This document shows, one piece after another, positions 1 to 44,922 of a stretch of 44,922 bases of DNA (positions are counted from its first letter, which is position 1; every line of letters begins with the position of its first letter). Origin of the DNA: Xanthobacteraceae bacterium. Lineage in GTDB: Bacteria > Pseudomonadota > Alphaproteobacteria > Rhizobiales > Xanthobacteraceae. Below the pieces are notes generated by a model. That model was not told where the DNA came from. It saw only the letters and a program-made list of their open reading frames with translations, and made no database searches. Position numbers and translations under genes: made by a program. The DNA lies in NCBI GenBank assembly GCA_019745775.1, contig JAIESR010000043.1, positions 1 through 44,922 of the forward strand, given 5' to 3'.

Positions 1-21
1 CTGTTCGTACTTGCGACCCAT
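1..21 (-). CDS. Start of an unidentified gene leaving the left edge
   Basis: Seven codons (MGRKYEQ) read off the left end. The ATG has a well-spaced Shine-Dalgarno sequence (GAGAGG, 7 nt spacing). The gene would lie downstream of the solute-binding-fold gene at 138-1076 on the same strand. Too little is present to name a product. The call rests only on the ribosome binding site and the open frame, so it is tentative. Confidence 0.4.
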
Positions 22-22
22 G

Positions 23-48
23 GCAACACCTCTCTAAGAAGGTGTTGC
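23..48 (-). promoter_or_regulatory. Hairpin overlapping the ribosome binding site of the left-edge gene
   Basis: Perfect 9-bp arms GCAACACCT and AGGTGTTGC flank an 8-nt loop and end one base before the ATG. The AGG of the Shine-Dalgarno sequence lies in the 3' arm, so folding of the mRNA could hide it. That it controls translation is inference. Confidence 0.35.
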
Positions 49-68
49 ACTTCGTTTGTGAACTTAGG

Positions 69-118
69 GAATCCAGAGTCTTCGCTGACTGGATCCCCGC
101 TTTCGCGGGGACGAGCGG
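69..118. repeat. Palindromic intergenic repeat, copy A (partial)
   Basis: Stem CCCCGC-TTTC-GCGGGG (95-110) followed by GACGAGCGG, with an upstream AATCCAGAGTCTT segment. The same parts recur in two longer copies at 3393-3468 and 10515-10592. This copy has only one of the two stems. It lies between two minus-strand genes. Confidence 0.7.
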
Positions 119-137
119 TGAGAGACCGAGTCGATCC

Positions 138-1076
138 TTACTCCGCCGCGACGTGGGCGTAGCGCTGCACTTCATCGTTGACGAGCGCGGTCGGCGAGCC
201 GGTCTTTTCCAGCATGCCCCAGCTTTTGAGCCATTCGGCCGTCCGCTCGAGCTCCTCGGCCGGAATCGGCGCGGGGTCCGTCACCACCAGGCGGCCTTCG
301 CGCAGATCCGAGACCTTGAGCTGCGCCACCTCGGTCTCGCCCTTCTTCACGTGATAGTCGATGAAGTAGTGCATGTAGGCCGACTTGTTGGCGTTGATTC
401 GCCTGACCGCTTCACGCACCGCGCGGTTGAACGCGCTGTAGGTTTCCGGATCGACGCGATCGGAGGCTACTTCGGTCCCGTGATAGAAGGACGAGCAGAC
501 GACGCGGCAGCCGAGCTTCTCGGCGAGCGAAATGTGCGGCTCGGTCAGCGTCACCGCCTCGACCTCGCCGGCCAACAGCGCCCTGACGCGCAGGATGGAG
601 AGCGACGGCGCGCTGCACAGCCTGACCATCTCGCGCGGCATGAAGCCCTGCAGCAGGTGCAGCGCGACATAGTGCGTGCCGAAATAGAAGGGAACGGCCA
701 CCGGCACGTTGGCAAGCTGCTGCGGGGTGTAGATCGACGATTTCGGACCGACGACGATCGCGGCGTAGGTGATGATGGCGCGGCGCCCGACCTGGCGGCT
801 TGCCTTGCCGGTCTCTTCGACGCGGCAGTAGTTGCCCCACTCGCACGCGTTGTACATGTCGGCTTTGCCGTCCTCGAGCATCTTGCCGTGGCTCAGGAAC
901 GGATCGAGCCCCTTCGGGGTGATGATGTTGGTCGCAACACGTTCGGTATTGGCGGCCTTTTGACGGTCCACCCACTCAATCTGAAGCCCCTCCTTTTCAA
1001 ACAGGCCTTCGTCATAAGCGACGAGCTCCGGCAGGCCTTGGAACGGCTGGGTATTTTCCAACGTGAGTTTCTTCAT
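138..1076 (-). CDS. NMT1/THI5-like solute-binding-fold protein without a signal peptide
   Basis: A 312-residue protein of the NMT1/SsuA-like periplasmic binding fold. The N-terminal segment PELVAYDEGLFEKEGLQIEW is the usual opening of the family, and a later DPFLSHGKMLEDGKADMYNA segment follows. The ATG at 1076 is preferred because GGAGA lies 7 nt upstream; the longer frame adds 22 residues with no ribosome site. No signal peptide is seen, so it may work in the cytoplasm as a sensor or enzyme, or depend on another export route. It is divergent from the TctC gene at 1320. The family also contains ABC-type binding proteins for nitrate, sulfonates and pyrimidine precursors. The ligand is unknown. 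Confidence 0.7.
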   Translation of the reverse strand: MKKLTLENTQPFQGLPELVAYDEGLFEKEGLQIEWVDRQKAANTERVATNIITPKGLDPFLSHGKMLEDGKADMYNACEWGNYCRVEETGKASRQVGRRAIITYAAIVVGPKSSIYTPQQLANVPVAVPFYFGTHYVALHLLQGFMPREMVRLCSAPSLSILRVRALLAGEVEAVTLTEPHISLAEKLGCRVVCSSFYHGTEVASDRVDPETYSAFNRAVREAVRRINANKSAYMHYFIDYHVKKGETEVAQLKVSDLREGRLVVTDPAPIPAEELERTAEWLKSWGMLEKTGSPTALVNDEVQRYAHVAAE

Positions 1077-1319
1077 GGCGTTTCTCCGGGCAATGGCTGC
1101 TTTCCGGGGCACCCCCCGCGAAGCAGGGTTTGCGGGCATCATAAGAAGAAATCGTGCGTCCAGCTAGCCGGCTGCCGCGTGGCTGCCCCGCCAATCGGGG
1201 CGTGCCCCGGCGACCGGCTGCCGCGGCGAAACCCCGCAGAGTTCTTTGTTCGACCGGAAAACTTGAGTAGCCTTGAGCCCAGAGCCAGTATCCGTGTCAG
1301 ACGTCCAACGGGGTTCGCC
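1077..1319. promoter_or_regulatory. Divergent intergenic region
   Basis: This 243-bp gap separates two divergent solute-binding genes and must hold both promoters. A small hairpin, GCCCCG-CCAAT-CGGGGC, lies near 1193-1209. I could not place convincing -35/-10 pairs. Confidence 0.3.
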
Positions 1320-2345
1320 ATGAAAAATGCAACAGTCGCAATCGCGCTGATCGCAACGACGCTCGCCTGCCAACCCGCGGCCGCTCAGACCGTGACGATG
1401 GTGGTCGGCTACTCGCCAGGCGCGACCTACGACATCTATACGCGCAACTTCGCGCGTCATCTCGGCAAGCATCTGCCGGGCAATCCCAACGTCATCGTCC
1501 AGAACATGGCGGGCGCCGGCAGCCTGCGTTCGGCGAATTTCATCTTCACCACCGCGCCGAAGGACGGCACCACGCTCGGCGTGTTCGCACGCGGCCTTGC
1601 CATGCAGCCGCTGCTGGACCCCACCGGGGTGCAGTACGAACCGCTGAAGTTCAACTGGATCGGCAGTCTCTCCGCGGACGTGAGCCTCGTCCTGTCGTGG
1701 CACACCAAGCCGTTCAAGACCGTCGAGGACCTGCGCACGCGCGAGATGGTCGTCGCCGGCACCGGCTCGGGCGCCGACAGCGTGATCTTCCCCTACATCC
1801 TCAACGGTGTGCTCGGCACCAAGATGAAGATCGTGACCGGCTATCCCGGCGCGGCGGACTTCCTGCTCGCGGTCGAGCGCCAGGAAGCCGACGGCACCGC
1901 CGGCGTGTCGTGGAGCGGGCTCAATGCGTCGAAGCCGGAATGGATCGCGAAAAAGCAGATCAACGTGATCGTGCAGCTCGGCCTCAAGAAGCATCCCGGC
2001 ATGAACCCGGCGCCGCTGGTGATGGAGTTCGCCAAGAACGACACCGATCGCGGCGTGCTGGAGCTGATCTTCTCGCGCCAGGACATGGGTTATCCGGTGG
2101 TGGCGCCGCCCGGCACGCCGCCGGAGCGCGTCGCCGTCCTGCGCAAGGCGTTCGAAGCGGTGCTGCGCGATCCGGAGTATCTCGCCGACGCCAAGAAGCA
2201 GCACCTCGAGGCCGAGTTCATGCGCGGCGAGGAGGTCGAAGCGCTGATCAAGCGCGTCATGGCGAGCCCGCCCGACGTGTTCGAGCGCGCCCGCAAGGCG
2301 ATCGAAGCCGGCAAGGGCGCGACGCTGGAAAAAGCCAAAAAGTAA
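1320..2345 (+). CDS. Bug/TctC-type periplasmic binding protein (IPGNP subgroup)
   Basis: A 341-residue exported binding protein of the tripartite tricarboxylate transporter receptor family (PF03401-like). Residues 1-23 form a Sec signal ending in AAAQ. The mature part starts with the family strand TVTMVVGYSPGATYDIYTR. It has the subgroup signature HLPGNPNVIVQNMAGAGS (residues 51-68), then APKDGT and FNWIGS. These proteins bind small carboxylates in the periplasm and pass them to TctAB, neither of which is in the window. The frame stays open far upstream, but the ATG directly before the signal peptide is the sensible start. The next gene, 45 bp on, is another TctC, probably co-transcribed. Confidence 0.85.
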   Translation: MKNATVAIALIATTLACQPAAAQTVTMVVGYSPGATYDIYTRNFARHLGKHLPGNPNVIVQNMAGAGSLRSANFIFTTAPKDGTTLGVFARGLAMQPLLDPTGVQYEPLKFNWIGSLSADVSLVLSWHTKPFKTVEDLRTREMVVAGTGSGADSVIFPYILNGVLGTKMKIVTGYPGAADFLLAVERQEADGTAGVSWSGLNASKPEWIAKKQINVIVQLGLKKHPGMNPAPLVMEFAKNDTDRGVLELIFSRQDMGYPVVAPPGTPPERVAVLRKAFEAVLRDPEYLADAKKQHLEAEFMRGEEVEALIKRVMASPPDVFERARKAIEAGKGATLEKAKK

Positions 2346-2390
2346 TCGCGGACGCCGCCTCGAGAAGCGCGCTGCCTCGGGAGGAAATCC

Positions 2391-3374
2391 ATGACTACAC
2401 CCCGCCGCACATTCCTGCGGCTGGCGGCCGGCGCCGTCGCGTTGCCGGTCGTCGCGCGTCCGGCCATCGCGCAATCCTATCCGTCGCGGCCGGTACGCAT
2501 CGTCGTGGGCTTCACGCCGGCCGGCGCGACCGACATCCTGGCGCGGCTGATCGGCCAGTGGCTGTCGGAACGACTCGGGCAGACCTTCGTGGTCGAGAAC
2601 CGTCCCGGTGCCGGCAGCAACATCGCCACCGAGGCGGTGGTGCGGTCGCCCGCCGACGGCTACACGCTGATGCTGGTGGCGCCGGCCAATGCGATCAACG
2701 CCACGCTCTACGACAAGCTCCCTTTCGACTTCATCCGCGACATCGCGCCGGTCGCCGGGCTGATCCGCGTGGCGAACGTGATGGAGGTGAACCCGGAGCT
2801 TCCTGCCAGGACGCTGCCCGAGTTCATCGCCTACGCCAAGGCCAACCCGGGCAAAGTCAACTACGCGTCGGCCGGCACCGGCAGCCAGCAGCATGTCGCC
2901 GGCGAGCTGTTCAAGATGATGGCGGGTATCCAGATGGTGCACATCCCCTATCGTGGCGGCGGCCCCGCCCTCGCCGACCTGATGGGCGGACAGGTGCAGC
3001 TCTTCTTCGGCACCACGGCGTCGACCATCCAACTCATCAGGAGCGGCAAGCTGCGCGCGCTCGCGGTCACCACCGCCGAGCGATCGAATGCGCTGCCGGA
3101 CGTGCCGACGGTGGCCGAGTTCGTGCCGGGCTACGAGGCGAGCTCGTGGTACGGAATCGGCGCGCCGCGCAATACGCCGCCCGAGATCATCGACAGGCTC
3201 AACAAGGAGATCAATGCCGGCCTCGCCGATCCCAGGATCAAGGCGAAACTGGAAGACATGGGCGGCACCGCGCTCACCGGTCCGGCCTCCGCCTTCGGCA
3301 AGCTGATCGTCGACGAGACCGAGAAATGGGCGAAGGTGGTGAGAGCTTCCGGCGCGAAGGCCGGGCCGGACTAG
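2391..3374 (+). CDS. Bug/TctC-type periplasmic binding protein with Tat-like leader
   Basis: A 327-residue classical Bug protein. The leader holds RRTFLRL (residues 5-11), a twin-arginine motif, and ends in AIAQ near residue 28, so export by Tat is likely. The mature start YPSRPVRIVVGFTPAGATDI and the later VENRPGAGSNIA are textbook TctC. GGGAGG lies 7 nt before the ATG. It follows another TctC gene of a different subgroup, so the pair may serve two related substrates. It faces the TPP decarboxylase genes tail to tail across a palindromic repeat. Confidence 0.88.
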   Translation: MTTPRRTFLRLAAGAVALPVVARPAIAQSYPSRPVRIVVGFTPAGATDILARLIGQWLSERLGQTFVVENRPGAGSNIATEAVVRSPADGYTLMLVAPANAINATLYDKLPFDFIRDIAPVAGLIRVANVMEVNPELPARTLPEFIAYAKANPGKVNYASAGTGSQQHVAGELFKMMAGIQMVHIPYRGGGPALADLMGGQVQLFFGTTASTIQLIRSGKLRALAVTTAERSNALPDVPTVAEFVPGYEASSWYGIGAPRNTPPEIIDRLNKEINAGLADPRIKAKLEDMGGTALTGPASAFGKLIVDETEKWAKVVRASGAKAGPD

Positions 3375-3392
3375 ATTTCTACTCGACTCTCT

Positions 3393-3468
3393 CCGCTCAT
3401 GCCCGCGAAAGCGGGCATCTAGAATCTTGCTTTGGCTCCTGGGTCCCCGCTTGCGCGGGGACGAGCGG
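3393..3468. repeat. Palindromic intergenic repeat, copy B (complete, two stems)
   Basis: Two stems, TGCCCGC-GAAA-GCGGGCA and GTCCCCGC-TTGC-GCGGGGAC, are joined by an AGAATCTTGCTTTGGCTCCTGG-like spacer and bounded by CCGCTCA and GACGAGCGG. It lies between convergent genes and may also act as a two-way terminator. It is in the opposite orientation to copy C. Confidence 0.8.
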
Positions 3469-3487
3469 ACAGTGCGCTAATTGGCGC

Positions 3488-4051
3488 CTACCTCCCCGAC
3501 GCCTGCATGAAGCGCTGCTTGATGGCGTAGCCGTCGCGGCTCGGGAACACGCGCTTCTGGTCGTCGGCCTGCACTGTCGCGTGGACGAAGATCGGCCCCT
3601 CCCCGCTGTGCAGCAATCCGCGCATCGCGGCCGCGCTGTCGACCGAGGAGACCCGCTCGACCCGCTTGAACTTGCAGGACTCCGCCGTGCCGGCGAGATC
3701 GATGCCGGCGGCGGTCGCGCTCGGCTGCATGCCGGTGGCGCTGTAGTGGCGGTTATCGAGGCAGACGATCGCGAGATTGCCCGGCTGCTTGACGCCGATG
3801 GTCGCGAGGCTGCCGAGCGCCATCAGCACATCGCCGTCGCCGGTGATGACCGCCACGCGGCGGTCGTGACGCGCCAGCGCCAGCCCGAGCCCGACCATCG
3901 CGGTCGAACCCATCGCGCTCCAGATATAGAAATTAAGGTGATGGTCGCCGCAGGCGGCGACGTCGTATGTCGACGACCCGAGGCCGGTCACGACCAGCAG
4001 GTCGCCACGATCGACGAGGAGGCCGGCGACGAAGGGACGGCGGTCCATCAT
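3488..4051 (-). CDS. TPP-dependent decarboxylase, beta subunit (sulfopyruvate/phosphonopyruvate decarboxylase-like)
   Basis: A 187-residue protein with the C-terminal TPP-binding half of a split 2-oxoacid decarboxylase. It has the cofactor motif GDGDVLMALGSLATIG, followed after about 25 residues by CLDNRHYSATG, the GDG...N pattern that holds Mg and diphosphate. Early residues GLGSSTYDV and SAMGSTAMVGLGLAL match the ComE and phosphonopyruvate decarboxylase family. Its ATG overlaps the stop of the alpha gene (TGATG), so the two subunits are translationally coupled. The substrate is not readable from sequence; in this setting a 2-oxoacid formed from an aromatic side chain or ring-cleavage product is plausible. 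Confidence 0.85.
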   Translation of the reverse strand: MMDRRPFVAGLLVDRGDLLVVTGLGSSTYDVAACGDHHLNFYIWSAMGSTAMVGLGLALARHDRRVAVITGDGDVLMALGSLATIGVKQPGNLAIVCLDNRHYSATGMQPSATAAGIDLAGTAESCKFKRVERVSSVDSAAAMRGLLHSGEGPIFVHATVQADDQKRVFPSRDGYAIKQRFMQASGR

Positions 4052-4602
4052 CAGTGTCCCTCCGGCTTGTAGCGGTCGAGCATGCGCTGCGAGAGCAGGA
4101 TCGCGACCTGGAGATTGCCGCCGCCGAACGCCATCTTGCAGCCGGAGGCGAGAATATCCTCGATGTCCTCCTCGCGCTCGACGCGATAGGTGAGGAAGCC
4201 GCAGAGCTTGAGCGTCGGCTCGGTGATCGAGCCCATCGGCACCTGCCACGGATTGAAATCGTTGAACTCGCCGCGCATCGTCACCAGGATGACGATGGGC
4301 ACCGCGCAGTTCTTCAACAGCGAAAACGTGTTGATGCAGTTGCCGACGCCGCTCGACTGCATCAGGAGCGCCGTGCGCTCCGCGCCGAGCGCGGCGCCGA
4401 GCGCCAGCGCCGGGCCTTCCGCTTCGGTGGTGAGCACCACGTCGGTGATCTCGTTGTCGGCCTGGCACAGCGCGATGAGCTGCGCGTGCCCGGTATCCGG
4501 GACATAGCCGACCTGGCGGATGCCGTTGCGCTTGAGGACGGCGTGGATGAGGTTCGGCCAGGCGGGTTTTGCATGTGCGGGCTTTTGCTGCGGCTCGGCC
4601 AA
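4051..4602 (-). CDS. TPP-dependent decarboxylase, alpha subunit (sulfopyruvate decarboxylase-like)
   Basis: A 183-residue protein with the pyrimidine-binding half of the same split enzyme. TTEAEGPALALGAALGA carries the catalytic Glu of the TPP site, and MQSSGVGNCINTF is the usual following helix. It starts at TTG (4602), with GGAGAG 7 nt upstream; no better start is seen. It overlaps the beta gene by one base. ComD is the named family reference, but homologues also occur in aromatic catabolic clusters, so the product should be read as a 2-oxoacid decarboxylase of unknown substrate. Confidence 0.85.
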   Translation of the reverse strand: MAEPQQKPAHAKPAWPNLIHAVLKRNGIRQVGYVPDTGHAQLIALCQADNEITDVVLTTEAEGPALALGAALGAERTALLMQSSGVGNCINTFSLLKNCAVPIVILVTMRGEFNDFNPWQVPMGSITEPTLKLCGFLTYRVEREEDIEDILASGCKMAFGGGNLQVAILLSQRMLDRYKPEGH

Positions 4603-4650
4603 ACGCTTCTCTCCGTGTTATTCGTCCGCGGCAGGCACCGCGCAGACGAT

Positions 4651-4660
4651 CTTACGTAAG
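4651..4660. promoter_or_regulatory. Candidate operator palindrome in a divergent region
   Basis: A perfect 10-bp palindrome, CTTACGTAAG, lies between the divergent decarboxylase and flavin reductase genes, where a shared regulator could bind. Short palindromes occur by chance, so support is weak. Confidence 0.25.
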
Positions 4661-4756
4661 TGATTTTCACCATCCGGCCCCTTCACTCAAGCCCCTTCGG
4701 CCGCCTCGCCGTTCGTGCGACACTCGCGGCCTGGAAACGCGTTCTCGTGAGGGATC

Positions 4757-5407
4757 ATGACAACCAAAACCGACGTCCGCCCGGAATGGTGGGACAATAT
4801 TTTCGCGCCCAGCTCATGCCTGGTCATCATCACGACGGTCGATACGCAGGGACGCGTGAATGCGGCGTCGTTCGGAACCTGCACGCGGGTCTGCCACGAC
4901 CCGATGTACATCTCCTTCACCTGCGGCGAGGGCAAGGACACCTACGACAACATCCAGGCGACCGGCGAATTCACCGTCAACGTCGTGCCGTTCGAGCAGA
5001 CGATGCTGGACAGGACGCTGATCTGCGGCCTGCCGTTCAACGCCGGCCAGAACGAGCTCCCCAAAGCCGGCCTCACGCCCCTGCCCGCGCGCAAGCTCAA
5101 ACCGCCGCGCATCGCCGAGTGCCACAGCCATTTCGAGTGCAAGGTCGAGTGGACGCGCCAGTGGCTGCACCGGCTGATGGTCTGCGGCCGCGTCGAGGCG
5201 GTCAGCATCGACGCCGACTGCATCACCGACCAAGGCTTCATCGTGTGGGACAAGGTGAAGCCGGCGCACTATTGCGGCATGCGCTATCGCGACCGCTTCG
5301 TGCCGGCCTACGACAAGCCGACCCGCGGCGTCTGGCGCTACGACGGCAACGACCCGGAATTCCGCGCCGGCGAGAACTGGCGCGACGCCTATAAGAGCAC
5401 GGATTGA
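4757..5407 (+). CDS. Flavin reductase-like FMN-binding split-barrel protein
   Basis: A 216-residue protein of the flavin_reductase-like family. PSSCLVIITTVDTQGRVNAASFG is the N-terminal beta-hairpin pattern of flavin reductase partners of two-component monooxygenases (quoted here in part by its key residues CLVIITT and NAASFG). FTVNVVP and CKVEW follow at the expected spacing. GAGGG precedes the ATG. Such proteins reduce FMN or FAD with NAD(P)H, or bind flavin to act on a small molecule. No oxygenase partner is adjacent; the divergent decarboxylase and downstream hyuA are the neighbours. A stand-alone role in the same pathway is as likely as electron supply. Confidence 0.78.
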   Translation: MTTKTDVRPEWWDNIFAPSSCLVIITTVDTQGRVNAASFGTCTRVCHDPMYISFTCGEGKDTYDNIQATGEFTVNVVPFEQTMLDRTLICGLPFNAGQNELPKAGLTPLPARKLKPPRIAECHSHFECKVEWTRQWLHRLMVCGRVEAVSIDADCITDQGFIVWDKVKPAHYCGMRYRDRFVPAYDKPTRGVWRYDGNDPEFRAGENWRDAYKSTD

Positions 5408-5482
5408 TATGTCCGTGCGGTAGGCCCCGCTCTTGTGCCAGGCAGCCACGTCCCTGATACTCGCTCCAAACAAGCCGTAGAC

Positions 5483-5500
5483 GGCCGGCGCCAGCCGGCC
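5483..5500 (+). promoter_or_regulatory. GC hairpin upstream of hyuA
   Basis: Perfect arms GGCCGGC and GCCGGCC with a 4-nt loop, 27 bp before the hyuA start. There is no U-run, so it is not a clear terminator; it may influence hyuA translation or mRNA stability. Confidence 0.3.
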
Positions 5501-5526
5501 GGAATGCGCGAAGCTGGGATACCGAA

Positions 5527-7572
5527 ATGGCCTTTGCCGTCGCCGTCGATATCGGCGGTACCTTCACCGACCTCGTTGCGTACGACCACGAGAACCACCG
5601 CGTCGCCTACGCCAAGAGCCCGACGACCTACGGCAATTTCGTCGAAGGCATCCTCGACTGCTTCAATAAGGTGAAGCTTCAGCCGGAGGCGGCGAGCTTC
5701 GTCAATCACGGCACCACGCTCGTCATCAACGCGCTGATCCAGCGCAAGGGCGCCAAGGCGGCGCTGGTCACGACCACGGGCTTCCGCGACGTGCTGGAGA
5801 TCGCGCGCGGCAACCGGCCCGACCCGTTCGACCTGCACTATCGCCGCGACGATCCGCTGATCCCGCGCCCGCTGCGATTCGAGGTGCCGGAGCGGATCGG
5901 CAGCCAGGGCGAGATCGTCACGCCGCTCGACAGCGCCGCGCTCACCGCGCTCGCCGGCAAGATCAAGTCGCTCGGCATCGAGGCGGTCGCGATCTTCTTC
6001 ATGAACTCCTACGCCAACCCCGTGCACGAAGAACAGGCCGCGGCAGCGCTGCGCGCGCTGCTGCCGGGCGTCTTCATCACCTGTTCGACGGAACTCACGC
6101 GAGAATGGTACGAATACGAACGCACCTCGACGGTCGCCGCCAACGCCTATGTCGGGCCGCAGGTGACGACCTATATCCGGCGGCTCGAGGACGACCTCGC
6201 CAGCCAGGGTTTCTCGGGCACTCTTTATATGATGGGCTCGAACGGGGGCCTGCTCTCGGTCGAGCGCACCTGCCGGCAGCCGGTCGGGCTCGTGGAATCC
6301 GGCCCGATTGGCGGCTGCATCGGCGCCGGCGCCTATGCGGAAACACTGGGCCTGAAGAACGTCATCGCCTTCGACATGGGCGGCACCACTGCAAAATGTG
6401 CCCTGGTCGAGGACGGCCGGTTCTCGGTCGACTCGATCTACTACGCCGGCGGCTATGTGAAGGGCTTTCCGATCAAGTCGTCGGTGATCAACATCGTCGA
6501 GGTCGGCTCCGGCGGCGGCTCGATCGCCTGGCTCGATCCGCAGAACCGTCTCTCGGTCGGCCCGCAAAGCGCGGGCTCGACGCCCGGGCCCGCCTGCTAC
6601 GGCACCGGCGGCACCGAGCCGACCGTCACCGACGCCAATCTCGTGCTGGGCCGGCTCAATCCCGACCGCTTCCTCGGCGGCGAGCTCAGGCTCGACACCG
6701 CGGCCGCGCGCAAGGCGGTGCAGAAGATCGGCGCGCCGCTCGGCTATGCCGGCGCCGACGGCCTGACGCGCATGGCCGACGGCATCATCGCGCTCGCCAC
6801 CGTGATCATGGCGGGCGCGATCAAGACCATTTCCATCGAGCACGGCCGCGACCCGCGCGAATTCGTGCTGTTCTGCTACGGCGGCGGCGGTCCGTTGCAC
6901 GCCAGCGCTTTGGCACGGGAACTGTCGATCCCGACCGTGGTCATCCCACCGGAGCCCGGAAATTTCTCCGCCGTCGGCATGCTGCTTGCGGATGCGCGGC
7001 TCGACGTCTCGAAGACCTTCACCGGAAGACTCAGCGACACCACCGTGGCGTCGCTGAAGGACGCCTTCGCCGACATGGAAGCGGAAGCGCGCGCCACGCT
7101 GGTGCGCGACTTCGGCGCCGGTGAAGTGCTGTTCGAGCGCTTCGGCGAGATGCGCTATGTCGGGCAGCGCCACAACATCAAGGTGCCGCTCCCCGACACC
7201 GCCGATCCGGCGGCGATCCGCACCTCGTTCGACCGCGACTACAAGCGCCGTTACGGCCACGCCGATGCGCGCGCCAATGCCGAATTCCAGGCGCTGCATC
7301 TTTCCGCGTTCTCGCGGATGCGTCGGCCGGAGCTGAAATGGCTGCCGCGCGCGCAAGGCGGCAGCGCGACGCCGCAGCGGCGGCAGGTCTATTTCGGCGC
7401 CGCCGGCACGCTTGATGCGGCCGTCTTCGATCGCACCGCCCTGCCGGTCGGCTTCAAGGGCCAGGGACCGGCGCTGATCGAGGAATACGGATCGACCACG
7501 CTGATCTGGCCGGGCGATCGTTTTGAGGTCGGCACGTTCGGCGAGCTGCGCATCCAATGCGGACAGGGCTGA
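5527..7572 (+). CDS. hyuA: Hydantoinase/oxoprolinase family protein, subunit A (HyuA)
   Basis: A 681-residue HyuA-type subunit. It opens with the ASKHA phosphate loop VDIGGTFTDLVAYD, has TNG-like VNHGTTLVINALIQRKGAKA, and a second nucleotide motif FDMGGTTAKCAL near residue 283, followed by VGSGGGSIAW. The family hydrolyses hydantoins or 5-oxoproline with ATP, or carboxylates ketones such as acetone or acetophenone, always with a HyuB partner. The partner begins 2 nt after the stop, or overlaps it if an earlier ATG is used. No strong Shine-Dalgarno sequence precedes the ATG. The substrate is unknown. Confidence 0.9.
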   Translation: MAFAVAVDIGGTFTDLVAYDHENHRVAYAKSPTTYGNFVEGILDCFNKVKLQPEAASFVNHGTTLVINALIQRKGAKAALVTTTGFRDVLEIARGNRPDPFDLHYRRDDPLIPRPLRFEVPERIGSQGEIVTPLDSAALTALAGKIKSLGIEAVAIFFMNSYANPVHEEQAAAALRALLPGVFITCSTELTREWYEYERTSTVAANAYVGPQVTTYIRRLEDDLASQGFSGTLYMMGSNGGLLSVERTCRQPVGLVESGPIGGCIGAGAYAETLGLKNVIAFDMGGTTAKCALVEDGRFSVDSIYYAGGYVKGFPIKSSVINIVEVGSGGGSIAWLDPQNRLSVGPQSAGSTPGPACYGTGGTEPTVTDANLVLGRLNPDRFLGGELRLDTAAARKAVQKIGAPLGYAGADGLTRMADGIIALATVIMAGAIKTISIEHGRDPREFVLFCYGGGGPLHASALARELSIPTVVIPPEPGNFSAVGMLLADARLDVSKTFTGRLSDTTVASLKDAFADMEAEARATLVRDFGAGEVLFERFGEMRYVGQRHNIKVPLPDTADPAAIRTSFDRDYKRRYGHADARANAEFQALHLSAFSRMRRPELKWLPRAQGGSATPQRRQVYFGAAGTLDAAVFDRTALPVGFKGQGPALIEEYGSTTLIWPGDRFEVGTFGELRIQCGQG

Positions 7573-7574
7573 CG

Positions 7575-9317
7575 ATGCAGGAGATCGTCCGCAGCAAAGA
7601 CGTCGCCCCCGAGCTCGATCCGATCACGCTCGATCCGATCACGCTCGAGGTGATCCGCCACGGCCTCGTCTCGATCACCAACCAGATCGACGCCAACATC
7701 AAGCGGACGGCGTTCAGTCCCTACATTTATGAATACAACGACTTCGCGGTCGGCTTGGTCGGCGCCGACGGACAATTGATCGCGCAATGCACCGGCGGCA
7801 TGCCGCCGTTCGTCGCGGATTCCGTCGGCATGGCGGTGCGCGACGGTATCCAGATTTACGGCAAGGCGCGGCTGCATCACGGCGACGTCGTGCTCTGCAA
7901 CCACGCCGCCGTGCAGGGCCAGCATCTCAACAACACCGTAATGTACACGCCGATCTATGTCGGCCCCGGGCGTTCGACCTTGATCGGCTTCTTCGCGATC
8001 AACGTGCACTGGATCGAGATCGGCGGCATCCAGAGCAACTCGACCGACATCTTCATGGAGGGCCTGCAGCTCCGCTCGATCAAGCTGTGGTCGAAGGGCG
8101 AGCCGATCGAAGAGGTCTACCGCATCATCGAGAACAACACCCGGATGCCGAACGAGCTGATGGGTGACATCGCCGCGCAGCTCGCGGGTTGCCTGCTCGG
8201 GCGCGATCTCACCGCCGAGCTCGCCGAGAAATACGGCGTGGCCGCGTTCAACGGCGCGGTCGAACGCATCCTCGATCAGTCGGAGGCCGCCGCCCGCGCG
8301 TTCATTCGCGCGATGCCGGACGGCGTCTATCGCTGCGACACCTGGCTCGACAACGATCGCTCCGGCTCGGACGAGCCGGTGCCGATCAAGGTGAAGGTGA
8401 TCGTCGAAGGCGACGAGCTGACGGTCGATTTCTCCGAGATCGCCGGGCAGGCCAAGGGCGCGATCAATTCCGGCTACTACGGCGGCGGCCAGACCATCGC
8501 GCGCGTCGCCTTCAAGTACCTGATGGGCGCCGGCGAGATGGCGAACGAAGGCACGTTCCGCCCGATCAAACTGGTCCTTCCTCTTGGAAAGCTGATCAGC
8601 GCCGATCCGACCGCGCCGATGTTCATGTACCCGACGCCGTTCCCGACCGTGATCGACGCCGTGATCAAGGCGCTGGAGAACGCGCTGCCGTCGCGCGTGC
8701 CGGGCGGGCATTTCGGCACTCATTCGGGCGTGCGCTTCTACGGCCGCCGCGCCGACGGCTCGTTCTTCGATACCCACGACTCCGGCCACGGCGGCTGGGG
8801 CGCCTGCGCGACCCACGATGGCGCCGGCCCGTTCCGCACCATGGCGCATGGCGACACCCGCATCATCCCTCTGGAATTGCAGGAGTCGCTGATGCCGTTC
8901 CGGATCGAGTCGTTCTCGCTGCGCGAGGATTCCGCAGGCGCCGGCAAATTCCGCGGCGGGCTCGGATTCCGCAAATGCTATCGCATCCTGCGGCCGTGCC
9001 TGCTCGGCACCAATCTCGACCGCACCAAATTCCCGCCCTGGGGCGTGCAAGGCGGCAAGGACGCGAAGCCCGGGCGCTTCATGCTGACCAAGGCCGGCGC
9101 GACGACCGAGCAGAGCGTCGAGAAGGAAAACGCCTACAAGCTCGAGCCCGGCGATCTCGTGTCGGTCGAGACCGGCGGGGGCGGCGGCTATGGCGCGCCG
9201 TCGGAACGCGCGCTCGAGCTCATCCAGCGCGATCTCGACGGCGGCTACGTTACGCGCGCCGCCGCCGAGCGCGACTACGGCGTGCGCGTCGGTGCAGACG
9301 GCAAGGCGCGGCGATAA
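7575..9317 (+). CDS. hyuB: Hydantoinase/oxoprolinase family protein, subunit B (HyuB), copy 1
   Basis: A 580-residue HyuB subunit (hydantoinase B/oxoprolinase family). Recognisable parts are SITNQIDANIKRTAFS near the N-terminus, HHGDVVLCNHA, GGHFGTHSG, and the C-terminal glycine-rich VETGGGGGYG. ATG 7575 is chosen; an ATG at 7557 would overlap hyuA by 16 bp. Near codons 17-26 a 15-bp unit is repeated in tandem (LDPITLDPITLE), which the second hyuB lacks. With hyuA it should form the cytoplasmic ATP-dependent heteromer. An ABC binding protein follows 81 bp downstream. Confidence 0.9.
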   Translation: MQEIVRSKDVAPELDPITLDPITLEVIRHGLVSITNQIDANIKRTAFSPYIYEYNDFAVGLVGADGQLIAQCTGGMPPFVADSVGMAVRDGIQIYGKARLHHGDVVLCNHAAVQGQHLNNTVMYTPIYVGPGRSTLIGFFAINVHWIEIGGIQSNSTDIFMEGLQLRSIKLWSKGEPIEEVYRIIENNTRMPNELMGDIAAQLAGCLLGRDLTAELAEKYGVAAFNGAVERILDQSEAAARAFIRAMPDGVYRCDTWLDNDRSGSDEPVPIKVKVIVEGDELTVDFSEIAGQAKGAINSGYYGGGQTIARVAFKYLMGAGEMANEGTFRPIKLVLPLGKLISADPTAPMFMYPTPFPTVIDAVIKALENALPSRVPGGHFGTHSGVRFYGRRADGSFFDTHDSGHGGWGACATHDGAGPFRTMAHGDTRIIPLELQESLMPFRIESFSLREDSAGAGKFRGGLGFRKCYRILRPCLLGTNLDRTKFPPWGVQGGKDAKPGRFMLTKAGATTEQSVEKENAYKLEPGDLVSVETGGGGGYGAPSERALELIQRDLDGGYVTRAAAERDYGVRVGADGKARR

Positions 9318-9398
9318 GCGCATTGCCAGCGAGTATCCGCCGCGATCGAAGCTGGCGTAGAATGCCCGGCACAAGCCGGGAACAATGGGGAGGTTGCC

Positions 9399-10484
9399 GT
9401 GTCCAGTCTCGTGCTGCGCCTGTCGAGCCTGGCTGTCGCCGGCCTTGTTGCCGTCGGGGGAGCCGCTGCTGCGTCCGCCCAAGGCATGAGCCCAGCGCTC
9501 AAGGAGCTTGCCGCCGCCGCCAACAAGGAAGGATCGCTCACGCTCTCCTGGAGCGGCTCGACCTTCGCCGGCATCCAGGGCGCGGCCCGCTACCAGGCCG
9601 CCATCAACAAGATGTTCGGCACCAATATCCGGGTCAATTTCCTGCCGGGGCCGGACATGGCGCGGATCGCGAACCAGCTCGCGACCGAGTTCACCGCCAA
9701 TCAGCGCGCCCATGTCGACCTCCTGCTCGGCGCGTCGCCGCAGCTCACGCCGCTGGTGAAGATCGACTTCTTCGAGCGCGTCGACTGGAAGCAATACCTG
9801 CCCGGCCGCATCACCGACCAGATGATCGAGCTCGACGGCCGCATCATCCGCATCGTCACCGGGCTCTCGGGCGCGACCTACAATTCACGTCTGGCGCCGA
9901 TGAAGCCCACAACGTTGGCCGATTTCCTGCGGCCGGAATGGAAGGGCAAGATCGCCTCGACGCCCTACTCCGCCGGCTTCGACGTGCTCTATGCCGCCGA
10001 CGTCTGGGGCAAGGAGAGGACCACCGAGTACGTCACCAAGCTGTCGTCGCAGATCACCGGCCTGATCCGCTGCGGCGAGGCCGAGCGCATCGCGACCGGC
10101 GAGTATCTCGCGCTGGTGATGGACTGCACCGGCCAGGACGCCCTGCAATGGCAGGAGAAGGGCGCGCCGGTCGGCCAGATGATGCCGCTCGACGCGGCGC
10201 AACTGCGCTACTACTACTTCGCCATTCCGAAGAACGCGCGGCATCCCAACGCCGCGAAGCTCTACAGCGTGTTCCAGATGACGGAAGAAGGCCAGCGCCT
10301 CTCCTACGACACCTGGAAGACCGACCTGCATTTCCTCCCGGGCTCGCGCATGGGCAAGATGGTCGACGGCTACATGCAGCAGAAGGTCCCGTTCAAGGAA
10401 GTCACCGTGGAATGGCAGTTGCAGCACCCGGAGATCAACACCGGCCGCAGCGAGCTGATCAAGATCCTGACCACCAAGCGGTAG
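9399..10484 (+). CDS. ABC transporter periplasmic binding protein (Fe-type/SBP_bac family)
   Basis: A 361-residue exported binding protein. The signal peptide is residues 1-28, ending ASAQ. The GTG start has GGGGAGG six bases upstream. The body follows the iron-type extracellular binding fold (LAAAANKEGSLTLSW, TLADFLRPEWKGKIA, FYFAIPKNARHPNAAKL-like segments). Many members bind organic ligands rather than Fe(III), and no tyrosine pattern proving iron binding is evident. Its partner permease lies 149 bp on, past a palindromic repeat. Position between hyu genes suggests uptake of the hyu substrate. Confidence 0.82.
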   Translation: MSSLVLRLSSLAVAGLVAVGGAAAASAQGMSPALKELAAAANKEGSLTLSWSGSTFAGIQGAARYQAAINKMFGTNIRVNFLPGPDMARIANQLATEFTANQRAHVDLLLGASPQLTPLVKIDFFERVDWKQYLPGRITDQMIELDGRIIRIVTGLSGATYNSRLAPMKPTTLADFLRPEWKGKIASTPYSAGFDVLYAADVWGKERTTEYVTKLSSQITGLIRCGEAERIATGEYLALVMDCTGQDALQWQEKGAPVGQMMPLDAAQLRYYYFAIPKNARHPNAAKLYSVFQMTEEGQRLSYDTWKTDLHFLPGSRMGKMVDGYMQQKVPFKEVTVEWQLQHPEINTGRSELIKILTTKR

Positions 10485-10514
10485 CGGATGTTTCGTTCGG
10501 ATCGCGTTCTCTCT

Positions 10515-10592
10515 CCGCTCGTCCCCGCGAAGGCGGGGACCCAGGAGCCACAAAGGAAGATTCTGGATTCCCGCTTACGCGGGAATGAGCGG
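10515..10592. repeat. Palindromic intergenic repeat, copy C (complete, two stems)
   Basis: The reverse complement of this 78-bp element matches copy B almost base for base in its stems, spacer (AGAATCTTCCTTTGTGGCTC) and ends. It splits the binding-protein gene from its permease, so it may process or attenuate the message, giving more binding protein than permease. That role is inference. Confidence 0.8.
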
Positions 10593-10633
10593 TGGAGAGA
10601 CCGAATCCAACAAGTGCAACCTAACACCGCCTG

Positions 10634-12364
10634 ATGTCGACCATCGCCGGACCCGCAACGCAACGCCGTAACTTCGACCTCCTCCCGGCGGCGATGCTCG
10701 TCGCCGTCATCGGCACGAGCGTCATCGTCCTCGGCCATCTCGTGGTGGTGCTGTGGCTGAGCTTCAGCGACGGCACGCCCGGCACCGGCCTCGTCTACAC
10801 GCCCGCCAACTACACGGAAGTGTTCTCCGACGCGCGCACCTATACGGTGCTGATCGACACATTCCTGTTCGCGTTCGTATCGCTGGCGGTGGCGCTCGGC
10901 ATCGGCATCCCGATCGCCTGGATCGCGGAGCGCACCGACTTCCGCGCCAAGACGCTGCTGTTCACGCTGATGGCGGTCGGGCTCCTGATCCCGGGCTTCG
11001 CGGTCGCGATGGGCTGGCTGTTCCTGCTGCACCCGCGCATCGGCCTCATCAACCAGCTGTTCCAGATCGTATTCGGCATGCCCTCGCCGTTCTCGATCAC
11101 GACGATCCTCGGCATGGGCTGGGTGCAGGGGCTCAACCTCGCGCCGCTCGCCTTCATCATGACGGCCGCCGTCTTCCGCTCCATGGACCCGTCCATGGAG
11201 GAAGCCGCCGAGGTGCACGGCGCGGCGCCGCTGCGCGTGTTGCGCGCCATCACCGTGCGCCTCGCCTGGCCCGGCATCATGGCGGCGTCGATCTACGTGT
11301 TCATGACCGCGTTCGCGGCCTTCGACGTACCGGCCATCATCGGCTGGGGCAATCGCATCTTCACGTTCTCGACCTATCTCTACCTGCTGCTCAATCCGCA
11401 GGACGTGCTGCCGCGCTACGGGCTTGCCGCCGCGCTCTCGACCATCGCGTTGGTGATCGCCGCGGCGGCGAGCTGGTGGTACGGCACGATGCATCAGCGC
11501 TCGCGCCAGTTCGCGGTGGTCACCGGCAAGGCCTACCGGCCCGCGCTCAAGCCGCTCGGCCGCCGCGCCATCGCCGCCTGGTGCTTCATCGGCGCCTATC
11601 TGCTGCTCAGCAAGATCATGCCGCTCATTCTGCTCGCTTACGCCTCAGGGCTGCCGTTCTTCCAGCTCCCGAGCGCCATGGCGTTCTCGACCATGTCGTT
11701 GACGCATTACGCAACGCTGCCATGGGACCTCGTGTTCCGCGCGGTCAGCAACACGCTCGTGCTCGCCGTCCTGGTGCCGACCGTGACGCTCGCGCTCAGC
11801 CTCGCCTTCTCCTGGATCGTCTTGCGTTCGCGCGTTCCCGGCCGCGCCGGCTTCGATTTCATCGCCTTCCTGCCGCACGCGGTGCCGAGCATCATCTTCG
11901 GTGTCGGCGCGCTGCTGCTCACGCTGTTCGTGCTCCAGCGGGCGCTGCCGCTCTACGGCACCATCTGGATACTCTTGATCGTGTTCGTGATCGCGCGCAT
12001 CAGCTACGGCACGCGCATGACCAATTCCGGCCTGATCCAGATCCATGCCGAGCTGGAAGAGTCCGCGCTGGTGAGCGGCGCCTCGACCTGGGAGGCGTTC
12101 CGCCGCGTCACCATTCCGCTGCTGGCGCCGACGCTGCTCTATGCCTGGCTCTGGATCGCGCTGCTGACCTTCCGGGAGCTGACGCTCGCCGTGATCCTGT
12201 CGACCGCCGACAACCTCACCTTCCCGGTGGTGGTGTGGAGCCTGTGGCTCGGCGGCGGGCTCGGCCAGGCCTCCGCGCTTGCCATGGTCATGCTATTGAT
12301 GATGACACCCCTGATCGCGGTCTACTGGCTGATCGCGCGCCGGCAGGGCTTGGTCGCGGACTGA
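10634..12364 (+). CDS. ABC transporter permease, two fused inner-membrane domains (Fe-type)
   Basis: A 576-residue permease with about twelve hydrophobic segments in two homologous halves, like FbpB/AfuB-type iron permeases. Each half carries an EAA loop that docks the ATPase: EEAAEVHGAAPLRVLRA near residue 190 and EESALVSGASTWEAFRR near residue 474. It should form the whole membrane channel for the binding protein at 9399. No ATPase gene is present in this cluster or elsewhere in the window, so the energy subunit must be shared or encoded elsewhere. The Shine-Dalgarno sequence is weak. hyuB copy 2 follows after 11 bp. Confidence 0.9.
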   Translation: MSTIAGPATQRRNFDLLPAAMLVAVIGTSVIVLGHLVVVLWLSFSDGTPGTGLVYTPANYTEVFSDARTYTVLIDTFLFAFVSLAVALGIGIPIAWIAERTDFRAKTLLFTLMAVGLLIPGFAVAMGWLFLLHPRIGLINQLFQIVFGMPSPFSITTILGMGWVQGLNLAPLAFIMTAAVFRSMDPSMEEAAEVHGAAPLRVLRAITVRLAWPGIMAASIYVFMTAFAAFDVPAIIGWGNRIFTFSTYLYLLLNPQDVLPRYGLAAALSTIALVIAAAASWWYGTMHQRSRQFAVVTGKAYRPALKPLGRRAIAAWCFIGAYLLLSKIMPLILLAYASGLPFFQLPSAMAFSTMSLTHYATLPWDLVFRAVSNTLVLAVLVPTVTLALSLAFSWIVLRSRVPGRAGFDFIAFLPHAVPSIIFGVGALLLTLFVLQRALPLYGTIWILLIVFVIARISYGTRMTNSGLIQIHAELEESALVSGASTWEAFRRVTIPLLAPTLLYAWLWIALLTFRELTLAVILSTADNLTFPVVVWSLWLGGGLGQASALAMVMLLMMTPLIAVYWLIARRQGLVAD

Positions 12365-12375
12365 CGACGAAGAAG

Positions 12376-14121
12376 ATGCAAGAAGCGCTCAACCACAAGC
12401 ATGCCGCGCACGCGATCGATCCGATCACGCTCGAGGTGGTCCGCCATGCGATGGTGTCGATCACCAACCAGATCGACGCCAATATCAAGCGCACGGCGTT
12501 TTCCGCCTACATCTACGAATACAACGATTTCGCCGTCGGACTGACCGACGCCGACGGCATGCTGGTCGCGCAATGCACCGGCGGCATGCCGCCGTTCGTC
12601 GCCGACTCCGTCGGCATGGCTGTCCGCGACGGCCTCCATATCTACGGTAAGGAGCGGCTGCACCACGGCGATGTGGTGCTCTGCAACCACGCCGCCGTGC
12701 AGGGCCAGCACCTCAACAATACGGTGATGTACACGCCGATCCACGCCGGGGCGAGCCGCGACGCGCTGGTCGGCTTCTTCGCCATCAATGTGCACTGGAT
12801 CGACATCGGTGGCTGCGTGCCGCACTCGACCGACATCTTCATGGAGGGGCTGCAGCTCCGCTCGATCAAGCTCATGTCGAAGGGCGAGCCGATCGAGGAG
12901 GTCTACCGCATCATCGAGAACAACACGCGCCAGCCGGTCGAGCTGATGGGCGACATCGCCGCGCAGCTCGCCGGCTGTCTGCTCGGCCGCGATCTCATCG
13001 CCGCGCTGGTCGACAAGTACGGCGCCGAGACGTTCGAACGCGCGGTCGACGTCATCCTCGAACAGTCGGAGGCGGCGGCGCGCGCACTGATCCGCTCGAT
13101 GCCGGACGGCACCTACACGTCGGAAACGTTCCTCGACAACGACCGCGCCGGCGACGAGCCGCTGCCGATCCGGATCAAGGTCGTCGTCGCGGGCGACGAG
13201 ATGACCATCGACTATTCCGGCATCGCCGGCCAGGTGAAAGGCCCGATCAATTCCGGCTGGTTCGGCGGCGGCCAGACCACCGCGCGCGTCGCCTTCAAAT
13301 ACCTGATGGGCGCCGGCGAGATGGCGAACGAGGGAACGTTCCGCCCGCTGAAGCTGATCCTGCCGCCGGGCAAGATACTGAGCGCCGATCCGACCGCCCC
13401 GATGGGCAACTACTCGACACCGTTCCCCACCGTGATCGATGCCGTCATCAAGGCGCTGGAGAAAGCATTGCCGGCGCGCGTCCCGGGCGGCCACTTCGGC
13501 ACCCATTCCGGCGTGCGCTTCCACGGCCGCCGCGCCGACGGCGCGTTCTTCGGCACGCACGATTCAGGCCATGGCGGCTGGGGCGCCTGCGCGACCCACG
13601 ACGGCGCCGGCCCGTTCCGCACCATGGCGCATGGCGACACCCGCATCATCCCGCTCGAATTGCAGGAAACCTACCTGCCGGTGCGGATCGAGGCGTTTTC
13701 GCTGCGCGAAGATTCCGGCGGCGCCGGCGAATTCCGCGGCGGGCTCGGCTTCCGCAAGCGCTACCGGATGCTCGCACCCTGCGGCCTGCAAACCAATCTC
13801 GACCGCACCAAGTTTCCGCCCTGGGGCGTGCAAGGCGGCAAGCCAGGCGAACCCGGCCGTTTCTTGCTGGTAGAAGGCGCCACCGGCCGCGAACGGCCGA
13901 TCGAGAAAGAGAAAGGCCTCCAGCTCAAGGCCGGCGATCTGGTCAGCGTCGAAACCGGCGGTGGCGGCGGCTACGGCCCGCCGCAGGCGAGGACATTGGA
14001 GCGCATTCAACGCGATCTCGATGGCGGGTATGTTTCCAAGGCGGCGGCGGAACGCGACTATGGCGTCACCGTCGGCACCGACGGCAAGGCGCGGCGAGAG
14101 ACGATGGACGACAGAAAATGA
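12376..14121 (+). CDS. hyuB: Hydantoinase/oxoprolinase family protein, subunit B, copy 2 (no adjacent subunit A)
   Basis: A 581-residue paralogue of the hyuB at 7575. By eye most residues are identical along the full length, including ITNQIDANIKRTAFS, QGQHLNNTVMYTPI, FMEGLQLRSIKL and VETGGGGGYG. The frame extends far upstream through the permease gene, but similarity begins at this ATG. It has no hyuA of its own, so it either shares the upstream HyuA as an alternative partner or is a retained duplicate. Its stop overlaps the start of the next tctC by 4 bp (ATGA), showing co-translation. Confidence 0.9.
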   Translation: MQEALNHKHAAHAIDPITLEVVRHAMVSITNQIDANIKRTAFSAYIYEYNDFAVGLTDADGMLVAQCTGGMPPFVADSVGMAVRDGLHIYGKERLHHGDVVLCNHAAVQGQHLNNTVMYTPIHAGASRDALVGFFAINVHWIDIGGCVPHSTDIFMEGLQLRSIKLMSKGEPIEEVYRIIENNTRQPVELMGDIAAQLAGCLLGRDLIAALVDKYGAETFERAVDVILEQSEAAARALIRSMPDGTYTSETFLDNDRAGDEPLPIRIKVVVAGDEMTIDYSGIAGQVKGPINSGWFGGGQTTARVAFKYLMGAGEMANEGTFRPLKLILPPGKILSADPTAPMGNYSTPFPTVIDAVIKALEKALPARVPGGHFGTHSGVRFHGRRADGAFFGTHDSGHGGWGACATHDGAGPFRTMAHGDTRIIPLELQETYLPVRIEAFSLREDSGGAGEFRGGLGFRKRYRMLAPCGLQTNLDRTKFPPWGVQGGKPGEPGRFLLVEGATGRERPIEKEKGLQLKAGDLVSVETGGGGGYGPPQARTLERIQRDLDGGYVSKAAAERDYGVTVGTDGKARRETMDDRK

Positions 14122-15164
14122 ACGTGCGGCGAATTCCTGCGGCTCTGGCGATCGGCATCCTCGGCGTGCTGGCGGCGCTGCCATCGACGCGCGCCGAGAC
14201 CGTCGAAGAATTCTATCGCGGCAAGACCATCAAGATGTATGTCGGCACCGGCCCCGGCGCCGGTGCGGTGAGCGGCTATCCGATGGCGCTGGCGCCGGTG
14301 ATCCGCAAATACATCCCCGGCAACCCGAATCTCGTCGTTTCGCACATGCCGGGCGCCGGCGGCATCAAGGCCGCGACCTATATCGAGCGCGTCGCGCCGC
14401 AGGACGGCACCGCCTGGGGCTTCATCACCCGCGGTTTCATGCTGGCGCCGCTGCTCAAGCTGCCGCAGGCGGACTTCGAGCCGGCGAAATTCAATTGGAT
14501 CGGCAGTCCGGCCCGCACCGTGTCGATGGGGCTGGTGTGGAACGCACATACAAAGGTACGCACCATCCAGGACGCCATGCGCGAGGAGGTCGTGGTCGGC
14601 GCCACCTCGATCGCGCAGGATACCGGCATCTATCCGCGCGCGCTCAACCAGATCGCCGGCACCAAATTCAAGATCGTCACCGGCTACGCCGGCCTCGGCG
14701 CGGTCGACATTGCGCTTCAGCGCGGCGAAGTACAGGGCAAGGTCGGGTCGACCTGGGGCTCGCTCAACTCCGGCTCCAGCGCGCACTGGGTCAAGGACAA
14801 GATCGTCACCGTGCTGGTTCAGCTCGGCGTGAAGAAATCGCCCGACATCCCCGCCGAGGTACCGCTCGGCCTCGATCTCGCCAGGACGCCGGAAGACCGG
14901 CAGGTGCTCGAAGTGCTGTGCGCCCCGGGTGCGACAGGCTATCCCTCGTTCATGGGTCCGGGCGTGCCAAGGGACCGCGTCGAGGCGATCCGCCGCGCCT
15001 ACGTACTCGCGATGAAGGATCCGGATTTCGCCGAGGCGCTGCGCAAGCAGAGCCTCGAGCTCGATCCGATCGGCGCTGACGAGCTCACCGGCATCGTGCG
15101 CGGCATCTACGCGATGCCGGAAGCCGCCGTGACGCGGGCGCGCGAGCTGCTGCCGTCGCTCTGA
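14118..15164 (+). CDS. Bug/TctC-type periplasmic binding protein (IPGNP subgroup)
   Basis: A 348-residue binding protein with signal peptide 1-26 (PSTRAE). It has the subgroup signature KYIPGNPNLVVSHMPGAGG, then ERVAPQDGT and FNWIGSPAR. The start ATG overlaps the hyuB stop (ATGA). It closes the hyuA-hyuB-ABC-hyuB operon, so this island has two kinds of uptake protein, ABC and TTT. It converges on the minus-strand gene at 15170 with a 5-bp gap between stops. Confidence 0.87.
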   Translation: MNVRRIPAALAIGILGVLAALPSTRAETVEEFYRGKTIKMYVGTGPGAGAVSGYPMALAPVIRKYIPGNPNLVVSHMPGAGGIKAATYIERVAPQDGTAWGFITRGFMLAPLLKLPQADFEPAKFNWIGSPARTVSMGLVWNAHTKVRTIQDAMREEVVVGATSIAQDTGIYPRALNQIAGTKFKIVTGYAGLGAVDIALQRGEVQGKVGSTWGSLNSGSSAHWVKDKIVTVLVQLGVKKSPDIPAEVPLGLDLARTPEDRQVLEVLCAPGATGYPSFMGPGVPRDRVEAIRRAYVLAMKDPDFAEALRKQSLELDPIGADELTGIVRGIYAMPEAAVTRARELLPSL

Positions 15165-15169
15165 AGGGG

Positions 15170-16063
15170 CTACAGCCCGAGGATCTTGCGGGTGTCCTCG
15201 AACAGCTCGTCGACCGTGAAGCGGCGCTGGATCAGGCCCTGCTTGAAGCAGATCTCGATGATCAGCTCGAGCGCCTTGCGGTTCGGCTCGATGCCGAAGC
15301 GCAGCGGGTCGTCGGGCGTGCCGTCGGTCGGGAGCTTCGCCGCGCGCTTGCTCTCCTGCAGCATGCGGTAGAGCTCTTTCACCACGTCCGGACGCGAATT
15401 CGCGACCGTGTCGCGCACCACCGTCATGTGATTGATCGGCACGCCGCCGTTCTTCGCCGCCCAGGCACGGGCGGCGCCTTCGGCATCGGGGATCAGGTGC
15501 TTGAGGCGCGGATCGGGCAGATGGTCGCCAACGATCGCGGCGTCGAGCTCGCCGTCGAGCAGCATCTTGGCGATCTCCTTGCCGGGTGCCGCGCGCGTCG
15601 CGGTGGGCGGGTCCTTGTATTCCGCCACATGCGGATCCTCGAACGTCACCCACTTCACGCTGTCGAGGTCGACGCCGTAATCCTGCGCCAGGATGCCCCG
15701 CACCCAGGTCGCGGTGGTGACCGAATAGGCGCGCAGGCCGACGCGCTTGCCGTTGAGGCCCTGCGGGCGCAGCGGCCCCTTTTCCGGGTTGTAGGCGATG
15801 GTGTGGTGCTGGCCGCGGCCGACCACCGGCGCCGGCAGCAGGAGATATGGCGTGCCGTAATTCTTGGCCTGCAGATAGGTGACGATCGCGAGCTCGCCGA
15901 AATCGAACTCCTTGTCGCGCACCATCCGCTTGAACGCGGTGTTCGCCACTTTCACGTCGGCGAACTGGAAATCGACCAGCGGCGACGAGACCTCACCCTT
16001 CTTCAACGCGATCGCGTTCTTGTAATCGGCCAGCAGTGCCTTCAGCGTGATCTTGTCAGCCAT
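15170..16063 (-). CDS. 4,5-dihydroxyphthalate decarboxylase-like protein (solute-binding fold, no leader)
   Basis: A 297-residue protein. KRVGLRAYSVTTATWVRGIL followed by YGVDLDSVKWVTFEDPHVAEY is the hallmark of the 4,5-dihydroxyphthalate decarboxylase group, which shares the fold of ABC binding proteins. FKRMVRDKEFDFGELAIVTY is the typical N-terminal part. It has no signal peptide, which favours a cytoplasmic enzyme over a transport protein. AAGGGG lies 9 nt before the ATG. It is the last gene of a long minus-strand run. A role in removing a ring carboxyl is inferred from the family; a non-catalytic ligand binder is the alternative. Confidence 0.7.
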   Translation of the reverse strand: MADKITLKALLADYKNAIALKKGEVSSPLVDFQFADVKVANTAFKRMVRDKEFDFGELAIVTYLQAKNYGTPYLLLPAPVVGRGQHHTIAYNPEKGPLRPQGLNGKRVGLRAYSVTTATWVRGILAQDYGVDLDSVKWVTFEDPHVAEYKDPPTATRAAPGKEIAKMLLDGELDAAIVGDHLPDPRLKHLIPDAEGAARAWAAKNGGVPINHMTVVRDTVANSRPDVVKELYRMLQESKRAAKLPTDGTPDDPLRFGIEPNRKALELIIEICFKQGLIQRRFTVDELFEDTRKILGL

Positions 16064-16115
16064 CCAACGATCCCCTTAGAGCAGATTCCGTTCTTGATGA
16101 AACATTCGCGATCCT

Positions 16116-16238
16116 GTGTCCCGGGCGCAGCGCAGCATGAAATGATGCGCTGCTGACCCGGGACCGTATCGAATACCGCCTTTGTAACGGCCCCGGCTCG
16201 GCGGTGCATCACTTCGTGTTGCACCGCGTCCGGGACAC
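16116..16238. repeat. Nested palindromic intergenic repeat
   Basis: GTCCCGGG (16118-16125) pairs with CCCGGGAC (16157-16164) and encloses GCAGCGCA/TGCGCTGC. A second hairpin, GCGGTGCA (16201) with TGCACCGC (16220), follows. Outer GTGTCCCGG and CCGGGACAC (16230-16238) pair across the whole element. It fills the 201-bp gap between two minus-strand genes and looks like a dispersed repeat of this bacterial group. Confidence 0.65.
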
Positions 16239-16264
16239 GCGATTCAGTTCGACCGGAACATGCT

Positions 16265-17116
16265 TTAGTCCGCCAGTGCGGGATACAACGTCTGCGCGGT
16301 CTTGCCGAAAATCCATTCCTGATCGCTGGCGCTGAGCGACGACAACGCCTTCCGCGCCTGCGCGAGATTGTCCTTCAACTTGCCGGCGGTCGCCGGGAAA
16401 TTGGAGCCCCAGGCGACGCGGTTGGCGCCGAACTCGGCGACCATCTTGCCGAAGAAGGTTTCCGGCGAGCCCTTGCCCCAGTCCTCGCGCATGTAATTGA
16501 TCGGCGTCACCTTCAGATACACGTTCGGATTCTTCGCGAATTCCCAGAACTCGCGATCGGCTGCGAACGGCGGACCATCGACGATCTGCGGACGCGCCAG
16601 GTGGTCGAGGATGATCTTCACTTTCGGGAACCGCTGCATCAACTCGCGCAGCTGCGGAAAACCCTGCTGCGTCATCTGCATGCAGACCGGCAGCCCGACC
16701 TCACCGACATACTCCCAGGACGGATAGGTGCGCGGATCGTAGAACCACGTTGCCTGTCCGCGCATGGTGCTGCCGGTCGTGAACAGGCGCAGCCCCGCCA
16801 TCCCGCGCAGCATCCAGTATTTGATCTTGTCCACCGCGTCAGGCGCCAGCACATCGACCGAGTACACGCCGGTGAAGCGCTTCGGGTGGGCGGCGACCGC
16901 CTCGGAGACATAGGTGTTGTCGTAGCCGTAGGCGGTCGAGGAATGCACGAGCGCCGACTTGTCGACGCCCGCCTCGTCCATGGCGACAAGCATGTCGGGA
17001 TACGGCACCGGCCGCTCGCGCGACCAGTCGGATTGGATGCCGCCGAGCGGGTTGAGCGGATACTTCACCGTGTCCTTGGAGATCACATGCGGATGGATAT
17101 CGACGACTGATGCCAT
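16265..17116 (-). CDS. Amidohydro_2-family metal-dependent hydrolase/decarboxylase
   Basis: A 283-residue TIM-barrel amidohydrolase (ACMSD/LigI-type). It has the HxH metal motif DIHPH (residues 6-10), a strand-4-like ILDHLARP (169-176), and RVAWGSNFP near residue 234, where many relatives carry Asp instead of this Asn. Members hydrolyse lactones such as 2-pyrone-4,6-dicarboxylate or decarboxylate aromatic acids. AAGGA precedes the ATG. It lies 32 bp after a dihydroxyphthalate-decarboxylase-like gene on the same strand, so the two probably act in one pathway. Confidence 0.83.
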   Translation of the reverse strand: MASVVDIHPHVISKDTVKYPLNPLGGIQSDWSRERPVPYPDMLVAMDEAGVDKSALVHSSTAYGYDNTYVSEAVAAHPKRFTGVYSVDVLAPDAVDKIKYWMLRGMAGLRLFTTGSTMRGQATWFYDPRTYPSWEYVGEVGLPVCMQMTQQGFPQLRELMQRFPKVKIILDHLARPQIVDGPPFAADREFWEFAKNPNVYLKVTPINYMREDWGKGSPETFFGKMVAEFGANRVAWGSNFPATAGKLKDNLAQARKALSSLSASDQEWIFGKTAQTLYPALAD

Positions 17117-17148
17117 AGGTCCTTACCTTGTTGGATTTAGCGCGCGGT

Positions 17149-18117
17149 TCAGGTCGGATTGACGAAGGCTTCACCGAGCGCCATGCGCCGCGGGATCAGG
17201 CCTTGCTGCAGGCCGTAGTTGAGCATCGCGTCGATGCTGGCGGCGTTGTCCTTCATGCCATAGGGCAGCGGATCGCCGACGATCGACGCGAGGCCGCGAT
17301 ATTTCCTGTCGTCGGCGGTGTCCCCCTTCCCGGCCTTGAGCTGGTCCATGTAGATCGCCTTGGTGGCGACGAAGGCATCGAATAACGACTTCGCCACGTG
17401 CGGATGCTTCTCCAGTACCTCGGTCTTCACCACCACCGAGCCGTGGATCGGATAGATGCCGGTGCGCTTGAACCAGTCAGCTTCCGTCTGCGCCACGTGC
17501 GGGATCAGCTCCGGATAGTTCTGGTTCGACCGCTGCTGCCACCCCCCGGTCGGCGAGCCGGAACGGCCGATGCCGGCATTGCCGGTGAAGCCCGCGTCGA
17601 GTTCGCCGTTGTCCATCATGTCGGCGAGCGAGGTCCCGTCCGGCGCGTGCACGACGTTGGGCGGCAGCTTCAGGGCGGTGACATGCTCCTCGTCGTCGAC
17701 CACCCAGGTGACCTTGGAGGAGTCGAGGCCGTATTCGTTGACGAAGATACCGCGGGTCCACACGCCGGTGGTGACCGAATAGGCGCGCACGCCGACCTTC
17801 TTGCCTTCCAGGTCCTTCGGCGTGCGGATGCCGGAATCGGGCCGGGTGACGAAGCCACCGTGATGGAAGCGCCGCATCAGGAACACTGGCAATGCGATGT
17901 ATGGAGCGCCGAGCCCGCGCGCGATCATGTAGGTGGTCGGCGCCATCTCGCAGACGTCGAATTCGAGGTCGCGCACCATGCGCCGGAACGCGCCGATAAT
18001 CGGCACGACCTCGACGAAATCGGGATCGACGCCGGCAATCTTCACCCGTCCGTCCTTCAGCGCGGCGGTGTGGCCGTAGGTCCCGATCGCGATCTTCAGC
18101 CGTGGTGCGCTGGCCAT
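17149..18117 (-). CDS. 4,5-dihydroxyphthalate decarboxylase-like protein, second copy
   Basis: A 322-residue relative of the protein at 15170. It has FRRMVRDLEFDVCEMAPTTY, KKVGVRAYSVTTGVWTRGIF and YGLDSSKVTWVVDDEEHV. The ATG at 18117 (AAAGGA upstream) leaves a 37-bp gap to the preceding tctC; a longer start at 18189 would overlap that gene and add a low-complexity SNETSNETS stretch made by a DNA tandem repeat. No signal peptide is seen. Lying between tctC and an amidohydrolase, it probably handles the imported acid. Enzyme versus binding protein is undecided. Confidence 0.7.
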   Translation of the reverse strand: MASAPRLKIAIGTYGHTAALKDGRVKIAGVDPDFVEVVPIIGAFRRMVRDLEFDVCEMAPTTYMIARGLGAPYIALPVFLMRRFHHGGFVTRPDSGIRTPKDLEGKKVGVRAYSVTTGVWTRGIFVNEYGLDSSKVTWVVDDEEHVTALKLPPNVVHAPDGTSLADMMDNGELDAGFTGNAGIGRSGSPTGGWQQRSNQNYPELIPHVAQTEADWFKRTGIYPIHGSVVVKTEVLEKHPHVAKSLFDAFVATKAIYMDQLKAGKGDTADDRKYRGLASIVGDPLPYGMKDNAASIDAMLNYGLQQGLIPRRMALGEAFVNPT

Positions 18118-18134
18118 TCCTGGTCCTTTTTCGA

Positions 18135-18164
18135 TGCTTGTTTCATTGCTTGTTTCATTGCTTG
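18135..18164. repeat. 12-bp tandem repeat at the end of a tctC gene
   Basis: TGCTTGTTTCAT occurs twice in a row, followed by a half copy (TGCTTG). The repeat includes the stop codon of the tctC gene at 18155, so a second in-frame TGA follows. It looks like replication slippage. Confidence 0.75.
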
Positions 18165-19165
18165 GGGACGCCGGCCCTTTCGATGACATCGGCCCAGCGC
18201 TTGATGTCGCGCGCCATGCGCTCGGTCATGGCCTCGGGCGTGCTGCCCTGCGCGTTCAGGCCGAGGTCCCGCGCCTTCTGCCGCACGTCGGGGTCGGCAA
18301 GCGCTGCGTTGATGTCGCGATTGAGGATGCCGAGGATGTCCTTCGGCAGGCCGGCGGGCGCTGCGAGCGCATTCCAGCTCGTCACCACGTAGTCCGGCAG
18401 GCCGCTCTCCTTCGCGGTCGGCACGTTCGGCAGCAGCGGATTGCGCTCTTCATCCGCCGACGCCAGCACAACCAGCTGGTTATCCGACAACGGCCCCTTG
18501 AAGGCGGCGTAGAAGTCGAAGGCCATGTCGATGTCGCCGCGCAGCACGCCGGTGATAAGGTCAGGCGTCGTACGATACGTCACGATGGTGGCGTCGATCC
18601 CGGTCATCAGCTTGAACAGATGCGCCGACAGGTTCTGCGTCGATCCCGGGTTGATGGCGCCGAGGTTGACCTTGCCCGGATACTTCTTGGCGTACGCGAT
18701 GAGATCGGCCACCGTCTTGTAGGGCGCATTGCGGCGGGTGACGAGCAGCATGTCGAACGTGGCCGTGATCGACACGTGCGTGAAGTCCTTGAGCACGTCA
18801 TAGGGCCGGTTCTTGAACAGCGTCATACCGATGGCCGTGCCGTTGCCGGTCACCGACATCGCATAGCCGTCCGCCGGCGACGCCAACAGCGTCTGTTGCG
18901 CGAGCACGCCGCCGGCACCGGGCTTGTTCTCGATGACGACCTGCTGGCCCCACTTCTCGCCGAGCTTCTGCCCGAGCAGCCGCATGGTCACGTCGGCGAC
19001 ACCGCCGGGGCCGAACGGCAGGATCAGACGCACCGGACGCGTCGGAAACTTCGATTGCGCGTAAGCCGGCGCGCAGACCGCGATCGACAGAAGCAGGGCC
19101 AAGAATCCGCCGGCGCGTGCATTGACGCGCCCGGACCACGATACGGATCGACTGCGTGCGAACAT
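18155..19165 (-). CDS. Bug/TctC-type periplasmic binding protein (classical)
   Basis: A 336-residue protein with a long signal peptide (about residues 1-36, APAYAQ). The mature start FPTRPVRLILPFGPGGVADV and the following IENKPGAGGVLAQ are classical Bug. GGAGGG lies 6 nt before the ATG. Upstream, a 181-bp gap separates it from the CMD-like gene, so a promoter may lie there. Downstream it is followed by the decarboxylase-like protein and amidohydrolase, giving a three-gene uptake and degradation unit. Confidence 0.88.
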   Translation of the reverse strand: MFARSRSVSWSGRVNARAGGFLALLLSIAVCAPAYAQSKFPTRPVRLILPFGPGGVADVTMRLLGQKLGEKWGQQVVIENKPGAGGVLAQQTLLASPADGYAMSVTGNGTAIGMTLFKNRPYDVLKDFTHVSITATFDMLLVTRRNAPYKTVADLIAYAKKYPGKVNLGAINPGSTQNLSAHLFKLMTGIDATIVTYRTTPDLITGVLRGDIDMAFDFYAAFKGPLSDNQLVVLASADEERNPLLPNVPTAKESGLPDYVVTSWNALAAPAGLPKDILGILNRDINAALADPDVRQKARDLGLNAQGSTPEAMTERMARDIKRWADVIERAGVPKQ

Positions 19166-19346
19166 CGGTTTCCCTCCGCTAGGGACAGTTCCGGCGATCT
19201 TTTTCTTGCCACCGCGACACGAATGACCGGCGCCGGATAATTGCCGCCATATAAGCCCGCGGCGAGGCGCGGGTCATATCGAAACGTCATCCGCCGCTAT
19301 AAGAGAAATGCAAGTCGGCCTGCGTAGCACGCCGCGAAGCCGTCCC

Positions 19347-19982
19347 TTACTTGCATACGCCGTAGGCGCCGCCCTTGGGGTTTCCTTCCGCGGTGATGCG
19401 CAGCGTGCGGCTGATGTACGAGCTGGCCACGTAGTACGCGGCGTTCATCGTCAGCTCGACTATTTCCTGGTTGCTGTAATACGCCTTCATGGCGTCGAAG
19501 GTCGCGTCGTCAACGCCGTCGGCGCTGGCCATGGCGTCGGCAAAGGCCAGCACCGCGCGCTGCCGGTCGCTGAACAGCTTGCTCTCGCGCCATTTCGGCA
19601 GGCTTTCGATCTGCTCCTCGGTGATGCCGCAGCTGAGCGCCAGCCGCCGGTGCTGGCCGAACTGACAGTCGCCGCGGGCAAGCTGGGTGGCGCGCAGGAT
19701 GATCAGTTCCTTGTCGGAGCGCGACACGATGGCGTCGTAGCGCAACGCCTGGGCGACCGCCAAAGTGGCGCGGGCAAGTTTCGGCGCGTTGCTGTAGGTG
19801 CGATGCAGGTTGAGCGGCGCGGTCCCCCGCGCGCGCAATTCCTTGAACAGCGCCTGCGCATCGGGATCCTTGGTGTCGTCCTGGACCAGGGGAACGCGCG
19901 GCCCGGGTCCTTGCTGGGCGGCGACCGGCATCGTCGCCACGACACTGACCGTCGCAACGACACTCAGGATGACTCGCAACAT
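19347..19982 (-). CDS. Exported carboxymuconolactone decarboxylase (CMD/AhpD)-like protein
   Basis: A 211-residue all-helical CMD-family protein with an N-terminal signal (residues 1-22, MPVAAQ). The core helix pattern SRSDKELIILRATQLARGDCQFGQH carries one Cys (106) and a His (111), given here by its key residues; the second Cys of the AhpD CxxC pair is absent. The ATG at 19982 has GGGAGG upstream; a GTG two codons earlier is possible. Secretion is unusual for an aromatic-pathway decarboxylase, so a periplasmic redox or lactone role should be considered. It follows tctC by 24 bp. Confidence 0.75.
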   Translation of the reverse strand: MLRVILSVVATVSVVATMPVAAQQGPGPRVPLVQDDTKDPDAQALFKELRARGTAPLNLHRTYSNAPKLARATLAVAQALRYDAIVSRSDKELIILRATQLARGDCQFGQHRRLALSCGITEEQIESLPKWRESKLFSDRQRAVLAFADAMASADGVDDATFDAMKAYYSNQEIVELTMNAAYYVASSYISRTLRITAEGNPKGGAYGVCK

Positions 19983-20006
19983 CTCCACCTCCCCTTTTTT
20001 GTCGGT

Positions 20007-20999
20007 TTATTCGCGGCTGATCCCGGCATCGTCGATGACCTTGTTCCAGCGCGCGATCTCGGACCGCATACGCGCCGCAAGATCCTGCGCCTTGGCCGGC
20101 CACACCTCAACCCCGCGTTCCAGGAACAGCTTGGTGAGCTCGGGCTCGGCGAGCGCGCTCTGCATGTCCTGCGCCAGCCGCGCGACGACAGCCTCAGGCG
20201 TCTTCGCCGGCGCATAGATGCCGTTCCATGACGACACTTCAAAATTCGGAATCGCGGACTCGTGCGCGGTCGGAACATCCGGGAGAAACGGCGAACGGCT
20301 CCGCGTCGTGGTCGCGATCGCGCGTAGCTGCTTGTCCTCTAAATTGGGCCGGACCGCACCATAGGCATTGATTACGAGGTCGATATCGTTCCGCAGCAGC
20401 GCGACGCTGAGGTCGTTGGCGCCACGGAACGGCACCACGACGAAGTCGATGCCGGCGGCCTTCTTCAGCAGCAGCGCGGTCAGGTACGGCGTGGTCCCGG
20501 GCGCGGAGGTGCCGACGTTTAGCTTACCCGGCTGTGCCTTCGCCGTGGCGACGAAATCCTGCAAAGATTTGAATTTCGACTGGTTGTTGACCAGCAGGAT
20601 ATAGGCGAAATCGCTCATCCCCGAGATCGGCGTGAAGTCCACCAATGGATCGAAGCCTGGGTTCTTGAACATCGCGGCGGTTACTGCGGTGGCGTTCGAC
20701 AGGAGCACCAGCGTGTGGCCGTCGGCGGGCGACGTCTTGACCGTGCGCGCTGCCAGCAGGCCGCCGCCGGTCGGCATGTTTTCGACCACGACCTGGGTCT
20801 TGAGGCGTTGCCCGATGCGGTCGCCGAGCATCCGCAAGGTCAGGTCGGAGACCGATCCGGCGGCGAACTGGGAGACGACCCGGATGGCCCGGTTCGGGAA
20901 GTTCGTCTGCGCCTGCACGGCCAGCGCGCACGCGCCCAAGGTCAGCAGCGATGCGAACAGGGCACCCATGAGACCTCGTTTCAATCCGGTCGACATCAT
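20007..20999 (-). CDS. Bug/TctC-type periplasmic binding protein (classical)
   Basis: A 330-residue binding protein. Signal peptide 1-31 (LAVQAQ). The mature start FPNRAIRVVSQFAAGSVSDL is followed by VENMPTGGGLLAA. The ATG at 20999 (GAGGAAG upstream) is preferred over a start 23 codons earlier that would run back into the amidohydrolase gene. It lies 14 bp after that amidohydrolase and 24 bp before the exported CMD-like gene, so the three form one unit. Confidence 0.87.
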   Translation of the reverse strand: MMSTGLKRGLMGALFASLLTLGACALAVQAQTNFPNRAIRVVSQFAAGSVSDLTLRMLGDRIGQRLKTQVVVENMPTGGGLLAARTVKTSPADGHTLVLLSNATAVTAAMFKNPGFDPLVDFTPISGMSDFAYILLVNNQSKFKSLQDFVATAKAQPGKLNVGTSAPGTTPYLTALLLKKAAGIDFVVVPFRGANDLSVALLRNDIDLVINAYGAVRPNLEDKQLRAIATTTRSRSPFLPDVPTAHESAIPNFEVSSWNGIYAPAKTPEAVVARLAQDMQSALAEPELTKLFLERGVEVWPAKAQDLAARMRSEIARWNKVIDDAGISRE

Positions 21000-21013
21000 C
21001 CGTCGCTTCCTCG

Positions 21014-21841
21014 TTACGCGGCCGCGCGCCACTTCAGACACGTCGCCAGTCCCTTGCCCATGATCCATTCCAGCTCGTGGTCCGACAGGAAATCCAATTC
21101 CTCGGTGAAATGCGTGACCGCCTGACGATAGGAGCAGCTCTTGGGAACGCGCGTAATGTCGCTACCCCAGAACGAGCGCGCCGGACCGAAAGCGTCGATC
21201 ACCCGCCGCAGCGGCTCGCGCAGATTCTTGAACGGATAGGGCTCAGTCGAATAGCACGGCAGCGCCGAGACCTTGATGAAAACGTTGGATAGCGCCGCGA
21301 GCGGGATCAACTCCTCGACGCGCGCCATGGCACGATCGTCCATCGTTTCGCGCGCGAAGCCCATGTGATCGTATATGATGGCCAGGCCGGGGTGCCGCCG
21401 CGCGATGTCGTGCACGACGGCGATGCGCTCCGGCGCGTGCACCATGACCGGGATGGCGTGACGCTCGGCCTCCGGCCAGAACCAGTCGGCCGTGCCGTCG
21501 GTCAGCCAGGGCCGGTCCTTGTCGCGATGGAACGTAAGCCGCACACCCAGCATGCCGGGCTGTTCCTTCCAGCGCGCAAGCGATGCGGGGCCGGCCTGGA
21601 GCGCGACGCGCCCCATGATCGCGAAGCGGTCGGGATGCTGACGCACCGCTTCGATCGCGTAGTCGTTGCGGTCGCCATCGAAGGACGGCGGAACGAGGAT
21701 CGCCCCGTCAACGCCGGCTTCTTGCATCGCCGCCAGCAAGGCCTGGTAGGTGTAAGGCGGGCGGCCGCGAGAGTGCGCGTCCAGGGGGCGGTCGGGACGA
21801 TCCGCCGGCCAGATATGGACTTGGGAATCCAGGATGCGCAC
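21014..21841 (-). CDS. Amidohydro_2-family hydrolase, variant N-terminal metal motif
   Basis: A 275-residue amidohydrolase. The N-terminal motif reads DSQVHIW (residues 5-11) where relatives have HxH, so one metal ligand is a Gln. Later motifs are PVMVHAPER, IIYDHMGF and RSFWGSDITR, with the usual final Asp present. It starts at GTG with a G-rich Shine-Dalgarno sequence. A LigI-like or lactonase-type reaction is possible, perhaps metal-free. It is separated from the CMD2 gene upstream by 146 bp and precedes tctC. Confidence 0.8.
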   Translation of the reverse strand: MRILDSQVHIWPADRPDRPLDAHSRGRPPYTYQALLAAMQEAGVDGAILVPPSFDGDRNDYAIEAVRQHPDRFAIMGRVALQAGPASLARWKEQPGMLGVRLTFHRDKDRPWLTDGTADWFWPEAERHAIPVMVHAPERIAVVHDIARRHPGLAIIYDHMGFARETMDDRAMARVEELIPLAALSNVFIKVSALPCYSTEPYPFKNLREPLRRVIDAFGPARSFWGSDITRVPKSCSYRQAVTHFTEELDFLSDHELEWIMGKGLATCLKWRAAA

Positions 21842-21987
21842 GCCCGACCCCTACCAACGCCACCGACCGCCAGCGAGATTGATTCCAGGATCAACGTAGC
21901 GGTCAAGCGTCGCGGAGCCCTTCATTCCGCGACGGTGCGCATTGTCCGATCAAGCCGGCGCGCGAGCGGCGGGTAACAGATCTGAGC

Positions 21988-22506
21988 TCAACGCAAATCG
22001 TGGGCGTTGAGCATCATGGCAACCATGACGTAATAGCCGAGCAGCGCCGTCAGCTCGACCAGCGCCGTCACGCCCAGGGCAGACAGGGCCTGGGCATGGC
22101 AGGCGTCGGTCACAGTCTTGGTCTCAAGCAATTCCTTGCTGAAACCATAGACAGCGCGCTCGTCCGCCTTGTCGAAACGCGGCACCGATCCGTTCCTGAT
22201 CGCCTCGACCACGTCGTGGCCGAGGCCCTCCTTGAGCGCCACCTTCTCGTGCGCATTGCGCATGTAGTCGGAGCCGTGATAGCGCGCGACCACCAGGATC
22301 GCGAGCTCCGACAGCCGCTGCGGCAGGCTGGTGCGATAGCGCAACAGCTCGCCGACCTGCTGCCACTTGTCCGCCAGCTCCGGACTGTGCAGCGCCGGAC
22401 GATACGGCATCGGAATGTGCCCGCCGCGCAGATCGCCGATGGCCTTGTGCACCCGGCGCTGCTCGGGCGTCATCGTCTCCAGGCTCGGCAACGGAATACG
22501 CGCCAT
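21988..22506 (-). CDS. Carboxymuconolactone decarboxylase-family protein
   Basis: A 172-residue cytoplasmic CMD-like protein without a leader. The central helix ELAILVVARYHGSDYMRNAH ends in the family His (86); no CxxC is present, so an AhpD-type peroxidase role is unlikely. GAGAGG lies 8 nt before the ATG. It follows the NicC-like monooxygenase gene by 42 bp, consistent with processing a lactone or ring-opened product of the hydroxylated aromatic. The reaction is unproven. Confidence 0.8.
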   Translation of the reverse strand: MARIPLPSLETMTPEQRRVHKAIGDLRGGHIPMPYRPALHSPELADKWQQVGELLRYRTSLPQRLSELAILVVARYHGSDYMRNAHEKVALKEGLGHDVVEAIRNGSVPRFDKADERAVYGFSKELLETKTVTDACHAQALSALGVTALVELTALLGYYVMVAMMLNAHDLR

Positions 22507-22548
22507 GTGTCAAACCTCTCGTTCGTCATACCTCTCGTCCGGCCCACC

Positions 22549-23703
22549 CTACGATACGAGCGGCACCCGCCAGGCGTCGTAGCCATAGACCCAGCCCGGG
22601 TCGGTGCTCTGGCGCATCCAGGTGTTCTGGCTGGACGTGCCCTGGATCTCGGACGCGCGCGGCTTGCGCGTCGCCTCGTAGCTGCTCAACGCGCGATCGA
22701 TGCCGTCCTCGCGGACGCGTTCGAGGCAGCGGGCGAGCACGACCGCATCCTCCAGCGCCGAGGCCGCGCCCTGCGCCATGTACGGCGTCATCGGATGACA
22801 GGCGTCGCCCAGCAGCACGACGCGTCCCTGACGCCACGTGGGGAGCGGGTCGCGCTCGAGCAGCCCCCACTTGTAGACGTCCGGGCACGCATCGAGCACC
22901 GCCCGCACCTCCGGGTGGAACGCGGCGAAGGCCGAGCGCAGTTCTTCAAGGCTTCCCTTTGCGGACCATGACTCCGGCGTCATCCACGAAGCGTCTTCCG
23001 GCTGGCTGGTGACGAAGTAGATCTCGTCCTGCGCGCGCGTGACGTAGTAGATGACGATATGACGGTCGGGCCCCCACCATTTGGTGCGCTCGGGCGACAG
23101 CCGCGCGTCGCCAAGGCGCGACGCCGGGAACGTCGTGCGATACGCGACCTTCCCCGTGAAGCGCGGGCTCTCCTTGCCCAGCATGATTTCACGCGCCAGC
23201 GAGTGCACGCCGTCGGCTGCGACCACCACGTCGGCGCGCGCATTCGTGCCATCGGTGAAATCCAGCGTGACCCCGCCGGCATCCTGCTTCAGGCCGGCAA
23301 GCTTCTTGCTGCGATGCAGGATCGCCGCGGGGATCAGCGAAGCGAGCGCCGCGTGCAGATCGGCTCGATGCATCAGCAGGAACGGCGCGCCATAGCGCTC
23401 CTGCATGACCCTGGCGATCGGAAGCTTGTTGCTCACGGCGCCGGTATCGTGGTCGCGGTTGAGCCCGAAGCCGGGCTCGAACGCGATCTCGCGCAACTTC
23501 TCCTCAAGACCGAGGCCGCGCAGCACCATCATCGCGTTGGGCGTCATCTGGATGCCCGCGCCGACGCGCGCGAATTGCGCGGCCTGCTCGTAGATCTGCA
23601 CGTCCATCCCGAAGCGGCGCAGGCACGCCGTCACCGCGAGGCCGCCAATGCCGGCGCCGACGATCGCGATCGAAAGGTCTTTCGGCGCGCGCTCCGTGCT
23701 CAT
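22549..23703 (-). CDS. FAD-dependent aromatic monooxygenase, NicC-like
   Basis: A 384-residue class A flavoprotein hydroxylase. GAGIGG (residues 16-21) binds ADP, E39 follows, VVVAADGVHS is the DG motif, and GDACHPMTPYMAQGA starts at residue 299. TKWWGPDRH and the near-terminal WVYGYD closely recall 6-hydroxynicotinate 3-monooxygenase (NicC). Two positions recalled as active-site residues in NicC differ: GAGIQMTPN has Gln where NicC has His, and the Cys before KWW is missing. So a related aromatic acid rather than 6-hydroxynicotinate may be the substrate. The start overlaps the tctC stop (ATGA), tying it to uptake. Confidence 0.85.
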   Translation of the reverse strand: MSTERAPKDLSIAIVGAGIGGLAVTACLRRFGMDVQIYEQAAQFARVGAGIQMTPNAMMVLRGLGLEEKLREIAFEPGFGLNRDHDTGAVSNKLPIARVMQERYGAPFLLMHRADLHAALASLIPAAILHRSKKLAGLKQDAGGVTLDFTDGTNARADVVVAADGVHSLAREIMLGKESPRFTGKVAYRTTFPASRLGDARLSPERTKWWGPDRHIVIYYVTRAQDEIYFVTSQPEDASWMTPESWSAKGSLEELRSAFAAFHPEVRAVLDACPDVYKWGLLERDPLPTWRQGRVVLLGDACHPMTPYMAQGAASALEDAVVLARCLERVREDGIDRALSSYEATRKPRASEIQGTSSQNTWMRQSTDPGWVYGYDAWRVPLVS

Positions 23704-24659
23704 TGCGGCGTCACACCGGAAGCCTTCAGCACCTTGCCCTGCACCTCCTCGGCAACCTTCAGCTGCCTCACAAAATCCTCCGAGGTCCCTCCTACCGGGT
23801 TCAAACCGCCGGCTTTCAGCCGCGCGCTGACGTCGGACATTTGCAACACCGCATTCATTTCGCGGTTGAGACGGGCAACGACGTCGCCCGGCGTGCCGGC
23901 TGGAACCGCCACGCCGCTCCAGCCGAGAATTTCGAAGCCCGGCAGCACCTCGCTGATGGCCGGCAGTTCCGGGAACGGCAGCGAACCGCGCTTCAGCGCG
24001 GTCGTCGCCAGGGCTTTGACGCGGCCGGAATCGATCGGCCGCGCCGCCGTGATCGAGAAGCTGAACACCGTATCGATATCGCCGGCCATGATCGCGACGG
24101 TCGCCGGCTCGACGCCGCGGTACGGAACCTCCAACATCTTGCTCTTGGCGAACACCTGGAGCGCCTGACAAGCGACCGATCCCGTGCCGCCGGTCATGCC
24201 GCAGCTGACCGAGCCTGGTTTGGCTTGGATTCGGGCGATGGCTTCCTGGATGGTGGTCGCAGGAAACTTCTGCGAGGCCAACATCACATAGGGGCCGTCC
24301 GCCAGATAGATGACCGGCGCGAGCCGCGACGGATCGAGCGCCGCCTTGAGCTGGAACGGATTGGTCACGAGCGCGGGAACGGTGAGCACGATCGTATGAC
24401 CGTCGGGCGTCGCGGCCGCCGCGGCCTTGTACCCGATATCGCCGTTGGCGCCGGCACGATTGACGATCACGATCGGCTGGCCGAGGCGATCTTTGAGCTT
24501 TTCCGCCACGAGACGCGCGAGCGCGTCGCCGCTGCCGCCGGGCGCGAACGGCACGATCCATTCGATCGGCTTGGCCGGCCACGCCTGCGCGCCGGCCGCT
24601 GTCGGACACGCGAGCGCGACGAGTGCCAACATGCCGGCCGTTCTCAGACAAGCCTTCAC
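23700..24659 (-). CDS. Bug/TctC-type periplasmic binding protein (classical)
   Basis: A 319-residue protein with signal peptide 1-25 (TAAGAQ). The mature start WPAKPIEWIVPFAPGGSGDA and a VNRAGANGDIGYKA segment place it in the classical Bug group. The start is GTG, with GGGG upstream. It is first in a minus-strand run (tctC, monooxygenase, CMD) and overlaps the monooxygenase by 4 bp. The aromatic acid hydroxylated by that enzyme is its likely ligand. Confidence 0.87.
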   Translation of the reverse strand: MKACLRTAGMLALVALACPTAAGAQAWPAKPIEWIVPFAPGGSGDALARLVAEKLKDRLGQPIVIVNRAGANGDIGYKAAAAATPDGHTIVLTVPALVTNPFQLKAALDPSRLAPVIYLADGPYVMLASQKFPATTIQEAIARIQAKPGSVSCGMTGGTGSVACQALQVFAKSKMLEVPYRGVEPATVAIMAGDIDTVFSFSITAARPIDSGRVKALATTALKRGSLPFPELPAISEVLPGFEILGWSGVAVPAGTPGDVVARLNREMNAVLQMSDVSARLKAGGLNPVGGTSEDFVRQLKVAEEVQGKVLKASGVTPQ

Positions 24660-24920
24660 CGCGTTTCCCCGCCTGGTTCTTCTTCGGAGGTCGCTATCAG
24701 ACCGGGGGCGCTGGCTGCAAGGCGGGGCCGATCCTCAACGAGACCGCCCGACGCCCTCGAGGGCCATGCGATGAGCCGCCCCCTGTCGGCATCAATTCGT
24801 AGAAGCTCTTCTAGCAGCCCGCGCGCGGCCAATTCGCACCACCTCGTGCTCGCGATCGGCGCCGCGTTGCGACGGCGCGCTTCTGCTGCGCACAGCCGAC
24901 CACACCGCTCGATGCTGCCC
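24660..24920. other. Gene-free divergent region
   Basis: About 260 bp between the tctC start and the padR promoter. It should contain the tctC promoter. I see no convincing small gene, tRNA or strong hairpin in it. Confidence 0.3.
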
Positions 24921-24951
24921 TTGACAAAACTGCTCTAAGATATATCTTAGA
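24921..24951 (+). promoter_or_regulatory. padR promoter with overlapping palindromic operator
   Basis: TTGACA (24921-24926) is a perfect -35 box. An 18-bp perfect palindrome, TCTAAGATATATCTTAGA (24934-24951), covers the spacer and the expected -10 position. PadR-family repressors bind AT-rich dyads of this kind, so autoregulation of the gene at 24987 is likely. Confidence 0.7.
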
Positions 24952-24986
24952 ACCGTCTAATAACAGACAGAAAGGCTAACAAGTCT

Positions 24987-25595
24987 ATGAGACATCACAG
25001 AAATTGCCGCCCGCGCGGCGATCGAGAAGATGCGCTTCGGATGCACGCGATGCGCCGCGGCCGGCACGAAGAGTTCGGCAGGCGCGGCTTCGGCCGCCAC
25101 GGCCGAGGGGACGGAGAAGGTGGCGGAGGGCGCGGACGACGCCGCATGTTCGAGTCCGGCGAGCTCCGGCTCGTCCTGCTCCTGCTCATGAAGGATGAGC
25201 CGCGGCACGGCTACGACCTCATTCGCGAGATCGAGACCCGCACCGGCGGGTCCTACTCGCCGAGTCCCGGCATCATCTATCCGACCCTGACGCTGCTTGA
25301 AGAGATGGGTCAGGTCGAGGAGCGCGCGGTCGAAGGCTCCCGTAAGCTCTACGCCATTACCGATGCGGGCCTCGCGTTCCTCACCGAGCGCGAGCGCGAG
25401 GCCGAAGCGGCTTTGGCGCGGCTGGAACAGCTCCGCCGGCGCGGCGAGGCCCTTGATTCCGGGCCGATATACCGGGCGATGAGCAACCTGCGGGCGGCGC
25501 TGCAGCAGCGGCTCGCCAACAAGCCCGACAAGCAGCTCATCTTCTCCGTCGCCGATGCCATCGACGAAGCGGCGCGCAAGATCGAGCGCCTTTGA
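24987..25595 (+). CDS. PadR-family transcriptional regulator
   Basis: A 202-residue regulator. The winged helix begins near residue 57: LRLVLLLLMKDEPRHGYDLI, then GGSYSPSPGIIYPTLTLLEE and the wing VEGSRKLYAITDAGLAFL, all standard PadR. A coiled C-terminal helix (residues 130-200) gives the dimer. The first 53 residues are rich in Arg, Gly and His and probably disordered. AAAGG lies 11 nt before the ATG. The gene stands alone, divergent from tctC and convergent with the next tctC (9 bp between stops). PadR proteins often sense phenolic acids, which fits the setting but is not shown. Confidence 0.92.
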   Translation: MRHHRNCRPRGDREDALRMHAMRRGRHEEFGRRGFGRHGRGDGEGGGGRGRRRMFESGELRLVLLLLMKDEPRHGYDLIREIETRTGGSYSPSPGIIYPTLTLLEEMGQVEERAVEGSRKLYAITDAGLAFLTEREREAEAALARLEQLRRRGEALDSGPIYRAMSNLRAALQQRLANKPDKQLIFSVADAIDEAARKIERL

Positions 25596-25604
25596 GCGCC
25601 GGCG

Positions 25605-26618
25605 TCAGCGGTCCGCGGTGCCTTCGATCGCGGCCTTGGCCTTGGCGACGATGCTCGGCGGCGCGTTGACCGTGTCGAGCACGAGCTGCGTGACGTCCGC
25701 GGCGCTGATCGGATCGATATCGAGATTGAGCTTCTCGGCCTCGGCCAGGAACGCCTTGTCCTTCATCGTCGCCGCGAAGGCGCCGCGCAGGATCGCAAGC
25801 CGGTCGGCCGGTACCCCGGGCGGCGCGAGATAGGGACGGCCGAGACCGGACGCCGCCGACATCAATCTGAAAATCTGGCGATGCTCCTCGGTGCGGGCGA
25901 GTTCCGTCACCAGCGGGATATCCGGGATTTCGTGCGCGCGCTTGGCGCCGACCTGCGCGAGGATCGTGATCTTCTTGTCGCGTAGCCAATCGCCGCGCTG
26001 CGCGGTAATCGAGATCAGGCTGAACGCGCGCGCTTCGACCTCACCGCGTTGCAGGGCAATGTTGACGTCCTCCGAGCTCTTGTAGCCGGTCACGATCTTG
26101 AACCGTGTCCCCAGGAGCGCGTTCATCAGCCGCGGAATGATGACGATGCCGGAGCCTGCGCCGGTACCGCCGAGAATGATTTCTCGCTTTTTGGCTTCGT
26201 CGAGCGTTCGAATGCCGACCGTATGCCAGACCAGAATGACTTCGTTCTCCGCGCCGCTCGAGCCGATCCATTCGAACTTGGTCGCGTCGAACCGCACCCC
26301 CTGCCCGCCCAGCACCTGATGTAGCGGCATGGCGTTGTGCACGGTGGCGATCGAAGTGCCGTCCTTCGGCGCGATCGAGTACATAAAGTTGGTGGCCAGC
26401 ACGTTGCCGCCACCGGGCATGTTCTGCACGACCATGTTCGGTCGACCGGGGATGAAACGCGGCATGTGACGCGACAGCAGCCGCGCCGTGACATCGTAGG
26501 TGCCGCCGACGCCGGTGCTGGTGACGATCGTGATGGTCCTGCCTTCGTAGAAGGGTTGCGCGTGCGTCGGCGAGGCGAGCAGCACGGCAAGAACACCAGA
26601 GACAAGGCAGCGGATCAT
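25605..26618 (-). CDS. Bug/TctC-type periplasmic binding protein (IPGNP subgroup)
   Basis: A 337-residue exported binding protein; signal peptide 1-21 (SPTHAQ). RFIPGRPNMVVQNMPGGGN, SIAPKDGTS and FEWIGSSG mark the same subgroup as the proteins at 1320, 14118 and 33177. GGGAG lies 7 nt before the ATG. It sits 28 bp after the Rieske oxygenase gene, so its ligand is probably the acid that oxygenase attacks. Confidence 0.87.
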   Translation of the reverse strand: MIRCLVSGVLAVLLASPTHAQPFYEGRTITIVTSTGVGGTYDVTARLLSRHMPRFIPGRPNMVVQNMPGGGNVLATNFMYSIAPKDGTSIATVHNAMPLHQVLGGQGVRFDATKFEWIGSSGAENEVILVWHTVGIRTLDEAKKREIILGGTGAGSGIVIIPRLMNALLGTRFKIVTGYKSSEDVNIALQRGEVEARAFSLISITAQRGDWLRDKKITILAQVGAKRAHEIPDIPLVTELARTEEHRQIFRLMSAASGLGRPYLAPPGVPADRLAILRGAFAATMKDKAFLAEAEKLNLDIDPISAADVTQLVLDTVNAPPSIVAKAKAAIEGTADR

Positions 26619-26646
26619 TGCTGAGCTCCCGGCACAACCGCGCGGC

Positions 26647-27894
26647 CTATTCGGCGGCGGCTCGCGTCTCGACGCGCACGTGACGATCGATCAGGTCCAT
26701 GATCGGCTGGCCCTTCGGCGCTTCGCACCGCGCCGAGCGCACGCGATAGCTCTCCGGCCGCATGCCGGGCAGCGGCTTGCCGGCGGCGCGATCCTTCAGC
26801 GTCTGTAGCAACAGGCGCCGGATCTTGCCGATCGCCGCGTCGCTCGCCAGCAGGTGCTCCCGGGTGCGATCGGCGATCGGGCCCATCGATTCCTGGATGG
26901 CGCAGTCCTGCGTTCCGAGTCCCCTCATGCCGGTGTAGGACTGGCCGCTCGCCTGTAGCACCCGATCGATCAGATAGTCGTTCGCCTTGTTGCGGATCGC
27001 GTGGTCGGTGCCGGGAATGTTTTCGGTGTGGATGCCGCGGAAACTTTTCTCTCGCGCCAGGTCTTCATCGGTCAGCGGCCGCGACGGATGGAAGTTGACG
27101 CTGTAGAGCATCGTGTTCTCGTCATCGATCGGCGCCCACACATGGGCCGCATGCGGGATCGACGAGATCACCTTGTGGAACGGCATCAGCATGACATTGA
27201 TGTTCCACATGATCGAGCCGTTGCCGGGATCGCGGCCGGTAGCAACGACAAAACCGAAATCGGTGGGCAGCACCTCGTAGATCGTCGCAACGATGCTGCG
27301 GCTCTTCTCGGCGTCGCCGCCGTGCAGGAACGTCAGGTGCGTGGCATCGAACCCGCCCTCCAGGCCCTGCAGCCAGTTGCACTCCTGGATGTGTCGCGTC
27401 GCAAAACGATGCGACGACGGCACCATGGTCCATTCGAGCTCGGGAAACGCCGGCTTGTGCTCGGCCGGCCCCATATAGGTCCAGACCACGTCGCCGCGCT
27501 CGATACAGGGGTAGGATTTGATCGCGAGCTGTTTGCGGATCTTTTGCTGTTGCTTGTCGCCGACCTGCGGCACGCACGGCACGTCGACGCAGTTGCCGTC
27601 GACGTCGAACTTTAGGCCGTGGTAGACGCAGCGCAGCCCGGCTTCTTCGTTGCGGCCGTAGAACATCGACGCGGTGCGATGCGGGCAGCGCTCGTCGAGC
27701 AGCCCAAGGCGACCATTCGTATCGCGGAACAGAACCAGGTTCTCGCCCATGAGCTTCACCCGGATGGGCGGACAATCGGGTTTCGCGACCTGGTGCGAAA
27801 ATGCCGCAGGTATCCAATAGCGCCGCATCAGCTCGCCCATGGGCGTTCCGGCCCCGACGCGCGTGAGTGCCTCGTTGTCCTTTTGCGACAGCAT
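26647..27894 (-). CDS. Rieske non-heme iron oxygenase, phthalate 4,5-dioxygenase-like large subunit
   Basis: A 415-residue ring-hydroxylating oxygenase. The Rieske cluster is held by CPH (residues 70-72) and CVYH (89-92). The mononuclear iron site is in the NWLQGLEGGFDATHLTFLH stretch, with D183, H186 and H191. The opening MLSQKDNEALTRVGAGTPMG is typical of the phthalate-oxygenase group of single-component oxygenases. GGAGGAG precedes the ATG at 27894; a longer frame has no ribosome site. No reductase is encoded nearby, so electrons must come from elsewhere. Dihydroxylation or O-demethylation of an aromatic acid is likely. It lies between the extradiol dioxygenase and a tctC. Confidence 0.9.
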   Translation of the reverse strand: MLSQKDNEALTRVGAGTPMGELMRRYWIPAAFSHQVAKPDCPPIRVKLMGENLVLFRDTNGRLGLLDERCPHRTASMFYGRNEEAGLRCVYHGLKFDVDGNCVDVPCVPQVGDKQQQKIRKQLAIKSYPCIERGDVVWTYMGPAEHKPAFPELEWTMVPSSHRFATRHIQECNWLQGLEGGFDATHLTFLHGGDAEKSRSIVATIYEVLPTDFGFVVATGRDPGNGSIMWNINVMLMPFHKVISSIPHAAHVWAPIDDENTMLYSVNFHPSRPLTDEDLAREKSFRGIHTENIPGTDHAIRNKANDYLIDRVLQASGQSYTGMRGLGTQDCAIQESMGPIADRTREHLLASDAAIGKIRRLLLQTLKDRAAGKPLPGMRPESYRVRSARCEAPKGQPIMDLIDRHVRVETRAAAE

Positions 27895-28008
27895 CCGACT
27901 CCTCCGGCCTTCTTGTCGAACCGCATGCTTTCGCATCCGGCCGCATGGCCATTTACAGGGGACGATCCTAGCAGATGCGCGGTCGGCGTATAGCAGTTGC
28001 CAGTGCCG

Positions 28009-28899
28009 TTACGGATAGCCGGGGAACGTGCCGAAGGAGCCGAAGCCCCAGGCGCTTCGCCAGGTATCCTTCGGCCAGTCCTTCGGGCGCAGCGGCATTT
28101 CCTCGTGCCAGGGGCGCGGCGACCAGTAGCCGAGCTGTTCGTCGGCCATGATGTCCATTTCGCAATAGCATTCGATACGCAGTTCGTCGCTGTTGCGGTG
28201 ATAGGCGGCGATATTGTGGCCGACCACATGACGCAGCGGTCCCCACACGAGCTGGACCTCGTTGCGCGTCAGCAACTCGCAGGCGCGCTGAATCTCCGCC
28301 CAGTCCTTCACCTCGAACGCCACGTGATGCAGGCGCTGCGTCTCGTAGCGCACGAAATTCACGGTGTGATGGTCGATGCCACATCGCATGAAGACGAAAT
28401 GATCGCCGATCCAGTCCGAGACGCGAAATCCCAGAACGTCGCGATAGAATTCGGCGACCTTCTTCACGTCGTGAACGCGCGATGCGACATGGCCGATCTT
28501 GAGCGGATTGACGCCGCCTTCCGATTTGTCCCGCGCGTGGAAACGATAGTCCGAATAGAGCTCGACCAAGGTGCCTTTGGGGTCGGTAAAGACCACCGCA
28601 TCGGCGATGCCCGGCGTAATGTCCGAACGCCGTTCGCTCGATACGCTGGCGGCCCCGAGCTTGCGCGCCACATCTGCGAGATCGGTGCCCGGCGCCACCT
28701 GGAACGCGATGCGCTTGAGATCGGCGTGATCGCCGTTTTCGAGCACCACCGATTCCTGGCCGAGCTTGCTGGCCAGGACGGCCCGTTTCGCATCGCGCTC
28801 GACGACGGCGAGACCCATGATGCGGGTCCAGTAGTCCAACTGCTTTTCGAGGTCGGGCGTCGAAAAGGTGGCGTGCCCCAGCCGCTTCACTTGGATCAT
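28009..28899 (-). CDS. Two-domain VOC extradiol dioxygenase (catechol 2,3-dioxygenase-like)
   Basis: A 296-residue type I extradiol dioxygenase with tandem VOC modules (about residues 4-120 and 133-245). The C-terminal module has the iron ligands in order: GHV (His137), LHHVAF (His191 or 192) and LRIE (Glu243). An unusual Trp/Pro-rich tail (residues 255-296) follows. The ATG at 28899 has GGGGAG 8 nt upstream, better placed than the GTG three codons before. It heads a run with the Rieske oxygenase and tctC and should cleave the catechol they produce. Confidence 0.87.
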   Translation of the reverse strand: MIQVKRLGHATFSTPDLEKQLDYWTRIMGLAVVERDAKRAVLASKLGQESVVLENGDHADLKRIAFQVAPGTDLADVARKLGAASVSSERRSDITPGIADAVVFTDPKGTLVELYSDYRFHARDKSEGGVNPLKIGHVASRVHDVKKVAEFYRDVLGFRVSDWIGDHFVFMRCGIDHHTVNFVRYETQRLHHVAFEVKDWAEIQRACELLTRNEVQLVWGPLRHVVGHNIAAYHRNSDELRIECYCEMDIMADEQLGYWSPRPWHEEMPLRPKDWPKDTWRSAWGFGSFGTFPGYP

Positions 28900-28990
28900 T
28901 GGTTTCACTCCCCGGACGACACGGCAAATGATTGACGTAAACCATGGCGTGGCGCCGCGGAGATGCGGCGTCTGCCCTAGCGCAGTTGCG

Positions 28991-29003
28991 GACTGTCATA
29001 GTC
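28991..29003. promoter_or_regulatory. Candidate operator and minus-strand promoter in a divergent region
   Basis: Imperfect dyad GACTGTCATAGTC lies between the divergent extradiol and hydratase-lyase genes. On the minus strand TTGACT, overlapping it, could be the -35 box of the extradiol gene, with a poor -10. A shared aromatic-acid repressor (MarR-like) would fit but none is encoded in the window. Confidence 0.25.
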
Positions 29004-29074
29004 AATAGGGCGCGATTTTGCTACTGCTCGCATGCGTTACAAGTGCTCGCGCCGTAACAAGGGAGATCGATCCC

Positions 29075-29938
29075 GTGACGACGGAATCCCCGGAAGCCCC
29101 ATCGTCCGCTCCGACGCCCGGCGGCAACACCGTGCTGGTCGAATTCGAGGACGGCATCGCCTGGGTGACGATGAACCGGCCCGCGAAACGCAATGCGATG
29201 AGCCCGACGCTCGCCGCCGAGATGCTCTCGGTGATGAACGCGCTCGAGATCGACCCCCGCTGCAAGGTGCTCGTCCTCACCGGCGCCGGCAACTCGTTCT
29301 CGGCCGGCATGGACCTGAAGGAATTCTTCCGCCAGACCGATGGGATGTCGCCGCCGGAACGCGAGCAGATCATCCGCACCAATGCGCAGTGGCAATGGCG
29401 GCAGCTCATGTTCTATCCAAAGCCGACGATCGCGATGGTCAACGGCTGGTGCTTCGGCGGCGCGTTCACGCCGCTCGTGTCCTGCGATCTCGCGATCGCG
29501 GCAGAGGAAGCGACATTCGGCCTGTCGGAGATCAACTGGGGCATCATCCCCGCTGGCGTCGTCACCAAGGCGGTGGCGCAGGTGATGAGCCAGCGCGACG
29601 CGCTCTACTACATCATGACCGGCGAGACGTTCGACGGCCGCAAAGCCGCCGCAATGAACCTCGTCAACGAGGCGGTGCCGCTCAAGGATCTGCGCAAGCG
29701 CACCAAGGAGCTCGCCGAGGTTCTCAAAGGCAAGAACCCGACCGTCCTGCGCGCCGCCAAGACCGCCTATCGCCGCGTGCGCGACATGTCTTACGACGAC
29801 GCCAACGACTATCTGATGTCGAAGAACGATCAGGCTCGCCTGTTCGATCCCGAGCAAGGACGCGAGCAGGGCCTCAAGCAGTTCCTGGACGAGAAGAGCT
29901 TCCGGCCCGGTCTCGGCGGGTACAAGCGTGATGCCTGA
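29075..29938 (+). CDS. ferB: Hydroxycinnamoyl-CoA hydratase-lyase (feruloyl/4-coumaroyl-CoA)
   Basis: A 287-residue crotonase-fold enzyme. It hydrates feruloyl- or 4-coumaroyl-CoA and splits it to vanillin or 4-hydroxybenzaldehyde plus acetyl-CoA. It matches the known HCHL over nearly its whole length from memory: RPAKRNAMSPTL, SAGMDLKEFF (76-85), MVNGWCFGGAF (121-131), FGLSEINWGI with the catalytic Glu152, and REQGLKQFLDEKS near the end. The start is GTG (29075), with GGGAG 9 nt upstream. It overlaps the CoA synthetase gene, the preceding step of the same pathway. Symbol ferB follows the Sphingobium naming; ech, hchl and couA are equivalents. Confidence 0.9.
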   Translation: MTTESPEAPSSAPTPGGNTVLVEFEDGIAWVTMNRPAKRNAMSPTLAAEMLSVMNALEIDPRCKVLVLTGAGNSFSAGMDLKEFFRQTDGMSPPEREQIIRTNAQWQWRQLMFYPKPTIAMVNGWCFGGAFTPLVSCDLAIAAEEATFGLSEINWGIIPAGVVTKAVAQVMSQRDALYYIMTGETFDGRKAAAMNLVNEAVPLKDLRKRTKELAEVLKGKNPTVLRAAKTAYRRVRDMSYDDANDYLMSKNDQARLFDPEQGREQGLKQFLDEKSFRPGLGGYKRDA

Positions 29939-32045
29939 TCCGGCGCGAGCGCGCTCCCCTATCGAGCGGATGCTGCGGCCGCGCTCGATTGCAGTCGTCG
30001 GCGCGTCGGCGACGCCGGGCGCGCTCGGCCAAAGCCTGCTCGCCAACCTGGAGCGCTTCGCCTATCGCGGCGATCTCCATCTGGTCAGCGCGACCCGCAG
30101 CGAGATCGGCGGGCGGCCGTGCCTGAAATCTACTTTCGAGCTGCCAGAGGGCGTCGATTGTGCGACGCTTGCGATCCCGCGCGCCGGCATTCTCGAGGCG
30201 GTCCAAGGCTGCGCCGCGCGCGGCGTCGGCGGCGTCATCATCTACGCGGCGGGATTTGCCGAAACCGGCCCGGAGGGCCAGAGGTTGCAGGTGGAGATCG
30301 CGCGTATCGCCCGCGATCGCGGCATGGCCGTTTCCGGGCCGAATTGCCTCGGCCACATCAATTACGTCGACGGCATTCCATTGACGTTCAGCTCTTGCGC
30401 GCCGGTACCGCTCGCGGGACGGCGCGGGATCGGCATCGTGTCCCAGAGCGGCGCGATGGCGACCGTGTTCCGTGCCGCGCTGCATCCGCGCGACATCGCG
30501 ATCTCCCATTCGATCTCGACCGGCAACGAGGCGCTCAACGGCACCGAGGATTTCCTCGACTTCCTGATCGAGGACGAGGCCACCCACGTCATTCTGATGC
30601 TGGTCGAACAGTTCCGCCAGCCGCAGCGCTTCCTGGCAGCGGCGCGCCGCGCGCATGCTGCCGGCAAGCCGATCGTGCTGCTGCATCCCGGCCGCAGCGC
30701 CGCCGCGCAGGCCTCCGCCAAGACTCACACCGGCGCGCTGAGCGGCGACTACGAGGTGATGCGCGCGCTGGTCGCTCACGCCGGCGTCGTGCTGGTCGAC
30801 ACGCTGGAAGAGCTGCACGATCTCGGGGAGCTGATGATCCGCTGGCCCTCGCGCCCGCGCGGCGGGGTCGCGGTGATTTCCGACTCCGGCGCGTTCAAGG
30901 CGATGGTGCTCGATTTCTGCGAGCACTCCGACCTGGAAGTGCCGGAGCCGGCCGGCACGACCAAGGACAGCCTCGCCGCACTTGCGCCCGATCTCATCCT
31001 GCCGACCAATCCGCTCGACGTCACCGCCCAGTCGCTGGTCGATCCCGATCTCTATCGCAGGGCGATGAAGCCGTTCCTCGACGACCCGCGCTACGGTAGC
31101 GTGGTGCTGTGCGTCGTGCTGTCGAGCCCGACCCATAGCCAGCGCAAGATGGCGCCGATCATCAACGCGCTAACGGATTTCGGACCGCCGAAGCCGGTCG
31201 TGTTCGCGATGATGGGCGAGGATAGCGAGGTCGCGCCGGAGATCACCGCGCAGCTGCGCAACCTTGGCGTCCCGTTCTTCCGATCGCCGGAGCGCACGCT
31301 GCGCGCACTGGCGAAGCTTGCCGCTTTACGTCCGCCACAGGCCGCACTCTCCGCTCCTCTCGTCGCGCCTGCGGACGAACGGCTGCCGTCAGGCGTCATG
31401 CCGGAATACGCCGCCAAGAAAGTCCTGACGGCCGCCGGCATTCCGATTCCGCGTGCGGCACTGGCAAGGGATTTGGGTGACGCGCAACGAGCCGTCGCGC
31501 AGATCGGATATCCGGTCGTGCTGAAGGCGCAAAGCGCGGCACTCTCGCATAAGAGCGACGTCGGCGGCGTCGCGCTCGGCATCGCCGATGAGGCGTCACT
31601 CGCCGCTGCCTGGGGCAAGCTCCACGCCGATATCGCCCGTGCGCGGGCGGACCTGAATCTCGAAGGCGTCCTCGTCGAGGCTATGGCGCGGCCGGGTGTC
31701 GAACTCATTCTGGGCGCACGCAACGATCCCGATTGGGGCCCAAGCCTTACGATTGGCCTGGGCGGTGTCTGGACCGAGGCGCTGCGAGACGTGCGGCTGA
31801 TGCCGGCACTGCTTGCGCCCGCCGCGATTGCCGATGAGTTCCGCAAGCTCAAGGGCGCGCTGTTACTGACAGGATACCGCGGCAGGCCCGCGCTCGATAT
31901 CGATGCGGCAGCTGAGATCGCTGCGAAGCTCGGCCAATTCGTCAGCGCGCATCCGGAAATCGCCGAGATCGATATCAATCCCCTGGTTGTCTATCCGAAG
32001 GGCGAAGGCGTTATCGCCATCGATGCGCTGATCGTTGCGCGCTGA
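29931..32045 (+). CDS. ferA: ADP-forming acyl-CoA synthetase, probable feruloyl/4-coumaroyl-CoA synthetase
   Basis: A 704-residue protein joining both halves of an NDP-forming acyl-CoA ligase. A CoA-binding Rossmann domain begins RPRSIAVVGASATPGALGQS. A succinyl-CoA-ligase-like domain carries the phospho-His motif KTHTGALSGDYE near residue 265. An ATP-grasp domain (from about residue 485) has GYPVVLKAQ, SHKSDVGGVALG and the terminal EIDINPLVVY. It overlaps the hydratase-lyase gene by 8 bp. As I recall, Sphingobium FerA is of this ADP-forming type, whereas Pseudomonas Fcs is AMP-forming. The role is inferred mainly from the neighbour; other aryl acids are possible. Confidence 0.85.
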   Translation: MPDPARARSPIERMLRPRSIAVVGASATPGALGQSLLANLERFAYRGDLHLVSATRSEIGGRPCLKSTFELPEGVDCATLAIPRAGILEAVQGCAARGVGGVIIYAAGFAETGPEGQRLQVEIARIARDRGMAVSGPNCLGHINYVDGIPLTFSSCAPVPLAGRRGIGIVSQSGAMATVFRAALHPRDIAISHSISTGNEALNGTEDFLDFLIEDEATHVILMLVEQFRQPQRFLAAARRAHAAGKPIVLLHPGRSAAAQASAKTHTGALSGDYEVMRALVAHAGVVLVDTLEELHDLGELMIRWPSRPRGGVAVISDSGAFKAMVLDFCEHSDLEVPEPAGTTKDSLAALAPDLILPTNPLDVTAQSLVDPDLYRRAMKPFLDDPRYGSVVLCVVLSSPTHSQRKMAPIINALTDFGPPKPVVFAMMGEDSEVAPEITAQLRNLGVPFFRSPERTLRALAKLAALRPPQAALSAPLVAPADERLPSGVMPEYAAKKVLTAAGIPIPRAALARDLGDAQRAVAQIGYPVVLKAQSAALSHKSDVGGVALGIADEASLAAAWGKLHADIARARADLNLEGVLVEAMARPGVELILGARNDPDWGPSLTIGLGGVWTEALRDVRLMPALLAPAAIADEFRKLKGALLLTGYRGRPALDIDAAAEIAAKLGQFVSAHPEIAEIDINPLVVYPKGEGVIAIDALIVAR

Positions 32046-32055
32046 TCGGTTCAGC

Positions 32056-33180
32056 TCACTTCGCGGGCAGCGTGTCCAGCTCCTTGCGGTAGAACTCCTC
32101 CATCTTCGGCGCGACGCCGTGACGGGCAAGCTCGTCCGCAAACAGATTGCGCACCGCCGGATCCTCGTCGGCATAGTCGAGCTGATCGCCACCGAGCCGC
32201 TTGCTGATGAAACACAACAAAACGCCCTGCGAATTGCGCGCCGAGCCGGCATGCCTGAAGGCGAGATAGCGCGCAGGCGCCGAACCGGTGTTGAAGTGCT
32301 GGTGATACACCGCATTGGGCGGGACGATCAGCGTGCCGACCTCCCAATCGTAGCGGATCGGATTCTTCGGCCCGTCCGGCCACATCAGGGTGTAGCCGGT
32401 GCCGCTGAGGATGATGACATGGGCGCCGGGCCCGTGGGCGTGGGATTTCTTGTAAGTCGCCACCGGGAATTGGGAAATGTGCCCCTGCTGCGATGATCGC
32501 GCGAGGCTGAACCGGATGTGCCCACCGCCGGCCCCGCGCTCTTCCGCGAGCGGCAGCGGCAGGGCGAGCGAGTCCGGGATGAAGTTGGTGGTGATCGTCC
32601 AACCGCTCACTTCCTTACCGGGCGCGAAGTAATCCGGCTCGCCATTGAAACGGACCTTGAAGTCGCGACCGTGATTGAACACGAAATCGATGTCCTCGTA
32701 GAGATTGATCACGACCGGCGCATTGGTCACCGCCACGTAGCGCGCCGGCACCTGGCCGGAGCCGTTGAAGTGCTGGTGCCAGCAATTGAGCGGGATGCCG
32801 AAGATCGAGCCCGCCTTCCATTCGAAGGTGACGCGCTGGCCGGCGTCGTTCCAGATCGTGGTCGAGCCGCGGCCGTCCAGGACGTAGACCATCTCCTCGA
32901 ACAGCTGCCGCTGCGGGTTGAGCTTCCCGGCGGGCGGAACCTCGCAGACGTAGCAATCGTTGCTGGTGCGCGACGCGTCGTGGTTGAGGTACGCACCGCG
33001 TCCGCCGCGGCGGGCCCACGGCTTCAGCTCGACATGGCGCAGGTTGCGCACGTAATGGGCGCTCAGAAGGTCGAGCCCCTCGCTGCGGATGAAGCGGAGA
33101 TACGGCGTGTCCTTCTCGGTTTTGAACTTCTGCGCGAGATCGTCGGAGACGACGGCGGTGGGACGCAGCTGTTCGTTCAT
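32056..33180 (-). CDS. Bicupin protein, possible ring-cleavage dioxygenase-like
   Basis: A 374-residue protein with two cupin barrels. The first has FEEMVYVLDGRGSTTIW and IPLNCWHQHFN; the second has KSHAHGPGAHVIILSGTGY and VPPNAVYHQHFN. The HQHFN ends supply the motif-2 His; HAH in the second barrel supplies two motif-1 ligands, but the usual Glu after them is a His. The layout recalls gentisate 1,2-dioxygenase and related bicupins, though the fit is loose. Its start overlaps the tctC stop (ATGA), so it acts on an imported compound. It converges on the acyl-CoA synthetase gene with a 10-bp gap. Confidence 0.75.
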   Translation of the reverse strand: MNEQLRPTAVVSDDLAQKFKTEKDTPYLRFIRSEGLDLLSAHYVRNLRHVELKPWARRGGRGAYLNHDASRTSNDCYVCEVPPAGKLNPQRQLFEEMVYVLDGRGSTTIWNDAGQRVTFEWKAGSIFGIPLNCWHQHFNGSGQVPARYVAVTNAPVVINLYEDIDFVFNHGRDFKVRFNGEPDYFAPGKEVSGWTITTNFIPDSLALPLPLAEERGAGGGHIRFSLARSSQQGHISQFPVATYKKSHAHGPGAHVIILSGTGYTLMWPDGPKNPIRYDWEVGTLIVPPNAVYHQHFNTGSAPARYLAFRHAGSARNSQGVLLCFISKRLGGDQLDYADEDPAVRNLFADELARHGVAPKMEEFYRKELDTLPAK

Positions 33181-34196
33181 TTCTGTTGCTCCATGATGGC
33201 CCGCAGACCGTCGACCACGTCGGTCGACATGCTGAGGTCATCAGCGACGATTCTCAATATGCCGTCGGCGGACAGCGGCTCGACCTCGAGGCCGCGCCGC
33301 AACGACTCGGCGATGAACTCCTTGTCCTTCACGATCTGCTCGAACGCCGTTCGCAGCATCGCCGCACGCTCGGCCGCGAGGCCGGGCGGCGCCATGATGG
33401 AACGGCCGATCTCGGACGCGGAGGCCGCGAGCCGCATGATGTTCTTGCCGCGCTCGTCGCGCGCGAGCTCCACCACCGTCGGGGCGTCAGCCGCCTTGTC
33501 GCTGCGCGCAAGCCCGATGGTGAAGAACAGCCGCGCGAGCTTCTTGTCGAGCCAGCCCTTGCCGCTGACGAATTCGTAAGAGGCGGAGCCCGAACCGTGG
33601 ATCTCGCCGCGCTCGATCGCGAGCCCGATATCGGCGGCGGACCTGTAACCCCGCACGATGCTGATCTTGGTACCCGCGAGTTGGTTGAGCGCGGCGGGCA
33701 GCATGGCGCCCGGTCCGGAGGGCCCCACCGCGCCGAGGATGATCTCGCGCTGCCGCGCCGCCTCGATCGTCTGCACCGGCGCGGTGTGCCAGACCACGCC
33801 GAAGGTCACGAAGGCGCCGAGCCGGCCGATCCAGGTGAAGGAACGCGGATCGAACCGCGCCGACGGATGGAGCACTTTGTGCTGCACGATCGATGGCTGG
33901 GTGACGGCGATGGTGGTGCCGTCGCGGGGCGCGACATTGAAGATGAACTCGGCGGCGCGCAGCCCGGAGGCGCCGGGCACGTTCTGCACCACCACGGTCG
34001 GATTGCCCGGCAGGTACTTCGTGAGATAGGGCGCGACCAGCCGGGCGCTGAGATCGAAGCCGCCGCCCTCGCCCGACCCGACCAGCAGGTTGATGCTCTT
34101 GTTGCGGTAGAACGCGTCCGGCGTCTGCGCGGAAGCGACGGCTATCGCGGCCATCAGCAACGGTGCAGCGCCGGCGATCGAAACGCCCCGGATCAT
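33177..34196 (-). CDS. Bug/TctC-type periplasmic binding protein (IPGNP subgroup)
   Basis: A 339-residue exported protein; signal peptide 1-24 (AVASAQ). KYLPGNPTVVVQNVPGASG, NVAPRDGTT and FTWIGRLG give the subgroup. The ATG at 34196 directly precedes the signal; a start 17 codons earlier has no support. It is translationally coupled to the bicupin gene, so the pair looks like a two-gene uptake and cleavage operon. Confidence 0.86.
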   Translation of the reverse strand: MIRGVSIAGAAPLLMAAIAVASAQTPDAFYRNKSINLLVGSGEGGGFDLSARLVAPYLTKYLPGNPTVVVQNVPGASGLRAAEFIFNVAPRDGTTIAVTQPSIVQHKVLHPSARFDPRSFTWIGRLGAFVTFGVVWHTAPVQTIEAARQREIILGAVGPSGPGAMLPAALNQLAGTKISIVRGYRSAADIGLAIERGEIHGSGSASYEFVSGKGWLDKKLARLFFTIGLARSDKAADAPTVVELARDERGKNIMRLAASASEIGRSIMAPPGLAAERAAMLRTAFEQIVKDKEFIAESLRRGLEVEPLSADGILRIVADDLSMSTDVVDGLRAIMEQQK

Positions 34197-34452
34197 TACT
34201 GCCCTTCTGTATACGCCGCCGTCGTTGTCTCCGCAGCGGTAGTTCAAGGTTACAAGATCACACTGCGAGCGCTCAAGGCGCCCGGTTGCCGCTTCGAATG
34301 TACGTGCGCCCTACTTCACGCGCGACCCTGCCCCTCGCGCTGCCCCTTGAGGAGGCGCCAAGCTCCTGCGGCTTCGCGCTTTGGTAGTCGAACGCGGCGC
34401 GGCCGCAGGCCTTCCCACGCGCAAGAAGCGGCCTTATCGTCGTGGCGAATAC
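34197..34452. other. Gene-free divergent region
   Basis: About 256 bp between the tctC and hydrolase starts. It must carry both promoters. It is GC-rich with several short inverted segments (for example around CGCGGCCGCAGG, 34401), but no convincing small gene or defined promoter. Confidence 0.3.
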
Positions 34453-34466
34453 GGGAGGAAATGAAA

Positions 34467-35621
34467 ATGAAACTGGTCCCAAGGGCTGCGCTTGCCGCCA
34501 TCGTCTGCCTTGGCGCAGGTGCAGCCGCCGCACAAACGCCCACCCTGGTCACCATCGACCGGCTCGTGGACCACACGTCGACCGTGCCAGCGATCGCCGG
34601 CCAGAAGATCAATCTGTTCGTGCGCGAGAAGATTTCCGCCAGCTTGCTCGAACGGGGATCAGGCAAGCCATTCGAGCGCAAGATTGTGCTCATGGTCCAC
34701 GGCGGCTTCTCGCCCGCGACGCTCGCCTTCGACGTGAATTATCGGGATTATTCATGGATGGAGCGCCTTGCCGCCGAAGGCTTCGACGTCTTTGCCATGG
34801 ATATGACCGGTTACGGCCGGTCGGGCCGGCCGATGATGGACGACCCCTGCAATCTTGTCGCCGCGAGTCAAAAGCCGCTGGTCCCGAACACTCTCGGCGA
34901 ACCTTGCGCGCCAAAGTATCCGTATGAGCTCGTCAACAGCGACAGCGAGACCGCCGACATCAACGCGGTCGTCGACTTCATTCGCCGCCTGCGCGGCGTC
35001 GACAAGGTTTCGCTCATCGGCTGGTCCGGCGGCGGGATTCGCACCGGCACGTTCGCCGGAAGATATCCTGATAAAGTGGACCGTTACGTGATCTGGGCGT
35101 CGTCCAACTACAGCCGCAAGAATCCCGATGTCGCGCCGCCCCTGCCCAAGCCCGGGGCTCCGATGCTGATGCAGACCCGGGCCGTCGGCGTCGACAAGCG
35201 CTGGCTGGGCACGGTGAAGTGCGAAGATACGGTTGAGCCGGGTATGCCCGAGATGATCTGGGGCCTCAACCAGCTTGCCGATCCGGTCGCCGCCAGTTGG
35301 GGGCCAGGCGGCCTGCGCGCACCTTCAAGGACATATTGGGGCTGGAATACCAATGGCGCTAAGAAGATCACGTTTCCCACGCTGATCATGGCCGGCGAGC
35401 AGGACGATCTCACCAAGTCCAATCTTGAATTGTTCGAAGATCTGGGTGGCCAGCAGAAGGTGTTCCTGGGTGTCGCTTGCGGCACCCATTTCATGAACTG
35501 GGAAAAGCAGCGGCGCGTGCTTCACAAGGCGTCGCTCGACTGGCTGACGAACGGCGCGTTGGGCGGACAAACGTCCGGCATGTTCCGCGCCGACGAAAAC
35601 GCTCAAATCGGCAAGCGTTGA
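34467..35621 (+). CDS. Exported alpha/beta hydrolase
   Basis: A 384-residue secreted hydrolase with signal peptide 1-23 (AAAAQ). VLMVHGGFSPAT gives the oxyanion-hole HGG (78-80), IGWSGGG holds the nucleophile Ser187, MAGEQDD offers the acid, and VACGTHFMNWE near the C-terminus the catalytic His. GGGAGG is 8 nt before ATG 34467 and too close to the ATG six bases earlier. A periplasmic esterase or lipase freeing aromatic acids (for example from feruloyl or phthalate esters) would suit the island, but the specificity is not readable. It stands alone. Confidence 0.85.
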   Translation: MKLVPRAALAAIVCLGAGAAAAQTPTLVTIDRLVDHTSTVPAIAGQKINLFVREKISASLLERGSGKPFERKIVLMVHGGFSPATLAFDVNYRDYSWMERLAAEGFDVFAMDMTGYGRSGRPMMDDPCNLVAASQKPLVPNTLGEPCAPKYPYELVNSDSETADINAVVDFIRRLRGVDKVSLIGWSGGGIRTGTFAGRYPDKVDRYVIWASSNYSRKNPDVAPPLPKPGAPMLMQTRAVGVDKRWLGTVKCEDTVEPGMPEMIWGLNQLADPVAASWGPGGLRAPSRTYWGWNTNGAKKITFPTLIMAGEQDDLTKSNLELFEDLGGQQKVFLGVACGTHFMNWEKQRRVLHKASLDWLTNGALGGQTSGMFRADENAQIGKR

Positions 35622-35651
35622 ACGGGGTATAGCAGCGGCCCCGCGGGGGGG

Positions 35652-35674
35652 GAGCCCAGGATTCAGCCCTGGGC
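35652..35674 (+). terminator. Possible terminator hairpin after the hydrolase gene
   Basis: GCCCAGG and CCTGGGC arms flank ATTCAGC, 33 bp after the stop and just behind a run of eight G. No U-tract follows, so Rho-independent termination is doubtful. Confidence 0.3.
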
Positions 35675-35786
35675 GCGCCGCCGAAACTGTGAGACACGCA
35701 CTTTTGCCTCGACGCCCGCAATTGTCACGCGGCGGCGACTCAGATGACATGCGAACGAGCTTTCCACGGGGAGCGCGTCACAGGAA

Positions 35787-36443
35787 ATGTCAGTAAGCAT
35801 GCCTATCAACCAACCGCCCGCCAGTGCCACTGTCTCGCAGATCATCCCGCCGGAAGCACAACAAGCGTCAAATCGACGCGCCAGCGAACACACACATATG
35901 CAACGCGTGCGCGCGGGCTTCGCCACGATCGAGGCGACGATAGGATTGTCCGGCCTTGCTGTCGTTCTTGTCGGTGTGGTTTTGGCCATTGGCGGTAGCG
36001 TATTGGCGATTCACGAAGGTGTACCTTATTCGCTGGCCGTCATGGTCGGATATTGCACCGCGGTCGGCAGCGGATGCTTGGGCGCCGCGCTATCCAATGT
36101 CCGACGGCGCGCCCCCACTGTGGCCGCTCCGATCAGCATGAACCGCGAACCCAACTATGCAGCCTGGAAACTCGTCAGCAAGTTCAGAATCTCGGACGCA
36201 TCGCGTTTGTGGTGCGACATCGAACCGGGCAGCCCCGCATCCCAGGAATCCATCGCCTGGGGCAATGCCATGTTGGACGCCGTCAAGCGCGGGGAACTAC
36301 CGGCCATTGCAAAAACCGGCACCAGTCAGGCGGCCAACGCCCAGGAACAGAGAAACCCAGGCTGGAGCACGGAGATCGGACGCGACGACCTGACGGCGTG
36401 GGCGAAGGCGCACGGGCATTCGCCGCGCTTCCTGCAAAAATAG
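35787..36443 (+). CDS. Hypothetical membrane protein, two transmembrane segments
   Basis: A 218-residue protein of no family I recognise. A polar N-terminus (1-50) is followed by two hydrophobic helices, about residues 52-75 (LSGLAVVLVGVVLAIGG) and 82-102. A soluble C-terminal domain follows (125-218), with WKLVSKFRISDASRLWCDIE and a final RDDLTAWAKAHGHSPRFL that looks like a small helical module. The start is uncertain: ATG 35787, or ATG 35799 with AGGAA 12 nt upstream. It marks the change from catabolic genes to the glycan/kinase locus and is separated from its neighbours in strand or distance. Confidence 0.65.
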   Translation: MSVSMPINQPPASATVSQIIPPEAQQASNRRASEHTHMQRVRAGFATIEATIGLSGLAVVLVGVVLAIGGSVLAIHEGVPYSLAVMVGYCTAVGSGCLGAALSNVRRRAPTVAAPISMNREPNYAAWKLVSKFRISDASRLWCDIEPGSPASQESIAWGNAMLDAVKRGELPAIAKTGTSQAANAQEQRNPGWSTEIGRDDLTAWAKAHGHSPRFLQK

Positions 36444-36488
36444 CGGCACTCGGCAAGTGTCGTCCTCACGCGCTGGCTTTGCGCGCGG

Positions 36489-37169
36489 TCATGGCCGCCT
36501 GCGATCCAGTACCTGCTTCAGCATGCGCAGGTAACTGGTGCCATGAATCGCAGCCCCTCCTCGCCCCATATTGCCGCGGTGGAGCCGCCGGCGACAGACC
36601 ACATCGGGGACGAGCACCGTCTTGATGCCGAGATCGCGCGCACGTGAGTTCCATTCGATGAACTCGCCCGTTGCGAGCGATTCATCGAATGGCCCGACGC
36701 GATCGAAATCGGATTGCCGGATCACGAGCGTCGAGGCCGCGATCCCGGGCAGCGGCGCCGGATTGAACTTAAACCCGGCCGCTTCTTCCGGCGTCAGATC
36801 GCTGCTGACAAACTGCTCCATGTGGCCGAAGACCATCGCCGGACCGTCCTCGCGCGACAGCGCGGCCACTTGGAGATCGAGCTTGCCAGGAAGCCAGATG
36901 TCATCGCTGTCAACCAGGGCGAGGATATCGGTCGCAACCAATCGGATGCCATGGTTGCGAGCGCGTGCGGCCCCACCGTGCGATATGCGCTCGTAGCGGA
37001 TGCGATCGCCCCAACCGGCGGCGACTTTCGGCGTGTCGTCTTCGGAGCCATCATCGACGACGATGATGTCGGCCGCCGGCAGAATCTGGTTGCGAACGCT
37101 TTCAATGCACTCGGACAGATATCGCGCTCCGTTATAGACGGGAATGACAACGCTGATGCCGCCGCGCAT
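36489..37169 (-). CDS. GT2-family glycosyltransferase
   Basis: A 226-residue single-domain GT-A enzyme. It has SVVIPVYNGARYL at the N-terminus, VVDDGSED (38-45), HGGAARARNHGI and the metal motif DSDD (87-90). It is short for the family, with no membrane segment, so it transfers a sugar in the cytoplasm to a lipid carrier, glycan or protein. It starts 2 bp after the GT4 gene, with a weak ribosome site, implying coupled translation. Donor and acceptor are unknown. Confidence 0.88.
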   Translation of the reverse strand: MRGGISVVIPVYNGARYLSECIESVRNQILPAADIIVVDDGSEDDTPKVAAGWGDRIRYERISHGGAARARNHGIRLVATDILALVDSDDIWLPGKLDLQVAALSREDGPAMVFGHMEQFVSSDLTPEEAAGFKFNPAPLPGIAASTLVIRQSDFDRVGPFDESLATGEFIEWNSRARDLGIKTVLVPDVVCRRRLHRGNMGRGGAAIHGTSYLRMLKQVLDRRRP

Positions 37170-37171
37170 CG

Positions 37172-38305
37172 CTATCCGACCATATCTCTTTCGACAGCGG
37201 CCGACGCCTGCGTTTCCGCGTAAACTTGCTCGTAGGCGTCGACCAATGCGGGAAAACTAAATCTATCACGCGCGCGCTGGCGTGCACGCTCGCTCATCCG
37301 TTCGACCAAGGAAACATCCGACAGCAGGCGTTCGACGGCGTCTGCCATGGCCTGCTCATCGTCCGCCGCCACCAGCAGCCCGGTCTGATTGTGCTCAACC
37401 ACTTCGGGCAATCCGCCAACGCTGCAGGCGACAACGGGACGGCCCATCTGCGCCGCCTGCAACGCCACCAGGCCGAAAGGCTCCGGCCAGCGCGATGGCA
37501 TCACCACCACGGTCGAGGTATTGATCATCGCCCCTACGCGATCAGGCGCAACCCAGCCCGGAAAGTCGACGTCCTCGGCGAGCCCGAGGCCGCGCGCGAG
37601 CGCCTCGAGGCGGGCCTTCTCCGGCCCGTCTCCAGCCACGACGAACTTTGCGACCACGCCGCGATCGCGCAAGCGCGCGAACATGCGGATCGCAAGATCG
37701 AAACCTTTGTCCGATCGCATCCGGCCGATACAGAGCAGCACCGGAGGTGTCAACGGAAGGTCAGTTGGCGACAGATCCGGCCAGGGCAGCGCGTTCGGGA
37801 TCATCGACATCTTGCCGCGAAGCGCGGGCATTGCTGCGACCGCATCGTCGTATTGCGCTTGCGACACCATGACGATGCGGTCGGCATCCGCGGCGAGGCG
37901 CGCCTGCAGCCCGTCCTTGCCAACCGGCCGGATCGGCGAATGAAGCGTCAGAACGCGCCGAAGATTGCCGGTCGCGCCGCCCCGGAGAAAACAAAAGCTG
38001 CTCGTCAAGGCATCGTTGAGATGCAGGATGTCGGGCCGAAAGCGGTCGACGAGCTCGGCGACGGCGGTTTTGACACTGCGGAGCACGACCAGATTGCGGC
38101 TCGCCACGGCATAGTCGAAATCGAGCCTGACAAGATCGACCCCCTCAAACGTCTGGGCGCCCAAAGGGTCTGATTGATCGCGCCCGGTGACCACGAGAAC
38201 TTCGTAGCCCCGCCGGCTCAGTTCCTTCAGGAGGTGATAGGACAGGACCTCCACACCGCCGATAGTGCTTAGCAGGAACCCGTTACACTGGTAGAGTAAG
38301 CGCAC
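37172..38305 (-). CDS. GT4-family glycosyltransferase
   Basis: A 377-residue GT-B enzyme. The N-terminal domain has GGVEVLSYHLLKELSRRGYE; the C-terminal nucleotide-sugar domain has LCIGRMRSDKGFDLAIR, VAGDGPEKARLE and WPEPFGLVALQAAQMGRPVV. In the usual EX7E motif the second Glu is Gln here (EPFGLVALQ). It starts at GTG with GAGG 7 nt upstream. It forms a two-gene unit with the GT2 and is divergent from the GT32 gene (64-bp gap). Confidence 0.9.
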   Translation of the reverse strand: MRLLYQCNGFLLSTIGGVEVLSYHLLKELSRRGYEVLVVTGRDQSDPLGAQTFEGVDLVRLDFDYAVASRNLVVLRSVKTAVAELVDRFRPDILHLNDALTSSFCFLRGGATGNLRRVLTLHSPIRPVGKDGLQARLAADADRIVMVSQAQYDDAVAAMPALRGKMSMIPNALPWPDLSPTDLPLTPPVLLCIGRMRSDKGFDLAIRMFARLRDRGVVAKFVVAGDGPEKARLEALARGLGLAEDVDFPGWVAPDRVGAMINTSTVVVMPSRWPEPFGLVALQAAQMGRPVVACSVGGLPEVVEHNQTGLLVAADDEQAMADAVERLLSDVSLVERMSERARQRARDRFSFPALVDAYEQVYAETQASAAVERDMVG

Positions 38306-38369
38306 GAACGCACCTCGGAAAACGCCGCCAACGTGCGACTCGTTCTTCTGCCATCGCCAAGGGCAACTG

Positions 38370-39098
38370 ATGATCCCGCGAATTATCCACCAGTCGTGGA
38401 AGGTTGAGCAAGTGCCGGACCGATGGCTCGCGTTTCAGCAGAGTTGGCGCACGAACCATCCAGACTATGAATATCGCTTCTGGACCGATGACGCCAATCG
38501 CGCCTTTGTTGCCGAGTTTTTCCCCGAGTTCCTCGCCGTTTATGATGGTTACCGGCACCCGATCAGCCGGGCGGACCTCGCCCGCTATCTGGTGGTCTGC
38601 CACTTCGGGGGCATCTACTCGGATCTCGACTGCGAGTCCTTGAAGCCGCTGGATGATCTGATCGCCGGGCAGGAACTGGTGTTCGGGCTTGAGCCACCAT
38701 CGCACGCACAGCGCCCGACGGTCGCGTCGCGCGGCTTCACACGGGTCGTCTGCAACGCGCTGTTCGCCTCGGTGCCGGGCCATCCATTCTGGCAGCATCT
38801 CTTTCCCTTGCTGATGGCGAGCAAAGACGAAGGCAATGTGTTGGAATGCGCGGGCCCGTTTGCGTTGACGCGCGCCTATGACAGTTATCCGTCACCGCAA
38901 CGCATCACCATCCTGCCGTCGGACATCCTGTATCCGCTTGATAACTATCTCCGGCCTGCAACCGATCGTACGAACGCAGCGGGCCCCTACGCCGTGCACC
39001 ATTGGTCCGGGAGCTGGTGGCGCGACGCCGTCCTCAACAGCGCCCGCCGCCGGATTATTGCTGCGCGTGCTGCTGCTGAGTCTGGCGAAGATCGCTGA
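38370..39098 (+). CDS. GT32/Och1-like glycosyltransferase (DXD sugar-binding)
   Basis: A 242-residue enzyme. It has IPRIIHQSWK at the start, RADLARYLVVCHFGGIYSDLD (residues 68-87, given by key residues R72 and the DXD D85-L-D87) and AVHHWSGSW near the end. The family includes capsule and O-antigen hexosyltransferases and the catalytic domains of TcdA/B toxins. AAGGG precedes the ATG. Its 3' end overlaps the end of the convergent kinase-like gene by 44 bp, which suggests long-standing linkage. Confidence 0.88.
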   Translation: MIPRIIHQSWKVEQVPDRWLAFQQSWRTNHPDYEYRFWTDDANRAFVAEFFPEFLAVYDGYRHPISRADLARYLVVCHFGGIYSDLDCESLKPLDDLIAGQELVFGLEPPSHAQRPTVASRGFTRVVCNALFASVPGHPFWQHLFPLLMASKDEGNVLECAGPFALTRAYDSYPSPQRITILPSDILYPLDNYLRPATDRTNAAGPYAVHHWSGSWWRDAVLNSARRRIIAARAAAESGEDR

Positions 39099-40143
39099 GC
39101 AGCCGGGCGAGCAACGGCGGCACTTCGTCGATCGAAGCACCCACGCGCAACTCGTAGCAGGGACGCTCGCGCAGCAATTCCGAGACCTTGCGCAGCGTGT
39201 GGCCGCCGGTCCAGCGCGACAGCTCGATGGTGCTCATCGCAATCGCCTTGTGCGCGACCGCCGAAGCAACGGGAGCAATCTCGCTCGGGCCTTGTCCGAT
39301 CACGCGCGGCAGCAAGACCGCGCTTAGCGGCATTTGACGGATGAGCCGCTCGGTGAACTTGTCATTGAGGAAGAACAGCGCCTTCTCGCGATCCAAGCGA
39401 TCGGGGTTGCTTTCGGCGCCACGTAAATGCGGATGGCGGATGAGATCGCCGCCTGCCATTTTCCCCGTGCAATAGAGGCTATGCACGGTCCACTCGGGTG
39501 ATTGCGACAGGAAGCAGAAGTCGTCGCTGGCATAGAGAAGGTCCGAATTCAGGCAGGCAAGCGCGACATTGGACTTGCCCTGCCCGCCCGCGCCGGCCAG
39601 GAAGACCCCACCATCAGCACGGCCGACCGCTCCGCCATGGATCGCAACCATGCCGACGCGCTGGAGCCACTCATGCAGAAGCGGCCGCAACGGGGCGCCG
39701 ATTTCCCAATACGGAAGTTTCAAGGCGTCCGCGGTCCAATACATCGCGCGCCGGTGCTTCATGTCGATCATCCGCAGAATGATCGGCTCGAACTGCATTC
39801 CCGTATGAAAGCGCGTGTCATTGAAGCCGGAGATGTATCCCTCGCGGCGATAGGCCTCCGGCCCCCAGCCGGGTGACATCGATGGCCAGCCGGTGCTTTC
39901 GCTGTCCCACACGCACAGCACGAGCTCCGGCTCGGCAACCGCTGGTACGATCAAGTGCGCCAGTGCGGGCATGACCGCCCGCTCCATGGCACCGGCCGAT
40001 ATCTCGATCCGGACGATGCGGCCGGCGAGCGCAATGTATCGCTGCAGGACAGCTCCCGGCGACGCGGCCAGGTCGCCGAATTTTCGGAACGCCGAGTCGT
40101 AGAAGGCCTCCGCGCGTTGCACGGCGGAACTCATGTCAACCAT
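39055..40143 (-). CDS. HPr kinase-related (HprK-like) P-loop protein
   Basis: A 362-residue protein. Its C-terminal half resembles HPr kinase/phosphorylase: MVAIHGGAV (165-173), Walker A LAGAGGQGKSNVAL (182-195) and YASDDF (204-209). The N-terminal 160 residues are not recognised. True HprK regulators act on HPr, but stand-alone relatives beside PqqD proteins are thought to phosphorylate peptides or other small partners; lasso-peptide clusters have such a kinase. No HPr gene is near. The pqqD-like gene lies 30 bp upstream on the same strand. ATG 40143 or 40134 may be the start; neither has a strong ribosome site. Function is inferred. Confidence 0.8.
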   Translation of the reverse strand: MVDMSSAVQRAEAFYDSAFRKFGDLAASPGAVLQRYIALAGRIVRIEISAGAMERAVMPALAHLIVPAVAEPELVLCVWDSESTGWPSMSPGWGPEAYRREGYISGFNDTRFHTGMQFEPIILRMIDMKHRRAMYWTADALKLPYWEIGAPLRPLLHEWLQRVGMVAIHGGAVGRADGGVFLAGAGGQGKSNVALACLNSDLLYASDDFCFLSQSPEWTVHSLYCTGKMAGGDLIRHPHLRGAESNPDRLDREKALFFLNDKFTERLIRQMPLSAVLLPRVIGQGPSEIAPVASAVAHKAIAMSTIELSRWTGGHTLRKVSELLRERPCYELRVGASIDEVPPLLARLLSDLRQTQQQHAQQ

Positions 40144-40173
40144 GGGAACGCTGGATGCTTTTGGAGGCGGCCG

Positions 40174-40617
40174 TCAGTCGGGCACACGCCTGGCGCTCGG
40201 CCAGCCATGCTCGTCCACCTCATGAATGGGATCGAGCAGAAGCATCTCCTCCATGTCGGTGTATTTTTGCAGCAGCGGCAAGGAGAATTGATCATTCTTG
40301 CTCGGCGCTGCGGCGATCGTCAGCTCTCGGTCGGCGCCACCATCGACGGTGTTGTCGGCTTCCACGAGCGCTTCCGCGACCAGCTGATCCAGGAACCTTG
40401 CCGTGGCACCGGCAATCTCTTCGCTATTGCCCGCATACTCGGCCCGCACGCGCTGCAGAATGCCCGCCTCCGGCACACCGTCGGTGACCAAGCTCCAGAT
40501 TGCAGTAGCGGTCCCCTGCGCGCTGTAGTAGCTGCCTGAATCCAGGTTCAAAATAACCGTTTCATCGCCAAACCGCTCATGAACGGTGGAGGGTTTCAGC
40601 CTGAATGATCGCATCAT
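40174..40617 (-). CDS. PqqD-like protein with long acidic C-terminal tail
   Basis: A 147-residue protein. Residues 14-87 form a PqqD/RRE winged helix (HERFGDETVILNLDSGSYY, then TATAIWSLVTDG and the helix ending VAEALVEAD). PqqD domains hold peptide substrates for modifying enzymes. A 60-residue tail follows, with KYTDMEEMLLLDPIHEVDEH and then GWP, which is not part of PqqD. The start is GTG-ATG-ATG with no clear Shine-Dalgarno sequence; the first ATG is taken. It precedes the kinase-like gene and is divergent from the nucleotidyltransferase. No separate precursor peptide gene is seen. Confidence 0.85.
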   Translation of the reverse strand: MMRSFRLKPSTVHERFGDETVILNLDSGSYYSAQGTATAIWSLVTDGVPEAGILQRVRAEYAGNSEEIAGATARFLDQLVAEALVEADNTVDGGADRELTIAAAPSKNDQFSLPLLQKYTDMEEMLLLDPIHEVDEHGWPSARRVPD

Positions 40618-40701
40618 CACTTTACGCTAACGTGCTGCTGCCGTTATGGCTCATTAAACACTATAAGCGACGGCTTGAGGGCAAAACAACAGGCTTTGTG
40701 G

Positions 40702-42189
40702 ATGAGCGCCATGTCCCCCTTGGGCGCGTACTTGCGGAATCGTTTGGTCGAACGCAGCTGGCCTACCGGCGCGATTCACTTGCTGCTCGCAGCGGGCATC
40801 GCGCCTCGTCCCCAAGCCGAACAAGCATGGGCGGCCTGGAACAGAACGCGCGACTTCGACGAGGTCACCTGGCAGGAAAAGCGATTGCTTGCCGCGTTCT
40901 CAACGCGAATTGCCGAACTCGACCCCGGATCGCCCCTCGTGCCGAGGATCAACGGCCTGACCAAGCACTTGTGGACGGCGGCACGCCGAACGCTCGGCCA
41001 GACGCTCGACGCGTTCGACGTGCTGAACACCGCCCGCATTCCGTTCATCGTATTCAAGGGCGGCGCACTTCTGGTCGAGGATTTCGCTTCCACGCGCCGG
41101 CGCATCTTGAGCGACATCGACGTCCTGGTTCGCCCGCAGGCGGCACCCGACGCACTCAAATGCCTGATCGACGCCGGCTGGTGCTCCATCAATGGCGAGT
41201 CTGCTGCCCTGCTGCATCGTCTGACGCAGGCGCAGGTCCGGCGCAGCGGCAACTACCGAAAAGGCCAATACGGAGAGATCGATCTTCACAGCTTCCCGTT
41301 CCATTACTCGAGGTCCGGCGAAGTGATGGACGAGGCGCTTTGGCAGCAAGCGAAATCGGCAATGGTCGGCACCCGATCGGTCCTGATTCCCGATTCAACG
41401 AACTCGATCGTCATCAGCCTGGCCCATGCGCCACAGACCGGCACCGCCGAATGGGCCTTCGACGTCGCCACTCGCGTTGCCTATCAGGCCATCGATTGGG
41501 AAAAGCTCGTCTATATCGCGCGCGAACGCGACCTCGTTCCATCTTGTCTCGCCGGCCTTCGCTACCTGCGGGAGCGGCTGTCGGTACCGATCCCGCAAGT
41601 CACGTTGGACGCGCTGACCAGCGCGCCGGTAAGCGCCGCGGCATGGGCGAAATACTGGTCGAATATTTCCAACCGGGGCAGCCAGAACCTTGTCCAAAAG
41701 ACCGCCGAACGCATCGCCGATCGCGCCCTGCGAAAGCGCAATTATTCAGTCCATACCAAAGACCGGGTAGCGGTGACGGTGGCTCGGCCGACCGTCTTGC
41801 GACGGTGGCCGATTGGGACCCGTCAGTCGATTCCAGTCCCATCACCGTATCCAGATTATCGCCACGAATTGCTGGTGAGCAGCGGCTCCAAAGGTCGGCG
41901 CTTGGCCATCAAGCTTGCCGTCGCAACGCCGCCGCTGTCGCGCCGCATCTTCTTCGACGTGACCGCCGATGGGATTGCCGTGGCACGACTGCGGAGCCGG
42001 CTTGGACCGCCGGAAAGCCACGAGAAGAAGATTACGTTCGTGCTGCCACTGCCGAAGCCGCGCGAAAGTGATATCGCGATCTCGATCGAAGCGCGGCCGG
42101 TCGCCTTCGTGCCACCGAACGCGCACGCCGAACTTCACATCGCGAACGACGCGCTCAAATTTCGACTGGTTTCTGCCTGGACCATGTAA
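40702..42189 (+). CDS. Nucleotidyltransferase-fold protein (NTP_transf_5 type)
   Basis: A 495-residue protein. FIVFKGGALLVEDFAS (116-130) and RRRILSDIDVLVRP (132-145), with K119 and the Asp pair 138/140, are the core of this uncharacterised nucleotidyltransferase family. A helical middle section follows. A C-terminal part (from about residue 390) looks like a beta-rich domain I cannot name. The family occurs beside PqqD and HprK-like genes. ATG 40702 is chosen; a TTG upstream at 40675 is less likely. The epimerase gene follows after 13 bp. Target and nucleotide are unknown. Confidence 0.82.
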   Translation: MSAMSPLGAYLRNRLVERSWPTGAIHLLLAAGIAPRPQAEQAWAAWNRTRDFDEVTWQEKRLLAAFSTRIAELDPGSPLVPRINGLTKHLWTAARRTLGQTLDAFDVLNTARIPFIVFKGGALLVEDFASTRRRILSDIDVLVRPQAAPDALKCLIDAGWCSINGESAALLHRLTQAQVRRSGNYRKGQYGEIDLHSFPFHYSRSGEVMDEALWQQAKSAMVGTRSVLIPDSTNSIVISLAHAPQTGTAEWAFDVATRVAYQAIDWEKLVYIARERDLVPSCLAGLRYLRERLSVPIPQVTLDALTSAPVSAAAWAKYWSNISNRGSQNLVQKTAERIADRALRKRNYSVHTKDRVAVTVARPTVLRRWPIGTRQSIPVPSPYPDYRHELLVSSGSKGRRLAIKLAVATPPLSRRIFFDVTADGIAVARLRSRLGPPESHEKKITFVLPLPKPRESDIAISIEARPVAFVPPNAHAELHIANDALKFRLVSAWTM

Positions 42190-42202
42190 GCTCCGGATCG
42201 CC

Positions 42203-43573
42203 ATGAGCCGCAGCGAACGTATGGGTCGGAAGATCCGCAAACTGGCTGTACGAGCAGCCGTTGCCATTCACGGAACGACCAGTCGATGGCAGCGGATCGG
42301 CGCGGTTGGTCGATTTGCCCGCAGCTCGGTGCGGCCCGATGCAGTGCAACTCGATGCCATACGCCACCAGGCGAATGCTGCGCTGGCCGACAACATATTG
42401 CCGTTCTGGGCTTCTCACGCGGTCGACGACCGCCATGGCGGCTTCGTCACGCATCTCGATCGGGCAGGCCAATGGCTCGGCCCGACCGACAAATATCTCG
42501 TCCCTCAAGCACGGCTGGTCTGGACCTTTGCGGCGGCGCACCGCCACGGCCTTGTGGACAAAGGCTATCTCGATACGGCTGCCGCAGGAGCCCACTTTCT
42601 CGTCGAGCGCATGTGGGATGCAGAAGTCGGGGGCTTTCACTGGACCGTGCAACGCGATGGCCGCCCGTCAGTCCGGGACAAGGTCACTTATGGCCAGGCG
42701 TTCGCAATTTTTGCGCTGTCAGAATATGCGCTCGCGGCCGACAGTCGGTGGGCGCGAAACTGGGCCATCAATACTTTTGACGTTCTGGCCGAACGTGCCG
42801 GCGACGGCCCGTTCGGCTTTCGTGAGAAATTCGATGAACGCTGGCGGCCGGCACCGGGACGTATCGGCAGCGGCAAGACGGTGAATGTGCATCTGCACCT
42901 GATCGAAGCGCTAACGCGGCTGTTCCAGGCCACGGGTGAAACGCGCCACGCGGCGCAACTTCGCGACCTTATCGACCTCGTGTTGAGCCACGGCGTTCAC
43001 CGGCGGGATTTCTATGCGATAGACGACCTTCTCGAAAACGATTGGCGTTGGCGGAAATCCCCGCTCCGCACCAGCTACGGCCACAATGTCGAGCTTGCCT
43101 GGCTCGTGCGGCATGCCATCGACGTGCTCGGCGACCCTGCCGACCGTGTCCGCAACCATGTGCTTGGGCTGATCGATCATGCGCTGGATTTCGGCTTCGA
43201 CCATCGACATGGCGGATTGGCGCTTGCGGGACCGCCTTTAGGCCGGGCGCGTTTCGCCTGGTATCTCGGCGCGGACCTACGCATCAGGCGCTGGTGGGAG
43301 CAGGCCGAAATGCTGGTCGCGACACTCGTGGCTTATGAGCTGACGAGAGAGCCCCGCTATCTCCTCGCGTTCGAGCGGCAATTCGATTGGGTCTGGAGCC
43401 ATCAGATCGACCATCGCGAAGGCGACTGGTTTGAGTCAACGCATTGGCAAACGGGAAATCCACTGAGTTTGATCAAGGGTGGCGAGTGGAAAGAGCCTTA
43501 TCACGGAGCGCGCGCGCTGATGGAGGTGTCGCAGCGACTGTCAAAACTGATCGGGCAGCCGCCAGATTCATGA
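42203..43573 (+). CDS. AGE-family sugar 2-epimerase/isomerase
   Basis: A 456-residue (alpha/alpha)6-barrel protein of the N-acylglucosamine/cellobiose 2-epimerase family. It has DDRHGGFVTHLDRAGQ near residue 75, VTYGQAFAIFALSEYA, SYGHNVELAWL (the conserved GHxxExxWL helix), DWFE and KEPYHGARALMEV at the end. It interconverts sugars at C2, for example GlcNAc/ManNAc or mannose/glucose types. The N-terminal 45 basic residues are an extension. It is co-directional with the nucleotidyltransferase (13-bp gap) and may supply the sugar for the nearby glycosyltransferases. Confidence 0.87.
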   Translation: MSRSERMGRKIRKLAVRAAVAIHGTTSRWQRIGAVGRFARSSVRPDAVQLDAIRHQANAALADNILPFWASHAVDDRHGGFVTHLDRAGQWLGPTDKYLVPQARLVWTFAAAHRHGLVDKGYLDTAAAGAHFLVERMWDAEVGGFHWTVQRDGRPSVRDKVTYGQAFAIFALSEYALAADSRWARNWAINTFDVLAERAGDGPFGFREKFDERWRPAPGRIGSGKTVNVHLHLIEALTRLFQATGETRHAAQLRDLIDLVLSHGVHRRDFYAIDDLLENDWRWRKSPLRTSYGHNVELAWLVRHAIDVLGDPADRVRNHVLGLIDHALDFGFDHRHGGLALAGPPLGRARFAWYLGADLRIRRWWEQAEMLVATLVAYELTREPRYLLAFERQFDWVWSHQIDHREGDWFESTHWQTGNPLSLIKGGEWKEPYHGARALMEVSQRLSKLIGQPPDS

Positions 43574-43622
43574 GTGCTTGAGCGGCCGCCTTTCGCCGCG
43601 TCACGTAAAGCTTGCGGTCTGG

Positions 43623-43982
43623 TCAACGATCCGTCAGTGGTGCAGCCGGGATGTAGCCGAGATAGGTGCGCGGCGCACTGCTGTCGGGGATGGGAAGAGC
43701 CGACGCTCTCAAGGCCTTGATCACGGCCGTGGCGCGGCTTGTGGCCTCCAAAGTCCGCAGGATGGCCGCAACATGACTTTTCACCGCGGGCTCCGTGAGA
43801 TTCAGACTGCGGCAGATACCCTTATTACTCTTTCCCTGCGTCATAAAATCCAGGACGTCACGCTGCAGCGGCGTCAGGTCTCGAATGGCATTCAGTGTCG
43901 CGCTGCAGGTCTTGTCGACTGCAGTGAGCGGACCTGCGCTTTGGTGGGCTGCAGCTTGCGCGTTGACGTCACGAGTAACCAT
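43623..43982 (-). CDS. Single-domain LuxR/NarL-type HTH regulator
   Basis: A 119-residue protein with only the DNA-binding domain. RDLTPLQRDVLDFMTQGKSN, LNLTEPAVKSHVAAILRTL and a trailing RATAVIKAL make a complete LuxR-type helix-turn-helix (about residues 35-95). No receiver or ligand-binding domain precedes it, and no sensor kinase is near, so it is an orphan regulator like GerE-type proteins or a shortened response regulator. The ATG at 43982 has GAGAGG nearby; the frame is open 54 codons further upstream but would cross the CRP-like site. It may control the neighbouring glycan genes. Confidence 0.82.
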   Translation of the reverse strand: MVTRDVNAQAAAHQSAGPLTAVDKTCSATLNAIRDLTPLQRDVLDFMTQGKSNKGICRSLNLTEPAVKSHVAAILRTLEATSRATAVIKALRASALPIPDSSAPRTYLGYIPAAPLTDR

Positions 43983-44038
43983 TCCGGCCTCTCTTGCGCT
44001 TTGTTGGCGGGCACAAGGTACACCCCCTGAGCGTGGGC

Positions 44039-44060
44039 CAATGTGAGCTGGCTCACATTG
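44039..44060. promoter_or_regulatory. CRP-consensus palindrome upstream of the luxR-type gene
   Basis: CAATGTGAGC and GCTCACATTG, perfect 10-bp arms with a TG centre, contain TGTGA-N6-TCACA, the Escherichia coli CRP consensus. It lies 57 bp before the regulator start, followed by an AT-rich stretch (44061-44095) that could hold a promoter. Confidence 0.6.
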
Positions 44061-44363
44061 AAAGGAGTAATTATTTTCAGCAAAATCAATATCTTGGTGG
44101 AAATGCAGATCCGGGCTGGACGAATGTGTATCGCCGGGGCGCATCGCGCGGCCACCGGCGGCCAGACCTCATGCCCAGGACCCAGCGGGCCGGGCAGCCA
44201 TGGCGCGACAGGGCTTGTTGCAGGGTCGGCTTTACAAGAGGCGGAGCTTGCCGGTGCGGGGTCCTAGGACCTCCCGCTGATTCAACGCAGGCATCGATAG
44301 CCGGATGATGTGTGCGCTGGAGCACCGCGATGGGTAACCCAGCGGCGCAATCGGAAAGCGTGG
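44061..44363. other. Gene-free region
   Basis: About 300 bp with no supported gene. It contains the AT-rich segment beside the CRP-like site and a 12-bp palindrome, GGTCCTAGGACC (44260-44271), part of which recurs near 44841. Confidence 0.35.
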
Positions 44364-44609
44364 ATGCTTAGTATGTCAAATGAGACCGGTGAAGACCGTG
44401 TTGTGGCGGTCAAAGCGGAACAATACCGCGCCGAAGCCCGGCGGCTGCAGGAACGCGCAGCGATCACCGTGGACGAACAGATAAAGTCCGCACTTCTTAG
44501 ACTGGCGCGGCGCTGGCTCGATATTGCGTACGACGCCGAGCGAAACGGGTTCGACGAAGCGTCGAGCGCCCGACCCTATCCAAACGGCGCGGCGTCACGC
44601 CCGGATTAG
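44364..44609 (+). CDS. Small helical hypothetical protein
   Basis: An 81-residue protein. KAEQYRAEARRLQERAA and IKSALLRLARRWLDIAYDAE form two amphipathic, probably coiled helices, a pattern common among short conserved proteins of rhizobial relatives with no known function. ATG 44364 has GGAAAG upstream; ATG 44373 is the alternative. It stands alone. Confidence 0.6.
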   Translation: MLSMSNETGEDRVVAVKAEQYRAEARRLQERAAITVDEQIKSALLRLARRWLDIAYDAERNGFDEASSARPYPNGAASRPD

Positions 44610-44922
44610 GTGCCGATGCGACACCTTCCATGAATTGCGCCCTGGCGGCCAGACCGGAAGGCTTCGGCTCTCGGCAGATGCGCGAAAAATCGTGCGATTC
44701 CAAAGATAATGCGGTCTAAGAACGCAACCAAGGCGAGCCCGGCGATCGCAGAGTCAGTCGCCCACGCAAGGCGTGGCCTTTCGGCCGTTTGTTGCACTCC
44801 CGCCAGCCCCTGATCTTGCGGCGCATTCACCAATGTATCCGGGTCCTAGGGCGTGTCTTCAGTTGGGGGATTCCCAAATCAGCAGTTGAGTGATTCATGG
44901 GCGGTCGGCCTGAGGAGGGGCC
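44610..44922. other. Gene-free right end, possible insertion-sequence edge
   Basis: No convincing gene. From about 44844, CTAG followed by GGGCGTGTCTTCAG resembles the terminus of IS5-type elements, and an ATG at 44897 opens a frame running off the end (MGGRPEEG). No transposase motif is visible, so the assignment is weak. Confidence 0.25.

Follow-up and report, generated by a model that had tools for sequence, protein, structure and literature searches.

A conserved RRE protein with a fused leader-like tail accompanies an HprK-like kinase and glycosyltransferases

Introduction

Positions 36489-43573 of a 44,922-nucleotide stretch of DNA from a Xanthobacteraceae bacterium (the window) encode an HprK-like kinase, a PqqD/RRE protein and a nucleotidyltransferase-fold protein in the company of several glycosyltransferases. 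Do these genes form one system and, if so, what does the RRE protein present to its partners? The main feature of the locus is a conserved tail of the RRE protein, which was overlooked when the locus was initially described.

Results

Organization of the cluster

Three glycosyltransferases are found at one end of the cluster: a GT2 enzyme (36489..37169, minus strand; PF00535, 1.5e-28 in Pfam), a GT4 enzyme (37172..38305, minus strand; PF00534, 1.2e-42 in Pfam) and a DXD sugar-binding enzyme of the Gly_transf_sug family (38370..39098, plus strand; PF04488, 1.6e-18 in Pfam). They are followed by the kinase (362 aa; 39055..40143, minus strand), recognized by an HPr kinase profile match and its H-K-D-D residues, whose gene lies 30 bp downstream of the gene for the PqqD/RRE protein (148 aa; 40174..40620, minus strand; PF05402, 9.7e-12). 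The NTP_transf_5 gene (40675..42189, plus strand; PF14907, 1.2e-21 in Pfam) is divergent from the PqqD gene; its first start codon is the TTG at 40675, a tentative start position. An accessory AGE-family epimerase (42203..43573, plus strand; PF07221, 4.4e-41 in Pfam) probably starts near 42203, because the first in-frame ATG (41969) falls within the NTP_transf_5 gene. No promoter-like site was found in a promoter scan and terminators were no better than chance. Pfam and profile searches confirmed every gene identity proposed in the first-pass annotation. The trio is not, however, placed between glycosyltransferases as had been stated, since all three are on one side (36489-39098) and the epimerase is on the other.

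A leader-like C-terminal tail is conserved in the RRE protein

The PqqD protein consists of an RRE (residues about 5-90), a flexible linker (87-111) and a tail (112-141). The segment coding for this tail (40198-40287) is absent from the first-pass annotation. The tail is a conserved C-terminal stretch of 30 residues that reads F-x2-P-x-L-x-K-Y-[TS]-D-M-x-[DE]-LLLL-D-P-I-H-[DE]-V-x3-G-W-P. Judged from its sequence, the first part, F112-x2-P115-x-L117 (40270..40287, minus strand), corresponds to the motif through which RREs recognize leader peptides, and is here joined to an RRE in a single chain; conservation, a structural model and covariation all point to this segment. The second part, D122-P141 (DMEEMLLLDPIHEVDEHGWP; 40198..40257, minus strand), is marked by invariant residues and is called the hook below.

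Among 98 loci the tail pattern was found inside 93 PqqD proteins and never outside them. Over these 93 tails, F is kept in 87, P in 91, the D at position -8 in 92 and GWP in 92, and D122, D130, P131, H133, V135, G139, W140 and P141 are invariant in 74 aligned rows. The tail pattern [LM][LI]x[LM]DP[IV]H[DE]V served to select the 80 named loci, and a motif filter was applied in the counts, so conservation inside the pattern is in part built in. FxxPxL, Y-[TS]-D and GWP are not covered by the selecting pattern, and D130, P131, H133, W140 and P141 are also invariant in 13 family proteins that came from a whole-protein search made without the motif. T or S occupies position -9 in 80 of 93 tails, against just 4 of the 13 family proteins. 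Searched alone against PDB sequences, the tail gave a single, meaningless match (E 0.96).

The tail is predicted to dock in the RRE groove

The window protein is a member of the RRE/PqqD family of lasso B1 type, a winged-helix domain with a leader groove whose residues are kept, and its profile matches lasso B1 proteins. Its AF2 model superimposes on the TbiB1-leader complex 5v1v_A (E 5.7e-6, TM 0.89 by target, rmsd 1.0). The pLDDT is about 95 in the RRE, 61-67 in the linker and 96 on average in tail block 111-120, where residues 117-120 are modelled confidently as a strand in the leader register. This strand begins at the L of PxL, as it does in PbaA (L-10, then E-9, V-8, L-7), and the RRE pocket residues mapped from PbaB1 and LppB keep their hydrophobic character.

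Covariation points the same way. RRE position 72 corresponds to PbaB1 Q79 and LppB D70, the residues in contact with the first position of solved leaders, and it covaries with the first position of the tail: the four Trp tails have D, D, D and E at position 72, and 68 of 88 Phe tails have A, S or G. The position ranks first among 85 RRE columns, with a p of 0.0011 that is uncorrected. There are counter-cases, as the single Tyr tail (L029) carries Ala at this position and D, E or Q also occur there in 9 of 89 proteins with Phe or Leu tails. Combined, the model, the motif register and the covariation support occupation of the RRE groove by the protein's own FxxPxL, in cis or in trans. The first-pass annotation had noted that PqqD domains present peptides to modifying enzymes. 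With a leader-like tail on its own polypeptide, this PqqD protein is more than a chaperone serving some unseen peptide.

The kinase accompanies the tail in distant bacteria

The window kinase alone matched Hpr_kinase_C in Pfam with an E of 0.019, below the cut-off; 37 of 56 members of the kinase family matched it at E up to 0.01. A profile of these 56 relatives matched the solved HPr kinase 1jb1 (E 6.6e-7) and also the HPr kinases 2qmh, 1ko7, 1knx and 3tqf, and residues H169 and K190 are present in all 56 rows, D207 in 55 and D208 in 54. By these profile matches and residues the protein is an HprK-like kinase with the HPr-kinase P-loop fold. No such kinase was found among 50,697 phage records, and none of the three core proteins had a match in PHROGs.

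A first contig scan with a single protein as query gave no confirmed relatives, and a GTDB contig scan yielded 323 relatives with the tail pattern. The record titles of the 80 examined, the best 80 of the 323, span over a dozen phyla, and the operon order recurs across records titled from many phyla. The whole-protein search of 198 genomes of the host's family identified 20 places in 16 genomes, 13 with a tail and 7 without, and a kinase accompanies the tail in all 13. In the named loci a kinase is found with the tail in 71 of 80, and 5 more are present elsewhere in the same genomes (76/80); for locus L065 no kinase was found in the genome. Chloroflexi tails had been considered as kinase-free, hence as substrates of something else. 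This was ruled out when kinases were found in those genomes: four of the loci have one on their own contig at a distance of 12-20 kb, and the fifth has one elsewhere in the genome. Distances between RREs and between kinases are correlated (r 0.75, with at most 0.22 in 1000 permutations).

The same type of GT2 is present in 84 of 98 loci, and among the 80 named loci GT2 occurs in 70, NTP_transf_5 in 59 and an MsbA-like ABC exporter in 35; mechanical gene calling, in which overlapping ORFs were removed, took some genes out of the locus maps. The window nucleotidyltransferase-fold protein belongs to NTP_transf_5 (77.8 bits for PF14907, cut-off 31.2). Of its D147-x-D149 aspartates, the first is conserved in 42 and the second in 49 of 56 rows, Foldseek gave weak matches to nucleotidyltransferases, the profile found no solved relatives and residues 357-504 form a low-confidence extension. 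The DXD glycosyltransferase is found in the same place in a Nevskia MAG (L043).

The kinase, the PqqD protein, NTP_transf_5 and the glycosyltransferases thus recur together, as the first-pass annotation had surmised for the trio, and since the pairing of kinase and PqqD protein is practically obligatory, their homologues are not found mostly apart. Rather than being embedded in a glycan locus, the genes form a self-contained system with glycosyltransferases of its own.

Comparison with known systems

It had been stated that no system of defined product with this gene set was known. The LPP RiPPs described in 2026 from the lpp locus of Paenibacillus alginolyticus do combine an RRE, an HprK-like kinase and an NTP transferase (PMC13381572). 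As far as that report describes them, LPP loci share with the tail loci the lasso-B1-type RRE, the other two genes of the trio, the company of glycosyltransferases and the lack of a macrolactam cyclase as a recurrent family; the MsbA-like exporter of LPP has a counterpart in 35 of the 80 named tail loci. They are reported as restricted to Bacillota and have a separate precursor and a SpI-type leader peptidase; the precursor bears an N-terminal YxxPxVLxHQxIxFETxxS motif ahead of variable cores (PMC13381572). In contrast, the motif of the tail loci, similar to the [Y/W]xxPx[L/V...] kind but mostly with F, is fused to the RRE and followed by a nearly invariant segment; no free precursor is shared among the 86 loci searched, the 25 commonest Pfam families of the neighbour proteins contain no leader peptidase, GT2 genes lie within the operon and the titles come from many phyla.

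Paeninodin and pseudomycoidin systems (kinases PadeK/ThcoK and PsmK) likewise have an HprK-like kinase with His-Lys-Asp-Asp, a discrete RRE and an NTP transferase, PsmN, that is linked to addition of a hexose on phosphate (PMC9266682). As described, they have in addition a separate precursor ending in Ser, a lasso cyclase and a B2 peptidase, none of which recurs in the tail loci; ten scanned window proteins included neither a macrolactam cyclase nor a B2 peptidase. By analogy with these nearest characterised systems (PMC13381572; PMC9266682), a phosphorylated or glycosylated product, as proposed in the first-pass annotation, would be a fair expectation. The HPr-rel-A set, by name, also pairs a kinase (TIGR04352, HprK_rel_A) with a PqqD protein (TIGR04353), but the window kinase reaches 21 bits where 200 are required and the window PqqD protein has no TIGR04353 match; 7 of 74 tail PqqD proteins match that model at E up to 0.01. 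Borosins, in which the precursor is fused to its own methyltransferase, offer an analogy only: a substrate-like segment is likewise joined to the machinery acting on it, whereas fold, chemistry and partners differ.

Discussion

Our preferred reading, to which we give a probability of about 0.4, is that of one conserved system in which a self-docked RRE presents the invariant hook to the kinase and to glycosylation enzymes. The FxxPxL of the tail would fold back into the groove that other RREs use for precursor peptides, and docking would fix the hook, D-M-x-[DE]-LLLL-DPIH[DE]V-x3-GWP, in a defined pose. The near-obligatory pairing suggests that the kinase engages the hook, and a phosphate-bearing glycan could then be assembled on or beside the RRE scaffold. 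Their constant company and the kinase-GT2 fusions suggest that the GT2, GT4 and DXD transferases add sugars; by homology, the nucleotidyltransferase-fold protein might add a phosphate-linked group, as is thought for PsmN in pseudomycoidin. Where the operon has one, the MsbA-like exporter would export the product. The phosphate acceptor is not generally a Ser, Thr or Tyr of the tail; candidates are an invariant Asp, His or Trp in the hook and a complex-bound sugar or lipid. A stronger version, in which the RRE has absorbed both leader and acceptor segment and is a self-presenting carrier on which the kinase, the glycosyltransferases and the nucleotidyltransferase-fold enzyme build a phosphoglycan through a non-hydroxyl (Asp/His/Trp) linkage, ancient or widely transferred across many phyla and distinct from an ordinary secreted RiPP, is rather unlikely as a whole.

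A tail Ser or Thr was rejected as the general phospho-acceptor. Relatives of the kinase polyphosphorylate a Ser of a peptide, as far as reported; L033 and L037 have tails devoid of Ser, Thr and Tyr while their kinases keep the catalytic residues, and the chemistry of the LPP and paeninodin kinases is therefore not simply transferable to the tail. That no hydroxyl residue is universal, and that two tails have none, suits an arrangement in which the protein is an unmodified adaptor, the hook of its docked tail recruiting the kinase and perhaps other enzymes, and the kinase phosphorylating a glycan, a lipid or another small acceptor. We regard this as a tentative but serious possibility. It is also favoured by L006 and L035, where the motif Pro is lost and the docking motif decayed but the hook retained, and by the kinase-GT2 fusions (12 of 92 kinase ORFs), sulfotransferases, SDRs and epimerases found in some loci, as expected of a sugar-centred substrate. 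On the other hand, the relatives of this kinase characterised so far, as reported, act on RRE-presented peptides (PMC13381572, PMC9266682), and 4 of 93 tails carry a second GWP-like element, which is more readily understood as a site that is modified or handled.

The tail might instead be a leader and a core, the latter being modified, cut off and exported as described for LPP. The leader motif, the lack of any other shared peptide gene and the kinase, NTP transferase and MsbA-like exporter held in common with LPP are in line with this, but we consider it improbable: there is no conserved Ser or Thr for the kinase, the segment is nearly invariant where the LPP cores are reported as variable, and one RRE protein would be consumed per product. 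Furthermore, 123 of 128 listed neighbour proteins were scanned, and the 25 commonest of their 137 Pfam families include no peptidase.

A separate, fast-changing precursor may have been overlooked, the tail merely filling the groove until displaced. Small ORFs were searched for those shared between loci or bearing the motif, 7 of 93 loci being lost through removal of overlapping ORFs, and a variable peptide devoid of motif would escape such a search. In the 86 tail loci, however, no shared free small peptide was found, the strict motif search of 2049 small ORFs returned one match, judged to be chance, and there was no free copy of the tail in the loci searched; matches to the LPP motif near the window gene also look like chance. 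The tail on the same polypeptide would also compete with any such leader, and this explanation seems improbable as well. Finally, that the genes are merely unrelated neighbours in a glycan locus is very unlikely: NTP_transf_5 (lacking in 2 of the 13 family loci and in 21 of the 80 named ones, some of which are cut by contig ends), the AGE epimerase (profile matches in 4 of 98 loci) and the exporter (2 of 13 family loci, none in the window's cluster) are not constant and the same genome has a second tail-PqqD/kinase pair with no NTP_transf_5 nearby, but the 13/13 kinase-tail pairs, the recurrent operon order and the fusions contradict it for the kinase and the PqqD protein.

RiPP pathways commonly grasp their peptides with an RRE, and genome mining looks for precursor genes; such searches would miss or misread a widespread family of RREs that contain their leader and show no precursor. 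The same arrangement in very distant bacteria suggests an undescribed route to phosphate- and sugar-bearing molecules. For structural work, the tail protein would be a natural single-chain RRE-leader complex. A kinase that meets hydroxyl-free tails sharpens the question of what is phosphorylated, and the tail loci, where the NTP transferases come with a conserved glycosyltransferase set, also bear on what PsmN and LppN do.

A tail-less relative (L042) adjoins a separate YxxPxL peptide and an asparagine-synthetase-like cyclase, and resembles a paeninodin-type lasso cluster.

Conserved tail of the PqqD/RRE protein

The window corresponds to one entire contig (G000:C101, 44922 bp), and its sugar genes and two of the three core proteins were confirmed by Pfam. 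The PqqD/RRE gene (40174-40620, - strand) and the kinase gene (39055-40143, - strand) are 30 bp apart and divergent from the NTP_transf_5 gene (40675-42189, + strand) and the AGE epimerase gene (42203-43573, + strand); a LuxR-type regulator gene (43623-44144, - strand; GerE 2.9e-12) adjoins the latter. The kinase was identified as HprK-like because a profile of 56 relatives matches the P-loop region of solved HPr kinases (best 6.6e-7) and because H169, K190, D207 and D208 are present, the four residues (His-Lys-Asp-Asp) that a review lists for kinases tailoring lasso peptides (PMC9266682).

When the PqqD protein was used as a query, 20 places were matched in 16 of the 198 genomes of the family. 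Seven matches are without a tail; the 13 others reach the C-terminus and share a tail of about 30 residues; in the window protein (112-141) its docking motif FxxPxL is followed by a hook (D122-P141) ending in GWP. Two of these 13 genes are in the window's own genome and three in another (G080). Upon alignment, D130, P131, H133, W140 and P141 of the tail were invariant and the RRE retained E20, G29 and W42. With a profile as guide, a scan of GTDB contigs picked up 351 stretches; relatives are encoded by 323 of these, and the best 80 of the 323 were retained as named loci. These come mostly from MAGs, with record titles, taken as given and not screened for contamination, of Nitrospirae, Acidobacteria, Chloroflexi, Cyanobacteria, Deltaproteobacteria, Planctomycete groups, Lentisphaerae, Bacteroidetes, Ignavibacteriae, Gemmatimonadaceae, Actinobacteria, Bacillota, Eisenbacteria, Rokuibacteriota, Bipolaricaulota and Gamma- and Betaproteobacteria. 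Sampling of 398 genomes from the phylum gave 7 tail-bearing genes in 6 genomes.

Over 93 tails, position 1 of the motif is F in 87, W in 4, Y in 1 and L in 1, its P is present in 91 and the hook terminates in GWP in 92. The linker between RRE and tail varies from 20 to 29 residues, and identity is 10% in the linker, 30% in the RRE and 66% in a 24-residue tail stretch, the last figure being partly due to selection. A second WP element follows GWP in four tails (L047, L068, L094, L097). No model for the tail turned up in Pfam or NCBIfam. With the lasso B1 model, the window protein reached 35 of the 80 bits set as cut-off, and 74/74 members matched at E up to 0.01, by E-value only and irrespective of cut-off status. 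Among 72,556 plasmids, the tail system is carried by one, Crinalium epipsammum pCRI9333.04 (L123), annotated in the order PqqD family protein, nucleotidyltransferase, HPr kinase, FkbM methyltransferase and glycosyltransferases; the tail itself was read in its PqqD protein. This plasmid is typed as mobilizable and the system adjoins a group II intron maturase.

Predicted docking of the tail in the RRE groove

In solved RRE-leader complexes, [Y/W]xxPx[L/V] sits in the cleft and the residues following the L extend the sheet (PMC13381572). In an AF2 model (74 rows), the tail block 111-120 is confident (pLDDT 96) and is flanked by the linker on one side (pLDDT 61-67) and the end of the protein on the other (56-69), both of them loose. 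A strand (117-120), whose partner would be a strand of the RRE, begins at the L of PxL. The modelled RRE can be matched at 1.0 A to TbiB1 as solved with its leader. Pocket positions Y32, I41, F76, L80 and L85, located on the window protein by mapping PbaB1 and LppB through profile alignments, are hydrophobic in 74/74 rows. The tail is modelled as docking in the RRE groove.

Leader position 1 is contacted by Q79 of PbaB1 and D70 of LppB (PMC13381572), which map, through profile alignments, to position 72 of the window RRE. This position is A, S or G in 68 of 88 Phe tails and D, D, D and E in the four Trp tails (two alphaproteobacterial relatives and records titled Deltaproteobacteria and Bryobacterales); as a counter-case, the one Tyr tail has Ala. 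Over 94 proteins, covariation of position 72 with tail position 1 ranked first of 85 columns (p 0.0011 uncorrected, about 0.09 if corrected for 85 columns; next 0.030), with a statistic that ignores relatedness and only five W/Y tails. Position 72 was picked from published structures, and the first two Trp cases had been noticed before this test.

Pairing with the kinase and associated genes

Each of the 13 tail genes found in the 198 family genomes shares its place with one of 13 strong kinases (E up to 3.9e-27; next match 2.1e-19). These 13 places lie in 10 genomes, and the two genes are within about 2 kb in 12 cases and about 8 kb apart in one. RRE and kinase distances are congruent (r 0.75, 84 loci). 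The first-pass annotation had suspected that the trio recurs in other bacteria, and among the 80 named loci a kinase is present in 71 and an NTP gene in 59, together with GT2s in 70, an MsbA-like ABC exporter in 35 and a GT4 in 27; the corresponding numbers for the 13 family loci are 11 (NTP), 13, 2 and 7. Three of the nine kinase-less loci are at contig ends (L047, L051, L106) and five have a kinase elsewhere in the genome, either further off on the same contig (L073, L079, L083, L101) or beside a second tail gene (L111); for L065, a search of the genome detected none. As the L111 genome (G588) carries two tail-PqqD genes and one full-length kinase, one kinase may serve both tail proteins.

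PqqD-kinase-GT2-GT2-GT2-ABC-NTP is a frequent order (e.g. L044, L070, L098, L112), kinase and GT2 are fused in 12 of 92 kinase ORFs, and the window order, including the DXD transferase and GT4, is repeated in a Nevskia MAG (L043). Some loci also carry sulfotransferases, SDRs, a fucosyltransferase-like protein or an AMP-binding/carrier/acyltransferase protein, pointing to decorated, perhaps lipidated products. In the Chloroflexi locus L073 (3294-10583), an AMP-binding/carrier/lipid-A-type acyltransferase protein and a sulfotransferase lie between PqqD and the distant kinase; the arrangement is similar in L079, L083 and L101, and the product of these four may thus carry lipid or sulfate.

Gene content, the tail, its motif register and the pairing with the kinase are observed, and docking is modelled; in the mechanism that we propose, the kinase would engage the tail protein, the associated enzymes would assemble a glycan and the product would be exported. 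Two tails (L033, L037) have zero Ser, Thr or Tyr, and their kinases retain H, GK[ST] and DD. In a search of open-access literature, linear polyphosphorylated peptides (PMC13381572) came out as the nearest system, and no RRE with a built-in leader tail was named among the matches listed; RRE-glycosyltransferase fusions were reported by RRE-Finder (PMC7470986).

Tail-less relatives and the NTP_transf_5 protein

Neither a lasso cyclase nor a free precursor recurs in tail loci. In contrast, L042 (2131-5548) has a tail-less PqqD and the leader-type motif on a separate peptide (YERPEL...DGGYS, with a terminal Ser); its translations read as a putative cyclase-like asparagine synthetase and a kinase-like frame. 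The cluster is lasso-like, and the kinase reads in two overlapping frames.

The window's genome also holds a second tail-PqqD and kinase pair (G000:C142; L006 10249-10692), with no NTP_transf_5 gene in the 20 kb around it, and a trio in which the PqqD lacks a tail and is accompanied by an HprK-like protein and an NTP_transf_5 gene (G000:C73; L007 8373-12392), apparently between transcription/ribosomal genes. The latter and that of the window are its only two NTP_transf_5 genes.

A nucleotidyltransferase fold of the window NTP_transf_5 protein is suggested by weak structural matches (LnuA 1.1e-3, ANT(2''), FKRP 0.04; none <=0.001). For pseudomycoidin, PsmN is described as adding one or two hexoses to phosphorylated Ser, its direct role being left open (PMC9266682), and LppN is inactive by itself (PMC13381572). 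Residues 357-504 (41743-42189) form a C-terminal extension with an AF2 pLDDT below 50; NTP proteins are also long in the other family loci read (496-663 aa), compared to about 390 aa elsewhere.
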